64,000 nucleotides of DNA, taken from Aromatoleum aromaticum EbN1 (GTDB taxonomy: Bacteria > Pseudomonadota > Gammaproteobacteria > Burkholderiales > Rhodocyclaceae). The DNA lies in assembly GCF_000025965.1 (NCBI RefSeq), contig NC_006513.1:2790001-2854000 (forward strand), written 5' to 3'. The notes beneath the pieces are model-generated. The model had not been told where the DNA came from. It worked only from the letters and a program-made list of their open reading frames with translations, and searched no databases. Positions 1 to 64,000 of this stretch are shown here, in pieces. Positions within the stretch are counted from its first letter, which is position 1; the number at the start of each line of letters is the position of its first letter. The translations under genes and the position numbers were made by a program.

Positions 1-362
1 TGCATCTCGAAAACTATGCCTGGCCGGGCAACGTGCGGGAGCTGCGCAACGTCATCGAGAGCATGCTGCTGATGAGCGACCAGGAATGCGTCGGCCTCGA
101 CGCGCTGCCGCCGGAGCTGATGTCCGGCGCGGAGGCCGACACAGCGGGTCTCCCGCCTTCCGCGGGACGCGAGGCCCGTGCAGTTGCGTCCGTAAGCAGC
201 ATCGCACAGGGCGAAGCAGAGCTGATCCGTCGCGCGATCGCCACGACGCGCGGCAATCTCACGCGCGCCGCTCGCGAACTCGATATCGCGAAGAGCACGC
301 TGTACCAGAAGGTCAAGCTCTACGGACTCGAAGGCGAGATTTGTCGCATGCGGGGAAGTTGA
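1..362 (+). CDS. Sigma-54-dependent transcriptional activator, C-terminal fragment
   Basis: Only the end of this gene lies in the window; the reading frame is open from base 3. The first residues contain WPGNVREL, the conserved end of the AAA+ sigma-54 interaction domain of NtrC-type activators. A linker of about 45 residues follows, then a Fis-type helix-turn-helix (GNLTRAARELDIAKSTLYQKVK) in the last 40 residues. Such proteins bind enhancers and drive RpoN-dependent promoters. The input domain is outside the window, so the signal and target are unknown. The next gene, manC, is 206 bp downstream, but I see no convincing -24/-12 promoter there. Confidence 0.85.
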   Translation, partial: HLENYAWPGNVRELRNVIESMLLMSDQECVGLDALPPELMSGAEADTAGLPPSAGREARAVASVSSIAQGEAELIRRAIATTRGNLTRAARELDIAKSTLYQKVKLYGLEGEICRMRGS

Positions 363-568
363 CGGTTTCCCCGGCCGGTTCGCCGTGCCGCAGGGGACGT
401 CGGGCGGCGGCGAGCGGGCACTTTTCGGTGCGCGGGATCACACTCTCTTGCAGTCGGCCGAAATGGCAGACGGGTTTTTATCGTATCCTCGCGCGAGCCG
501 GGCAGTGCCTGTACCCGACTCCGGCGTGCGCGCACGCCGGTTCCTACCGAATCTCGACGGATCCCGCA

Positions 569-2014
569 ATGAAACTTCACCCCGTTATCCTCTCCGGCGG
601 CTCCGGCACGCGACTGTGGCCATTGTCCCGCGAACAGTATCCGAAACAGCTGCTGGCGCTGATCGGCGACGACACGATGCTGCAGCAGACGGCGCTTCGC
701 CTCGCCGGTTTTTCCGGAGGCCTGCCGGTTTCCGACCAGCCGCTGGTCGTGTGCAACGAGGAATACCGCTTCATCACCGCCGAGCAGATGCGGGCGGCAG
801 GGTGCCCGACGAACCACATCCTGCTCGAGCCCGTCGGACGCAATACCGCGCCGGCACTGACGCTTGCCGCGCTGACGGTGCGGCGCGACAGCGACGATGG
901 GGTCTTGCTCGTGATGCCGGCCGATCACGTCATCCGTGACCGTGAGGCTTTCCACCGGGCAATCGACATTGGCATCGAAGCGGCGCTGGCCGGCGCGATG
1001 GTGACGTTCGGCATCGTGCCGGAGCGCGCCGAAACGGGCTACGGCTACATCCGCGTTGGCGCCGAAGCTAGTCCCGGCATTCACGCAGTCGCGTCCTTCG
1101 TCGAGAAACCCGACGCCGGGACGGCGGCCGAGTATGTCGCGAGCGGCGCGTACCTGTGGAACAGCGGCCTGTTCATGGTCAAGGCCGGCGTGTGGCTGAA
1201 GGCGCTCGGGCATTTCAATCCGGAAATGCTGGCAGCGTGCGAATCGGCGCTCGAGACGGCCGGCCGTGATGCCGACTTCGTCAGGGTCGGTTGCGAGGCG
1301 TTCCAGGCCTGTCCGTCGGATTCGATCGACTACGCAGTCATGGAGAAGCTCGCGGCGACGCCGGAGCTGGGCATTGCGCCGCAAGTCGTGCCGATGTCGG
1401 TCGGGTGGTCGGATGTCGGCGCCTGGGACGCGCTGTGGACGCTCGCCGACAAGGACGACGACGGCAATTCCGGACGCGGCGACGTGATGTTCGAAGGCAC
1501 GACTGGGAGTCTCGTCCATGCGACGAGCCGCATGGTCGTGTGCCTCGGCGTCGAGGAACTGGTGATCGTCGAAACGCCTGACGCGGTGATGGTCGCGCGC
1601 AAGGACCAGACGCAGGACGTCAAGAAGATCGTCGCGCGGCTCAAGTCCGACAGCCGCCCGCAGGCGCTGGCACACCGCAAGATACACCGGCCGTGGGGCT
1701 GCTACGACTCGATCGACACCGGCGGCCGTTTCCAGGTCAAGCACATCGAGGTCAAGCCGGGCGCCTCGCTGAGCCTGCAGATGCACCATCACCGGGCGGA
1801 ACACTGGATCGTCGTGCGCGGCACCGCGAGAGTCACGCGCGGCGACGAAACTTTTCTGCTATCCGAGAACCAGTCGACCTACATCCCGCTCGGCGTCACG
1901 CATCGTCTCGAAAACCCGGGAAAGATGCTGCTGGAGATGATCGAGGTGCAGTCGGGAAGTTACCTGGGCGAAGACGACATCGTGCGCTTCGAGGATACGT
2001 ACGGCCGGAGCTGA
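569..2014 (+). CDS. manC: Mannose-1-phosphate guanylyltransferase / mannose-6-phosphate isomerase
   Basis: A 481-residue bifunctional enzyme that makes GDP-mannose for surface polysaccharide. The nucleotidyltransferase signature GGSGTRLWPLSR is at residues 10-21 and FVEKP at 177-181. The C-terminal cupin (phosphomannose isomerase type II) starts near residue 373 with HRPWG and has a metal-binding histidine cluster at 406-408. The length matches the AlgA/XanB/CpsB family. The ATG at 569 is chosen because homology begins at once (MKLHPVILSGG); the frame stays open upstream without family signal. No other polysaccharide gene is adjacent, so the pathway it serves is not visible. Confidence 0.93.
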   Translation: MKLHPVILSGGSGTRLWPLSREQYPKQLLALIGDDTMLQQTALRLAGFSGGLPVSDQPLVVCNEEYRFITAEQMRAAGCPTNHILLEPVGRNTAPALTLAALTVRRDSDDGVLLVMPADHVIRDREAFHRAIDIGIEAALAGAMVTFGIVPERAETGYGYIRVGAEASPGIHAVASFVEKPDAGTAAEYVASGAYLWNSGLFMVKAGVWLKALGHFNPEMLAACESALETAGRDADFVRVGCEAFQACPSDSIDYAVMEKLAATPELGIAPQVVPMSVGWSDVGAWDALWTLADKDDDGNSGRGDVMFEGTTGSLVHATSRMVVCLGVEELVIVETPDAVMVARKDQTQDVKKIVARLKSDSRPQALAHRKIHRPWGCYDSIDTGGRFQVKHIEVKPGASLSLQMHHHRAEHWIVVRGTARVTRGDETFLLSENQSTYIPLGVTHRLENPGKMLLEMIEVQSGSYLGEDDIVRFEDTYGRS

Positions 2015-2081
2015 CGAGGGGAAGGTCGATTTGCGGCAGGCCGAACGTCTCCGAGCCCGGTGTTCCGGCCCGCCGCGGTGC

Positions 2082-2879
2082 TTACCAGAGCTGCCACCAG
2101 GGCCGGGTGTCCTTCGGCCCGCCGGCGAAATAGACGCTGTTCGGGAAGTTCTTGCGCATCACGCGGTCGGCGTCGTCGCGCAGCTCGGTCATGCCGAGCG
2201 TGTCGTAGCTTTTCACCAGCACGAACAGCGCTTCTTCGGCGGCAGGCGCCTGGGGATAGGTCTCGAGCGCCGTCCTGGCGCGGTTGACCGCGGCGACGTA
2301 GGCGCCACGGCGGTAGTAGTAACGTGCGACGTGCACTTCATGGGCGGCGAGCGAATTGACGAGATATTGCATCCGCTGGCCTGCGTCTTCGGCGTAGCGG
2401 CTTTCCGGGAAACGCTTCACGAGCTGGCCGAACGTGTCGAACGACTCCTGTGCGCCTTTCGGGTCGCGCTCGGAAAGATCCTGGTTGGACAGTCCGGCGA
2501 GCAGCCCGAGGTCTTCGTTGAACGTCGCGAGGCCTTTCAGATAGTAGGCGTAATCGGCATTCGGATGATTCGGATGAAGCTTGATGAAGCGGTCCGCGGC
2601 GGCGATCGCGAGCGCCGGTTCGCCCGACTTGTACTGGGCGTATGCGACCTCGATCTGGGCCTGCTGCGCATAGCGCCCGTACGGATAGCGTGCTTCGAGT
2701 TTTTCGAAGAGCTTGATCGCCTGCTCGTATGCCCCTTCGTTCATGAAGGTCTTGGCTTCGGAGTAGAGACGCTGCGCGTTCCAGCCCGCCGTCTCGTCGA
2801 TCTGTTCGGGCATCGAACCGCAACCACCAAGCAGCAGCGCGGCGATAACCGCTAAACTTCGAAAAGTGACCCTGGCCAT
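2082..2879 (-). CDS. bamD: Outer membrane assembly lipoprotein BamD
   Basis: This 265-residue lipoprotein belongs to the BAM complex, which inserts beta-barrel proteins into the outer membrane. It has an N-terminal signal peptide ending in lipobox LGGC, with the lipidated cysteine at residue 20. A series of TPR-like helical repeats follows (for example YPYGRYAQQAQIEVAYAQYK and HPNHPNADYAYYLKGLA), as in BamD/ComL. The ATG at 2879 is preferred over a TTG one codon upstream. It is divergent from rluD with only about 13 bp between starts, so the promoters must overlap the coding ends. Another BAM subunit, bamE, lies far away at 58.3 kb. Confidence 0.93.
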   Translation of the reverse strand: MARVTFRSLAVIAALLLGGCGSMPEQIDETAGWNAQRLYSEAKTFMNEGAYEQAIKLFEKLEARYPYGRYAQQAQIEVAYAQYKSGEPALAIAAADRFIKLHPNHPNADYAYYLKGLATFNEDLGLLAGLSNQDLSERDPKGAQESFDTFGQLVKRFPESRYAEDAGQRMQYLVNSLAAHEVHVARYYYRRGAYVAAVNRARTALETYPQAPAAEEALFVLVKSYDTLGMTELRDDADRVMRKNFPNSVYFAGGPKDTRPWWQLW

Positions 2880-2892
2880 CAAAAAGACTCGC

Positions 2893-3855
2893 GTGAATGA
2901 ACCGGACGATTATAGCCCACAGGATGCGGCGCCTTTGCACCACCGCTTGACGATTCCGGCCGACTGCGCCGGGTTGCGGGTCGACCAGGCGCTGGCGCGG
3001 CTGTTTCCGTCTCATTCGCGCAGCCGCCTGCAGGGGTGGCTGAAGTCCGGCCGGGTGAGCCTCGACGGCGACCAGCCGGATGCCAAGTTCAAGGTCTGGG
3101 GCGGGGAGTCGCTCGAAGTCGACGCAGCTCCGCCGCCCGAAGCCGCTGCCGAAGCGCCCGAAGACATTCCGCTCGTGGTGGTGCACGAAGACGAGGAAAT
3201 CCTGGTCATCGACAAGCCGGTCGGGCTGGTGGTCCACCCCGGCAGCGGAAACTGGAGCGGCACGCTCCTGAACGCGCTGCTGCATCACGCCCCGCAACTG
3301 GCGGCCGTGCCGCGGGCCGGCATCGTCCACCGGCTCGACAAGGACACCAGCGGCCTGCTGGTCGTCGCGAAAACGCTGGAAAGCCAGACTGCCCTCGTGC
3401 GCCAGTTGCAGGCGCGCACCGTCAGGCGCCACTACCTTGCGCTGGTGCACCGCGCCGTCGCGGGAGCGGGCATGGTCGAGGCGCCGATTGGCCGCCACCC
3501 GACCCAGCGCACGCGGATGGCGGTCGTGCAGTCGGGGCGAGCCGCGGTGACCCGCTATCGCCCGCGGGAGCGCTTCGCACGCGTGACCCTCGTCGAGTGC
3601 CAGCTCGAAACCGGGCGTACGCATCAGATCCGCGTTCACATGGCGTACATCGGCCATCCACTGGTCGGCGACGCGACCTATGGATTGCGCCGCAGCGGCA
3701 GTCCGGTGCTCGACGCGTTCGCGCGGCAGGCGCTGCATGCTTTCCGGCTCGGCCTGCTGCATCCGGCGAGCGGCGCCGAGATGACTTGGGAATCGCCGCT
3801 CCCCGAGGATTTCGAAGCGCTGCTGGCGAGCCTGCGCGAGGAATCCGCATCGTGA
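2893..3855 (+). CDS. rluD: Ribosomal large subunit pseudouridine synthase D
   Basis: The protein has an N-terminal S4 RNA-binding domain (GLRVDQALARLFPSHSRSRLQGWLKSG). The RluA-family catalytic core follows, with HRLDKDTSGLLVVAK; the catalytic aspartate is residue 149 from this start. The later motifs ETGRTHQIRVH and GHPLVGDATYG are also present. This combination is typical of RluD, which modifies helix 69 of 23S rRNA. The start is uncertain: GTG at 2893 avoids overlap with the divergent bamD start, while GTG at 2866 is also in frame. Its stop overlaps the next start by four bases (GTGA), indicating translational coupling with pgeF. The rluD-pgeF pair is common in proteobacteria. Confidence 0.92.
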   Translation: MNEPDDYSPQDAAPLHHRLTIPADCAGLRVDQALARLFPSHSRSRLQGWLKSGRVSLDGDQPDAKFKVWGGESLEVDAAPPPEAAAEAPEDIPLVVVHEDEEILVIDKPVGLVVHPGSGNWSGTLLNALLHHAPQLAAVPRAGIVHRLDKDTSGLLVVAKTLESQTALVRQLQARTVRRHYLALVHRAVAGAGMVEAPIGRHPTQRTRMAVVQSGRAAVTRYRPRERFARVTLVECQLETGRTHQIRVHMAYIGHPLVGDATYGLRRSGSPVLDAFARQALHAFRLGLLHPASGAEMTWESPLPEDFEALLASLREESAS

Positions 3856-4586
3856 CGGAGGACTGGATCGAGCCGGACTGGCCGGCCCCGCCGCGCGTGC
3901 GCGGGCTCGTGACGACGCGCCACGGTGGGGTCAGCACGGGGCCGTACGCGAGCATGAATCTTGGCCTGCACGTCGGTGATTCGGTCGCCGACGTGCGCCG
4001 CAATCGGGCCCTGCTTCGGCAGTGCCTGCCCGATGAGCCGGCGTGGCTCGATCAGGTGCACGGCGTGGCGGTCGCCGACGCCGATCGCATCGGCATCCCG
4101 GCCCGCGCCGATGCGTCAGTCGCCAGGCGGGCCGGCGCGGTATGCGCCGTGATGACGGCCGATTGTCTCCCGGTGCTCTTCTGCAATGACGAAGGCAGCG
4201 TCGTCGCAGCGGCCCACGCGGGCTGGCGCGGTCTTGCCGCAGGGGTGCTGGATGCGACGCTGGCACGCATGGACGTACCGGCTGCGACGGTGATGGCATG
4301 GCTGGGGCCGGCGATCGGGCCAGCAGCTTTCGAGGTTGGCGACGAGGTTCGCGAGGTATTCGTCGCGGCCGATCCAGCCACTGCGATCGCCTTTCGACGT
4401 GCCGCCGAGGCCGGCAAGTGGATGGCCGATCTCTTCCTGCTCGCGCGCCTGCGTCTGGCCCGGCTCGACGTCTCACGCACGTACGGCGGCGACATCTGCA
4501 CTTATGCCGGCCGGGAACGTTTTTTTTCCTACCGGAGGGAGGGTATCACTGGGCGCTTTGTGTCAATGGTATGGTTGGCACCTTAG
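3852..4586 (+). CDS. pgeF: Multicopper-oxidase-like laccase-domain protein, peptidoglycan editing factor
   Basis: A 244-residue protein of the YfiH/DUF152 family. The signature metal and active-site motifs are present: DQVHG, MTADCLPVLF and AAHAGWRGLAAGV. The family hydrolyses misincorporated muropeptide precursors (PgeF in E. coli) and has also been described as polyphenol oxidase or purine nucleosidase, so the physiological role is not fixed by sequence alone. The GTG start overlaps the rluD stop, and homology begins directly (VRGLVTTRHGGVS). The C-terminus holds the conserved RTYGGDICTY and FFSYRREG segments. Confidence 0.88.
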   Translation: MTEDWIEPDWPAPPRVRGLVTTRHGGVSTGPYASMNLGLHVGDSVADVRRNRALLRQCLPDEPAWLDQVHGVAVADADRIGIPARADASVARRAGAVCAVMTADCLPVLFCNDEGSVVAAAHAGWRGLAAGVLDATLARMDVPAATVMAWLGPAIGPAAFEVGDEVREVFVAADPATAIAFRRAAEAGKWMADLFLLARLRLARLDVSRTYGGDICTYAGRERFFSYRREGITGRFVSMVWLAP

Positions 4587-4605
4587 GCCGGACGCATGAT
4601 CGGTA

Positions 4606-4830
4606 CTATTGATCGAGGGTGGAATCGGCTCTATCGTTGGCACCTGTCTCTTCGTCGCCGCGGCTCTTGCGTGCGCTCCGACGCCGTGCCGGGGTTCCGG
4701 ACAGCCAGAGAAAAAGGGCTAGCGGTCCCACCCCCCAGAATATGAAAGTGAGCACGCCGCCAATCACCGTGGTGTCGGAAAGGGCAGCAAGCAGAACCAC
4801 GTATGACCAGGCGATGGCGACAATGTACAT
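4606..4830 (-). CDS. Small two-helix membrane protein, function unknown
   Basis: A 74-residue frame starting MYIVAIAWSYVVLL. It has two hydrophobic segments (about residues 1-19 and 22-45) and then a basic/acidic soluble tail (PARRRSARKSRGDEETG). The ATG at 4830 is chosen because the upstream extension is unlike a membrane-protein start. It is convergent with pgeF and divergent from phaC. Small proteins of this shape occur in many betaproteobacteria, but I know no function for them. Confidence 0.6.
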   Translation of the reverse strand: MYIVAIAWSYVVLLAALSDTTVIGGVLTFIFWGVGPLALFLWLSGTPARRRSARKSRGDEETGANDRADSTLDQ

Positions 4831-4958
4831 GATTGCCGATTCTACCCGGCTTGTGCCCGCGGCCGCATGCCCGGCAAGCAGGGGGGAAGGAGCGTACACC
4901 ACCAGGGTCGACGGGATATGCCCGCCAGCGGCCCGTACCCATGCCTCAGGAGGGGCGG

Positions 4959-6704
4959 ATGTCTGATTCGGAAGACAAGCAGCAGGCTAACGCAGCAGCT
5001 CAGGGAATGCTGCAGTTCGGCCAGGCCATGATGCAGAACTTCTTCGACGCCGTGGGGCGTCAGCAGGCCGCGATGCAAGACAGCTCCGGCGCAACGGTCC
5101 AGCGGCTTCCGTTGCCGGAAGCGGAGGAACTCAGCCGCATGCAACAGCAGTTCGCCGAGCGGCACGCGGCGCTGTGGTCTGCGCTGTTGCAGCGCAAACC
5201 CGGCGAGCAGGCGGCACCGATCGTCGAACCGCCCCCCGGCGACCGCCGGTTTTCGTCGCCGGAGTGGGCGTCGAGTCCGGTGTTCGATTATGTCCGGCAG
5301 GCGTACCTGTTGAACTCCCAATTCCTCAAGCAGGTTTCCGACGCGGTGCCGATGGCCGATGGACGGGCCAAGTCGAGGGTGCAGTTTCTCACGCGGCAGT
5401 ATATCGACGCGCTGGCGCCGTCGAACTTCGCCGCAACCAATCCCGAATTCATCAAGACGGCACTCGAGACCAAGGGCGAAAGCATCACGAAAGGGCTGAA
5501 GAACCTGATCGCGGATCTCGAAAAAGGGCGCATTTCGATGACCGACGAGGCGGCGTTCGAAGTCGGCCGCAATCTGGCGGTCACGCCCGGCGCGGTGATC
5601 CACGAGAACGAACTCGTTCAGCTGATCCAGTACGCGCCGCTCACCGACAAGGTCGCGCAGGTCCCGCTGCTGATCGTTCCGCCGAGCATCAACAAGTATT
5701 ACGTGCTGGATCTGCAGCCGGAAAACTCTCTTGTGCGTTTCGCTGTCGAGCAGGGTTTCACGGTGTTCCTCGTGTCGTGGAAGAACGTCGGCGCCGAGGG
5801 CGGGCACTTCACGTGGGACGATTACGTCGACAAGGGGGTGCTGACCTCGCTCGATGTCGTGCGCGCGGTGACGCGCGTGAAAAAACCCAACGTGCTCGGT
5901 TTCTGCGTCGGCGGCACGATTCTGTCCGCAGCTCTTGCGGTCGCGCGAGGCCGCGGCGAGGAGCCGGTCGAGAGTGTGACGCTGATGACGACGTTGCTCG
6001 ATTTCGCCGACGCCGGGGAACTCGGCTGTCTCGTCGATGAAGCGAGCGTCGCAGCGCGTGAAGCGGCGATCGGCAAGGGCGGGCTGCTCAAGGGGCAGGA
6101 ACTTGCCAACGTCTTTTCCTCGCTGCGCGCCAACGACCTGATCTGGCAGTACGTGGTCGGCAATTATCTGAAGGGCAACACGCCACCGCCCTTCGACCTG
6201 CTGTACTGGAATTCGGACAGCACGAACCTGCCGGGACCGTTCCTGACGTGGTACCTGCGCAACATGTACCTCGAAAACAACCTCCGGGTGCCGGGCAAGC
6301 TCAAAGTGCTCGGCGTCAAGCTCGATCTCGGCAAGGTCGATGTGCCGGCCTACCTGCTCGCGACGCGCGAGGACCACATCGTGCCGTGGAAAGGCGCCTA
6401 CCTGTCGCGCGGTCTGCTCGGGGGCGATACGACTTTCGTGCTGGGCGCGAGCGGGCATATCGCCGGGGCCATCAACCCCGCATCGAAGAATCGCCGCAGC
6501 TTCTGGGTCAATCCGTCCACCGCTGCCGACCCTGATGAATGGCTGGAGGGTGCCGCCGAACGCAAGGGCAGCTGGTGGCTGCACTGGATCGAATGGCTGA
6601 AGCTGCGCGGCGGCAAGCAGGTTGCGGCACGCGGGCGCATCGGCAATGCGACGTACACGCCGATCGAACCGGCTCCGGGCCGGTACGTGAAGGAAAAGGC
6701 CTGA
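4959..6704 (+). CDS. phaC: Class I poly(3-hydroxyalkanoate) synthase
   Basis: A 581-residue polyester synthase that polymerises (R)-3-hydroxyacyl-CoA into PHA granules. The lipase-like box GFCVGG carries the catalytic cysteine at residue 316. The aspartate of EDHIVPW is residue 472 and the histidine of ASGHIAGAINP is residue 500, completing the alpha/beta-hydrolase triad. The N-terminal PhaC domain (residues about 60-230) is of class I length. The ATG at 4959 follows a strong AGGAGG ribosome site. Upstream in-frame codons add only low-complexity sequence. It is followed by phaB; no phaA thiolase or phasin is in the window, so acetoacetyl-CoA must come from elsewhere. Confidence 0.96.
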   Translation: MSDSEDKQQANAAAQGMLQFGQAMMQNFFDAVGRQQAAMQDSSGATVQRLPLPEAEELSRMQQQFAERHAALWSALLQRKPGEQAAPIVEPPPGDRRFSSPEWASSPVFDYVRQAYLLNSQFLKQVSDAVPMADGRAKSRVQFLTRQYIDALAPSNFAATNPEFIKTALETKGESITKGLKNLIADLEKGRISMTDEAAFEVGRNLAVTPGAVIHENELVQLIQYAPLTDKVAQVPLLIVPPSINKYYVLDLQPENSLVRFAVEQGFTVFLVSWKNVGAEGGHFTWDDYVDKGVLTSLDVVRAVTRVKKPNVLGFCVGGTILSAALAVARGRGEEPVESVTLMTTLLDFADAGELGCLVDEASVAAREAAIGKGGLLKGQELANVFSSLRANDLIWQYVVGNYLKGNTPPPFDLLYWNSDSTNLPGPFLTWYLRNMYLENNLRVPGKLKVLGVKLDLGKVDVPAYLLATREDHIVPWKGAYLSRGLLGGDTTFVLGASGHIAGAINPASKNRRSFWVNPSTAADPDEWLEGAAERKGSWWLHWIEWLKLRGGKQVAARGRIGNATYTPIEPAPGRYVKEKA

Positions 6705-6825
6705 CGCGATAACCGACAAGAAAGATAGCCGACAAGAAGAATCAGCTCGCGGCAGCGGATACGGGGGGCGCTGCCGGGCATTGTTACAGACCCTTCGAGA
6801 GACGAAACGGGAGAGGAGTCAGAAC

Positions 6826-7566
6826 ATGGCAAGAGTTGCACTGGTAACGGGAGGCATGGGCGGCCTGGGCGAAGCGGTCTGCATCAAGCTGGCGGCACTG
6901 GGCTACAGGGTGGTGACCACGCATTCACCGGGTAATACCAAAGCCGGCGAGTGGCTGCAGACGATGAACAACATGGGTTACGGTTTCCGCGCCTTTCCCT
7001 GCGACGTGTCGGATTTCGATTCGGCCCGGAGCTGCGTCGAAACGGTGACGAAGGAGGTTGGCCCGGTGGAGGTGCTGGTCAATAACGCCGGCATCACCCG
7101 CGACATGACGTTCCGCAAGATGACCAAGGCGGACTGGGATGCGGTGATCTCGACCAACCTCGACAGCGTATTCAACATGACCAAGCAGGTCATGGACGGA
7201 ATGGTCGAGCGCAAGTGGGGTCGGGTCATCAACGTGTCATCGGTCAACGGACAGAAGGGCGCGTTCGGCCAGACCAACTATTCCGCGGCCAAGGCCGGGA
7301 TGCACGGGTTCACGAAAGCGCTGGCACTGGAAGTGGCTCGTTCCGGCGTGACCGTCAACACGATCTCGCCCGGATACATCGGCACCAAGATGGTGATGGC
7401 GATCCCGCAGGAGATCCTGGACACCAAGATCCTGCCGCAGATCCCGGTGGCGCGCCTGGGCAAGCCTGAAGAAATCGCGGGGCTGGTGGCCTACCTGTCG
7501 TCCGAGGAGGCGGCCTTCGTCACCGGCGCCAATATCTCGATCAACGGCGGTCAGCACATGTTCTGA
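6826..7566 (+). CDS. phaB: Acetoacetyl-CoA reductase, copy 1
   Basis: A 246-residue short-chain dehydrogenase. It has an N-terminal Rossmann motif TGGMGGLG, NNAGITRD, a catalytic serine at 139 and the Tyr-Lys pair at 152/156 (YSAAK). The PhaB-type substrate region GYIGTKMV and C-terminal INGGQHMF match PhaB. It makes (R)-3-hydroxybutyryl-CoA from acetoacetyl-CoA with NADPH, the monomer for phaC upstream. ATG 6826 follows a GAGAGGAG ribosome site. The transcript is closed by the terminator at 7589. A close paralogue follows at 7788. Confidence 0.94.
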   Translation: MARVALVTGGMGGLGEAVCIKLAALGYRVVTTHSPGNTKAGEWLQTMNNMGYGFRAFPCDVSDFDSARSCVETVTKEVGPVEVLVNNAGITRDMTFRKMTKADWDAVISTNLDSVFNMTKQVMDGMVERKWGRVINVSSVNGQKGAFGQTNYSAAKAGMHGFTKALALEVARSGVTVNTISPGYIGTKMVMAIPQEILDTKILPQIPVARLGKPEEIAGLVAYLSSEEAAFVTGANISINGGQHMF

Positions 7567-7588
7567 GCAAGGTCCGCAAGGTTCGATG

Positions 7589-7623
7589 ACGGCGTGTTCC
7601 GGCAGCAGGAGCACGCCGTTTTT
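7589..7623 (+). terminator. Intrinsic terminator after phaC-phaB
   Basis: A 12-bp stem (7589-7600 with 7608-7619, one G-T pair) with a 7-nt loop is followed by a run of five T. It lies 22 bp after the phaB stop and separates the phaC-phaB unit from the second phaB. Confidence 0.8.
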
Positions 7624-7633
7624 GCTTATTGCA

Positions 7634-7665
7634 TTGCAGCATCCTGCAACAAATGTGCTTATAAT
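7634..7665 (+). promoter_or_regulatory. Promoter of the second phaB with probable PhaR operator
   Basis: A perfect -10 TATAAT is at 7660-7665. Just upstream is a perfect inverted repeat TTGCAG-N4-CTGCAA (7634-7649), flanked by more TGCA-type steps. PhaR repressors of other bacteria bind TGC/GCA-rich inverted repeats of this kind in pha promoters (family knowledge). The repeat occupies the -35 position, so binding would block polymerase. No equally good repeat is seen before phaC, the first phaB or phaR. Confidence 0.55.
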
Positions 7666-7787
7666 CTTTCCGCTCGTGGTACCCGCGTCCCGGGTGCCGC
7701 CTGTCAGTGAACCGAAGAGCGGGGCAGCCGACGAAGGCGCGACTGCCTGCGATTCCTCATCACCCAATTGCAGCAAGAGGATTGCAA

Positions 7788-8528
7788 ATGAATCAGAAAG
7801 TCGCACTCGTCACCGGCGCCATGGGTGGCCTGGGTACCGCTATCTGCCAGGCGCTGGCAAAGGACGGAATGAAGGTCGTGGCCAATTGTCTCCCCGGCTT
7901 TCCGCAGAAGGATGAGTGGCTGGGACGGCAGAAGGAGCTCGGCTTCGATTTCATCGCTGCCGAAGGCGACGTATCGGACTATGACTCCTGTCGCGCGATG
8001 GTGGCGAAGATCGAGGGCGAGGTGGGTGCGATCGATGTGCTGGTGAACAACGCCGGGATCACCCGCGACAAGTTCTTCCCGAAGATGGAAAAGGTGCAGT
8101 GGGATGCGGTCATCAACACCAACCTCAACAGCCTTTTCAACGTCACTCACCACGTTTCGCCGAAGATGGCAGAACGGGGCTATGGCCGAATCATCAATAT
8201 TTCTTCGGTGAACGGCGTCAAGGGCCAGGCCGGCCAGACCAACTACTCGACTGCCAAGGCGGGCGTGCTCGGCTTCACGAAAGCCCTTGCCGCGGAACTG
8301 GCGACGAAAGGCGTGACCGTCAATGCGATCGCGCCGGGCTATATCGGCACCGAGATGGTGATGGCGATTCGCGAAGACATTCGCCAGGGCATCATCGACA
8401 GCGTCCCGATGAAGCGCCTGGGCAAGCCGGAAGAAATCGGCGCTCTGTGCTCCTACCTGTCTTCCGATCTGGCCGGTTACGTGACCGGCGCGACGATCAA
8501 CATCAACGGCGGCCTCCACATGTGCTGA
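7788..8528 (+). CDS. phaB: Acetoacetyl-CoA reductase, copy 2
   Basis: A 246-residue short-chain dehydrogenase closely resembling the preceding gene in length and motifs: TGAMGGLGTA, NNAGITRDKFFPKM, serine 140, Tyr153/Lys157 (YSTAK), GYIGTEMVM and INGGLHMC. It is the expected NADPH-dependent acetoacetyl-CoA reductase. It has its own promoter and operator at 7634-7665 and its own terminator at 8559. It is therefore a separate, probably PhaR-controlled unit rather than part of the phaC operon. The start follows GCAAGAGGATTGCAA; GAGG is the likely ribosome site. Confidence 0.93.
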   Translation: MNQKVALVTGAMGGLGTAICQALAKDGMKVVANCLPGFPQKDEWLGRQKELGFDFIAAEGDVSDYDSCRAMVAKIEGEVGAIDVLVNNAGITRDKFFPKMEKVQWDAVINTNLNSLFNVTHHVSPKMAERGYGRIINISSVNGVKGQAGQTNYSTAKAGVLGFTKALAAELATKGVTVNAIAPGYIGTEMVMAIREDIRQGIIDSVPMKRLGKPEEIGALCSYLSSDLAGYVTGATININGGLHMC

Positions 8529-8558
8529 TGCAGCATCCGAAGCCTGTAGACGATTGTG

Positions 8559-8585
8559 AACCCCCGCCGAATGGCGGGGTTTTTC
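8559..8585 (+). terminator. Intrinsic terminator between phaB copy 2 and phaR
   Basis: A CCCCGCC/GGCGGGG stem (8562-8568 with 8573-8579), loop GAAT, is followed by five T. It ends the transcript of the second phaB. Confidence 0.8.
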
Positions 8586-8599
8586 TTTCGGCAGCGCGG

Positions 8600-8605
8600 T
8601 ATAAT
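8600..8605 (+). promoter_or_regulatory. -10 element for phaR
   Basis: A perfect TATAAT followed by a T-rich stretch lies 45 bp before the phaR start. No good -35 hexamer lies 16-18 bp upstream, where the preceding terminator's T-run sits. Confidence 0.4.
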
Positions 8606-8650
8606 TTTTTTACAGAGCGGAATCGACCGCCGTCGAGGAGAAAAGCGAAT

Positions 8651-9283
8651 ATGGCCGAGCAAGCGCGCCTGATCAAGAAGTACCCGAATCGCCGTTTGTA
8701 CGACACCCGGACCAGTTCGTACATCACGCTGGCCGACGTCAAGGAACTGGTGCTCAGCCGCGAAGAATTCCAGGTGGTCGATGCCAAAACCACTGAGGAC
8801 CTGACGCGCAGCATCCTGCTCCAGATCATCCTCGAAGAAGAAGCCGGCGGCGCGCCGATGTTCACCAGCGATCTTCTTGCCCACATGATCCGCTTCTACG
8901 GCAACGCAACGCAGGGAATGATGGGGAAGTACCTCGAGAACAACATCAAGGCCTTTACCGAAATGCAGGGAAAGCTGCAGGAACAGGCGCAGGCCATCTA
9001 TGGCGAGAACAGCCCGATCAGCCAGGACCTATGGGCACAGTTCCTGAATTTCCAGGGCCCAGCGCTGCAAAGCGTGATGGGTACCTACGTCGAGCAGAGC
9101 AAGAAGATGTTCTCGCAGATGCAGGAGCAGATCGAGAGCCAGACCCGCAACATCTTCACCGGATTCCCGTTCCCCAGTTACACTCCTGCGGGCAAGGACG
9201 AGACGACTGCAAAAACGGCTACCGGAACCGATGCACCGGCAGAAAACCCCACGGGCAAGGGCGGCCGCGCCGCCCAGAAATAA
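8651..9283 (+). CDS. phaR: Polyhydroxyalkanoate synthesis repressor
   Basis: A 210-residue protein. The N-terminal PhaR DNA-binding/accumulation domain starts [27 protein letters not shown] (about residues 8-70). A PHB-accumulation regulatory domain follows ([16 protein letters not shown]). The tail is Gln-rich and then Ala/Gly/Lys-rich. PhaR binds both PHA granules and pha/phasin promoters and releases DNA when polymer is present (family knowledge). ATG 8651 follows GAGGAG. Location directly after the phaB pair fits its role, and the inverted repeat at 7634 is its likely target. Confidence 0.94.
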
Positions 9284-9338
9284 GGCGAACCCCGCCCGCG
9301 GCCACGATCGTGTGCCGCAGAGGGTTGCAACAGAGAGC

Positions 9339-10670
9339 ATGACCCAGCAGAAATCCCAGCGCGTACCGCGCGTCGGCTTCGTGTCCCTCGGGTGCCCCAA
9401 GGCCACGGTCGATTCCGAACATATCCTGACCCGCCTGCGTGCCGAAGGCTACGACCTTTCCGGCAGCTACGATGACGCGGATCTCGTCGTCGTCAATACC
9501 TGCGGTTTCATCGATGCCGCAGTCGAGGAGTCCCTCGACGCCATCGGCGAGGCGCTCGCCGAAAATGGCAAGGTGATCGTCACGGGATGCCTCGGTGCCA
9601 AGGACGACGTCATCCTTGCCGCCCACCCCCAGGTGCTGGCAGTGACGGGTCCGCATGCCACCGACGCCGTGGTGAAGGCCGTACACCAGCATCTGCCGAA
9701 ACCGCACGATCCTTTTACGGACCTCATTCCACCTCAGGGAATCCGGCTGACCCCGGCTCATTACGCCTACCTCAAGATATCCGAGGGCTGCAACCACCGC
9801 TGCAGCTTCTGCATCATTCCGTCGATGCGGGGCGACCTCGTCAGCCGTCCGGTCCATGACGTCATGCGCGAGGCCGAATCGCTCGTCGATTCCGGCGTGA
9901 AGGAACTCCTCGTGATCTCGCAGGACACCAGCGCTTATGGTGTCGACATGAAATATCGCACCGGCTTCTGGAACGGCCGCCCGCTCAAGACCAGGCTGAT
10001 CGACCTGGCGAAGGCGCTCGGCGAACTCGGGGTATGGGTGCGGATGCACTACGTCTATCCCTATCCGAGCGTAGACGAACTGATTCCGCTGATGGCCGAA
10101 GGCAAGATCCTGCCGTATCTGGATGTGCCGTTCCAGCACGCCAGTCCGCGCATCCTCAAGGCGATGAAGCGTCCCGGGAATGTCGAAAACGTCCTCGAAC
10201 GGATCCGCAAGTGGCGCAGCATTTGTCCCGACCTGACGATCCGCTCGACGTTCATTACCGGCTTCCCCGGTGAAACGGATGAAGATTTCGAGCAGCTGCT
10301 CCGTTTCCTCGAAGAGGCGCAGCTCGACCGCGTCGGTGCATTCGCGTATTCGCCTGTCGAAGGCGCCGCCGCCAATCTGCTGGCCGACCCCGTGCCGGAT
10401 GAGGTTCGCGAGGAGCGGCGGATGCGTCTGATGGATTTCCAGGAAGACATCTCGACGCAGCGCCTCGAACGCTGGATCGGGCGCGACATCACCGTGCTCG
10501 TCGAGGAGGTCGACGATGAAGGCGCGGTTGCCCGCTCGGGGAGCGATGCCCCCGAAGTGGACGGGCTGGTCATCATCCCGGATGGCGACGGTCTCGTGCC
10601 CGGCGAATTCGCCAAGGTGCGCGTCACCGACTGCGACGTGCACGATCTTTACGCCAGGCCACTCCCGTGA
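9339..10670 (+). CDS. rimO: Ribosomal protein S12 methylthiotransferase
   Basis: A 443-residue radical-SAM enzyme that adds a methylthio group to an aspartate of ribosomal protein S12. The N-terminal MTTase domain carries cysteines in [17 protein letters not shown] and [10 protein letters not shown] for one 4Fe-4S cluster. The radical-SAM CxxxCxxC is at residues 151, 155 and 158 (GCNHRCSFC). A TRAM-like domain ends the protein. [12 protein letters not shown] is typical of RimO rather than MiaB. ATG 9339 is chosen because the family sequence begins just after it. Confidence 0.95.
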
Positions 10671-10685
10671 TGTCCTGCTAGCGCC

Positions 10686-11630
10686 ATGTACGAAACGGCG
10701 CTCCCGTGCGTGCCCGGCAGCAGTCCGGTCATCGGTCTGGCTCTGGGCAGCGGTGCGGCGCGAGGCTGGGCCCACCTGGGCGTCCTGCAGGCGCTGGCTC
10801 GCGAAGGAATCGAGCCGCAGGTGATCTGCGGATGTTCGATCGGAGCGTTCGTCGGCGCCGCGATGGCAGCGGGAGATCTCACGAAGCTCGCCGAATGGGC
10901 ACAGTCGCTGAAATGGCAGGATGTCGTTTCGCTGCTCGACGTCAGCCTCAGGGGCGGGCTGATCCGCGGACAGAAACTCATCCAGTTTTTCGAACGCAAT
11001 TTCGTCGATCGGGATTTTTCCGAACTCCAGCGCTCCTTTGCGTGCGTCGCCACCGAACTGGAAACCGGGCGGGAGATCTGGCTGCGGGAAGGAAGCGTTT
11101 CGGCCGCTGTGCGCGCCTCGATCGCGCTTCCCGGGCTGTTCACACCGGTCATCCATAATGGCCGCCTTCTCGTGGACGGTGGTCTCGTCAACCCGGTGCC
11201 GGTTTCCCTGTGCCGCGCGATGGGAGCCGATGTCGTGATCGCGGTCGATCTGGGGTCGGACATGATCGGAAAATCCTGGCGTCCGGTGCCGGCCGAAGCC
11301 GAAACCGGTATCGGCTGGACGGAGCGCCTGTTCGGACGCCTGGGCTTTTTCGCCAGCGGCGGGAACGGTGAGCCGGGAAACGGTCAGAATCCGTTGCGTG
11401 AGGCAAACCTGCCTTCGCTTCTGACCGTTCTCACGAGCAGCATCAACATCATGCAGGTTCGTATCGCGCGCAGCCGGCTTGCCGGCGAGCCGGCCGATGT
11501 GCAGATTTCTCCGCGCCTGGGCCACTTGGGGCCGATGGATTTTCATCGGGCCGCGGAGGCCATTGCCGAAGGAGAGGCGGCCGTCGAACGGATGCTGCCC
11601 ACGTTGCGATACTGCCTGGGGCATGGTTGA
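10686..11630 (+). CDS. Patatin-like phospholipase / RssA-type protein
   Basis: A 314-residue patatin-fold hydrolase. The oxyanion-hole loop GSGAARGWAHLGVL comes first, then the nucleophile elbow GCSIGA with serine 51 and the catalytic aspartate in DGGLVNPVP (residue 164). No signal peptide is visible, so it probably acts in the cytoplasm or at the inner membrane face. The C-terminal third (about 200-314) is less conserved. It begins 16 bp after rimO and its end nearly abuts the flavoenzyme gene, so the three may be co-transcribed. Substrate is unknown. Confidence 0.85.
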   Translation: MYETALPCVPGSSPVIGLALGSGAARGWAHLGVLQALAREGIEPQVICGCSIGAFVGAAMAAGDLTKLAEWAQSLKWQDVVSLLDVSLRGGLIRGQKLIQFFERNFVDRDFSELQRSFACVATELETGREIWLREGSVSAAVRASIALPGLFTPVIHNGRLLVDGGLVNPVPVSLCRAMGADVVIAVDLGSDMIGKSWRPVPAEAETGIGWTERLFGRLGFFASGGNGEPGNGQNPLREANLPSLLTVLTSSINIMQVRIARSRLAGEPADVQISPRLGHLGPMDFHRAAEAIAEGEAAVERMLPTLRYCLGHG

Positions 11631-11646
11631 ACCGGAGTTGCCCGAT

Positions 11647-13053
11647 ATGAACGAGTTGCTAAGCGCGCTTGCGGCCGCCGTCGGGGCGCCGCATGTGCTC
11701 ACCGACCCCGAGTCGATGGCGCCCCACCTGACCGACTGGCGCGGACGCTATACGGGAACCGCGCTGGCGGTCGTCAAGCCCGCCGGAACGGCCGAAGTTG
11801 CGGCAGTCGTGCGGGCCTGTGCAGCGGCGGACGTGGCGATGGTCCCGCAGGGAGGAAATACCGGCCTGTGCGGCGGCGCGACCCCATTGCCGGACGGACA
11901 GACGGTGGTGATCAATCTGTCACGCATGAGTCGCATTCGCGCGGTCGATCCCGCCAACAATGCTTTGATCGCCGAGGCCGGCTGCACCCTTGCGGCCGTC
12001 CAGCAGGAGGCGGCATCGGTCGATCGGCTTTTCCCGCTGTCGCTCGCTTCGGAGGGGAGTTGCGAGATCGGCGGGAATTTATCCACGAACGCAGGCGGAG
12101 TTCATGTTCTGCGTTACGGCAACATGCGAGAACTGGTGCTCGGCGTCGAGGTCGTCCTGCCTGACGGCCGCGTATGGGACGGGTTGAGGGCATTGCGCAA
12201 GGACAACACCGGCTATGATCTGAAGCAGCTTTTCATCGGCGCGGAAGGCACGCTCGGTATCGTCACCGCGGCGGCACTGAAGCTCTTTCCCCGCATGCGC
12301 AGCCGCGCCACGGCCTGGGTTGCGATAGCCGACCCCGCGGCAGCTGTGACGCTTCTCGCCCGGCTGAGGAATGCAGGAGGCGATCGGGTGACGGCGTTCG
12401 AAATCGTCGGGCGCCCGGCGCTCGATCTGGTATTGAAGCATCTCCCCGGTGCCCGATCGCCGCTCGCCGACCCGGGCGCATGGGCGGTGCTCGTGGAGTT
12501 GATGGACGCTTCCGCCGATGCGCCGCTAGGGGAAATGCTCGAGCAGGCGCTGGCCGAAGCAATGGACGAGGGGCTCGTGCTCGATGCTGCGGTCGCTTCG
12601 AGCCTGGCGCAGGCCGAAACCCTCTGGGCGTTGCGCGAAAACGTCTCCGAGGCGCAGCGGCTGGAAGGCGTCAGCATCAAGCACGATATTTCGGTTCCGC
12701 TAAGCAGGATTCCGGAATTCCTCGAGCGGGCAGACGCTGCCCTTCTGACCGTATGGCCCGATGCGCGCATCGTTGCGTTCGGCCATATCGGCGACGGGAA
12801 CCTCCACTACAACCTGTCGAAACCGAACGCGCAGGAAAACACCCATTTCATCGCGAGAACAGAGGAAGTCAATCGCCTCGTTCACGATGTCGTCGACCAG
12901 CTCGGGGGCTCGATATCCGCGGAGCACGGCCTCGGCCAGCTCAAGCGCGTCGAGGTCCGGCGCTACAAATCGGAAGTCGAACTGGAGTTGATGCGGGCGA
13001 TAAAGGAATGCATCGATCCGCGCGGTTTGATGAATCCCGGCAAGGTTCTGTGA
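11647..13053 (+). CDS. FAD-binding oxidoreductase of the GlcD / D-2-hydroxyacid dehydrogenase family
   Basis: A 468-residue VAO-type flavoprotein. The FAD-binding PCMH domain includes VPQGGNTGLCGGATP and GNLSTNAGG, and RKDNTGYDLKQLFIGAEGTLGIV follows. The C-terminal FAD-oxidase domain has the metal-binding HIGDGNLHYN and ends with HGLGQLKR and MNPGKVL. These are shared by glycolate oxidase GlcD, D-lactate dehydrogenases and D-2-hydroxyglutarate dehydrogenases. No GlcE/GlcF partner is adjacent, so a single-subunit D-2-hydroxyacid dehydrogenase is more likely. ATG 11647 has GGAG 10 bp upstream; ATG 11623 is an alternative overlapping the patatin end. Confidence 0.85.
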   Translation: MNELLSALAAAVGAPHVLTDPESMAPHLTDWRGRYTGTALAVVKPAGTAEVAAVVRACAAADVAMVPQGGNTGLCGGATPLPDGQTVVINLSRMSRIRAVDPANNALIAEAGCTLAAVQQEAASVDRLFPLSLASEGSCEIGGNLSTNAGGVHVLRYGNMRELVLGVEVVLPDGRVWDGLRALRKDNTGYDLKQLFIGAEGTLGIVTAAALKLFPRMRSRATAWVAIADPAAAVTLLARLRNAGGDRVTAFEIVGRPALDLVLKHLPGARSPLADPGAWAVLVELMDASADAPLGEMLEQALAEAMDEGLVLDAAVASSLAQAETLWALRENVSEAQRLEGVSIKHDISVPLSRIPEFLERADAALLTVWPDARIVAFGHIGDGNLHYNLSKPNAQENTHFIARTEEVNRLVHDVVDQLGGSISAEHGLGQLKRVEVRRYKSEVELELMRAIKECIDPRGLMNPGKVL

Positions 13054-13079
13054 GATGCAAAGATAATCGCAATTCGGGG

Positions 13080-13108
13080 TTTACAGTGTTATTGGGTAGC
13101 CCTATAAT
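13080..13108 (+). promoter_or_regulatory. Promoter of the first tRNA trio
   Basis: TTTACA (13080-13085), a 17-bp spacer and TATAAT (13103-13108) are followed by a GC-rich discriminator (GCGCGC). The discriminator is typical of stringently controlled stable-RNA promoters. Confidence 0.8.
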
Positions 13109-13126
13109 GCGCGCTCTTTCGGGCCA

Positions 13127-13202
<76 letters not shown>

Positions 13203-13220
13203 ACCGAAGAAAGCGACGAT

Positions 13221-13296
13221 GTCCCCATCGTCTAGAGGCCTAGGACATCGCCCTTTCACGGCGGTAACCGGGGTTCGAATCCCCGTGGGGACGCCA
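13221..13296 (+). tRNA. tRNA-Glu (TTC), copy 1
   Basis: Acceptor GTCCCCA pairs with TGGGGAC, the anticodon loop is CTTTCAC (TTC) and the T-arm contains GGTTCGAATCC. Encoded CCA. It lies 18 bp after tRNA-Ala. Confidence 0.97.
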
Positions 13297-13362
13297 GAAC
13301 AAGGCGGGTCGCCGTGAGGCGGCGCGCAAACCGGCAGAAAACTGCCGGTAGCAGGTCAGCGC

Positions 13363-13439
13363 GGAGTGGTAGTTCAGTTGGTTAGAATACCGGCCTGTCA
13401 CGCCGGGGGTCGCGGGTTCGAGTCCCGTCCACTCCGCCA
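13363..13439 (+). tRNA. tRNA-Asp (GTC), copy 1
   Basis: A 77-nt cloverleaf. Acceptor GGAGTGG pairs with CCACTCC, the anticodon loop is CTGTCAC (GTC) and CCA is encoded. The 66-bp spacer before it contains a CCGGCAG/CTGCCGG hairpin that may guide processing. Confidence 0.97.
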
Positions 13440-13507
13440 GTTTTATGGCAGCAGTTTGGTGTGTTTTCGCTGGTGCATATCGAGTCGGATCGGCGAACAA
13501 GCTGTGC

Positions 13508-13536
13508 TTGCAGTGCGATCATTCAAGCGCTATAGT
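13508..13536 (+). promoter_or_regulatory. Promoter of the second tRNA trio
   Basis: TTGCAG (13508-13513), 17 bp, TATAGT (13531-13536), placed 15 bp before the second tRNA-Ala. The copied block therefore has its own promoter, unlike the first in sequence. Confidence 0.65.
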
Positions 13537-13551
13537 TCTCTGCTCTTTCGT

Positions 13552-13627
<76 letters not shown>

Positions 13628-13645
13628 ACCGAAGAAAGCGACGAT

Positions 13646-13721
13646 GTCCCCATCGTCTAGAGGCCTAGGACATCGCCCTTTCACGGCGGTAACCGGGGTT
13701 CGAATCCCCGTGGGGACGCCA
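13646..13721 (+). tRNA. tRNA-Glu (TTC), copy 2
   Basis: Identical to the tRNA at 13221. Confidence 0.97.
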
Positions 13722-13787
13722 GAACAAGGCGGGTCGCCGTGAGGCGGCGCGCAAACCGGCAGAAAACTGCCGGTAGCAGGTCAGCGC

Positions 13788-13864
13788 GGAGTGGTAGTTC
13801 AGTTGGTTAGAATACCGGCCTGTCACGCCGGGGGTCGCGGGTTCGAGTCCCGTCCACTCCGCCA
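13788..13864 (+). tRNA. tRNA-Asp (GTC), copy 2
   Basis: Identical to the tRNA at 13363; followed directly by the intrinsic terminator at 13869. Confidence 0.97.
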
Positions 13865-13868
13865 ACAG

Positions 13869-13897
13869 AAAAGGGAGCCTTCGGGCTCCCTTTTTTT
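13869..13897 (+). terminator. Intrinsic terminator of the tRNA cluster
   Basis: Stem GGGAGCC/GGCTCCC (13873-13879 with 13884-13890), stable TTCG tetraloop, A-run before and seven T after. Only the second trio has it, so a transcript from the first promoter should read through both trios. Confidence 0.92.
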
Positions 13898-14100
13898 CGC
13901 CCGTCAAGCGAGTGTCATCGGAACGCGATCATCAGGATCGGGTACGGGCCGCCGTGACCGGCGGATAGCTCCGATGGCGGGCGCTCGCGGCGCTGGCATC
14001 ATCAAGGTAAATTGCACTAGAGTTTTCCCCATGCGCTTCGGTACGGGATTCTCGATGGCAATGCCGATGTGTTCGTTAAACGACAGGAGCGGGACATACA

Positions 14101-14952
14101 ATGAATATGAAAAAAATCGGGATCGTCGGTGCCGGAACGATGGGAAACGGCATAACCCAGGCATTCGCGGTGGCAGGGTTCGACGTCGTGATGAGCGACG
14201 TTGCGGACGCCGCGTTGCAGCGCGGTCTGGCGACCCTCAGCGGCAGTCTCGATCGGCTCGTCAAGAAAGACAAGATGACGGAAGCGCAGAAGGCTGAGGC
14301 GCTTGCGCGGGTGAGCGGATCGACGGAGCTCGGCGCGATGAGCGACTGCGACCTCATCATCGAGGCGGCAACGGAAAACCTCGCACTGAAGCTGAAAATC
14401 TTCGAGCAACTGGACGCCCTTGCAAAACCCGAAGCGATCATCGCGAGCAATACGTCATCGATCTCGATCACGAAGCTCGCCGCTTCCACGCGACGCGCCG
14501 ACCGAGTTATCGGCATGCATTTCTTCAATCCCGTTCCGGTGATGGCGCTGGTGGAGCTCATTCGCGGCTTGCAGACGTCCGACGCCACTTACACGATGGT
14601 CGAGACGCTTGCCGGGGCAGTCGGCAAGACGTCGGTGCAAGTGCGCAACAGTCCGGGTTTCGTGGTCAACCGGCTGCTGTGCCCGATGATCAACGAGGCG
14701 ATTTTTGCCCTCGGGGAAGGCCTTGCGAGCGCGGCCGAGATCGACGAGGCGATGAAGCTGGGCTGCAACCATCCCATCGGCCCGCTCGCGCTGGGCGACA
14801 TGATCGGTCTCGACGTGGAACTCGCGGTGATGCAGGTGCTCTTCGAAGGTTTCAAGGATCCGAAGTATCGCCCCGCGCCGCTTCTCGTGGAGATGGTCGA
14901 GGCGGGCTATCTCGGCCGCAAGTCAGGCAAAGGTTTCTTCGAGTATAAATAA
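14101..14952 (+). CDS. 3-hydroxybutyryl-CoA dehydrogenase
   Basis: A 283-residue NAD-dependent (S)-3-hydroxyacyl-CoA dehydrogenase. The N-terminal NAD motif GIVGAGTMGNGI covers GxGxxG at about 10-15. The motifs IIEAATEN, ASNTSSISIT and IGMHFFNPVPVMALVE follow, with catalytic His in the last, then the substrate-loop segment NSPGFVVNRLLCPMINEA and C-terminal SGKGFFEY. Length and motifs fit the Hbd/PaaH group of butanoate, crotonyl-CoA or aromatic degradation. No beta-oxidation partner is adjacent, so the pathway is open. AGGAG lies 11 bp before ATG 14101. Confidence 0.9.
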   Translation: MNMKKIGIVGAGTMGNGITQAFAVAGFDVVMSDVADAALQRGLATLSGSLDRLVKKDKMTEAQKAEALARVSGSTELGAMSDCDLIIEAATENLALKLKIFEQLDALAKPEAIIASNTSSISITKLAASTRRADRVIGMHFFNPVPVMALVELIRGLQTSDATYTMVETLAGAVGKTSVQVRNSPGFVVNRLLCPMINEAIFALGEGLASAAEIDEAMKLGCNHPIGPLALGDMIGLDVELAVMQVLFEGFKDPKYRPAPLLVEMVEAGYLGRKSGKGFFEYK

Positions 14953-15016
14953 GCTGCTTCGGGGAGACGGCCGGCTGTAGAGTCCCGTTGTAGTGCCTCC
15001 TCCGGAACGCTGCAAT

Positions 15017-15040
15017 AAAAACGCCACCCTCGGGTGGCGT
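15017..15040 (-). terminator. Intrinsic terminator after rho
   Basis: On the minus strand a stem of about nine pairs (ACGCCACCC with GGGTGGCGT, 15021-15040) is followed by TTTTT. It is 21 bp after the rho stop and faces the end of the dehydrogenase gene. Confidence 0.75.
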
Positions 15041-15060
15041 CATGACTTGAACGTCCTGCT

Positions 15061-16320
15061 TCAGCCGCGGCGCATCGCGTCGAAGAACTCGCCGTTGCTC
15101 TTGGTGGCCTTGATCTTGTCGAGCAGGAATTCCATCGCGTCGATGTCGTCCATGCCATACAGTAATTTGCGCAGGATCCACACTTTCTGCAGTACGTCGG
15201 GCTTGAGGAGGAGTTCCTCCCGGCGCGTGCCGGACCGATTGACGTTGATCGCCGGATAAACCCGCTTCTCGGCCATGCGGCGATCGAGGTGCAACTCCAT
15301 GTTGCCCGTGCCCTTGAATTCTTCGTAGATCACGTCGTCCATGCGGCTGCCGGTGTCGATCAGCGCGGTCGCGATGATCGTCAGCGACCCGCCTTCCTCG
15401 ATGTTCCGGGCGGCGCCGAAGAAGCGCTTGGGCTTCTGCAGCGCGTTCGCGTCCACGCCGCCGGTGAGCACCTTGCCCGATGCGGGCACCACGGTGTTGT
15501 AGGCGCGCGCGAGGCGCGTCAGCGAGTCGAGCAGAATGACGACGTCCTTCTTGTGCTCGGTCAGGCGCTTGGCCTTCTCGATCACCATCTCGGCGACCTG
15601 GACGTGGCGAGAAGCGGGTTCGTCGAAGGTGGAAGCGACCACTTCACCTTTGACGGATCGCTGCATCTCGGTCACTTCCTCCGGGCGCTCGTCGATGAGC
15701 AGTACGATGACGACGACGTCGGGATGATTGGCGACGATGGAGTGGGCGATGTGCTGCAACATCACCGTCTTGCCGCTCTTCGGCGGGGAGACGATCAGGC
15801 CGCGCTGGCCTTTGCCGATCGGCGCGATCATGTCGATCACCCGGCTCGTGATGTTTTCTTCTCCGCGGATGTCCCGTTCGAGCTTGAGGCATTCGTTGGG
15901 GTGCAGCGGCGTGAGGTTCTCGAAGAGGATCTTGTGCTTGCAGGCCTCGGGAGGCTCGCTGTTGATCTTGTCCAGCTTGACCAGCGCGAAATATCGCTCT
16001 CCGTCTTTGGGCGTGCGAATCTCGCCTTCGATCGTGTCGCCGGTGTGAAGGTTGAAGCGCCGGATCTGCGACGGGGAAACGTAGATGTCGTCAGTGCCGG
16101 CAAGATAGGAAATGTCCGGGGAACGCAGGAATCCGAATCCGTCGGGCAGGACTTCGAGTGCTCCGTCGCCATAGATCGGTTCGCCCTTCTTCGCCCGGTT
16201 CTTGAGCAGGGCGAACACGAGTTCCTGTTTGCGCAACCTGTTGGCGCCATCGATTTCATTCGCGATGGCCATTTCCAGCAGTTCGCTTACGTGGAGGGAC
16301 TTAAGCTCCGATAATTGCAT
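15061..16320 (-). CDS. rho: Transcription termination factor Rho
   Basis: A 419-residue hexameric RNA helicase. It has an N-terminal Rho-N helix bundle ([18 protein letters not shown]), a cold-shock-like RNA-binding domain (about 50-125, [10 protein letters not shown]), Walker A PPKSGKT at 179-185, Walker [18 protein letters not shown] and the Q/R-loop region. It is full length without insertion. ATG 16320 is chosen because Rho proteins begin at this motif. The upstream gene trxA is co-directional, 132 bp away, in the common trxA-rho pair. Confidence 0.97.
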
Positions 16321-16452
16321 GGCGAGAGGGCGCAACAAGGCGCTATTGGATGAAGCAGGTGAAGGGATCTGGGAGAGAGGCAATCGCGGCGCCGGGAATT
16401 TCGGCACGGGGCGCGGGAGGCGCCGCGGAAACGGATTGGACTGTAGCGCTGC

Positions 16453-16779
16453 TCAGAGGTTGCTGTCAATGAAGGCAGTGAGCTGGGACTTCGACAGCGC
16501 GCCGACCTTCGTGGCTTCGACGTTGCCGCCCTTGAACAGCATCAGCGTCGGAATGCCCCGCACGCCGAATTTGGCGGGCGTCTCCTGGTTTTCGTCGATG
16601 TTGAGCTTCGCGACTTTCAGCTTGCCGGCGTATTCCTTGGCGACGTCGTCGAGAATCGGCGCAATCATCTTGCACGGGCCGCACCATTCGGCCCAGTAGT
16701 CGACCAGCACGGGGGTCTGCGACTGAAGCACCTCGGCTTCAAAATTGCCGTCGGTGACGTAATGGATATGCTCGCTCAT
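16453..16779 (-). CDS. trxA: Thioredoxin 1
   Basis: A 108-residue cytoplasmic thioredoxin with active site WCGPC at residues 32-36 and the cis-proline segment [11 protein letters not shown]. It reduces protein disulfides using electrons from thioredoxin reductase. ATG 16779 follows GAGGAAAC; an upstream in-frame ATG adds four residues. It is divergent from fdxA across about 275 bp in which I see no clear operator. Confidence 0.96.
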
Positions 16780-17054
16780 GTTTCCTCGCATCAGGGGTAA
16801 CGGTAGTGCTTCGGATAGGGGGGCGGGCCCTGACGGACCCGGTCGACAAGGCGGAATCGAACCGCCTCGTGCTGGGAGTTTCCGAAAAGTTATGCGAAGC
16901 CGGCCCGCGCGTCAAGAAGTTCTCCGGGCCAAGGGGCTACACCGGGCGAGGCGAGGGAGGCGGCAATGGCACCAGGCGGGCTCTCTCGGCTATATTGTGA
17001 GCACTGGGAGTGCTGCCCATTTTGACCGCGTACCGAACTGATGGAGTTCAAATA

Positions 17055-17378
17055 ATGACTTATGTTGTAACTGAAGCCTGCATCCGCTGCAAGTACACCG
17101 ACTGTGTTGACGTCTGTCCGGTGGACTGCTTCAGGGAAGGGGCAAATTTCCTTGCGATCGACCCGACGGAATGCATCGACTGCACCCTGTGTGTCGCGGA
17201 GTGTCCGGTGGAAGCCATTTTTGCCGAGGACGACGTCCCCGAGGGGCAGCGTCATTTCATCGCCCTCAATGCCGAACTCGCGCAGCAGTGGAAGCCGATT
17301 GTCGAACGCAAGGATCCCTTGCCGGATGCCGACGAGTGGGCGAAGCGAACAGGCAAGCTCGACGAACTGACCAAATAA
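17055..17378 (+). CDS. fdxA: Seven-iron ferredoxin
   Basis: A 107-residue FdxA/FdI-type ferredoxin. By comparison with Azotobacter FdI, cysteines 9, 17 and 50 should bind a [3Fe-4S] cluster, and 21, 40, 43 and 46 a [4Fe-4S] cluster. The C-terminal region ([16 protein letters not shown]) is the typical extension. It is a low-potential electron carrier of unknown partner. ATG 17055 is certain from [17 protein letters not shown]. Confidence 0.94.
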
Positions 17379-17528
17379 AGAACTCGAATAACGCAGTGGA
17401 GAGCCGCATTCGAGGTCTGCGCACGCCGCGACGACGAGTGCGGCGATTTATGCAGACGCTGTTCGTGCTCACGACATTCCACTAACATCGCCCAAGGTGA
17501 ATTACATGAAAATGGTGGGGGAATACAA

Positions 17529-17987
17529 ATGCTGGTGAGCGAGATTCTTGCGATCAAGGGCAAGGTGCTCTATACGATTGCTCCCAGCAGGAGCATGGCT
17601 GAAGCGGTAGCCATCATGACGGAGCAGGACGTCGGCTCGCTCGTGGTTTTTTCGCAGGGCCAGATGACCGGCATGCTGACTTTTCGCGAGGTGCTGCAGG
17701 CCGTACACAAGGGCGGCGCGGGGTGGGCCGAGATGCCCGTCGAAGCGGCAATGCTTCCCGGGCCGATGATCGCGTCCCCCGACATGGAAATGGATGCGCT
17801 GCGTCGCCTGATGGTCGATCACCACCAGCGTTATCTGCCAGTGATGGACGGTAATACGCTGATGGGCGTGGTGTCCTTCCATGACGTGGCGAAGGCGGTG
17901 CTTGAAGAGCAGAGCTTCGAGAACCGGATGCTGAAAAACTACATTCGCAACTGGCCGCGCGAGCCGGGCGAAGAGGACGAAAAATAA
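17529..17987 (+). CDS. CBS-domain pair protein
   Basis: A 152-residue protein made almost only of two CBS domains (about 5-65 and 75-135), for example VGSLVVFSQGQMTGMLTFREVL and HHQRYLPVMDGNTLMGVVSFHDV. Such stand-alone pairs bind adenine nucleotides and act as sensors of energy state; the partner is unknown. A short acidic tail (EPGEEDEK) ends it. It sits 150 bp after fdxA and before the acyl-CoA ligase, with no overlap to either. Confidence 0.85.
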   Translation: MLVSEILAIKGKVLYTIAPSRSMAEAVAIMTEQDVGSLVVFSQGQMTGMLTFREVLQAVHKGGAGWAEMPVEAAMLPGPMIASPDMEMDALRRLMVDHHQRYLPVMDGNTLMGVVSFHDVAKAVLEEQSFENRMLKNYIRNWPREPGEEDEK

Positions 17988-18163
17988 CGCAGCAGCTTCT
18001 CGTTGCGGCGGATGCGCGAGTCCGGTGACAGGGCGTGACGATCATTGCCGCGGCTCCGATGACAGACCGGATCCCGCCGCCGCGTCTCTGACGCCGGGCG
18101 GGTTCCGGATGGCTTGATCAGATCACGCTTGCCGGCAGCGGTTTCTGGCTGAAGGAGTCGATG

Positions 18164-19831
18164 ATGGAAAAGATCTGGCTGCAGAGCTATCCCCCGGGCG
18201 TTCCCGCAGAAATCGATCCCGACGAGTTCAGCTCCATCGGCGATCTGTTCAGCCGCAGCGTGCGGCAGTTTGGTGACCGGCCGGCCTACATCAACATGGG
18301 CAAGGGCATCAGCTATACCGAACTCGACCGCTTGTCCGTCCGGTTCGCAGGCTTCCTGCAAGGCGCGCTGAAGCTTCCGAGGGGCGCGCGCGTTGCGCTG
18401 ATGATGCCCAACATGCTGCAGTACCCGATCGCCATGTTCGGAGTGCTCCGGTCCGGCTACGTCGTTGTCAACGTCAATCCGCTGTATACCGCTCGTGAGC
18501 TGGAGCATCAGCTCCGCGACTCCGGCGCCGAGACGATCGTCATCGTCGAGAATTTCGCTAGCACGCTCGAACAGGTGCTGCCGAAGCTCACGATGCCTCA
18601 TATCGTCGTCACGAGCCTCGGCGAAATGCTCGGCTTTCCGAAAAGCCTGATCGTCAATCTGGTCGTCCGACAGGTCAAGAAGCTGGTGCCGTCATGGAAT
18701 CTCCCAGGTCATGTGAGTTTTTCGGCGGCATTGTCCAAGGGCGCCGCATTCCCGCTCGAGCCGGTGAGCGTCGGACACGACGACATCGCCTTTCTCCAAT
18801 ACACGGGTGGCACCACCGGCGTGGCGAAAGGGGCAGTGCTGACCCATCGCAACATCATCGCGAACCTGCAGCAGGCACACGCCTGGATCCGGCCCTTCGT
18901 GCATGAAGGCGAGGAAATCATCATCACGGCGCTTCCGCTCTATCATATTTTTTCCCTGACCGCGAACTGCCTGACATTCTTCAAGCTCGGCGCGACGAAC
19001 GTGCTGATCACCAATCCTCGCGACATTCCCGGCTTCATCAAGGAACTCGCCAAGTACAAATTCACCGCCATCACCGGGGTCAATACGCTGTTCAATGCGT
19101 TGCTGAACAACCCGGATTTTGCCAAGCTCGATTTCTCCCGGCTCCACATCGCGCTCGGCGGGGGAATGGCGGTGCAGCAGCAGGTGGCGGACCGCTGGCG
19201 ACGGATCACCGGACAGCCGCTCATCGAGGCCTACGGACTGACCGAAACCTCGCCCGCGGTGACGATAAACCCGCTCGATCTGCCCGCCTTCAATCATTCG
19301 ATCGGCCTGCCCGTTTCATCGACGGAAGTGAGCATTCGCGGCGACGACGGCAGCGAAATGCCGCTCGGGCAGCCCGGCGAACTGTGCGTGCGGGGGCCGC
19401 AGGTGATGCGCGAGTACTGGAATCGGCCGGAGGATACGGCCCACGTCTTTACGCCCGATGGTTTCCTGCGCACCGGTGACATCGCGACGATCGACGAAAA
19501 AGGCTTTGTGCGTATCGTCGATCGCAAGAAGGACATGATTCTGGTATCGGGTTTCAACGTCTTTCCGAACGAGATCGAGGACGTCGTCGCAAGCCACCCA
19601 AGCGTGCTGGAAGTCGCCGCAGTGGGCGTGCCGGACGAGCGCACCGGGGAAGCCGTCAAAGTGTTCATCGTGCGCAAAGATCCCTCGCTCACCCGCGAAA
19701 TGATCATTGCGCACTGTCGCAAAAGCCTGACTGCATACAAGATCCCTCACCTCGTGGAGTTTCGCGACGAATTACCGAAGACGAATGTCGGCAAGATCCT
19801 GCGGCGCCTGTTGCGGGACGGGAAGGCCTGA
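18164..19831 (+). CDS. fadD: Long-chain-fatty-acid--CoA ligase
   Basis: A 555-residue adenylate-forming enzyme. The AMP-binding loop [12 protein letters not shown] is followed by YGLTETSP, the hinge [25 protein letters not shown] and the catalytic-lysine segment [11 protein letters not shown]. The N-terminus [18 protein letters not shown] and the overall length match FadD closely. It activates fatty acids for beta-oxidation. The GAAGGAG ribosome site is six bases before ATG 18164 and three before ATG 18161, so the later start is preferred. It is a stand-alone gene here; no fadR-like box was noticed. Confidence 0.9.
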
Positions 19832-19854
19832 ACGAACGCGTTGCCGCGTCGCGC

Positions 19855-19884
19855 TTGTTTTTCTGTTCGATCCGTGGTTAGAAT
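19855..19884 (+). promoter_or_regulatory. Promoter of the ilvBN operon
   Basis: TTGTTT (19855-19860), 18-bp spacer, TAGAAT (19879-19884). Transcription would start near 19891, giving a leader of about 220 nt before ilvB that contains a peptide and a terminator. Confidence 0.55.
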
Positions 19885-19915
19885 CCGCAGCACCGATCCC
19901 GATATTTGTAGTGCC

Positions 19916-19993
19916 ATGACGCATCTGGTTCTCTCCCTCGCCGTAGTACTGCCGGTACGCGTAGTAGCAAGCGTAGGCAGGCGCGCGTCTTAA
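19916..19993 (+). CDS. Valine/leucine-rich leader peptide of ilvBN
   Basis: A 25-codon frame, too short for usual gene finding, between the promoter and the terminator that precede ilvB. It contains seven valines and four leucines (11 of 25) and no isoleucine. Six of seven valine codons are GTA, an uncommon codon in this GC-rich sequence; two tandem GTA GTA pairs are at codons 10-11 and 16-17. This is the design of amino-acid-starvation attenuators such as E. coli ivbL, which also senses valine and leucine and controls the same enzyme. It ends in TAA 31 bp before the terminator. No strong ribosome site is visible. Confidence 0.8.
   Translation: MTHLVLSLAVVLPVRVVASVGRRAS
19949..19980 (+). promoter_or_regulatory. 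Probable pause (1:2) hairpin of the ilvBN leader
   Basis: CTGCC+TACGC (19949-19953, 19956-19960) can pair with GCGTA+GGCAG (19971-19980). This gives ten base pairs with a two-base bulge and a 10-nt loop holding the second GTA GTA pair. The hairpin overlaps the regulatory codons as expected for ribosome-position sensing. Confidence 0.55.
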
Positions 19994-20024
19994 GGGCAAG
20001 GGACAACCAGGTAGCATCGATTCC

Positions 20025-20065
20025 AACCCCCGCCGGCGCGCAGGCCCGGCGGGGGTTTGTTTTTT
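20025..20065 (+). terminator. Attenuator terminator before ilvB
   Basis: A 12-bp GC-rich stem (20025-20036 with 20046-20057), 9-nt loop and a T-rich tract (TTTGTTTTTT). It lies between the leader peptide and the ilvB ribosome site, with no other gene between. It therefore acts on the ilvBN transcript itself. It could also catch read-through from fadD. Confidence 0.88.
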
Positions 20066-20111
20066 GCGCCGCCGGTTCCTGCCGCCCGGATATGAACCGA
20101 AGGAGATCATG

Positions 20112-21779
20112 ATGATTCAGATGACCGGCGCCGAACTGATCCTGCGCTTGCTTGAACGGCAGGGCATACGCACCGTTGCCGGTATTCCCGGCGGCGCTAT
20201 CCTGCCGCTCTACGATGCGCTGTCGGGTAGCAAGCTGATTCGCCACGTGCTCGCCCGTCATGAACAGGGAGCCGGGTTCATCGCCCAGGGGATGGCCAGG
20301 GTGTCGGGCCGCCCGGAGGTGTGCTTTGCCTCGAGCGGCCCCGGTGCGACGAACCTGGTTACGGCGATCGCCGACGCGCATCTGGATTCGATTCCCATGG
20401 TGGCGATCACCGGGCAGGTGCCGCTTTCGATGATCGGCACCGACGCCTTCCAGGAAGCCGACATCTACGGCATGACGGTGCCGGTCACGAAGCATAATTT
20501 CCTCGTGCGCTCGGCAGCCGAATTGCTGGAGGTGATTCCCGACGCGTTTCGCCTCGCGATGTCCGGGCGTCCCGGCCCGGTGCTGATCGACATCCCGAAG
20601 GATGTGCAGACCCAGGTCGTGAGCTTCGATGCGTTTCCGCTGCCGGCCATCCCGAATGCCGCGCCCGCAAGCGATCCGGACGCGATCGAGGAGGCGGCAC
20701 GACTCATCAATGCTGCGGAACGCCCGGTGTTGTATGTCGGCGGCGGCGTGATTCATTCCGGCGCAGCGCAGCAAATCGTCATGCTCGCCGAGCGTGCCGG
20801 CTTGCCGACCACGATGACGTTGATGGCGCTGGGCGTGATGCCGATCGACCACCCGCTTTCGCTCGGCATGCTGGGGATGCATGGCGCGCGCTACACGAAT
20901 TTCATCCTCGAAGAATCGGACCTGCTGATCTGCGTCGGTGCGCGCTTCGACGACCGGGCGATCGGCAAGGCGGCGCAATTCTGCCCGCGGGCGAAGATCG
21001 TGCATATCGACATCGATCCGTCCGAACTGCACAAGATCAGGAACGCGCATGTCGCGATCAATGGGGATGTCGGCGTGGTTCTCGACGCGCTGTTGCCGCG
21101 GGTGAACATCAGGCTGCGCAAGCGCTGGCTGTCACATGTCGGCAGCCTCAAAAGCCGTTTTCCGCTGCACATGCCGAGGCTGGAGGATCCGCGCAGCCCC
21201 TATGGTCTCGTTCAGGCGGTCGCCTGTGCGGTGAGTGATGAGGCAGTGGTCACCACCGACGTCGGGCAGCACCAGATGTGGGTTGCCCAGGCTTATCCGT
21301 TTCGCCGGCCCCGTCAGTGGCTGACCTCCGGCGGGTTCGGGACGATGGGATTCGGCTTGCCGGTGGCGGTCGGCGCAGCGCTGGCAGCTCCCGCGCGAAC
21401 GGTCATCTGCTTCACCGGTGATGGCAGCTTCAAGATGAACATCCAGGAACTCGCGACGCTCGCCGAAGAAGGGCTCAACGTGAAGATCGTGCTGATGAAC
21501 AACAACTCGCTCGGGCTGGTGTATCAGCAGCAGAGCCTGTTCTACGGTAAACGGGTGTTCGCGTCGAAGTACCAGGGCGCACCGGATTTTCTGAAAATTG
21601 CCGAGGGCTTCGGCATCGACGGCGTCGATCTCGATACGGTCCGGAACCCCCGCGCGGCGCTTGCCCAGGCGCTGAACGCCCCGGGGCCGTGCCTGATCCA
21701 CGCATCGATCGACTGCGAGGAATTCGTCTATCCGATGGTGCCTCCAGGCGGTGCGAACACCGAAATGATCGGAGGCTGA
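20112..21779 (+). CDS. ilvB: Acetolactate synthase, large subunit
   Basis: A 555-residue ThDP enzyme that condenses two pyruvates (or pyruvate and 2-ketobutyrate) in branched-chain amino-acid synthesis. The catalytic glutamate is residue 51 (RHEQGAGF). Motifs FASSGPGATNLVT, TDVGQHQMWVAQ and the ThDP-binding GDGSFKMNIQELATLAEEGLNVKIVLMNN (cut here as separate family blocks) are intact. It is followed two bases later by a short ACT subunit, so this is an IlvBN (AHAS I-like) arrangement. GAAGGAG precedes two tandem ATGs; 20112 has the better spacing, 20109 is possible. Confidence 0.93.
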   Translation: MIQMTGAELILRLLERQGIRTVAGIPGGAILPLYDALSGSKLIRHVLARHEQGAGFIAQGMARVSGRPEVCFASSGPGATNLVTAIADAHLDSIPMVAITGQVPLSMIGTDAFQEADIYGMTVPVTKHNFLVRSAAELLEVIPDAFRLAMSGRPGPVLIDIPKDVQTQVVSFDAFPLPAIPNAAPASDPDAIEEAARLINAAERPVLYVGGGVIHSGAAQQIVMLAERAGLPTTMTLMALGVMPIDHPLSLGMLGMHGARYTNFILEESDLLICVGARFDDRAIGKAAQFCPRAKIVHIDIDPSELHKIRNAHVAINGDVGVVLDALLPRVNIRLRKRWLSHVGSLKSRFPLHMPRLEDPRSPYGLVQAVACAVSDEAVVTTDVGQHQMWVAQAYPFRRPRQWLTSGGFGTMGFGLPVAVGAALAAPARTVICFTGDGSFKMNIQELATLAEEGLNVKIVLMNNNSLGLVYQQQSLFYGKRVFASKYQGAPDFLKIAEGFGIDGVDLDTVRNPRAALAQALNAPGPCLIHASIDCEEFVYPMVPPGGANTEMIGG

Positions 21780-21780
21780 C

Positions 21781-22095
21781 ATGATCGAACAAGTTGCCGA
21801 ACCCTTGCAGCAATCCGGCTTCGCCAAAGTCGTGCTGGAACTCGAAGTCAACAATCACCCCGGCGTGATGAGTCACATCTGCAATCTGTTCGCCCGTCGT
21901 GCGTTCAACGTCGAAGGCATCTTGTGCATGCCGCTGTCCGATCCGCGCCGCAGCCGCATCTGGCTGCTGGTGTTCGAGGACCAGCGGCTGGAGCAGATGG
22001 TGCTGCAGGTGGAGAAGCTCGTCGACGTATTGTCGGTGCGCCGGCACGGGGCGGAGCATGAAGTATTCGAACGGCTGGAGAAATTTTTCTACTGA
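21781..22095 (+). CDS. ilvN: Acetolactate synthase, small regulatory subunit
   Basis: A 104-residue single ACT-domain protein (about 14-85: LELEVNNHPGVMSHICNLFARRAFNVEGI). The length is that of E. coli IlvN and much shorter than IlvH, which has a second domain. It should confer valine feedback inhibition on the large subunit. The start is one base after the ilvB stop, so translation is coupled. Confidence 0.92.
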   Translation: MIEQVAEPLQQSGFAKVVLELEVNNHPGVMSHICNLFARRAFNVEGILCMPLSDPRRSRIWLLVFEDQRLEQMVLQVEKLVDVLSVRRHGAEHEVFERLEKFFY

Positions 22096-22220
22096 GCATC
22101 GAGCGATCGCGCGAATGGGCTGCAGAGTGCGGAGAGCGGCCCGGACAAGACCGGGACGGCGTCCTGAAGCGCTGTGCTAAACTCGGCGCGTCTCCACCCC
22201 TCGTCTGAAATCGGGATTCG

Positions 22221-23354
22221 ATGTCCGGCAATAGCTTAGGCAAACTCTTTTGCGTCACTTCTTTTGGTGAGTCGCATGGTCCGGCGATCGGCTGTGTCGT
22301 GGACGGGTGTCCGCCGGGCATGCCGATTTCGACGCAGGAGATCCAGGTCGAGCTCGATCGGCGCAAGCCCGGGACGTCGCGGCACGTCACGCAGCGGCGC
22401 GAACCGGACGAAGTGGAGATTCTTTCGGGGGTGTTCGAGGGCGTTACGACCGGCACTCCGATTGCGCTGCTGATTCGCAACCAGGACCAGCGCTCTCGTG
22501 ATTACGGCAACATCGCCGAGACGTTTCGCCCCGGTCATGCCGATTATGCGTACTGGCAGAAATACGGGATACGCGATCACCGTGGCGGCGGCCGCTCGTC
22601 GGCGCGCGAGACGGCGGTGCGCGTGGCGGCGGGTGCGATCGCACGCAAATGGCTGAATCAGCAGTACGGAGTCGTCATCCGCGGCTTCATGTCGCAGCTC
22701 GGACCGATCGAGATCCCGTTCGTCGACTGGGATGAAGTCGGGCGCAACCCGTTCTTCGCCCCCAACGCGTCGATCGTGCCGGCGCTCGAGGACTACATGG
22801 ACGAACTGCGCAAATCCGGCGACTCGGTCGGAGCGCGCATCGATGTCGTGGCCAGCGGCGTTCCGGTGGGCTGGGGGGAGCCGGTGTACGACCGGCTCGA
22901 TGCGGATATCGCCTACGCGATGATGGGCATCAACGCGGTAAAAGGCGTCGAGATCGGCGCCGGTTTTTCCAGCGTTGCGCAGCGCGGCACCGAACATTCC
23001 GACGAAATGACCCCCGAAGGTTTCCTGTCGAACAATGCCGGTGGAGTGCTGGGCGGCATTTCGACGGGCCAGGACATTCTCGTGAGCATGGCTGTGAAGC
23101 CGACCTCGAGCATTCGACTCGATCGTCGCTCGATAGACAAGCAGGGCGACGCCGTGGTCATCAACACCCATGGTCGCCATGACCCGTGTGTCGGTATCCG
23201 CGCCACCCCGATCGCCGAAGCGATGCTGGCGATCGTGTTGATGGACCACGCGCTGCGTCATCGCGCCCAGTGCGGCGACGTTTCCTGCGCGACGCCGAAG
23301 CTCGCCCGGCTCGCGCCCTCCGGCGTGCAGCGCGTTCCCGCGCCCCCGCGCTGA
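22221..23354 (+). CDS. aroC: Chorismate synthase
   Basis: A 377-residue FMN-dependent enzyme that makes chorismate from 5-enolpyruvylshikimate 3-phosphate, the last shared step of aromatic synthesis. Family signatures are [18 protein letters not shown] near the start, [28 protein letters not shown] and [17 protein letters not shown]. It is slightly longer than E. coli AroC because of a basic, proline-containing C-terminal tail. A weak -10 (TAAACT, about 22175-22180) precedes it. Confidence 0.95.
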
Positions 23355-23435
23355 CGGCTTTGCCGTTCGTTCGGGCGCCGGCCGTGCGTCAGGCACTGTC
23401 TGCCGCCCGCCGCCGGCGCAGCTAGGGCTGCATCC

Positions 23436-24596
23436 GTGTTGCCGTACTGGCGCCTGTCCGCATACTACTTTTTCTATTTCGCGTTCGTCGGCGCCTTTTC
23501 GCCGTATTTCACGCTCTATCTCCAGTCGATCTCGCTCTCTGCAACCGATATCGCGATCCTGATGTCGCTGATGCAGGTGATGCGCGTGATCGCACCCAAC
23601 CTCTGGGGCTGGCTCGCCGAGCATGCAGGACGGCGCCTGTTCATCATCAGGCTATCGGCGACTGCCAGCCTTGCCGGATTCTGCATCTTCTTCGTGACGA
23701 CGCGCTTCGATGGGCTGTTGATCGCGATGGCGTTGATGGCCTTCTTCTGGAGCGCGGCGTTGCCGTTGGTCGAGAGCCTGACGTTCGCGCATCTCGGAGC
23801 CCAGGCAAGCCGTTACGGCAGCGTCAGGGTGTGGGGATCGATCGGGTTCATCGTCGCAGTGCTCGGCATCGGCTACCTGCTCGATTTCCTGCCGCTCGAT
23901 TCGGTGCTGTGGATGACTGCGCTGGTGCTGGGAGGCATCGCGCTGTGTGCACTCACGCTGCCCGAAGCCCGCGTTCCGGCGCTGCACTGCGAGACCGGGC
24001 GCTTGCGTGACACGCTGCGCCGGCCCGAAGTGCAGGCCCTTTTCGGCGCATGTTTCTTCATGTCGGCGGCGCACGGCGCATTGTACGTGTTCTATTCGAT
24101 CTATCTTGTCGATCACGGCTACAGCAAGGCCCTCGTCGGCTGGATGTGGACGCTTGGCGTGCTCGCCGAGATCGGGGTGTTCATGCTGATGCCCCGCATC
24201 GCCCGGTCGTTTTCGATGCGCACCATCCTGGTTTTCGCGTTCGCCTGCGCGGTGCTGCGCTTCGCGCTGATCGGCTGGGGAGTCGAGTCGCTGCCCGCCC
24301 TCGTGTTCGCGCAGCTGCTCCATGGCGCGACTTTCGGCGCCTATCATGCCGCAGCCATCGCCACGGTGAACCTCTGGTTCCCCGGCAAGCTCCAATCGAG
24401 GGGACAGGCGTTGTACGGGAGCATTTCCTTTGGTGCCGGTGGCATGCTCGGCGGGCTGCTGAGTGGTTTTACGTGGGAAACGATCGGGCCGGCCTGGACC
24501 TATACTTTCGGCTCCGGCTTTGCCTTGGGCGGCCTGCTGTGGTTGCTGTGGGGATGGCGCCCGGGGTTGGAAACGATCAAAGGAGAGGTAGCGTGA
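23436..24596 (+). CDS. MFS transporter, 3-phenylpropionate-permease-like family
   Basis: A 386-residue membrane protein with about 12 hydrophobic segments. The opening YWRLSAYYFFYFAFVGAFSPYF and the motif RYGSVRVWGSIGFIV mark the HcaT/MFS_1-like family. Many such carriers are of unknown substrate; no aromatic-acid catabolic gene is beside it. The GTG start at 23436 is the first in-frame codon before the first helix. Its stop overlaps the start of the protease gene (GTGA), so the two are translationally coupled. Confidence 0.82.
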   Translation: MLPYWRLSAYYFFYFAFVGAFSPYFTLYLQSISLSATDIAILMSLMQVMRVIAPNLWGWLAEHAGRRLFIIRLSATASLAGFCIFFVTTRFDGLLIAMALMAFFWSAALPLVESLTFAHLGAQASRYGSVRVWGSIGFIVAVLGIGYLLDFLPLDSVLWMTALVLGGIALCALTLPEARVPALHCETGRLRDTLRRPEVQALFGACFFMSAAHGALYVFYSIYLVDHGYSKALVGWMWTLGVLAEIGVFMLMPRIARSFSMRTILVFAFACAVLRFALIGWGVESLPALVFAQLLHGATFGAYHAAAIATVNLWFPGKLQSRGQALYGSISFGAGGMLGGLLSGFTWETIGPAWTYTFGSGFALGGLLWLLWGWRPGLETIKGEVA

Positions 24597-25408
24597 AAAA
24601 CGGATTGAGGCATTGCATCGCGGCACTGATCGCCGGCTTTATCGCAGTTGGATGTCAGACGGTGCAAACCACGCGGGGCGGGACGGTCGGCGTGGAGCGC
24701 GGGCAGATGATGATGGTGTCGGCCGAGGAGGTCGAGCAGGCGTCGAGCAAGCAATACGCCGAGGTGCTGGCCGAAGCGCGCAAGAAGAACGCGCTCAATC
24801 GCGATCCGCGGCAGGTGGCCAGAGTCCGCGCGATCGCCAGTCGGCTGATTTCGCAGGCGACGGCATTCCGCCCGGATACCGGCGACTGGCAGTGGGAGGT
24901 CAATGTGCTCAGTTCCGACCAGCTCAATGCATGGTGCATGGCCGGAGGCAAGATGGCGATCTACTCGGGGCTGATCGAGCAACTCCAGCTGAGCGACGAC
25001 GAAATTGCGGCGGTGATGGGGCACGAGATCGCGCACGCGCTGCGCGAGCATTCGCGCGAGCAGGTTTCGAAAGCGATGGCGACCGGTCTGGGCATTTCCG
25101 TCGCCGGAGCCTTGCTGGGCGTCGGCGAAGTCGGACAGGACCTGATGGGCATGGTGGCCAAGGTGACTTTCGAACTGCCCAATTCGCGCCTGCACGAAGT
25201 CGAGGCGGATCGTATCGGCGTCGAACTCGCTGCCCGGGCCGGCTACGATCCGCGCGCGGCAGTGGGCCTGTGGGACAAGATGGCGTCGCGCGCGAGCGGT
25301 TCGCCCCCGCAATGGCTGTCGACTCACCCCGCCCACGCAAACCGCCAGAAGGATCTGGCCGAATACGCAGCGCGGGTGATGCCGTTGTACGAAGCGGCCA
25401 AACGATGA
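24593..25408 (+). CDS. M48-family zinc metalloprotease lipoprotein
   Basis: A 271-residue protein with an N-terminal signal and lipobox AVGC (lipidated Cys21), then an M48 peptidase domain. HEIAH is at residues 144-148 (zinc ligands 144 and 148, catalytic Glu145), and the third ligand is Glu202 in HEVEAD. The family (LoiP/YggG, BepA-like without TPRs) degrades misfolded periplasmic or outer-membrane proteins. A GTG start overlaps the MFS stop by four bases. C-terminal STHPAHANRQKDL is the usual M48 end motif. Confidence 0.9.
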   Translation: MKNGLRHCIAALIAGFIAVGCQTVQTTRGGTVGVERGQMMMVSAEEVEQASSKQYAEVLAEARKKNALNRDPRQVARVRAIASRLISQATAFRPDTGDWQWEVNVLSSDQLNAWCMAGGKMAIYSGLIEQLQLSDDEIAAVMGHEIAHALREHSREQVSKAMATGLGISVAGALLGVGEVGQDLMGMVAKVTFELPNSRLHEVEADRIGVELAARAGYDPRAAVGLWDKMASRASGSPPQWLSTHPAHANRQKDLAEYAARVMPLYEAAKR

Positions 25409-25430
25409 AGAAAGCCTTGCGGGGCGCGGC

Positions 25431-25459
25431 TATTCACGCTGTCTCCCCTGTGAAATAAT
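25431..25459 (+). promoter_or_regulatory. Possible leuC promoter
   Basis: A -10 like AATAAT (25454-25459) overlaps an inverted repeat TTCAC-N12-GTGAA (25433-25437, 25450-25454) that could be an operator. The -35 is poor. No Leu-rich leader peptide is seen in the 83 bp before leuC. Confidence 0.3.
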
Positions 25460-25491
25460 CAATCTCTTTTTCTTTCCACGGAAGGCATGGG

Positions 25492-26901
25492 ATGGAAGCC
25501 CAAACGCTGTACGAAAAGCTCTGGTCCAGTCACGTCGTTCACCAGGAGGCGGACGGCACGGCGCTGATCTATATCGACCGCCACCTGATCCACGAGGTGA
25601 CCAGCCCGCAGGCTTTCGAAGGCCTGAAGCTTGCCGGGCGCAAGCCGTGGCGCGTCAGCTCGATCGTTGCGACGGCCGACCACAACACGCCGACCGACCA
25701 CTGGGAACGGGGCATTCTAGATCCCGTCTCGCGGCAACAGGTCGAAACGCTGGACGCGAACATCCGCGAGGTGGGCGCACTGGCCTACTTTCCTTTCAGG
25801 GACGCGCGCCAGGGCATCGTCCATGTGATCGGGCCCGAGATCGGCGCGACGCTCCCCGGCATGACGGTCGTGTGCGGCGACTCCCATACGTCGACGCACG
25901 GTGCCTTCGCCTGTCTCGCGCACGGAATCGGGACCTCGGAAGTCGAGCATGTGCTTGCGACCCAGTGTCTGTTGCAGAAGCGTTCCAAGACGATGCTGGT
26001 CCGGGTGGACGGCGAACTGGGCCGCGGCGTATCGGCGAAAGACATTGCGCTGGCGATCATCGGCCGCCTCGGTACCGCGGGCGGAACCGGCTACGCGATC
26101 GAGTTCGGCGGCAGTGCGATCCGCGCGCTGTCGATGGAAGGGCGGATGACGATCTGCAACATGGCGATCGAAGCCGGCGCACGCGCCGGTCTGGTCGCGG
26201 TCGACCAGACGACGATCGACTACCTGCGCGACAAGCCGCTCGCGCCGAAAGGCCAGGCGTGGGAGCAGGCGGTCGCTTACTGGCGCACGCTGAAAACGGA
26301 CGATGGCGCGAAATTCGACAAGATCGTCGAACTCGACGCCGCGCAGATCCAGCCGCAAGTCACGTGGGGGACTTCCCCGGAGATGGTCGAGACGGTTTCG
26401 GGGCGCGTGCCCGATCCGGCCGGCATCGGCGATCCGGTCAGGCGCGAAGGCATCGAGCGCGCGCTGAAATACATGGGTCTCGCGCCGAACACGCCGATCA
26501 GCGAGATTCCCGTCGATCAGGTGTTCATCGGTTCCTGTACCAATTCCCGCATCGAGGACCTGCGCGAGGCGGCGTCGGTCGCGAAGGGGCGCAGCAAGGC
26601 GCCGAGCGTCAAGCGCGTGCTGGTCGTGCCCGGTTCGGGTCTGGTCAAGCGTCAGGCCGAGGCCGAGGGATTGCACGAGGTGTTCCTCGCTGCCGGATTC
26701 GAGTGGCGCGAGCCGGGGTGTTCGATGTGCCTCGCGATGAATGCCGACCGGCTCGAGCCCGGCGAACACTGCGCTTCGACGTCGAATCGCAACTTCGAGG
26801 GCCGGCAGGGAGCCGGCGGCCGGACGCATCTCGTCAGCCCGGCGATGGCTGCCGCGGCAGCGGTCGTCGGCCATTTCATCGACGTGCGCGAGCTTGCGTG
26901 A
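25492..26901 (+). CDS. leuC: 3-isopropylmalate dehydratase, large subunit
   Basis: A 469-residue aconitase-family protein of leucine synthesis that isomerises 2- to 3-isopropylmalate together with LeuD. The three 4Fe-4S ligands are Cys349 (GSCTNSR), Cys410 and Cys413 (PGCSMC). [13 protein letters not shown] and NFEGRQG are conserved. It heads a leuC-leuD-leuB-asd run. Confidence 0.97.
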
Positions 26902-26967
26902 TCGTCGCCGTGGCGCAGATATGAATATTTCGAAAGGATGGCGAGGCCATCCGGAGGTGGTGAGATC

Positions 26968-27609
26968 ATGAAGCCGTTTACCGAACTCAACGGGCGCGTT
27001 GCCCCGCTCGATCGCGCGAACGTAGACACCGACGCGATCATCCCGAAGCAGTTCCTGAAATCGATCAAGCGCAGCGGCTTCGGCCCGAACCTGTTCGACG
27101 AATGGCGCTATACGGACCACGGAGAGCCCGGCCAGGATTGTGTGAACCGGCCGAAAAATCCGGACTTCGTGTTGAACCAGCCGCGCTACGAAGGAGCGCA
27201 GATACTGCTGACGCGCGACAACTTCGGCTGCGGCAGTTCGCGCGAGCACGCCCCCTGGGCGCTCGAAGACTACGGTTTCCGAGTGTTGATCGGCTCGAGC
27301 TTCGCCGACATATTCTTCAATAACTGTTTCAAGAACGGCCTGCTGCCGATCGTGCTGCCCGCGCCGGAGATCGACGAGCTGTTCCGGCAGTGCGAGGCCA
27401 CCGACGGGTATCGGCTCAAGGTTGATCTCGCCACGCAGACGATCGTCCGTCCCGACGGCAAAACGATCGCGTTCGAAGTCGACCCGTTCCGCAAGGAATG
27501 CCTGCTCAACGGCTGGGACGACATCGGCCTGACGCTGCGGCATGCGGACAGGATTCGCACCTTCGAAGAGAAGCGCCGCGCCGACCATCCTTATTATTTT
27601 GTCGCCTGA
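26968..27609 (+). CDS. leuD: 3-isopropylmalate dehydratase, small subunit
   Basis: A 213-residue swivel-domain subunit. It begins [30 protein letters not shown] and contains [18 protein letters not shown] lies upstream of ATG 26968. It follows leuC by 66 bp with no intervening gene; the entericidin gene found here in some betaproteobacteria is absent. Confidence 0.96.
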
Positions 27610-27645
27610 GCCGGACCGGCCGGGCATAGCAGGAGACGTTTGCCG

Positions 27646-28698
27646 ATGAAGATTTGCATTCTGCCGGGCGACGGCATCGGGCCGGAGATCACGGCCGAGG
27701 CGGTGCGCGTGATCGAGGCGCTGGACCTGAAGTTCGAGATGGAAGAGGCCCTGCTGGGCGGCGCCGCGGTCGATGCGACCGGCGATCCGTATCCGGAGGC
27801 GACGCGCAAGCTCGCCCGCGAGGCCGACGCGGTGCTGCTCGGCGCCGTCGGCGGCCCGAAGTGGGACACGTTGCCGCGCGAACAGCGCCCGGAACGCGGC
27901 CTGCTCGGCATCCGCAAGGATCTCGGCCTGTTCGCGAACCTGCGTCCGGCGATCCTGTACCCCGAACTCGCGAATGCGTCGTCGCTGAAGCCGGAGGTGG
28001 TGGCAGGGCTCGACATCCTGATCGTGCGCGAACTCACCGGCGACATCTATTTCGGCCAGCCGCGCGGGCTGGAGGTTCGTGACGGCGAGCGTTTCGGCTT
28101 CAACACGATGCACTACAGCGAGTCCGAGATTCGCCGCATCGGCCGGGTCGCGTTCGAGGCCGCGCGCAAGCGCAACAGGCGGCTGTGCTCGGTGGACAAG
28201 ATGAACGTGCTCGAGACGACGCAGCTGTGGCGCGACGTGATGATCGAACTGGCCGCCGAGTATCCGGACGTCGAACTCAGCCACATGCTGGTCGACAACG
28301 CCGCGATGCAACTCGTGCGCGCGCCGAAGCAGTTCGACGTGATGGTCACCGGCAACATGTTCGGCGACATCCTCTCCGACGAGGCCTCGATGCTCACCGG
28401 CTCGATCGGCATGCTGCCGTCGGCCTCGCTGGACGCGAACAACAAGGGGTTGTACGAGCCGTCGCACGGCTCGGCGCCCGACATCGCCGGCCAGGGCATT
28501 GCCAATCCGCTGGCGACGATCCTTTCCGTCGCGATGATGCTGCGCTACACGTTCAATCAGGAAAATGGGGCGCTCCGCATCGAGAATGCGGTGAAGAAGG
28601 TGCTGGCGCAGGGCCTGCGCACCGGCGACATTTTCGAGCCGGGCACGACGAAGGTCGGTACGAAGCAAATGGGCGACGCCGTGTTGGCGGCACTCTGA
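27646..28698 (+). CDS. leuB: 3-isopropylmalate dehydrogenase
   Basis: A 350-residue NAD-dependent beta-decarboxylating dehydrogenase. [10 protein letters not shown] is at the start, and the substrate-binding arginines lie in [45 protein letters not shown] and [18 protein letters not shown] follow. AGGAGA favours ATG 27646 over TTG 27640. Confidence 0.96.
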
Positions 28699-28725
28699 GA
28701 TTTCTGGCAATTCGAGGTGAAGGCA

Positions 28726-29859
28726 ATGAACAAGGTAGGTCTGGTCGGTTGGCGGGGCATGGTCGGTTCCGTGCTGATGCAGCGGATGGTCGAGGAGGGG
28801 GATTTCGCCGATATCGAGCCGGTATATTTCTCGACGTCCGCGGCCGGCGGCAAAGCGCCGGCCTTCGGCGGCCGGGAAGCGCCGCTGGCGCTGCAGGACG
28901 CGATGAACGTCGACATGCTGCGGCAGATGGACATCGTCATCACCTGCCAGGGCGGCGACTACACGAAAGCCGTGTATCCGCAGCTGCGGGCGGCCGGCTG
29001 GAAGGGCCACTGGATCGACGCGGCGAGTGCACTGCGGATGGAAGACAACGCGGTGATCGTCCTTGATCCGGTCAACCTCGATGTCATCAAGGATGCGCTC
29101 GCGAAGGGCGGTCGCGACTGGATCGGCGGCAACTGCACCGTGTCGCTGATGCTGATGGGCCTGGGCGGGCTCTTGAAGCATGGTCTGGTCGAGTGGATTT
29201 CGGCGATGACGTACCAGGCCGCGTCGGGAGCCGGCGCGCAGAACATGCGCGAGCTGCTCTCCCAGATGGGTGCGCTGCATGACGCAGTGAAGGCTGAACT
29301 CGCCGACCCCGCCTCAGCGATCCTCGACATCGACCGCAAAGTCGCCGAGACAATGCGCTCGGCCGGTTTTCCGGCGAAGAACTTCCGCGGCGTGCCGCTG
29401 GCGGGCAGCCTGATCCCGTGGATCGACGTCCCGGTGGAAAACGGCCAGTCGAAGGAAGAATGGAAGGGTGGGGCGGAATGCAACAAGATACTCGGCAACC
29501 CGCCGTTCCGTAGTGCCGGCAGCGTGCCGATCGACGGTCTGTGCGTACGCATCGGTGCGATGCGCTGTCATTCGCAGGGATTGACCATCAAGTTGCGCAA
29601 GGACGTGCCGCTGGATGAGCTCGGCGAGATCATCGGCACGGCCAACGACTGGGTGAAGGTCGTTCCGAACGAGCGCGAGATCAGCGAAAGGGAACTGACG
29701 CCGACCGCCGTGACGGGGACGCTCAGCGTGCCGGTCGGGCGCTTGCACAAGATGGCGATGGGGCCCGAATACCTGGGTGCCTTTACCGTCGGCGACCAAC
29801 TCCTGTGGGGCGCAGCCGAACCCCTGCGGCGCATGCTGCGAATCCTGCTGTCGCAGTAA
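28726..29859 (+). CDS. asd: Aspartate-semialdehyde dehydrogenase
   Basis: A 377-residue enzyme that reduces aspartyl phosphate, the branch point to lysine/diaminopimelate, methionine and threonine. N-terminal NADP motif [11 protein letters not shown]; the catalytic Cys137 sits in GGNCTVSLM; active-site histidine region is [11 protein letters not shown]. This is the gamma/beta-proteobacterial Asd form. GAGGTGAAGG precedes ATG 28726. asd directly after leuB and before fimV is a conserved order. Confidence 0.96.
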
Positions 29860-30094
29860 AATCGCCGGCCGGAATCGTGCCTGACGCGGTTCCGGCCCCA
29901 ATTTGTCTCCTGCATGTCACGAACGCCGTTCGGGGGAGGCGTTCGCCGGTGAATTGCCTGGGCAACCAGAGAATTGCTGCGAATATTGAAACAAAATGTT
30001 AGATTGCGCGGAGCACAGCGAGCGCTCGCTTGCGTTCACGACGCCATCTTCCACGCAGCTTGGTGCCCTTGCAGGGTGCGGACGATATACAGTT

Positions 30095-33049
30095 ATGAAG
30101 ACCTCGCTCAAGGCTTCCCTGATCGCAGCCGCGATCGCCACGCTTCCCTCCGGCAGTCACGCTGCCGGCCTTGGCCCGATCAACGTTTTGAGTGCCCTCG
30201 GCCAGCCGCTCAGGGCAGAGGTCGAACTCAACGCGACATCGCAGGAAATGCAGTCGCTGACCGCCAGGATTGCGCCGGCGGAAGCATTTCGGCAAGCGAG
30301 CTTGCCGTATTCCCCCCTCATGAGCGCGCTGAAGCTGGCGGTGGAGAGCCGCGGAAACCGCGGGGTGGTGCGCATTTCGAGCGACCGTCCGCTCAACGAT
30401 CCTTTCGTCGATTTGCTCATCGAGCTCGACTGGACTTCCGGACGTGTCATCCGCGAATACACTTTCCTGCTCGATCCGGCCCCGGCAGGAACGCCGCCTG
30501 CAGTCGTGGCGGAGGCTGTAGCAGCTCCGACTGTCGCCGCGTCGCCAGGAACGCAGCGTGCTGCGCCACCATCATATCCGCCGCTTTCGGGCACCTCGGC
30601 TCGCCCGGCCCGGCATGAGGTACGGCGTGGCGATACGCTGCATGGAATCGCCGAAGCCCATCGTCCCTCCGGTGCGAGCCTCGATCAGATGCTGGTGGCA
30701 CTGTTCCGCGAGAATCCCGATGCGTTCGAGGGCGAGAATATAAACCGGATGCGGGCCGGTGCAATTCTCAAGGTTCCCTCGGAGACGGCAGTGAGCGCAG
30801 TGGAACCAGCCCGGGCGAACCGGGAAGTCGTCACCCAGGCAGCTGATTTCGCAGCCTATCGAAAACGGCTGGCCGGAACCGTGGCCGCACGCGCCCCAGC
30901 AAGCGAACCGGCAGCGTCTCGGGCTGGTGCCGGCGCGATCGTCGCAAGAGTCGACGAACCTGCGGGGCAGGGGGCAGGCGGCGATCAGGTAAAAGTGTCC
31001 GCTCCCTTGAATCCGGCCGGCGCCCAGGCGCTGGCCGCCGAGTCTTCGCGCCTGGCCCGGCTTCAGTCGCTCGAGGAAGAATTGGTCGTCCGGGACAAGG
31101 CCCTGGAGGAGGCGAACAGCCGGCTCGCCACGCTCGAGGCCAGCATCCGCGAAATGCAGAAACTGCTGGAAATTCGAAGCGAGGGCCTCGGAGAGTTGCA
31201 GCAGCGGGCTGGCGGCAGTGCCTCGGACGGTGGTGCATCGCAGGCCAATGGACTGGCGGCAGCGGCGCCGGCCGGGGGCGATAGCACACAACAGCGGGCT
31301 CTCGAGACCCAGGCTTCGCGACCGCTCGCGGATGAATCGAAACCCGAAGCGCGGCTTCCGCCACCCCAGGCGGCGGAAGTTGCGGCGCCGGTTGTCGAGC
31401 CCGATTTTCTCCAGAGCCTCGCTGACGATCCGAAACTGCTTGCGGCAGGGGGCGGTATTCTCGTGCTGCTTCTCGGCTATGCGGGAATCAAGGTGCGTGA
31501 ACGGCGCAAGGGGGAGCAGGACAGTCGCGACGCACTGGGACTCATGAGCGAGTTGCCACTCGCTGCGGGCTTTGGGGCGGCCGGCGGGCAGAACGTGAAC
31601 ACCGGGGACGGCAGCATCCTCGATACCGATTTCAGCCAGTCCGGCCTCTCCGCAATCGATACCGACGAGGGAGTCGATCCCGTTGCCGAGGCCGATGTGT
31701 ATATGGCATACGGACGGGACGCCCAGGCGGAGGAGATACTCCTCGATGCGCTCAAGGCAGACACTTCGCGTCTTGCGATACCGCTGAAACTGCTCGAAAT
31801 TTATGCCCAGCGCAATAGCCCGAAGCAGTTCGAAGCGACCGCGTCGGCACTCTATTCCCGTACCGGGGGGGCGGGGCAGGACTGGGAGAAAGCGGCGGAG
31901 ATGGGCCGGAGGATGGATCCGGACAATCCTCTCTACGGTGCATCGAACGCGGCTTCCCGCACCGCCGCCAACGAACTTCGGCCAGGTGCGGCCACGATCG
32001 GCATGCTCCCCCTTGCAGCGGCCGGCGCCAGGTCTGGTACCGTGGCGGCGGAAGCCGGCGATACCTCCCCGGATTTCGATCCATCTGCTGCGTCGTTGCC
32101 AGCAGCCTCCGACAGCGTCGAGCGACCGGGCGGGAGACTGGATTTCACCTCCTATTCTCAGGACGTGGGCGATATTTCGCCGGCAGATCCCCTCTCGCTC
32201 GAAACCGGATCGGAGCTGTTGAAGAATCCGTGGGAGCCCCCCGCCAGCGAAACCGGGGACAAACCGGACGCTGACGCGGGCGACATCACACTGGAGGCAA
32301 CCGAGCTCGATCCGGTCGTCTTCGATACATTGGCGGAGATCGATGCCGTAGCGCTCGACTTCGATCTGGATGTCGGCCTCCCCTGGGGGGACGAAGCCCT
32401 GCCTGCGAGCGGCGACCAGAAGGGCGGCGCGGCAGTCGACGCCCTGTTGTCGAACGGCCCGGCTCCGGATCCTGGTTTTTCCGGTGAAGCCGGTGCTCCG
32501 TCAGCGGCTCGAGCACTTCCGAGTGCAACGGTCGTCAGCGACAGCGGCGCAGACCTGCCGGCCCTGATGCCGGACACCCACTTCGATCTTCCGTCGGATA
32601 TCGAGGGACTGGTGCCGGATGCCGAAGCGACCGATTTCAATCTCGATACGCCAACGCTGATTTCCGGTGAAGCGTCCGGCGACGCAAGTCTCGCCGCTCA
32701 GGATCCGGAGGAAACGACATTCGACAGCAACCTTCTCGACTTCGATTTCGATTTCGACGATGCCACTCCGCAGTCCTCGGCCGTTGTCCCGGCGTTGGAC
32801 CCGTCGAGCGTCCCTCTCGAGGCGCCCGGGCACGATGAACGCGAGATCCCGCCATTGCTGGAGGTTCCGGCGAGCGGCGGGTTGAGCGACGAGGCAATCC
32901 AGGAAGTCGATACCAAGCTTGAACTCGCACGGGCTTATGAGGAGATGGGCGACAAGGAAGGCGCGCGCGAACTGATCGACGAGGTGCTGCGCGAAGGCTC
33001 GCTCGCCCAGCGCGAAGCGGGAAAGCGCCTGCTGGAGCAGCTTGTCTGA
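30095..33049 (+). CDS. fimV: FimV-like peptidoglycan-binding polar hub protein
   Basis: A 984-residue protein. The signal peptide ends near residue 23 (GSHA|AGLG), and the FimV N-terminal domain (GPINVLSALGQPLRAEVEL...) runs to about 135. A LysM domain is at about 174-229 (HEVRRGDTLHGIA). A coiled coil near 310-380 (LEEELVVRDKALEEANSRLATLEASI, split) is followed by one membrane helix near 448-467. A TPR-like segment (DVYMAYGRDAQAEEILLDAL) follows, then a long acidic low-complexity region and the C-terminal FimV domain (ELARAYEEMGDKEGARELIDEVL). FimV organises pole-localised pilus and chemosensory functions in related bacteria. No pilus genes are nearby. Confidence 0.92.
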   Translation: MKTSLKASLIAAAIATLPSGSHAAGLGPINVLSALGQPLRAEVELNATSQEMQSLTARIAPAEAFRQASLPYSPLMSALKLAVESRGNRGVVRISSDRPLNDPFVDLLIELDWTSGRVIREYTFLLDPAPAGTPPAVVAEAVAAPTVAASPGTQRAAPPSYPPLSGTSARPARHEVRRGDTLHGIAEAHRPSGASLDQMLVALFRENPDAFEGENINRMRAGAILKVPSETAVSAVEPARANREVVTQAADFAAYRKRLAGTVAARAPASEPAASRAGAGAIVARVDEPAGQGAGGDQVKVSAPLNPAGAQALAAESSRLARLQSLEEELVVRDKALEEANSRLATLEASIREMQKLLEIRSEGLGELQQRAGGSASDGGASQANGLAAAAPAGGDSTQQRALETQASRPLADESKPEARLPPPQAAEVAAPVVEPDFLQSLADDPKLLAAGGGILVLLLGYAGIKVRERRKGEQDSRDALGLMSELPLAAGFGAAGGQNVNTGDGSILDTDFSQSGLSAIDTDEGVDPVAEADVYMAYGRDAQAEEILLDALKADTSRLAIPLKLLEIYAQRNSPKQFEATASALYSRTGGAGQDWEKAAEMGRRMDPDNPLYGASNAASRTAANELRPGAATIGMLPLAAAGARSGTVAAEAGDTSPDFDPSAASLPAASDSVERPGGRLDFTSYSQDVGDISPADPLSLETGSELLKNPWEPPASETGDKPDADAGDITLEATELDPVVFDTLAEIDAVALDFDLDVGLPWGDEALPASGDQKGGAAVDALLSNGPAPDPGFSGEAGAPSAARALPSATVVSDSGADLPALMPDTHFDLPSDIEGLVPDAEATDFNLDTPTLISGEASGDASLAAQDPEETTFDSNLLDFDFDFDDATPQSSAVVPALDPSSVPLEAPGHDEREIPPLLEVPASGGLSDEAIQEVDTKLELARAYEEMGDKEGARELIDEVLREGSLAQREAGKRLLEQLV

Positions 33050-33107
33050 CTGCAACGCGGGTCGAGTTTTCGCTATTGCCCGGCTTTCACCGCAAAGCGG
33101 CTTCGGC

Positions 33108-33707
33108 ATGCATGCAGGATTACTGATACTGATGTGGGCCGCCGGCGTCACGGCCATACAGGCCATGTCCGGCGTGTGGCTTCTGGCCGCGGTGATCGGG
33201 AGCGGGCTCGTTGCATCGCTGCTGGCGCCCGAGCGGAGTTGGCGCCTTGTGCGGCGGGTGCGCTTCCTGCTGCTTGCAATCGTTGTCTTTTTTGCCTGGT
33301 TCACGCCCGGTGAGGCGCTCGTGACGGACTGGCCCGTGGTGAGCCCGACCGGGGAAGGCGTGCTGCTGGCTGCGCAGCACGGCGGGCGACTCGTCGCAGT
33401 CGTGTTTTGCGTCGCCATCCTGCTCCAGCGGCTTTCCGTCGATCGCCTCGTCAGCGGCCTGTATGCGCTGTTACGGCCGCTGGAGTTTGTCGGCCTGCCG
33501 GCAAGCCGGCTCGCGGTTCGCCTGTTGCTCGTGCTGCGCTACGTCGAAGCCGGAGCCGAGCATGGCTGGACACACTGGCTCGACGAGGCCGACGTTCCGT
33601 CGGACGAAACGATCAGTGTCGTGCGGGAGCCCTTCGGCTTGCGCGAGATCGCAGTATCGGCGTTGTGCATCGCGCTGGGGGTGGCCTGGCTGGGGATCGT
33701 GAAGTGA
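33108..33707 (+). CDS. EcfT/CbiQ-like membrane protein, function unknown
   Basis: A 199-residue protein with four or five hydrophobic segments in its first half (LLILMWAAGVTAIQAM; GVWLLAAVIGSGLVASLLA; FLLLAIVVFFAWF). A cytoplasmic-looking region with RLSVDRLVSGLYALLRPLEFVGLP and LAVRLLLVLRYVE follows. The latter resembles the coupling helices of EcfT/CbiQ transmembrane components of vitamin/metal transporters. No ATPase or substrate-binding subunit is adjacent, so transport is inferred only. The start is uncertain: ATG 33108 is preferred; TTG 33042 would overlap fimV. Its stop overlaps the truA start. Confidence 0.6.
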   Translation: MHAGLLILMWAAGVTAIQAMSGVWLLAAVIGSGLVASLLAPERSWRLVRRVRFLLLAIVVFFAWFTPGEALVTDWPVVSPTGEGVLLAAQHGGRLVAVVFCVAILLQRLSVDRLVSGLYALLRPLEFVGLPASRLAVRLLLVLRYVEAGAEHGWTHWLDEADVPSDETISVVREPFGLREIAVSALCIALGVAWLGIVK

Positions 33708-34498
33708 GAATCGTGCTTGGCGTGGAATACGCCGGAAGTGCATTCGAGGGTTTCCAGAGCCAGGCCCATGGGCGGACGGTACAGGATCACCTGGAGGCCG
33801 CGATCGGACATATTGCCGCACATCCGGTACGTCTCCACTGCGCCGGCCGCACTGACGCCGGTGTTCATGCGACAGCGCAAGTCGTGCATTTCGATACCGA
33901 GTCGGTCAGGCCGAACTCCGGCTGGGTGCGCGGCGTCAACAGCCGCCTGTCTTCGCCGGTCGTCGTGCGCTGGGCGACCGAGGCTGGCGACGGATTTCAT
34001 GCGCGTTTTTGCGCGGTGTCGCGCCGCTACCGGTACATCCTGCACAATTCGCCGGTGCGCCCCGCGCTTCTCGCTGGCCGCGTCGGATGGTTCCATCCGC
34101 CGCTGGACGAGATCGCAATGGCCGAAGCGGCGCGTTGCCTCGAAGGATGGCACGACTTTTCCGCATTTCGCGCCGCCGGTTGCCAGGCCAAGTCGCCGGT
34201 GAAGCTGATGCACGAAGTCCGGGTGCAGCGCGCCGGGGACTACGTCGTGTTCGATTTCTGGGCCAATGCCTTTCTCCATCACATGGTGCGCAACCTCGTC
34301 GGCGCCCTGGTGTACGTCGGCAAGGGACGCCACTCGGCCGCCTGGCTCGCAGAAGTGCTCGCGGCCCGTGACCGCAGCCTCGCCGCGCTGACGTTTTCCG
34401 CTGACGGCCTTTACCTGTGTGGCGTCGAGTATGCCCCGCACTGGTCTCTGCCGGGTGAAGGGCGTATCATCGTCGTTCCTCGTATTCCTTTCGTCTGA
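33704..34498 (+). CDS. truA: tRNA pseudouridine(38-40) synthase
   Basis: A 264-residue TruA. Catalytic Asp51 is in AGRTDAGVHA; other family motifs are VEYAGSAFEGFQSQ, RRYRYILHN and NAFLHHMVRNLVG. It modifies the anticodon arm. GTG 33704 overlaps the previous stop by four bases. trpF begins at the next base after its stop. Confidence 0.95.
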   Translation: MRIVLGVEYAGSAFEGFQSQAHGRTVQDHLEAAIGHIAAHPVRLHCAGRTDAGVHATAQVVHFDTESVRPNSGWVRGVNSRLSSPVVVRWATEAGDGFHARFCAVSRRYRYILHNSPVRPALLAGRVGWFHPPLDEIAMAEAARCLEGWHDFSAFRAAGCQAKSPVKLMHEVRVQRAGDYVVFDFWANAFLHHMVRNLVGALVYVGKGRHSAAWLAEVLAARDRSLAALTFSADGLYLCGVEYAPHWSLPGEGRIIVVPRIPFV

Positions 34499-35122
34499 GT
34501 GGCCCGAACCCGTATCAAGATCTGCGGCCTGACCCGCGCCGAGGATGTCCGGTCTGCGGTCGAGGCTGGCGCCGATGCGATCGGGCTGGTGTTGTATCCG
34601 CCCAGTCCGCGCTTCGTGTCATTCGAGGCGGCTGCAGAACTTGCGGCGCTCATCCCCCCGTTCGTCACCACTGTAGGACTTTTCGTCAACCCCGCGCCGG
34701 CTTTCGTCGCCGAGGCGCTGCGCTGTGTCCCGCTGCAGCTGCTCCAGTTCCACGGTGACGAAGACGAGCACGAGTGCGCCCGGTACGGGCGTCCGTGGGT
34801 CAAGGCGGCGCGGGTGCGTCCCGGGGTCGATCTGGTAGAATTCTCGGCTTGCCATCCGGGTGCCTCGGGGCTGCTGCTCGACGCGTTCGTCGAGGGCTAC
34901 GGTGGCGGTGGCAAAGTATTCGACTGGACCCTGATTCCTGCAGGCCTGGACAAACCTCTGATCCTTTCCGGGGGACTCGATCCCGAAAATGTCGGCGAGG
35001 CCATCCGTCGCGTCAGGCCGTGGGCCGTCGACGTGTCGAGCGGCGTGGAATCGGGCAAGGGGACCAAGGACGCGGCGCGCATCGCTGCGTTCATCGCTGG
35101 AGTTCGACATGCAGATGGCTGA
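34499..35122 (+). CDS. trpF: Phosphoribosylanthranilate isomerase
   Basis: A 207-residue TIM-barrel enzyme of tryptophan synthesis. [24 protein letters not shown] carries the catalytic Cys near the start and [10 protein letters not shown] follows; the phosphate-binding end is [18 protein letters not shown] start immediately after the truA stop; its end overlaps trpB by 14 bp. Confidence 0.95.
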
Positions 35123-36320
35123 CGCGCCTTATCGTTTTCCCGACCCGAGCGGTCACTTTGGTCCTTACGGCGGCGTCTTCGTTGCCGAGACGCTGATACC
35201 GGCGCTGGACGAACTGCGTGCGGCATACGAAGCCTGTCGCGACGACCCGGCATTCATCACCGAGTTCGAGTACGAGCTCAAGCATTATGTCGGTCGGCCG
35301 AGCCCGATCTATCACGCCCGCCGCTGGTCGGACCTGCTCGGCGGCGCACAAATCTACCTCAAGCGCGAGGACCTGAACCATACCGGTGCACACAAGGTGA
35401 ACAACTGCATCGGCCAGGCGATGGTCGCGCGGCGCATGGGCAAGCCGAGGGTGATCGCCGAAACCGGCGCGGGACAGCATGGCGTTGCCACGGCGACGGT
35501 CGCCGCGCGTTACGGCATGGAATGTGTCGTCTACATGGGGTCGGAGGATGTCAGGCGGCAGGCTGCCAATGTCTATCGCATGAAGCTGCTCGGCGCCACG
35601 GTGGTGCCGGTCGAGTCCGGATCGAAAACCCTGAAGGACGCCCTCAACGAGGCGATGCGCGACTGGGTCACGAACGTTCACAACACCTTCTACATCATCG
35701 GCACCGTTGCCGGGCCCCATCCGTATCCGCTGATGGTGCGCGATTTCCAGACCGTCATCGGGAAGGAATGCCTGCTGCAGATGCCGGAAATGACGGGGCG
35801 GCAGCCCGACTGCGTGATCGCCTGTGTCGGTGGCGGGTCGAATGCGATGGGCATCTTCCATCCTTACATCGACGTGCCCGACGTGCGCCTGATCGGCGTC
35901 GAGGCGGCAGGCGAGGGGATGGAATCGGGCCGCCATGCAGCCAGCCTCACCGCCGGCAAGCCCGGCGTCCTGCACGGCAACCGGACTTATCTGCTGCAGG
36001 ATGACGACGGCCAGATCATCGAGACGCATTCGATTTCCGCCGGCCTCGATTATCCGGGCGTCGGACCCGAGCATGCGTGGCTCAAGGACAGCGGCCGCGC
36101 GGAATACGTGACCGTCACCGACCAGGAGGCGCTGAAAGCGTTTCATGACCTGTGCCGCCTGGAGGGCATCATTCCCGCGCTCGAGTCGTCGCACGCGCTC
36201 GCCTACGCGGCAAGGCTCGCGCCGACGTTGCCGAAGGACAAGATCCTGCTGGTCAATCTCTCCGGGCGCGGGGACAAGGACATGCACACCGTCGCCGAGA
36301 AATCCGGCATCCAGTTCTGA
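35109..36320 (+). CDS. trpB: Tryptophan synthase beta chain
   Basis: A 403-residue PLP enzyme that joins indole and serine. The PLP lysine is residue 96 (HTGAHKVNN). Ammonia/indole site [13 protein letters not shown] and the phosphate loop GGGSNAMG are intact. CTGGAG lies six bases before ATG 35109 inside the trpF end; ATG 35115 is a less likely alternative. Confidence 0.97.
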
Positions 36321-36362
36321 GCCTGACGAGTCGCCTCGCGACCCGCATTCCTGACACCGAAT

Positions 36363-37178
36363 ATGTCCAAAATCCAATCCACTTTTCAGCGCCTGCAAGT
36401 CACCGGGCGGCGGGCGCTGATTCCCTTCATCACTGCCGGCGATCCGGCACCGGAGCTGACGGTGCCGTTGATGAACGCGCTGGTCGAGGGAGGCGCCGAC
36501 ATCATCGAACTGGGCGTTCCGTTCTCCGACCCGATGGCCGATGGTCCGACGATACAGCGCGCCTCGGAACGCGCTCTGGCCAACGGCATGACCCTGCGCA
36601 GGGTGCTCGATACCGTTCGCGAGTTCCGCACCGGCAACGCCGAGACCCCGGTGGTCCTGATGGGGTACGCGAATCCGATCGAGGCGATGGGCGTCGAGCG
36701 GTTCGTGTCGGCCGCGCGCGAGGCGCAAGTCGACGGCGTGCTGATCGTCGACTACCCGCCGGAGGAGTGCGAGAGCTTCGCGCGGGCGGCAAAAGACGCC
36801 GGACTGGATCCGATCTTCCTCCTCGCGCCGACCTCGACCGAGCAGCGTTTCCGCGACGTCGCGAGAGTCGGCAGCGGCTACATCTACTACGTCTCGCTGA
36901 AAGGCGTCACCGGCTCCGCGACGCTCGATTTCGACGAGGTGGCGGCGCGCATTCCGCAGATTCGCGCGCAGGTCGGCATGCCGGTCGGCGTTGGCTTCGG
37001 CATCCGCGATGCCGAGTCGGCGCGGCGCATCGGCGAAGTGGCCGACGCGGTGGTGATCGGTAGCCGCATCATCGAGGAGATCGAGCGCAGCCCGCGGGAT
37101 CGGCTCGCCGCCAATGTCACTGCCTTCCTCAGGGAAGTCCGCACGGCGCTCGACCAAGTCGAAGGGAGCGTGCGATGA
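36363..37178 (+). CDS. trpA: Tryptophan synthase alpha chain
   Basis: A 271-residue TIM barrel that cleaves indole-3-glycerol phosphate and passes indole to Trp[27 protein letters not shown] (catalytic Glu and Asp), and [13 protein letters not shown] near the end. Its stop overlaps the accD start (ATGA), so trpA and accD are coupled. Confidence 0.96.
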
Positions 37179-38044
37179 GCTGGCTGCAGAAACTGTTGCC
37201 GCCCAAGATCAAGCGGGCGGAATCGGCTGCGCGCAAGTCGATCCCCGAAGGGCTGTGGAGCAAGTGCTCCGCATGCGAAGCGGTGTTGTACCGATCGGAT
37301 CTCGAAAGCAACCAGATGGTGTGCCCGAAATGTGGACATCACCAGCGCCTGCGTGCACGGGCGCGCCTCGACTTGCTGCTCGATGCCGAGGGACGGTTCG
37401 AGATCGGCGCCGAAGTGGTGCCGGTCGACCCGCTGAAATTCAAGGATTCGCGCCGCTATACGGAACGCCTGTCGGCGGCGAGCGCAGATACTTCCGAAGC
37501 CGACGCGATGGTAGTGATGCAGGGCGCGATCCTGACCGTCCCCGTGGTCGTCGCCTGCTTCGAGTTCGAGTTTCTGGGCGGTTCCATGGGTTCGGTCGTC
37601 GGCGAGCGCTTCGTCCGCGGTGCCAAGGCTGCGCTCGACCAGCGGCTGCCGTTCATCTGCATCACGGCGACCGGCGGCGCGCGGATGCAGGAAGGCTTGT
37701 TCTCGCTGATGCAGATGGCCAAGACGACTGCGGCGATCACCCAGCTCGCCCAGCGCAAACTGCCGTTCATCACGCTGCTGACGGATCCGACGATGGGCGG
37801 GGTGTCGGCGAGCTTTGCGTTCATCGGCGACGTCGTGATCGCCGAGCCCGGCGCGCTGATCGGCTTCGCCGGTCCGCGAGTGATCGAGCAGACGGTGCGC
37901 GAAACCCTCCCGGAGGGGTTTCAGCGATCCGAGTTCCTGCTCGAAAAAGGCGCGATCGACCTGATCATCGACAGGCGCGAGATGCGGCCGAAGCTTGCCG
38001 AACTGCTGACGCTGCTGACGCGTCAGCCGGCGATCGGCGTATAG
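37175..38044 (+). CDS. accD: Acetyl-CoA carboxylase carboxyltransferase beta subunit
   Basis: A 289-residue subunit of the first step of fatty-acid synthesis. The N-terminal zinc ribbon has Cys 31, 34, 50 and 53 (CSAC, CPKC). The crotonase-like core contains [18 protein letters not shown] and [12 protein letters not shown]. Partner accA is not in the window. The trpFBA-accD-folC order is conserved in beta- and gammaproteobacteria. Confidence 0.97.
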
Positions 38045-38064
38045 GCCAAGCGGAACGACGCCCG

Positions 38065-39342
38065 ATGCGATCTCCCGAAACCCTGAAAGACTGGCTGGAA
38101 CTGCTGGAGCGCCGCCCGGGACAGCCGATCCGGCTCGGCCTGGAGCGGGTTGCTCAAGTCCGGGACGCTCTCGACAGCCAAAGCCGCGCGGTGGTGATAA
38201 CGGTCGGAGGCACGAACGGCAAGGGATCGACATGCGCGATGCTCGAAGCCATTCTGATCGCTGCAGGCTATCGCGTCGGGTGTTACACGTCGCCCCATTT
38301 GCTGGGTTATAACGAACGGGTGCGCATCGATGGGCGCGCAGTCGGCGATGAAGCGCTCGTTGCGGCTTTCAATCATGTCGAACGAGCGCGCGGCGACGTC
38401 CCGCTGACATATTTCGAACAGGGCACGCTCGCTGCATGGCATGCGTTCTGCCGCGAGCCGCTCGATGTGATCATTCTCGAAGTCGGCCTGGGCGGCCGCC
38501 TCGATGCGGTCAATGTGTTCGAGCCGGATTGCGCCATCGTCACCAGCGTTGCGATGGATCACATGGATTATCTGGGCGATAGCCGTGAGAAAATCGGCTT
38601 CGAGAAAGCGGGAATCTTCCGCTCCGCTCGCCCCGCGATCTGTTCCGATCCGCTGCCCCCGGAATCCTTGATCGCGCACGCCCGGCAGATCGGCGCCGAT
38701 CTCCGGCTGGTAGGCCAGGATTTCGGGTTTTCGGGCGATCGCACGCAGTGGACCTGGTGGAGCCGGGGCGGCCCCCGTCGCGGAGGGCTCGCGTACCCGT
38801 CGCTGCGCGGGGCGAATCAGCTGCTCAATGCGGCAGCGGTCCTGATGGCACTGGAAACCTTGCGCGAGCGTATTCCGGTGTCGATGCAGGCGGTGCGCGA
38901 GGGGTTGATGCTGGTCGAACTGCCGGGGCGTTTCCAGGTGCTCGCGGGGAAGCCCTCGGTAGTGCTCGACGTGGCCCATAACCCCCAGGCGGCCGGAGTG
39001 CTGGCTGAGAATCTTTCCAACATGGGCTACTTTCCGGAGACGTGGGCAGTATTCGGCATGCTCGCCGACAAGGACGTTGAAGGGGTCGTCAGCCTGATTC
39101 GCGACAAGATCGACCACTGGCTGCTCGCCAGCCTGCCCGGCGCGCGCGGTCTGTCCGCTCCCGCGCTGGCCGGGCGTCTCGCCGCGTCCGGAGTCAGCGG
39201 AGACGTGCGCTGTTTCGATCGGCCCTCGGACGCGTTCGACGTCGCCCGAGCGAGTGCCGAGGAGGGTGATAGAATTGTCGCCTTCGGTTCATTTCTCACG
39301 GTGGCGGACGTGCTCGAAGCGGTGCATGCCGCTCGCCACTGA
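38065..39342 (+). CDS. folC: Dihydrofolate synthase / folylpolyglutamate synthase
   Basis: A 425-residue Mur-ligase-fold enzyme. The P-loop VGGTNGKGSTCAMLEAIL is followed by TSPHLLGYNERVRIDG and EVGLGGRLDAVN, and the C-terminal domain has LDVAHNPQAAGVL. It adds glutamate to dihydropteroate and folates. ATG 38065 lies 20 bp after accD; the frame is open far upstream but overlaps accD without family signal. Confidence 0.95.
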   Translation: MRSPETLKDWLELLERRPGQPIRLGLERVAQVRDALDSQSRAVVITVGGTNGKGSTCAMLEAILIAAGYRVGCYTSPHLLGYNERVRIDGRAVGDEALVAAFNHVERARGDVPLTYFEQGTLAAWHAFCREPLDVIILEVGLGGRLDAVNVFEPDCAIVTSVAMDHMDYLGDSREKIGFEKAGIFRSARPAICSDPLPPESLIAHARQIGADLRLVGQDFGFSGDRTQWTWWSRGGPRRGGLAYPSLRGANQLLNAAAVLMALETLRERIPVSMQAVREGLMLVELPGRFQVLAGKPSVVLDVAHNPQAAGVLAENLSNMGYFPETWAVFGMLADKDVEGVVSLIRDKIDHWLLASLPGARGLSAPALAGRLAASGVSGDVRCFDRPSDAFDVARASAEEGDRIVAFGSFLTVADVLEAVHAARH

Positions 39343-39350
39343 GGTTTCGC

Positions 39351-40037
39351 GTGACAGATAACGACAACCTCGACCTCAAGAAGCGGTCGCGACGCCGTTT
39401 GGTGGGGGCCGCGGCCATTGCCCTGCTTGCGGCAATCGTGCTCCCGATGGTGATGGATCAGGAGCCTCGTCCGCCTGCGGAGGACATCCAGATCACGATT
39501 CCCGACCGCGAAGCCGACGCCGCACTTTCCCTGCCGATCGCCAGCCCCCCTGCAGCCCCCGTCGCGCCCCCGCTCGTGCAGTCGCCCGAGGAACAGCCGT
39601 CGTCGCCGGACAACACTGTCGAGGCGGACTCTGTACCTGTTGCGCCGCTTGCCGAGCCGAAGCCGCCGTCTCCCGCGCGTTCGACCGGCACTGCTCCGAA
39701 ACCGGTCGAGCCGAACGTCCGTCCTGCGCCGGAGCGCCCGACTGCAACGTCGTCTGCCGATGAGGCGGCACGGGCGCTGGCGCTGCTGGAAGGCAAGAAG
39801 CCGGGTGCCGCTTCGACTGGCGAGTCTTTCGTGGTCCAGATCGGCGCGTTCGGCGAAGCATCGAAAGCGACTGCCCTGGGGGCAGAGCTCAAGAAGCGCG
39901 GATTTGCTGCCTATACGGAGAAGGCCGGTGCCGTCACGCGAGTGCGCATCGGACCTTTCGGCAGCCGTGAAGAAGCGGACAAGGCGGCCGAAAGGCTGAG
40001 ATTGAGCGGTATGAGCGGCGTCGTGGTGCAGCGGTGA
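39351..40037 (+). CDS. SPOR-domain protein, DedD-like
   Basis: A 228-residue bitopic membrane protein. A short basic cytoplasmic part (KKRSRRRLVG) and one helix at about 14-33 are followed by a Pro/Ala/Ser-rich periplasmic linker. A C-terminal SPOR domain (about 155-228, SFVVQIGAFGEASKATALGAEL) binds denuded septal glycan. Related DedD proteins act in cell division. GTG start eight bases after folC; the position between folC and cvpA matches dedD in E. coli. Confidence 0.88.
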   Translation: MTDNDNLDLKKRSRRRLVGAAAIALLAAIVLPMVMDQEPRPPAEDIQITIPDREADAALSLPIASPPAAPVAPPLVQSPEEQPSSPDNTVEADSVPVAPLAEPKPPSPARSTGTAPKPVEPNVRPAPERPTATSSADEAARALALLEGKKPGAASTGESFVVQIGAFGEASKATALGAELKKRGFAAYTEKAGAVTRVRIGPFGSREEADKAAERLRLSGMSGVVVQR

Positions 40038-40064
40038 ATCTGCTGCTGCGGGCCCGCGTTCCTG

Positions 40065-40556
40065 ATGACCGCGTTTGACTACATTTTTCTGGGTGTGCTG
40101 GGATTTTCGGCGCTGATCGGCCTCTGGCGAGGTCTGGCAAGTGAAGTGATTTCCCTTTTGGCGTGGGTCCTGGCGCTGCTTGCGACCTGGCGCTACGGGA
40201 GTGATGTCGCAGCTTCGCTGGCCGGAATCGTGGCCGAACCCGCGTGGCGATATGTAGCGTCGTTTGCCATGATCTTCGTCGCGGTGCTGTTGCTGGGAGG
40301 GCTGTTGCGGTTTTTGCTCCGGGAATTGTTGAAAGCTGCCGGACTCGGCCCTGCCGATCATTTTTTTGGCGCGATTTATGGGCTGGCACGAGGCTTGGCG
40401 ATAGTGTTCTCGGCAGTGCTGCTTGGAGGAATGGTCGGTGCGGCGCGGGAGCCCTGGTGGGCGAACGCAAAGTTTGCCCCGCCGATGGAAATGGCGGTGG
40501 TTTCCGTCAAACCGTGGCTGCCGGACGTGGTGGCCGACAGGATTCGTTTCAGATAG
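40065..40556 (+). CDS. cvpA: CvpA family membrane protein
   Basis: A 163-residue protein with four membrane helices. [21 protein letters not shown] at the start and a central glycine-rich [15 protein letters not shown] are the CvpA signatures. Required for colicin V production in E. coli, otherwise of unclear role; usually co-transcribed with purF as here (purF starts 11 bp later). Confidence 0.9.
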
Positions 40557-40567
40557 GTGTTTATTCC

Positions 40568-42094
40568 ATGTGCGGAATTTTAGGGGTCGTCGCGACTTCC
40601 CCGGTCAACCAGTTGCTCTACGATGGCCTCCAGGTCCTGCAGCATCGCGGTCAGGATGCTGCCGGGATCGCGACTTCCGAGGGCGGACGCTTCTTGATGC
40701 ACAAGGGGTCGGGCCTCGTGCGCGACGTGTTTCGTACGCGAAACATGCGCAATCTCGTCGGCAACTGGGGCATCGGCCATGTCCGCTATCCCACGGCGGG
40801 GTCCGCGTACAATCCCGCCGAAGCGCAGCCGTTCTACGTCAATTCTCCGTTCGGGCTGCTGCTTGCGCACAATGGCAATCTGACGAACTCGGAGGAACTC
40901 AAGCGGGAAATGTTCCTTTCCGATCTGCGGCACATCAACACGAATTCGGATTCGGAAGTGCTGCTGAACGTGCTTGCCCATGAATTGCAGGCAGCGGCGA
41001 AGGGTTTCAAGCTCGATGAGGACGCGGTTTTCCGCGCCGTCTCCGGTGTCCATCGGCGCTGCCGCGGCGCGTACGCGGTGGTCGTGATGATTGCCGGCTA
41101 CGGCCTGCTCGCGTTCCGCGACCCGTACGGGATACGGCCGCTCGTGGTCGGGCGCAATGAGGTCGAGGCCGGACAGGAGTGGCTCGTCGCTTCGGAGTCC
41201 GTCGCGATGGATGTCCTCGGCTTCAGGATGCTGCGCGATGTCGCCCCCGGCGAGGCGATCCTCATCGATACGCAGGGGAATTTCCGGAGCCGGCAGTGCG
41301 CGGACAAGACTGTCGAAGCGCCCTGCATGTTCGAGTTCGTCTATCTCGCGCGGCCGGATTCGATCATCGACGGGGTGTCGGTGTACGAGTCGCGCGTCAA
41401 GATGGGCGAGTTCCTCGCCGACAAGCTCAAGCGCGTGATGCCGCATGCCGAGATCGACGTCGTGATCCCGATTCCCGACTCGAGCCGACCCTCCGCAATG
41501 GAAATGGCCCACCGGCTGAACCTTCCCTATCGCGAAGGCTTCGTGAAGAACCGTTATATCGGACGCACCTTCATCATGCCGGGACAGGCGATCCGGCGTA
41601 AGTCGGTGCGCCAGAAGCTGAACACGATTCCGCAGGAATTCAGGGGCAAGAAAGTGCTCCTCGTCGACGATTCGATCGTGCGGGGAACGACCAGCCGTGA
41701 AATCGTGATGATGGCGCGCGAGGCCGGTGCCGAGAAAGTCTATATGGCGTCGGCGGCGCCTCCCGTCCGGTATGCGAACGTGTACGGGATCGACATGCCG
41801 ACGCGCGCCGAACTGATCGCCGCAAGCCGCGACGAGGCTCAGATCTGCCAGGAGATCGGTGCGGACGGACTGATCTACCAGGACCTCGCCGACCTGAAGG
41901 CGGCGGTGAGAGCCGTGAATCCGGCGATCAGCTTCTTCGAGACTTCGTGCTTCGACGGATGCTATGTGACGGGGGACATCACGCCGGAGTATCTCAACGG
42001 GATCGAGAACCGGCACGACGCCGGCAACCTCTCATCGGACGAGAGCGAGGGCGGACAACTCGACCTCAACCTCGTAGGTAGCCACGACAACTGA
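40568..42094 (+). CDS. purF: Amidophosphoribosyltransferase
   Basis: A 508-residue enzyme of the first committed purine step. The N-terminal nucleophile cysteine follows the initiator Met (MCGILGVV). The Ntn glutaminase domain contains HNGNLTN, and the PRPP site is [18 protein letters not shown]. No propeptide, as in E. coli PurF. The tail (last about 25 residues) is acidic and variable. Confidence 0.97.
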
Positions 42095-42109
42095 CCCCAC
42101 CCCATACCC

Positions 42110-43279
42110 ATGAACCCCTACGAATTCGACACCCTGGCCGTGCGGGCAGGCACTGCACGCAGCCAGTTCAACGAGCACAGCGAGGCGCTTTACCTGACCT
42201 CGAGCTTCGTCTTCGGCAGTGCAGCGCAGGCCGCAGCGCGCTTTTCCGGCGAGGAGCCGGGCAACGTCTACGCGCGTTTCTCGAACCCGACCGTCACGGC
42301 GATGCAGGAGCGGCTCGCGGCGCTCGAAGGCGCCGAAGCCTGCGTCGCGACCGCATCGGGAATGTCGGCGATTCTCTCGCTGGCGATGGCGACGCTGAAA
42401 GCCGGCGATCACGTGGTCGCTCCGACGGGGCTGTTCGGTGCGACGCAGCAGCTGTTCGGCACGATTCTCTCGAAGTTCGGCATCGAGACCAGCTTTGTCG
42501 CCGCCACCGAACTCGATGCGTACCGCGCTGCGGTGACGCCGCGCACGCGCCTCTTCTTCGTCGAAACGCCGTCGAACCCGCTCACCGAAGTCATCGACAT
42601 CGCGGGAGTCGCGGAGATTGCCCACGCTGCAGGCGCGCTGTTCGCGGTCGACAATTGTTTCTGCACTCCCGCATTGCAGCGCCCGCTGGAACTGGGCGCC
42701 GACGTCGTCGTGCATTCGGCGACCAAATACCTCGACGGGCAGGGAAGAGTGCTCGGCGGCGCAGTGGCCGGGGCGAAAGTCGTCGTCGACGAGGTGCTCA
42801 AGTTTTTGCGTACTGCCGGGCCGAGCATTTCACCATTCAATGCATGGGTGATTCTGAAAGGTCTGGAGACGCTGCGCATCCGGATGGACGCGCAGTCGGC
42901 AACCAGCCTGGATCTGGCGCGCTGGCTGGAACAGCAGCCGGGAGTGGTACGCGTGTTTTACCCCGGCCTCCCATCGCATCCGCAGCACGCACTTGCGATG
43001 CGCCAGCAAAAATCCGGCGGTGCGATCGTCAGCTTCGAAGTCGCAGGGGGCCGCGAACGTGCGTGGCAAGTCGTCGACGGCACGCGCATGATTTCGATCA
43101 CCGCGAATCTCGGCGACACGAAAACGACGATCACTCATCCGGCGTCGACGACGCACGGCCGCATCAGCGCCGAAGCACGCGCTGCTGCGGGAATCGGAGA
43201 AGGACTGCTGCGCGTGGCGGTCGGTCTCGAGTCGATCGAGGACCTGCGTGCCGACCTTGCCCGGGGTCTGCGAGCCTGA
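42110..43279 (+). CDS. metZ: O-succinylhomoserine sulfhydrylase
   Basis: A 389-residue Cys/Met-metabolism PLP enzyme. The PLP lysine is residue 206 (HSATKYLDGQGR). Opening FDTLAVRAG, YARFSNPTV and C-terminal ANLGDTKTTITHPA STTHGR (contiguous in the protein) fit MetZ, which converts O-succinylhomoserine and sulfide to homocysteine. Position right after purF is the usual one for metZ in pseudomonads and betaproteobacteria. No SAM riboswitch lies in the 15-bp gap. Confidence 0.93.
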   Translation: MNPYEFDTLAVRAGTARSQFNEHSEALYLTSSFVFGSAAQAAARFSGEEPGNVYARFSNPTVTAMQERLAALEGAEACVATASGMSAILSLAMATLKAGDHVVAPTGLFGATQQLFGTILSKFGIETSFVAATELDAYRAAVTPRTRLFFVETPSNPLTEVIDIAGVAEIAHAAGALFAVDNCFCTPALQRPLELGADVVVHSATKYLDGQGRVLGGAVAGAKVVVDEVLKFLRTAGPSISPFNAWVILKGLETLRIRMDAQSATSLDLARWLEQQPGVVRVFYPGLPSHPQHALAMRQQKSGGAIVSFEVAGGRERAWQVVDGTRMISITANLGDTKTTITHPASTTHGRISAEARAAAGIGEGLLRVAVGLESIEDLRADLARGLRA

Positions 43280-43307
43280 TCCTTCGGCCTCACTGACGCA
43301 GGCGCAG

Positions 43308-44045
43308 TCAGGTGCCGAGCTTCGCTCCGAAGCGGAGCGCCACCGGGGGCCCAGCCCCGTCCCAGCGCAGATAGGGCGCGTCGTCGTGCCAGTCGGCGAG
43401 CACCCATCGTTCGCATGAGCGGCCGTCGACGACATGCACGTGATGCGCCGGACGATGCGTATGGCCGTGGATGAGCGTCGGATAACCGTGCTCGCGCAGC
43501 AGCGTTTCGACGGCGAATGCATTGACGTCCATGATGTCGCTGGCCTTTTCCTGCTTCGCGGTTTCGCTCTGGAATCGCAGGCCCTCGATGACCTGTTTGC
43601 GCTGTGCGAGTGGCCGTTCCAGAAAGGCTAGTTGCCAGGCAGGATCGCGAACCAGGCGGCGAAACGACTGGTAATGCTCGTCGTCGGTGCACAGGATATC
43701 GCCGTGACTCAACAGTACCCCTTCGTTGTCGAAATCGATCAGCGTCGGATCGGGAAGGATTCGCAGGCGGGCTCTGCGGGCGAATGATTCGCCAAGCAGA
43801 AAATCGCGGTTGCCCGGCAGGAAGAAGAGACTTGTTCCCGTCTCGGCGAGCGCCGCCAGCGCGTCGCTTACTGCGTTGTCCAGTGGCGTCGCGTCGTCAT
43901 CCCCGGCCCAGTATTCGAAAAGGTCGCCGAGGATGTAGAGAGCCTGGACGCTGCGCGCCGGGCCCTGAAGGAACGCGAAAAAAGCCCGGAGCGTGACGGG
44001 CCGTTGCTCGCACAGGTGGAGGTCGGAAATGAACAGGGCCGACAT
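43308..44045 (-). CDS. lpxH: UDP-2,3-diacylglucosamine hydrolase
   Basis: A 245-residue metallophosphoesterase of lipid A synthesis. Motifs in order: FISDLHL, GDLFEYWAGDD, PGNRDFLLG, LSHGD and HGHTHRPAHH, giving the di-manganese site. It is peripheral on the inner membrane. ATG 44045 is chosen over an upstream start overlapping ppiB. It lies 31 bp after ppiB on the same strand. Confidence 0.95.
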   Translation of the reverse strand: MSALFISDLHLCEQRPVTLRAFFAFLQGPARSVQALYILGDLFEYWAGDDDATPLDNAVSDALAALAETGTSLFFLPGNRDFLLGESFARRARLRILPDPTLIDFDNEGVLLSHGDILCTDDEHYQSFRRLVRDPAWQLAFLERPLAQRKQVIEGLRFQSETAKQEKASDIMDVNAFAVETLLREHGYPTLIHGHTHRPAHHVHVVDGRSCERWVLADWHDDAPYLRWDGAGPPVALRFGAKLGT

Positions 44046-44076
44046 CGAGGCCTGTGCCGGCAAGTTATGCAGCGAG

Positions 44077-44571
44077 TCAGACGATTTCGGCACGCTCGAT
44101 CACGACGTCCTCGACCGGCACATCCTGATGAAAACCGCTGGAGCCGGTCTTGACCGAGCGGATCGCATTCACGACATCCATGCCTTCGGTAACCCGGCCG
44201 AACACGCAGTAGCCCCAGCCCTGGGTGTCCGCCGAACGGAAATCGAGGAAGTCGTTATCGGTCACGTTGATGAAAAACTGTGCCGTAGCGGAGTGCGGGG
44301 CCTGCGTGCGGGCCATCGCGACCGTGCCGGTGACGTTCTTCAGGCCGTTGTCGGCTTCGTTCTTGATCGGCTCGCGAGTGGGTTTCTGCACCATGCCGGG
44401 TTCGAAACCTCCACCCTGGATCATGAAACCCTTGATCACGCGATGAAAGATCGTGTTGTCGTAATGCCCGGCTGTAACGTAGGCGAGAAAATTCTCGACC
44501 GTTTCCGGAGCTTTCTCGGAATCCAGTTCGAGGGTGATCGTACCGTGGTTGGTATGAAGCTTGACTGCCAT
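44077..44571 (-). CDS. ppiB: Cytoplasmic peptidyl-prolyl cis-trans isomerase B
   Basis: A 164-residue cyclophilin without signal peptide. Catalytic and binding segments [18 protein letters not shown] and [17 protein letters not shown] are intact. Ribosome site AGGAG is before ATG 44571. It follows a periplasmic paralogue by 19 bp. Confidence 0.95.
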
Positions 44572-44590
44572 GGAAAGCTCCTGGTCGGGC

Positions 44591-45172
44591 TTACTGCTGG
44601 GTGGATTTTGCCGGCACCGCATCCACGATGCGGATCGATTCGATCATGACCGGCTGCTCGGGAACGTTCTGCATGCCATTCACGGTGTGGGTCGGAAGCC
44701 GGCCGATTTTCTGCACGACGTCGAACCCCTCGGTGACCTTGCCGAAAACGGCATACCCCCAGCCGTCGCGGGACGGGTAGTCGAGAAAGCGGTTGTCGAC
44801 GAGGTTGACGAAGAACTGTGCGCTGGCCGAATGAGGATCGGCCGTGCGAGCCATCGCGAGCGTGCCGGCTTCGTTGCGCAGGCCGTTTTTCGCTTCGTTC
44901 TCGATCGGGGCACGGGTAGGTTTCTGTCGCATCGCCGCGTCGAAGCCGCCGCCCTGAACCATGAATCCATCGATGACGCGATGGAAAATGGTGCCGTTGA
45001 AGTGGCCGCTCTTCACGTACTCAATGAAGTTCGCGACCGATTTAGGTGCCTTGTCGGCGAAAAGCTCGACCATTACCGGACCTTCGCTGGTCCGCATCTC
45101 GACAACCGGGTTGGCTGCGCCGGCGGAAACGAGCCAACCGAACAGAAAGAGAGAGGCGAGCAGGCGCTTCAT
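44591..45172 (-). CDS. ppiA: Periplasmic peptidyl-prolyl cis-trans isomerase
   Basis: A 193-residue cyclophilin with a cleavable signal peptide ([20 protein letters not shown]). It then has the same fold as its neighbour ([34 protein letters not shown]). The exported/cytoplasmic pair sits in one minus-strand unit with lpxH. Confidence 0.92.
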
Positions 45173-45536
45173 TGTCGGGTTTCCAGGAGTGAGGGAGGGG
45201 AGAGTTTATCCGGCGATGCCTTCGCGGTGATCGTCGAGCCCTGCGTCGGGTGCTGAACGCCGCACGGCTGAATCCAGCAACGAAGGGATTCGAACCGGCC
45301 CCGGATCGGAACATGTCGTCGTTGTGCTAGAATCACCGCCACTTTCCGTGAAATCCGCGCGGATCGACGCGATATTCTATCAAAGAAAACTGCGCCGCAT
45401 CGCAATCGAGTGATGGAGGCGAAACGGCTGGGGCGGACCGACGGGTGCCGCCCTTTTTGTTGTATCGGTGGCGCTTGCCGATTCTGTTTGCGATCCTGCG
45501 AATCGGCTGCCCAGAACCCGACCAGGCGGAAGAAAC
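45173..45536 (+). promoter_or_regulatory. Divergent ppiA/cysS intergenic region with a terminator-bearing cysS leader
   Basis: No protein gene is supported on the minus strand. On the plus strand a -10-like TAGAAT is at 45328-45333 and an intrinsic terminator at 45430-45458. A cysteine-rich frame opens at 45413 and runs into cysS out of frame. Upstream genes are on the other strand, so the terminator must act on a transcript born in this region: either a small RNA of about 120 nt or the cysS leader. Confidence 0.5.
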
Positions 45537-45742
45537 ATGCTGCACATTCACAATACGCTGACACGAAGAAAGGAAGCCTTCGTTCCGATCGCCCCGGGCA
45601 AGGTGCGGATGTACGTCTGCGGGATGACGGTCTACGACTATTGCCACCTCGGGCATGCGCGCGTGATGGTGGTGTTCGACATGGTGGCGCGCTGGTTGCG
45701 GGCAAGCGGTTTCGAACTGACGTACGTGCGGAACATCACTGA
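45413..45742 (+). other. Cysteine-rich upstream reading frame overlapping cysS
   Basis: From ATG 45413 (GTG 45410 also in frame), codons 12, 16, 17, 22, 25 and 29 are cysteine: six in 18 codons, directly before cysteinyl-tRNA synthetase. The first Cys codon lies inside the terminator hairpin at 45430-45458. The frame continues about 200 bp into cysS in another phase, where it looks like a shadow. The ribosome site is weak. It may be a regulatory uORF or chance; low confidence. Confidence 0.2.
45430..45458 (+). terminator. Intrinsic terminator in the cysS leader
   Basis: GGGCGG+ACC (45431-45439) pairs with GGT+CCGCCC (45444-45453, one bulged G), loop GACG, followed by TTTTT. It lies about 80 bp before the cysS start. 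Confidence 0.7.
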
Positions 45743-46922
45743 CATCGACGACAAGATCATCAGGCGGGCGGGCGAGAAAGGCGAATCGATCCGCACCCTG
45801 ACGGACCGGTTCATTGCCGCAATGCACGAGGATGCGGACGCCCTCGGCGTGCTTCGGCCCGACCACGAGCCGCGTGCGACGGAGTATGTGATGCAGATGC
45901 AGTCGCTCATCGGCCGCTTGCGGGACAAGGGTCTCGCCTATGTCGCCGGGAATCGTGACGTGTGCTACTCGGTCCGAAAATTCGACAGCTATGGTCGGTT
46001 TTCCGGCAAGTCTCTCGACGAACTGCGCGCCGGCGAGCGCGTCGAAGTCGCCGGCGACAAGCAGGATCCGCTCGACTTCGTGTTATGGAAGCATGCCCGG
46101 ACCGACGAACCCGATGAAGTCAAGTGGGCGTCGCCGTGGGGAGCGGGGCGCCCGGGCTGGCACATCGAGTGCTCGGCGATGAGTTCGGACCTGCTGGGCG
46201 AACAGTTCGACATCCACGGCGGCGGCCAGGACCTGCAGTTTCCTCATCACGAGAACGAGATCGCGCAATCCGAGGGCGCGCACGGGCATACGTTCGTGAA
46301 TTACTGGATGCACAACGGATTCGTCCGTGTCGACGACGAAAAAATGTCGAAATCGCTCGGCAACTTCTTCACGATCCGCGACGTCCTCGAGCGTTTCGAC
46401 CCTGAAGTCGTCCGTTTTTTCATCCTGCGCGCGCACTACCGCAGTCCGCTGAATTATTCCGACGCGCACCTCGAAGATGCGCGCCAGGCGCTGACACGCC
46501 TTTACACAGCGTTGCGCAACGTCCAGCCGTCCGATGCGCAAGTCGATTGGGATGAACCGCACGCGATGCGATTCCGCGCCGCGATGGACGACGATTTCAA
46601 CACGGCGGAAGCGGTGGCAGTGCTTTTCGAGCTCGCGAACGAAGCCAACCGCAGCGGATCCGCCGCGACCGCGGCCCAGTTGAAGGGGCTGGGAGGCGTG
46701 CTCGGACTGCTTGCGCGCGAGCCGGCGAGCTTCCTTCAGGGCAGGATGGCCGGCGAACCGGACAAGGGGGAAGGCGTCGCGATCGAGTCGATGATCGAGC
46801 GCCGCGCGCTGGCGAAGAAGTCGAAGGACTACGCCGAGGCCGACCGGATCCGTGCGCAACTGCTCGCGTCGGGAATCGTCCTCGAGGATACGCCGCACGG
46901 CACCGTCTGGCGCCGCGCCTGA
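45537..46922 (+). CDS. cysS: Cysteinyl-tRNA synthetase
   Basis: A 461-residue class I synthetase. The zinc/cysteine site starts [19 protein letters not shown] (HIGH motif as HLGH). The second zinc ligand is in [21 protein letters not shown] follows and KMSKSLGNF is intact. ATG 45537 is fixed by MLHIHNTLT. It is transcribed away from the cyclophilin/lpxH unit and has a structured leader. Confidence 0.97.
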
Positions 46923-46957
46923 ACGCGCTGCGTCCGGAGACTCGCGAACGCAAGCCT

Positions 46958-46990
46958 CCAGGCACGCAAGGATGGCCTTGGCGAGCCTGG
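46958..46990. other. Hairpin between convergent cysS and dnaJ
   Basis: CCAGGC/GCCTGG (46958-46963 with 46985-46990) encloses a second stem AAGG/CCTT. No T-tract on either strand, so it may protect 3' ends or aid Rho-type termination of both genes rather than act as a classical terminator. Confidence 0.45.
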
Positions 46991-46993
46991 GCC

Positions 46994-48124
<1,131 letters not shown>

Positions 48125-48170
48125 CTTGGTTCGCTCAGGCTGTGAGACCGGGAGGGTCTCCCGATCATGC

Positions 48171-48217
48171 AAAAGGCCGAGCCGGCCAGTGCGAGGCGCA
48201 CCGGCAGGGGCTCGGCC
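48171..48217 (-). terminator. Long terminator-like hairpin between dnaK and dnaJ
   Basis: On the minus strand a 9-bp stem (48209-48217 with 48175-48183) continues into a second 9-bp stem with one G-U pair (48197-48205 with 48085+100 to 48193) and a 3-nt loop. It is followed by TTTT. It is 25 bp after the dnaK stop. It should lower dnaJ relative to dnaK or stabilise the dnaK mRNA end. Confidence 0.7.
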
Positions 48218-48241
48218 GACATCCCGCCTTCCGGCGAGCGA

Positions 48242-50179
48242 TTACTTCTTGTCTTTGACTTCGGTGAACTCGGCGTCGACGACATCGGCATCGGCAGCTT
48301 TCGAGCCGCCCGTGGAGCCGCCGCCGGCTGCCTCGTCCGTGGCGCCGCCTTCAGCGCCCTGCGACTGCGCATACATCTGCTCGCCGAGCTTCTGGCTGGC
48401 CGTCGCCAAAGCCTGCATCCGGGCTTCGATCGTGTCCTTGTCGTTGCCCTTCAGCGCCTCTTCCGCGTCCTTCATCGCCTGTTCGATCTTTTCCTTCTCG
48501 TCGGCGCTGATCTTGTCGCCGTATTCGGTCAGCGATTTCTTCACCGAATGCACCAGCGCGTCGCACTGGTTGCGGATATCGACCAGCTCGTGGGCCTTCT
48601 TGTCTTCCTCGGCGTGCGCCGCGGCGTCCTGCACCATGCGCTGGATCTCGTCCTCGGACAGGCCCGAGTTCGCCTGGATCTTGATCTTGTTCTCCTTGCC
48701 GGTCGCCTTGTCCTTCGCCGAGACGTGCAGGATGCCGTTCGCGTCGATGTCGAACGTGACCTCGATCTGCGGCATGCCGCGCGGAGCGGGCGGGATGTCG
48801 GACAGGTTGAACTGGCCGAGGCTCTTGTTGCCGGAGGCCATTTCACGTTCGCCCTGCAGCACGTGGATCGTCACCGCGCTCTGGTTGTCGTCGGCCGTCG
48901 AGAACACCTGGCTCGCCTTCGTCGGCACGGTGGTGTTCTTCTGGATCAGCTTCGTCATCACGCCGCCGAGCGTCTCGATGCCGAGCGACAGCGGGGTCAC
49001 GTCGAGCAGCAGCACGTCCTTGACTTCGCCCTGCAGCACGCCGCCCTGGATCGCTGCGCCGACGGCAACGGCTTCGTCCGGGTTCACGTCGCGGCGCGCT
49101 TCCTTGCCGAAGAACTCCTTGACCTTCTCCTGCACCTTCGGCATCCGGCTCTGGCCGCCGACCAGGATCACGTCGTCGATGTCGTTGATCTTCAGGCCGG
49201 CATCCTTCAATGCGACGCGGCACGGTTCGATTGTGCGCTGCACCAGATCTTCGACGAGCGATTCGAATTTGGCGCGCGTGATCTTCACTGCGAGGTGCTT
49301 CGGACCCGACGCATCGGCGGTGATGTAGGGCAGGTTCACTTCGGTCTGCTGGCCCGACGACAATTCGATCTTCGCCTTCTCGGCCGCTTCCTTCAGGCGC
49401 TGCAGCGCGAGCACGTCCTTCTTCAGGTCGACGCCCTGTTCCTTCTTGAACTCGGTGACGATGTAGTCGATCAGGCGCTGGTCGAAGTCCTCGCCGCCGA
49501 GGAAAGTGTCGCCGTTCGTCGCGAGCACTTCGAACTGGTGTTCGCCGTCGATGTCGGCGATTTCGATGATGGAGATATCGAAGGTGCCGCCGCCGAGGTC
49601 ATAAACCGCGATCTTCGAGTCGCCCGGCTTCTTGTCCATGCCGAACGCGAGCGCTGCGGCGGTCGGCTCGTTGATGATGCGCTTGACCTCGAGCCCTGCG
49701 ATGCGGCCGGCGTCCTTGGTCGCCTGGCGCTGGCTGTCGTTGAAGTAGGCCGGCACCGTGATGACGGCTTCGGTGACTTCCTCGCCGAGGTAGTCCTCGG
49801 CAGTCTTCTTCATCTTGCGCAGCACTTCGGCGGAGACCTGCGGCGGGGCGATTTTCTTGCCGCGCACTTCGACCCACGCGTCGCTGTTGTCGGCCTTGCA
49901 GATCGTATAGGGCATCAGGTCGATGTCCTTCTGTACTTCCTTCTCTTCGAAGCGGCGGCCGATCAGGCGCTTGACGGCGAACAGCGTGTTCTTCGCGTTC
50001 GTGACCGCCTGGCGCTTGGCCGGCGCGCCGGTCAGGATCTCGCCGTCTTCCGCGTACGCGACGACGGACGGGGTGGTACGTGCGCCTTCGGAGTTTTCGA
50101 TGACCTTGGGCTTGCCGCCTTCCATCACGGCGACGCAGCTATTCGTCGTGCCCAGGTCGATACCGATGATTTTTCCCAT
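48242..50179 (-). CDS. dnaK: Chaperone protein DnaK (Hsp70)
   Basis: A 645-residue Hsp70. ATPase signatures [26 protein letters not shown] and [13 protein letters not shown]; the linker [19 protein letters not shown] leads to the substrate domain and lid. The tail is Gly/Ala-rich and ends FTEVKDKK, not EEVD as usual for bacteria. ATG 50179 follows AAAGGAA. It has its own sigma-32 promoter at 50273 as well as read-through from grpE. Confidence 0.98.
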
Positions 50180-50272
50180 TGCCGTTCCTTTCAAGTGAGG
50201 GGTGAAGGGTGAGGCGGAGGACGCCTGGCGTCACTGCCGTAACCACGCCTCACCGGATTTTCGTTGTTTAGT

Positions 50273-50300
50273 AGATCGGGGCGCCGCGCCGGATTTCAAG
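50273..50300 (-). promoter_or_regulatory. Sigma-32 heat-shock promoter of dnaK
   Basis: On the minus strand: CTTGAAA (50300-50294), 12-bp spacer, CCCCGATCT (50281-50273), close to the RpoH consensus CTTGAAA / CCCCATnT. It overlaps no coding sequence and is about 95 bp before dnaK. Confidence 0.75.
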
Positions 50301-50315
50301 CATCCGCGGCGAGGC

Positions 50316-50894
50316 TTATGTGCCCTTGGCTTTCGAAACCATCACCATTGCAGGGCGGATCACGCGCCCGTGCAGCAGGTAGCCTTTCTGCAGCACGTTG
50401 AGGACTGTATTCGGCTCGCCTTCGGCTTCGATCGCGCTGATCGCCTGGTGCTTGTTCGGATCGAACTTTTGTCCGGCCGGGTCTTCTTCGGTGAGGCCTC
50501 CGTTCTGGAAGGCAGCGTTCAGTTGCTTGAGCGTCAGTTCAACGCCTTCCCGCAGACTCTCCAGAGTCTGTTTCTCGATCGTGAGCGCGGCTTCGAGGCT
50601 GTCCTTGACCGGTAGCATGGCGGCGGCGAATTTCTCGGCTGCAAACTTCGACGCCTTGGCGATGTCTTCCTGCGCCCGACGGCGGACGTTCTCGGTTTCT
50701 GCCCGGGCTCGCAGCCATGCGTCGTGGTGTTCGGCGGCTTTCAGCTCAAGTTGACGCAGGGTTTCTTCGATGCGCGGCATCGTGTCCGTATCGGGAGGTG
50801 CCTGTTCGTTCGTCGGTTGCGGCGGCACTGATTCACCATCTGGAGGCTGGGGCAGTTCGCCCTGGATTTCGGAAGGCTGCTTGTTTTCCTGCAT
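50316..50894 (-). CDS. grpE: Nucleotide exchange factor GrpE
   Basis: A 192-residue GrpE: disordered Pro/Gln-rich N-terminus (to about 38), long coiled-coil helix ([23 protein letters not shown] region), and the C-terminal beta-wing with [22 protein letters not shown] and [16 protein letters not shown]. It releases ADP from DnaK. ATG 50894 is the first sensible start downstream of the sigma-32 promoter. Confidence 0.95.
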
Positions 50895-50928
50895 GGGTGA
50901 AATCTTCCTTTGTTCTTCGACCGTGCCC

Positions 50929-50956
50929 AATTGGGGGCATGATTCCATTTTTCAAG
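50929..50956 (-). promoter_or_regulatory. Sigma-32 heat-shock promoter of grpE
   Basis: On the minus strand: CTTGAAA (50956-50950), 12-bp spacer, CCCCCAATT (50937-50929). Same geometry as the dnaK promoter. A near-palindrome TGCCCAATTGGG(GG)CA spans the -10 region. Confidence 0.75.
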
Positions 50957-51072
50957 GGGGCAAGCGACTTTTCGAAAGTTGCCGGTTTGTCGGCGGGTGT
51001 GTCACGATTCGGCCCCTTCGCGTGAATGTCGCGAGGCAGTGCTTACTGCGGGCGGGAAGGCATGGAACGAGG

Positions 51073-52434
51073 ATGAGCGAGATTTCGCACAGCATCGGAA
51101 AATACCGGGTCATCGAGGAGGTGGGGCGCGGTGCGACTGCCATCGTCTATAAGGTGGAATCGCCCGATGATCCCGAACCGCTGGCCGTCAAGCTCGTCCG
51201 CTTCCAGGACAAGGCGAGGGACGAGGCGAAGTGGAACCGTCGCCTGCTCAAGCTGCTGAAGGCCGAACAGGCGGTCGTCAGCCGCCTCGACCATCCGAAC
51301 ATCGTCCGCATCCATGAAGTCGTCACCGAGCCGGACCAGGCTTACGTGGTGATGGAGTATTTCCCCGGCGAGTCGCTCGAACGGTACTGCAGCTTCGAGC
51401 GGCTGCTGCCGATTCATCGCACGATCGGCATCGTCTTCAAGTGCTGCATGGCACTCGACCACGCCTATCGGCAGGGGGTTGTCCACCGGGACATCAAGCC
51501 GGCCAACATCCTGGTCGACGAGAACGACAACGTAAAGATTACCGATTTCGGCCTGGCGCTGAACATCAACAAGAAGGTCGAGACCGACTCGACTTTCATC
51601 ATGGGCGTCGGTTCGCCCGCCTATATGAGCCCCGAGCAGATCAAGGGCTACCCGCTGAACCAGAAAACCGATCTGTATTCGCTCGGCGTCGTGCTGTTCC
51701 ATTTACTGACCGGCCGCTTGCCGTTTCGTGCGGCGAATCCGGCGCAGCTGATCTACAGGATCATCAATGCGGATCCGCCGCTGGTTTCGCAGCTGAACCC
51801 GGATATGCCGGAGCTGATGAACACGGTCCTGCGCAAGGCGCTGGAGAAGGATCTTTACTCGCGCTACCGCAACGGCGCCGAGTTTGCGAAGGATCTGTCA
51901 GCGGTGCGCTACAAGATCGTCGACGAGGACGTGCCCCAGGATACGACGCGGTTCGCGACCCTGCGCAAGCTCGCGTTCTTCACCGAATTCGACGACGTGG
52001 AATTGTGGGAAGTGTTGCGCACTTCGACCTGGCGCAGCGTGGCGGCACGGACGACGCTGATTCGCGAGCGCGACGCCGACCAGCGCTTCGGCGTCGTGGT
52101 GGCCGGCGAGGTGGAGTTGTCGGTCGAAGGGCGCAGGGTGCAGCGGCTCGGCCCGGGCGAGGTCTTCGGCGAGCTGGCGTGGCTCGATACGATCGACCAC
52201 CGACATCCGGTGAGCGCGGTCGCAGTGGCGCCAACGAGTTACATCGAGATCAACCCGGCGGCGTTGGCGCTGGCGACGGAAGAGGTGCGGGAACTTTTCC
52301 GCCGGCTGCTGGCGACGACGGTCGCGCGGCGGTTCGCAGGTGCCGCGCGGCAACTCGCCAGGCATTGCGAGCCGGCCGTTATCGGCGATCTGACCGCCAG
52401 CGGGGGGCTCGACCTGCAGATCCTCGACGACTGA
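51073..52434 (+). CDS. Serine/threonine protein kinase with C-terminal cyclic-nucleotide-binding-like domain
   Basis: A 453-residue soluble two-domain protein. The Hanks-type kinase (about 10-285) has the glycine loop EEVGRGATAIVY, ATP lysine 40, catalytic HRDIKPANIL (Asp140), DFG Asp158 and SPEQ at 186-189, so it should be active. A cNMP-binding-like beta-roll (about 295-420) follows. Its cassette FGELAWLD has Glu367 and an arginine (377) in the CRP-like position but a changed follow-on (HPVSAV), so ligand binding is uncertain. There is no membrane helix or PASTA domain. It is divergent from grpE; the partner phosphatase is not visible. Confidence 0.88.
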   Translation: MSEISHSIGKYRVIEEVGRGATAIVYKVESPDDPEPLAVKLVRFQDKARDEAKWNRRLLKLLKAEQAVVSRLDHPNIVRIHEVVTEPDQAYVVMEYFPGESLERYCSFERLLPIHRTIGIVFKCCMALDHAYRQGVVHRDIKPANILVDENDNVKITDFGLALNINKKVETDSTFIMGVGSPAYMSPEQIKGYPLNQKTDLYSLGVVLFHLLTGRLPFRAANPAQLIYRIINADPPLVSQLNPDMPELMNTVLRKALEKDLYSRYRNGAEFAKDLSAVRYKIVDEDVPQDTTRFATLRKLAFFTEFDDVELWEVLRTSTWRSVAARTTLIRERDADQRFGVVVAGEVELSVEGRRVQRLGPGEVFGELAWLDTIDHRHPVSAVAVAPTSYIEINPAALALATEEVRELFRRLLATTVARRFAGAARQLARHCEPAVIGDLTASGGLDLQILDD

Positions 52435-52467
52435 GTCGGGAAAATCGCAGGGCCCGGGAGGCCATGA

Positions 52468-52863
52468 TCAGTTCCGGCGCCGCGTGGTTACGATGCGGAC
52501 CTGTCTGCCGTCACGCCCGCTCAATGCGACGCTTGCGAGCCAGGCGAGCAGGCTGTAGAGCAGTGCGGCCCAGAAGGCGGTCCAGAAGTCCGGGACGTAT
52601 ACACCACTGACGAGGCTGGCGACGGCCCAGAACAGCAATGCATTGATCACGAGCGTGAACAGCCCGAGTGTCAGCAGTGTGATCGGCAGCGTGATGAAGA
52701 TCAGGATGGGCCGGATCAGCGTATTGATCAGCGCGAGCAGCAGCACAGTGACGAGCGCTGCGGCATAGCTGTCGACGCGCAAATCGGTGATGACTTGCGG
52801 GAGCAGCATCAGCGCGACCGCATTGAGCAGCCACTGCAGCGCGAGTCTGAAACGAGGATCCAT
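52468..52863 (-). CDS. Phage holin-4-2 / YvlD-like family membrane protein
   Basis: A 131-residue protein with four hydrophobic segments (WLLNAVALMLLPQVI; ALVTVLLLALINTLIRPILIF; LPITLLTLGLFTLVINALLFWAVA; FWTAFWAALLYSLLAWLASV) and a basic end (VTTRRRN). The NTLIRPILIFITLPITLLTLGLF stretch (split here) is the family signature. Despite the family name it is chromosomal and of unknown function. One base separates its start from the hemH stop. Confidence 0.8.
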   Translation of the reverse strand: MDPRFRLALQWLLNAVALMLLPQVITDLRVDSYAAALVTVLLLALINTLIRPILIFITLPITLLTLGLFTLVINALLFWAVASLVSGVYVPDFWTAFWAALLYSLLAWLASVALSGRDGRQVRIVTTRRRN

Positions 52864-52864
52864 T

Positions 52865-53962
52865 TCAGCGCTCCGCTCCTGCGGTACGTGCCCGTTGGGC
52901 TGTCGCCGCGAGGAGTTCCGCCGCCGGCACGGGAGCTTCGAGCCAGTCGCCGATCCGGCTGCGGACGATGTCGGTCAATGCGGCAATCCAGTCATGTCGC
53001 TCGTTGAGGCAGGGAATGTAATGAAAAGCCTTGCCGCCGGCGCCGAGGAACGCCGTCCTGCATTCGAGGGCGATTTCCTCGAGGGTTTCGAGGCAGTCCG
53101 AAGCGAACCCCGGGCAGATCACGTCGACGCGGCCGGTTCCTTTGCGGCCGAGTGCTTCGAGAGTCGGCTGAGTATAGGGTTTCAGCCATTCCGCCTTGCC
53201 GAAGCGGGACTGGAAAGTGAGCTGCCAGCGCTCGGGCGGCAGGTCGAGCTTCGCGGCGAGCAGGCGGGCGGTGACATGGCACTCGCAGTGGTAAGGATCG
53301 CCCAGATCGAGCGAGCGCTTCGGTATGCCGTGAAAGCTCATCACGAGCTGATCCGGCTCGCCGTGTTTTGCCCAGTGGTCGCGTACGCTCCTGGCGAGCG
53401 CTCCGACGTAGCCGGGGTGATCGTGAAAGTTCCGTACATAGCGGATCTCGGGCAGGTTGCGCCAACGGGTCAGGCAGCCCGCGACCTCGTCGATGACGCT
53501 CGCGGTGGTGCTCGCCGCATACTGCGGATACAGCGGCACGACGAGGATTCGGCTGCAGCCCTCGGCTTTCATGCGGCCGAGTATGTCGGATATCGAGGGC
53601 GCCCCATAGCGCATCGCCCAGTCGACGACGACGCTGGTCACCCCCGCGTGGCCCAGATACCCGGCAAGGAGTTTTGCCTGTCGTTCGGTGTGGACTTTGA
53701 GCGGGGAACCGGCGTCGCTCCAGATGGCCGCATATTTCTCGGCCGATTTCTTCGGCCGCAGGTTGAGAATGACTCCGTTCAGAATCGGCCACCAGATCGC
53801 GCGCGGGATCTCGACGACGCGCGGGTCGGAGAGGAATTCCTTGAGATAAGGGCGAACCGCTGCGGCAGTCGGCGCCGCGGGAGTGCCGAGATTGACAAGC
53901 AGGATACCGGTGCGCTCGGGAGTGCCGTGGGTGTGGGCGGGTTCGGGCCAGTAACGGGCCAT
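52865..53962 (-). CDS. hemH: Ferrochelatase
   Basis: A 365-residue enzyme inserting Fe(II) into protoporphyrin [16 protein letters not shown] at the start, the catalytic histidine in [12 protein letters not shown], and [18 protein letters not shown] with FHYIPCLN near the end are family motifs. It lies between hrcA and the holin-like gene on one strand, a common betaproteobacterial order. Confidence 0.96.
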
Positions 53963-53991
53963 GCAAGTCCTTTGGGAGCGGGCCGAGGCGT

Positions 53992-55017
53992 TCAGCCAGG
54001 GCTCGAGAGCGCGTTCGACAGGAGGCGGGCCGTGATGTCGACGATCGGGATGACTCGGTCGTAGGCCATGCGCGTCGGGCCGATGACGCCGACCGAACCA
54101 ACCACTTTGCCGTTGACTTCGTAGCCTGCGGTCACGACGCTGCAGCCGTCGAGTTGCGAGAGCCCGGATTCGTCACCAATGAAGATCTGCACGCCGTGCG
54201 CGCGATTCGAGAGGTCGAGCAGCTGCATCAGGCCGGTCTTCTGCTCGAACAGCTTGAACAGTTCGCGCAGGCGCGCCATGTTCGACGACAGGTCCTCGAC
54301 GTCGAGCAAGTTGGTTTCACCCGACAGCACATAGCTCGCGCTGTCTTCGGCGGCCGCGTTGCCGGCCTCGACGGCGGCCGTCATGAGTTCGCTCATGTCG
54401 CTGCGCAACTGCTTGAGTTCGTCGCGGATGCGGGCACGGATGTCGTCGAATCCGAGGCCGACGAAGTGCTCGGTGAGGTAGCTGGCCGCCTCGGCGAGCT
54501 CGGCTGAGGAGTAGGCGCGGCGCGTGATCAGGATGCGGTTCTGCACGTCCCCGGCAGTGGTCACGATGATCAGCAGGATGCGGTTTTCGGCCAGGCTGAT
54601 GAACTCGATCTGCCGGATCTTCACGGTATCGCGGCGCGGGGAAACGACCACGCCGGCGAACTGCGTGAGTTCGGACAGCAGGTGCGATGCGGAATTCATC
54701 AGGCGCTGCGGCTGATCGGGCTGCAACTGGCCCTTGAGTTCGCGCACGCGCGCCTGTTCGAGCGGCTGCACGGTCAGCAGCGAATCGACGAAGAAACGGT
54801 AGCCCAAGGCGGTCGGGATGCGCCCGGCCGAAGTGTGCGGGCTGGTGATGAAGCCTTTCTCCTCTAGGTCGCTCATCACGTTGCGCACCGTCGCCGGCGA
54901 CAGCTCGAGGCCGGAATAGCGTGAAAGTGCACGCGAGCCGACCGGCTGACCTTCGACGATGTATCGTTCGATCAGGGTCTTCAGCAGTATCTGTGAGCGG
55001 GGGTCTAGCAGCTTCAT
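53992..55017 (-). CDS. hrcA: Heat-inducible transcription repressor HrcA
   Basis: A 341-residue repressor. Its N-terminal winged helix ([39 protein letters not shown]) and central GAF-like domain are complete. HrcA binds CIRCE (TTAGCACTC-N9-GAGTGCTAA). No CIRCE copy is seen before grpE, dnaK or hrcA here, so its targets are probably groESL elsewhere. It is divergent from nadK. Confidence 0.95.
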
Positions 55018-55108
55018 TATCCGTTACGCACTATTGCGGTGATTCTAACAGCCTGTGGGCGAACGCTGTCGTCTGCCAAGGCATTAAGCGATGTGGTTTA
55101 ATCCGCGC

Positions 55109-55993
55109 ATGAGCAAGAACTTCCGCGTCGTTGCACTGATCGGCAAGTACCAGAGCCCCGAGGTGGCGGAGGCGGTGCTGCGCATCGCCGAATTCCTGCG
55201 AGTGCGCGGACTTGACGTGTGGATCGAACAGGGGACCGCAAGTTCCATTGGCATGGCCGGCCAGTTTGCCGTTGCGAGCTACGAGGAGATCGGCGCGCAG
55301 GCGGATCTCGCCGTCGTGCTCGGGGGCGACGGCACGATGCTCAATACGGCGCGCCGGCTTTCCCAGCACGGCGTGCCGCTGGTCGGAATCAACCAGGGCA
55401 GGCTCGGTTTCCTCACCGATATCTCGCGCGACGAAGCGTTGCCGAAACTCGGCGAGATTCTCGAGGGACGCTATACCGAGGAGTCGCGCGCGATGCTCGA
55501 TGCCGAAGTGCTGCGGGCGGGCCACCGCGTATTCCAGACGCTCGCGCTCAACGATGTCGTGATCAACAAGGGCGACCTGGGGCGGATGATCGAGTTCGAT
55601 CTGTCGATCGACGGGGAATTTGTCTATACGCAACGCTCGGACGGGATGATTCTGGCGACCCCGACGGGTTCGACGGCATACGCATTGTCGGCCAACGGGC
55701 CGATCCTCCATCCGAACGTCGGGGGGATCGCCCTTGTGCCCTTGTGCCCTCACGCACTCACCGCGCGTCCGGTCACGTTGCCGGATACTTCCCATATCGA
55801 GATCGTGCTGTTGCCCCAGCATGATGCCCGGATACATTTCGATGGCCAGGCCCGCTTCGACGCCCGCGCCGGCGACCGGCTGCGAGTCACCCGTTCGCCC
55901 GATGTCGTCCGCCTGCTGCATCCGCAGGGCTACAGCTATTTCGCCATGCTGCGTGAGAAGCTCCACTGGAGCGCGACGCCGCGTCGTCCCTGA
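55109..55993 (+). CDS. nadK: NAD kinase
   Basis: A 294-residue ATP-NAD kinase. The active-site GGDGTML is at 72-78; NDVVINKG, SDGMILATPTGSTAYALSA and the C-terminal Gly-rich fold follow. ATG 55109 (MSKNFRVVALIGKYQ) fits homologues; an ATG six codons upstream is possible. It precedes recN by 32 bp. Confidence 0.95.
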   Translation: MSKNFRVVALIGKYQSPEVAEAVLRIAEFLRVRGLDVWIEQGTASSIGMAGQFAVASYEEIGAQADLAVVLGGDGTMLNTARRLSQHGVPLVGINQGRLGFLTDISRDEALPKLGEILEGRYTEESRAMLDAEVLRAGHRVFQTLALNDVVINKGDLGRMIEFDLSIDGEFVYTQRSDGMILATPTGSTAYALSANGPILHPNVGGIALVPLCPHALTARPVTLPDTSHIEIVLLPQHDARIHFDGQARFDARAGDRLRVTRSPDVVRLLHPQGYSYFAMLREKLHWSATPRRP

Positions 55994-56025
55994 CTAACCA
56001 ATCGTTTTCCGACCCTGCCCCGCTC

Positions 56026-57696
56026 ATGCTCCGTCGCCTGGCCATTCGGGATTTCGTGATCGTCGACCGCCTCGAGCTCGAGTTCGAAGCGGGGTTCGGC
56101 GCGCTGACCGGGGAAACCGGGGCGGGCAAGTCGATCCTGCTCGATGCGCTCGGCCTGGCCCTGGGCGGACGTGCCGACGCCGGCGCAGTGCGCGCGGGAT
56201 GCGGCAAGGCGGATATCGCAGCCGAGTTCGACCTGCCGCCGTCGAGCCCGCTCGGCGAGTGGCTGGCGGGGCAGGACCTGACGGCGGATGATGGAGTGGT
56301 GATCCTGAGACGGGTGGTCGAGGCCGGCGGGCGCTCGCGGGCGTGGCTCAACGGCGTGCCGGTCACGCAGGGGCAGTTGCGCGAAGCGGGCGACTGGCTT
56401 GCCGACATTCATGGCCAACACGCCCATCACGCGTTGCTCAAGCCCGACGCGCAGCGGGCGCTGCTCGACATGCACGCAGGGGCCGCGGCGCTCGCCGCCG
56501 ACGTCAGCGCTCGCTTCCACGCCTGGCAGCGCCTCATCGAACTGCGTCGTGCTGCGGACCAGGATTCGGCGGCGTCCGAGCGTGAGCGTGAACTCCTTGC
56601 CTGGCAAATACGCGAACTCGACGAGCTCGGGTTCAGCACCGAGGAGTGGGACCGCATCAATGTCGAACATGCCCGTCTTGCCCATGCGGCGGGTCTGATC
56701 GAGGGAGCGGACGAAGTGCTCGGCACCCTCGGCGAAGGCGATCTGGCGCTCGCTTCGCAGCTGCGCCACGTCAGCGTCCGGGTCGAGGGGATGGCCGAGA
56801 TCGATTCCGATCTTGCCGATGTCCGGGAACTGGTCGCCGGCGCAGCGATCCAGGCCGACGAGGCGCTGCACGCGCTGCGGCGCTACCGCGAGCGGCTCGA
56901 CCTCGATCCTCAACGCCTGGCCGAGATCGAGCGGCGCATCGAGGACGTCATGGCGCTGGCGCGCAAGCACCGCGTGGCGCCGGACGAGTTGCCGGATCTT
57001 CGCGCTGATTGGGCGCGAAAGCTCGACGACCTAGTTTCGCGCGCGGATCCGGTCCGTCTTGGCGAAGAGGAAAAGCGCCTCCACGGCGAATACGAGGCAG
57101 CCGCACGGCGGCTTTCCGCAGCACGGGTGCCGGCAGCCGAAGCTTTGTCGCGCGGCATCACCGACGCGATGCAGACGCTGGCGATGGCCGGCGGAAAGTT
57201 CGAAGTGGCGCTCGAAACCTGTGTCTCGCCGATGGCCTATGGCCTGGAATCGGTCGAATTCCGCGTCGCCGCGAACCCGAACCAGTCGTTGCGCCCGCTC
57301 GCGAAAGTTGCGTCGGGGGGGGAGCTGTCGCGCATCGGACTCGCAGTCCAGGTCATCGCCAGCCGCGACTCGGCGACGCCGACACTGATATTCGACGAGG
57401 TCGATGTCGGGATCGGCGGGCGGGTCGCGGAGATCGTCGGCCAGTTGCTGCGCCGGCTGGGGCAGGAGCGTCAGGTGCTGTGCGTGACGCATCTGCCGCA
57501 AGTGGCGGCGTGCGCCGACTGGCAATGGAGCATCGCCAAGGCGCGACGCGGGTCGGAAGTCCTGAGCACGGTTTGCGTCCTGAACAGGGAAGCGCGGGTC
57601 GAGGAGATCGCCCGCATGCTCGGCGGCGTGAACATCACCGAGACGACCCGCCGTCACGCGGCGGAAATGCTCGGTACGGAGTCGTCCGGACGCTGA
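56026..57696 (+). CDS. recN: DNA repair protein RecN
   Basis: A 556-residue SMC-like ATPase. Walker A GETGAGKSILLDAL is near residue 29. A central coiled coil (about 150-370) with several Glu/Arg-rich helices follows, then signature VASGGELSRIGLA, Walker B PTLIFDEVDVGIGG and CVTHLPQVAACAD. It takes part in double-strand-break repair. No LexA box was recognised upstream. Confidence 0.96.
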   Translation: MLRRLAIRDFVIVDRLELEFEAGFGALTGETGAGKSILLDALGLALGGRADAGAVRAGCGKADIAAEFDLPPSSPLGEWLAGQDLTADDGVVILRRVVEAGGRSRAWLNGVPVTQGQLREAGDWLADIHGQHAHHALLKPDAQRALLDMHAGAAALAADVSARFHAWQRLIELRRAADQDSAASERERELLAWQIRELDELGFSTEEWDRINVEHARLAHAAGLIEGADEVLGTLGEGDLALASQLRHVSVRVEGMAEIDSDLADVRELVAGAAIQADEALHALRRYRERLDLDPQRLAEIERRIEDVMALARKHRVAPDELPDLRADWARKLDDLVSRADPVRLGEEEKRLHGEYEAAARRLSAARVPAAEALSRGITDAMQTLAMAGGKFEVALETCVSPMAYGLESVEFRVAANPNQSLRPLAKVASGGELSRIGLAVQVIASRDSATPTLIFDEVDVGIGGRVAEIVGQLLRRLGQERQVLCVTHLPQVAACADWQWSIAKARRGSEVLSTVCVLNREARVEEIARMLGGVNITETTRRHAAEMLGTESSGR

Positions 57697-57750
57697 TCGC
57701 AGGGCCGTCTGCCGCGGCCGAAGAAACGACCCCGGGAGTGATGTTCCTGG

Positions 57751-58194
57751 TCAGTCTTCCTCTTCCAGTTTGCGGTTGGGACAGTCCTTTCTCAGGCAGT
57801 CCGCATAAAGATAAAGCGCGTGTTCGCGGACGATGAAACCGCGCTCTTCAGCGATCCTGTTTTGCCGCCGCTCGATTTCCGCGTCGAAAAACTCTTCCAC
57901 CTTGCCGCACTGCACGCACACGAGGTGATCGTGATGGCCGCCTTTCTTGAGTTCGAACACCGCCTTGCCCGACTCGAAATAGTGCCGTTCGAGCAGGCCC
58001 GCCTGCTCGAACTGGGTCAATACGCGGTAAACAGTCGCCAGTCCGATATCCATTCCCTCGGCAATCAGGAGACGGTAGACGTCCTCGGCAGTCAGGTGGC
58101 GCAGATCGGATGTCTGGAACAGATCGAGGATCTTCAGGCGCGGATAAGTGGCTTTGAGGCCGATGTTTTTCAGGTTTTCCGAATTTTCTGACAT
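57751..58194 (-). CDS. fur: Ferric uptake regulator
   Basis: A 147-residue Fur. The winged helix ([33 protein letters not shown]) is followed by metal sites [16 protein letters not shown] and a C-terminal pair CLRKDC. It represses iron-uptake genes with Fe(II). It is divergent from bamE, a widely conserved neighbourhood. AT-rich -10-like sequence is in the gap, but no clear Fur box. Confidence 0.97.
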
Positions 58195-58313
58195 GGTCGC
58201 CCCGCTGGGTGGCCCGGAGCCAATAAGTCATGGCTCGTGCCCGCATATGATATATTTTTTCGCCTTTGCCTGAACGATACGCCGTCTGGCGCCACCGACC
58301 AAGAACTCCATCC

Positions 58314-59607
<1,294 letters not shown>

Positions 59608-59633
59608 TCCGGGCGCGGCGACGACGGGTGCGA

Positions 59634-59662
59634 TTGCCTCGACAGGCGCCAAACGCTATAAT
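59634..59662 (+). promoter_or_regulatory. Promoter of carAB
   Basis: TTGCCT (59634-59639), 17-bp spacer, TATAAT (59657-59662). Start expected near 59669, only about 11 nt before the terminator hairpin at 59680. Confidence 0.75.
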
Positions 59663-59679
59663 CAGCGGCTTCTTGAAAG

Positions 59680-59712
59680 CGGGATTGGCCGGTCGGCTCG
59701 TCCCGTTTTTTT
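59680..59712 (+). terminator. Intrinsic terminator between carA promoter and carA
   Basis: CGGGA/TCCCG (59680-59684 with 59701-59705) encloses an inner GCCG/CGGC stem, followed by seven T. It ends dapB transcription and must also be passed by polymerase from the carA promoter, so it may be an attenuator. Confidence 0.65.
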
Positions 59713-59773
59713 CACATTCGGGGTGGCTCGATAGCTTTTCCCGTGTCTTTTCGGCTGAACTCAGGAGTTTGTC

Positions 59774-60919
59774 GTGACTGCTTCCCCGCCCGCCCTACTA
59801 GCGCTTGCCGACGGGACGGTATTTTTTGGCAAGGGAGTCGGTGCGGCCGGCAGCACGGTCGGTGAGGTGGTGTTCAACACCTCGATGTCCGGTTATCAGG
59901 AAATCCTCACCGACCCGAGCTACTGCCGCCAGATCGTAACGCTGACTTATCCGCATATCGGCAACACCGGCATCAATCGGGAAGACGTCGAAGCAGGGCG
60001 TGTTCATGCCGCAGGTCTGGTGATCCGCGACCTGCCGATACTGCCGTCGAACTTCCGCATGGACCAGACTCTCGATGCCTATCTCAAGGCCGAGAACATC
60101 GTCGCGATTGCGGGGATCGACACCCGCAAGCTGACGCGTGTGCTGCGCGAAAAAGGCGCGCAAGGCGGCTGCATCGTCACTGCGGCCGACGGTGCCACCT
60201 TGAATCCCGATGCGGCGATCGCCGCGGCTCGTGCGTTCCCCGGTCTTGCGGGCATGGACCTGGCCAAGGTCGTCTGTGTCGAAAGTCCGTATCAATGGAC
60301 CGAGGGCGAGTGGGCGCTCGGCAGCGGCTACGGCGAGCGGGGAGACGGGCGCTACCACGTCGTCGCGTACGATTACGGCGTCAAGCGCAACATTCTGCGG
60401 ATGCTCGCGAGCCGGGGCTGCAGGCTCACCGTTGTCCCTGCGCAGACGCCGGCTGCGGAAGTCTTCGCGCTCGATGCCGATGGCGTTTTTCTGTCGAACG
60501 GTCCGGGGGATCCGGGCGCCTGCGATTATGCGATCGCGGCAGTGCGCAGTTTCCTCGAGCGCGGCATCCCGACCTTCGGCATCTGCCTGGGCCAGCAGCT
60601 GATGGCGCTCGCGGCCGGCGCCAGGACGGTCAAGATGAAGTTCGGCCACCATGGCGCGAACCATCCGGTCAAGGATCTCGAATCCGGGCAGGTCCTGATC
60701 ACCAGCCAGAACCACGGCTTCGCGGTCGATCCCGATACGCTCCCGGGGAATGTGCGCACGACGCATGTGTCGCTGTTCGACGGCAGCCTGCAGGGGCTCG
60801 CCTGGAACGACGTGCCGGCGTTCTGCTTTCAGGGACATCCCGAAGCGAGTCCGGGGCCGCACGACGTGTCATACCTGTTCGACCGTTTCATCAGGATGCT
60901 CGAGACGCGCGCCAAGTAA
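59774..60919 (+). CDS. carA: Carbamoyl-phosphate synthase small (glutaminase) subunit
   Basis: A 381-residue protein. N-terminal CPSase domain ([17 protein letters not shown]) and C-terminal class I glutaminase with nucleophile Cys271 ([11 protein letters not shown]) and SQNHGFAVD...GHPEASPGP. It supplies ammonia to CarB for arginine and pyrimidine synthesis. GTG 59774 has AGGAG six bases upstream. Confidence 0.96.
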
Positions 60920-60973
60920 TTCGCCAGCGGCAGCCCGAGTTGCCGCTCATCAACGCAAGACCGAGGTTAGGCA

Positions 60974-64000
<3,027 letters not shown>

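Follow-up and report, generated by a model that had tools for sequence, protein, structure and literature searches.

A valine-rich leader with a predicted transcription attenuator upstream of the acetohydroxyacid synthase I operon of Aromatoleum aromaticum EbN1 appears related to Escherichia coli ivbL

In E. coli, the ilvL-ilvGMEDA and leuL systems are governed by ribosome-mediated attenuation that depends on codons for branched-chain amino acids. An attenuator of ivbL-ilvBN in the same organism was reportedly described by Friden et al. in 1982, and the study of Vitreschak et al. (2004), which is said to have covered gamma- and alphaproteobacteria, would be the likeliest place for a betaproteobacterial ilvBN leader to have been reported. 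The latter study is cited in two papers of the searched literature (PMC6123439 and PMC1183508), the first of which also cites Friden et al., and a third paper states that ivbL responds to L-valine and L-leucine (PMC11187965). A literature search by title or start of abstract, the partial coverage of which left most subscription journals outside, returned no paper on a betaproteobacterial ilvBN leader, and the available part of PMC2965389 made no mention of ilv or Azoarcus. Here, such a leader is analyzed in a 64,000-nucleotide stretch of the A. aromaticum EbN1 genome (the window), for which a preliminary description had proposed an ivbL-type Val/Leu attenuator before ilvBN; this proposal is strongly supported by the conserved leader, terminator, and putative antiterminator presented below.

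Two plus-strand genes follow the leader: ilvB (20112 to 21779, with an alternative ATG at 20109 and AAGGAG at 20100-20105), encoding the large subunit of acetohydroxyacid synthase I (AHAS I), and ilvN (21781 to 22095), encoding the acetolactate synthase small subunit. Both products scored above the cut-offs of NCBIfam models, with 1039.6 bits for the ilvB product on PRK08155 (cut-off 870) and 164.7 bits for the ilvN product on PRK08178 (cut-off 128), and the best PDB match of the ilvB product was 6lpi, acetolactate synthase isozyme 1, at 791.9 bits (next match, 502.3). We take PRK08155 and PRK08178 to be the E. coli AHAS I families from general knowledge and from the name of 6lpi. Judged by sequence, the enzyme encoded is AHAS I, a relative of E. 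coli IlvBN. A second AHAS large subunit encoded in the same genome (G000:C1:4208932-4210617, L002) was 44% identical, and no branched-chain-rich ORF was seen within 500 nt upstream of it. The distribution of AHAS I was patchy: it was detected in 101 of the 199 genomes of the family sample (E <= 1e-150) and, at E <= 1e-170, in 12 of 369, 9 of 399, and 10 of 398 genomes of the class, order, and phylum samples, respectively, counts that each include the A. aromaticum genome itself. Among the best 80 matches, the IlvB orthologs of named Enterobacteriaceae were 64-67% identical; other gammaproteobacterial relatives were 48-67% identical. Elsewhere in the window, a tRNA cluster of Ala(ggc), Glu(ttc), and Asp(gtc) was found to be tandemly duplicated at 13127-13864, with the copies 425 bp apart.

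The leader peptide ORF, read from the sequence, occupies 19916 to 19993 of the plus strand, with 25 codons from the ATG at 19916 to the TAA stop at 19991-19993, and encodes MTHLVLSLAVVLPVRVVASVGRRAS. When recomputed, its length and composition (seven Val, four Leu, and no Ile residues) agreed with those first given. No clear Shine-Dalgarno sequence was apparent by eye before the ATG. Six of the seven Val codons are GTA and the other is GTT. The rarity of GTA in the surrounding DNA, on which the preliminary description had remarked, was borne out in six coding stretches nearby, where 6 of the 177 Val codons are GTA; chance would hardly produce its share in the leader (binomial probability of about 1e-8). 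When the intergenic stretch was shuffled with dinucleotide composition preserved, an ORF as Val-rich was obtained in 4 of 2000 shuffles and one as rich in Val plus Leu in 1 of 2000. GTA accounted for 73% of the Val codons in the leaders of 47 close loci (n = 369), whereas the 17 enteric leaders (n = 164) used GTA for 1%, GTC for 47%, and GTG for 48%. Because the GTA blocks also form part of the hairpin termed segment 1 (see below), codon choice and RNA pairing cannot be told apart in these data.

A Val/Leu-rich leader was found to be conserved in relatives. A Val-rich short ORF was present upstream of AHAS I in 98 of the 100 family loci examined, the latter being the 102 matches of the family search less G170 (match from residue 49) and G191 (partial, at a contig start). 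The leader was not detected at the two remaining family loci, L179 and L180; genome G141, to which L180 belongs as a second copy, does have a leader at its other copy, L171. By the same criterion, the leader was present in 17 of 17 enteric loci, consisting of eight named loci (L038-L045) and nine of another family that fall among them in the tree (L203-L211). All 11 of the other gammaproteobacterial loci passed the threshold, and 10 were accepted, since the passing ORF of L194 is not the plausible leader. The Val-rich leader was also detected at L197 (another family of the order), at L035-L037 (named or MAG), and at the MAG locus L047; the leader at L036, from Azospira, is identical to that of the family locus L136. 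It was missing at the MAG locus L048 and at Fusibacter L046; AHAS I genes that are devoid of a detectable Val leader therefore exist (L179, L180, and L048). As a control, the DNA preceding ilvB/ilvI genes of more distant relationship was analyzed (64 of the 66 loci L049-L114, L061 and L067 having been dropped for too little upstream DNA), of which 13 passed the same criterion and nine its Val part. Some of these passing controls, for example enteric L059 and L103, are presumably real ilvL-type leaders. The motif (V)VRVVxVG..A(P/S), which takes the form VRVVASVG in the window, was common to many of the leader peptides and to the E. coli peptide ending in ...VVVVRVVVVVGNAP, while several leaders were without it. 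In addition, one leader of the same family (MNALLMPLALVLSVSLLIVVGARERAS, L025) was found to have more Leu and one Ile, which might mean that it has come to sense a different amino acid.

Family models gave no account of this leader. In an Rfam search of the window leader, performed at threshold and with E up to 10, nothing reached threshold: Leu_leader (RF00512) scored 12.9 bits in the window (threshold 50), and the T-box model (RF00230, gathering score 93) had no hit in the window. Likewise, the window peptide was matched by neither Pfam PF08049 (IlvB_leader) nor NCBIfam NF007579 (IvbL), on which the E. coli leader peptide scored 72.6 and 78.7 bits, respectively. In the Firmicute Fusibacter paucivorans (L046), a 53% identical ilvB with no Val leader lies behind a T-box (2685-2909 of that locus, 136.7 bits). 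This arrangement lends some appeal to the idea that a metabolite riboswitch or T-box, instead of a translated leader, controls the operon in the window; however, with the Rfam result on the window leader and the conservation of the Val-rich frame both standing against it, we consider this idea scarcely credible.

The Val codons are spanned by the segment 1 hairpin (19949 to 19980, plus strand), in which 19949-19953 and 19956-19960 are paired with 19971-19980. Computed folding returned 10 bp with a 2-nt bulge at −12.7 kcal/mol, in agreement with the 10-bp hairpin originally noted. Its comparison in relatives took in the inner 5 bp (TACGC:GCGTA), which were paired in 97.9% of the 235 cells from the 47 loci but varied so little that they give no evidence of covariation. 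Past the leader lies a predicted intrinsic terminator with a T-rich tail (20025 to 20065, plus strand; arms 20025-20036 and 20046-20057, tail 20056-20065). The claim of a strong terminator 31 bp past the leader stop was confirmed by computed folding, which placed a GC-rich stem of 12 bp and −30.3 kcal/mol at 20025-20057, beginning 31 nt past the stop. This stem was paired in 99.6% of 564 cells in the 47 loci, and three of its pairs displayed double changes, a number that was reached by 3 of 500 shuffles. Sequence and folding together place a rho-independent terminator between the leader and ilvB, as in an attenuator of the ivbL kind.

An unproven candidate promoter was read from the sequence at 19855 to 19884 (plus strand), with TTGTTT (19855-19860) and TAGAAT (19879-19884) separated by 18 nt. 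The preliminary description had spoken of a promoter before the leader without reserve, and this wording was too strong: a consensus promoter scan upstream of the leader found 0 sites, and the TTGTTT/TAGAAT pair is weakly sigma70-like. By eye, CTTG...TTT blocks resembling the candidate were seen upstream in several of 14 relatives viewed. The outcome of the scan would suit a different explanation, in which the terminator merely ends the transcript of an upstream gene, ilvB has its own promoter further downstream, and the Val-rich frame is accidental; indeed, the leader begins 84 bp past a same-strand gene for a long-chain acyl-CoA ligase (18161-19831). Yet the scan found no promoter in the 46 nt from the T-rich tail to ilvB either, and an accidental frame is hard to reconcile with its recurrence throughout the family and enteric loci or with the GTA bias, such that this explanation is very unlikely.

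The putative antiterminator is formed by two further segments. Segment 2 (19981 to 19996, plus strand), its 5′ side, overlaps the leader stop, and segment 3 (20025 to 20041, plus strand) consists of the terminator 5′ arm and the start of the loop. In the register common to relatives, the computed pairing joins GCGCGTC at 19983-19989 to GGCGCGC at 20035-20041 and GGG at 19994-19996 to CCC at 20029-20031. The duplex recurred with the layout (GCGCGUCG / GCGCCG / GCACCG / CGCCG), stop region, and (GC)GGG against CCC(GC)CGGYGC(GC). Duplexes were searched between the leader end and the terminator 5′ arm plus loop, with the best pairing chosen, a procedure that leans towards pairing. The analysis included 129 loci (117 distinct); L036, L046, L048, L049, L179, L180, L194, L196, L198, L199, L201, and L202 were omitted (for want of a clear leader, as distant genes, or as copies of loci already included), and L192, which has no terminator by the rule used, stayed outside. 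The mean duplex energy of the 117 distinct loci was −22.8 kcal/mol, compared with −17.3 kcal/mol for shuffled arms and −21.0 kcal/mol (sd 0.18) for terminator arms permuted among loci, where 0 of 10,000 permutations were as low as the native set in a test that retains the relatedness of the loci. When ranked in the swap test, the native arm was not the best partner at most single loci, as one arm can stand in for another almost equally well, and the summed energy alone stood out.

Compensatory switches of base pairs between lineages were counted in 116 loci, L187 being without the CGG anchor; the counts are taken from the best duplexes, and related loci are not independent. The first position was G-C in 92 loci, A-U in 14, G-U in 5, and unpaired in 5; the second was C-G in 81, A-U in 11, and unpaired in 20; and the third was G-C in 46, A-U in 7, and unpaired in 61. 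At L131-L134 and L160-L161, the stem was rebuilt as CCGGAGGG:CCCUCCGG. The antiterminator core hardly varied among the 47 close loci (82.2% of cells paired). Its covariation score was matched or exceeded in 14 of 500 shuffles and its number of double-change pairs in 316 of 500, and certain pairs were open in 14 to 25 loci. The comparison of the leader frame and stems in relatives, which had been proposed as a check, was run with a divided outcome: the frame with its Val richness and the terminator with its double-change pairs were conserved, the segment 1 hairpin was nearly invariant, and the antiterminator covaried weakly in the 47 loci and displayed compensatory changes in the wider set.

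The preliminary description had paired 19976-19986 with 20036-20046, a register to which segment 2 contributes 19981-19986. The nine pairs of this register around a tandem A-G mismatch are indeed present in the window; over the 47 loci, 85.1% of 390 cells were paired and 33 further cells were gapped, with no excess covariation, and this register may serve as an alternative pairing in the window. It had also been named as a weak point that the antiterminator meets no more than the edge of the terminator stem. Relatives instead displayed a longer register running down the 5′ arm, though with weak covariation in the 47 close loci, and this pairing along the terminator 5′ arm and loop appears largely to resolve the edge overlap. 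The duplex ended before the leader stop in 43 of the 117 loci, by one nucleotide in 7 and by at least ten in 20, including L204, where it is an alternative pairing. At L037, L144, L151, L154, L169, and others, the leader stop was well past the antiterminator segment and the pairing was kept. At loci with a large gap between the pairing segment and the stop, a ribosome that has reached the stop may cover the segment incompletely, and a modified switch would then be needed.

The pairing data also bear on whether an RVVxVG nascent peptide arrests the ribosome, with the peptide and not the codons acting as the sensor. RVVxVG recurs from the enteric leaders to the family of the window, as such a mechanism would lead one to expect; however, (i) the motif is encoded by the same nucleotides that make up the TACGC/GCGTA hairpin as well as segment 2, and its conservation can thus be explained by RNA pairing; (ii) the motif arginine is missing in several Val-rich leaders (e.g., L156, L166, and L186); and (iii) at loci with a later stop, the pairing nucleotides persist though the frame reads through them. 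We therefore regard a peptide sensor as highly improbable.

Overall, the AHAS I operon is very probably controlled by ribosome-mediated transcription attenuation that senses charged tRNA-Val. When valyl-tRNA is plentiful (mainly the species reading GTA), the ribosome would reach the stop at 19991-19993 and cover segment 2 (about 19981-19996), with the result that the terminator at 20025-20057 would form and transcription would halt before ilvB. Under a shortage of valyl-tRNA, the ribosome would stall on the GTA codons 10, 11, 14, 16, and 17, which would free segment 2 to pair with segment 3 (20029-20041) before the terminator 3′ arm is made, and transcription would run on into ilvBN. In the case of no translating ribosome, the leader would fold on itself and the terminator would form. 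What the sequences show is a conserved leader and terminator, a potential antiterminator pairing with compensatory changes, and a codon bias; how the switch answers to valine or leucine, what the ribosome covers, and how the steps are timed are inferred parts of this scheme. Folding was computed by ribosome position, with the RNA masked to 13 nt past the first base of the A-site codon as the assumed footprint. With the 3′ arm not yet made, one or the other antiterminator register was predicted to dominate for a ribosome at codon 10, 14, or 16/17. Neither register was predicted for a ribosome at the stop or at the last Val codon (20), and stalling at the latter is not expected to release segment 2. 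In the window, the register from the preliminary description dominated for an early stall, with a probability of 0.91 at codon 10, 0.66 at codon 14, and 0.32 at codon 16/17. In the fold computed for RNA free of ribosomes, the segment 1 hairpin had a probability of 0.95 and the terminator formed. Once the 3′ arm was present, the terminator won at every ribosome position tried; hence, the switch must be kinetic.

The relationship to E. coli ivbL was examined with a covariance model, R1, built from 47 loci (the window, 45 family loci, and one MAG) and no enterics; it was run on 45 chosen loci and the window. R1 matched the E. coli ivbL locus L043 at 57.3 bits (E of about 2e-14), by which the RNA is similar to the ivbL leader. 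All 17 enteric loci supplied were matched (E 1.8e-15 to 1e-8), as were 9 of the 11 other gammaproteobacterial loci at E <= 7.7e-6, with E values of 0.003 for L192 and 0.03 for L194. Background was at most 24.4 bits for wrong-strand hits (generic terminator) and 22-23 bits for L082 and L084. The enteric paralog loci L059, L085, and L103, presumably ilvG loci, gave E values of 0.02-0.1. A weak R1 match was also found at 8447-8589 of the window (15.3 bits, E 0.007), which is probably due to chance. The earlier view that the sequence is unrelated to E. coli ivbL, and the control convergent, is not supported, given the common AHAS I family, the peptide motif shared by many leaders, and the R1 match; its alternative of "very old control" fits. 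From these sequence comparisons, the attenuator of the window and E. coli ivbL appear homologous, and convergence is not supported. The enteric enzymes adjoined the group of the window in the IlvB trees (SH-aLRT 97 in a quick tree; 92/65 in a second, careful tree from which 16 of 80 rows were dropped as long, partial, or outgroup). Horizontal transfer from betaproteobacteria to enterics was considered on this basis; however, one betaproteobacterial clade was not rejected by the AU test (p 0.162), which does not fix the direction, and a shared origin is therefore claimed and not a direction of transfer. A broader reading, which we hold tentatively and with slightly more doubt than belief, is that the attenuator of AHAS I is a single, ancient RNA module that has accompanied ilvBN as the operon spread patchily, and perhaps horizontally, across beta- and gammaproteobacteria. 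Under this reading, the leader stop codon is part of the antiterminator, so that the C-terminal A(P/S) motif would be held in place by RNA pairing and not by what the peptide does.

These findings carry an attenuator known from E. coli textbooks into a betaproteobacterial family; in the window, it was not recognized by the Pfam, NCBIfam, and Rfam searches performed. The more than 100 natural variants gathered here are of help in delimiting the antiterminator, and the GTA-rich and GTC/GTG leaders on the same switch provide a natural contrast for whether codon choice sets attenuation sensitivity. Among the described systems, ilvL-ilvGMEDA and leuL share ribosome-mediated attenuation by branched-chain codons but precede other operons, and the leader of the window differs from the former by the R1 E values of 0.02-0.1 on probable ilvG loci and from the latter by the 12.9 bits on Rfam Leu_leader. 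The ilvBNC uORF and ilvB-II motif of Corynebacterium (PMC10272879) also place a leader ORF before ilvB, but in another lineage and another operon. Compared with E. coli ivbL, the window has a leader of 25 codons instead of 32, a terminator with a longer GC stem, and a peptide that falls outside the Pfam and NCBIfam leader-peptide models, and its Val codons are mostly GTA, unlike those of enteric ivbL leaders. Nonetheless, the two systems have in common (i) the AHAS I family and a Val/Leu leader peptide; (ii) VRVVxVG near the C-terminus, as in many relatives; (iii) a terminator with a CCGGCGC stretch; and (iv) a leader end and post-stop GGG able to pair with the terminator 5′ arm.
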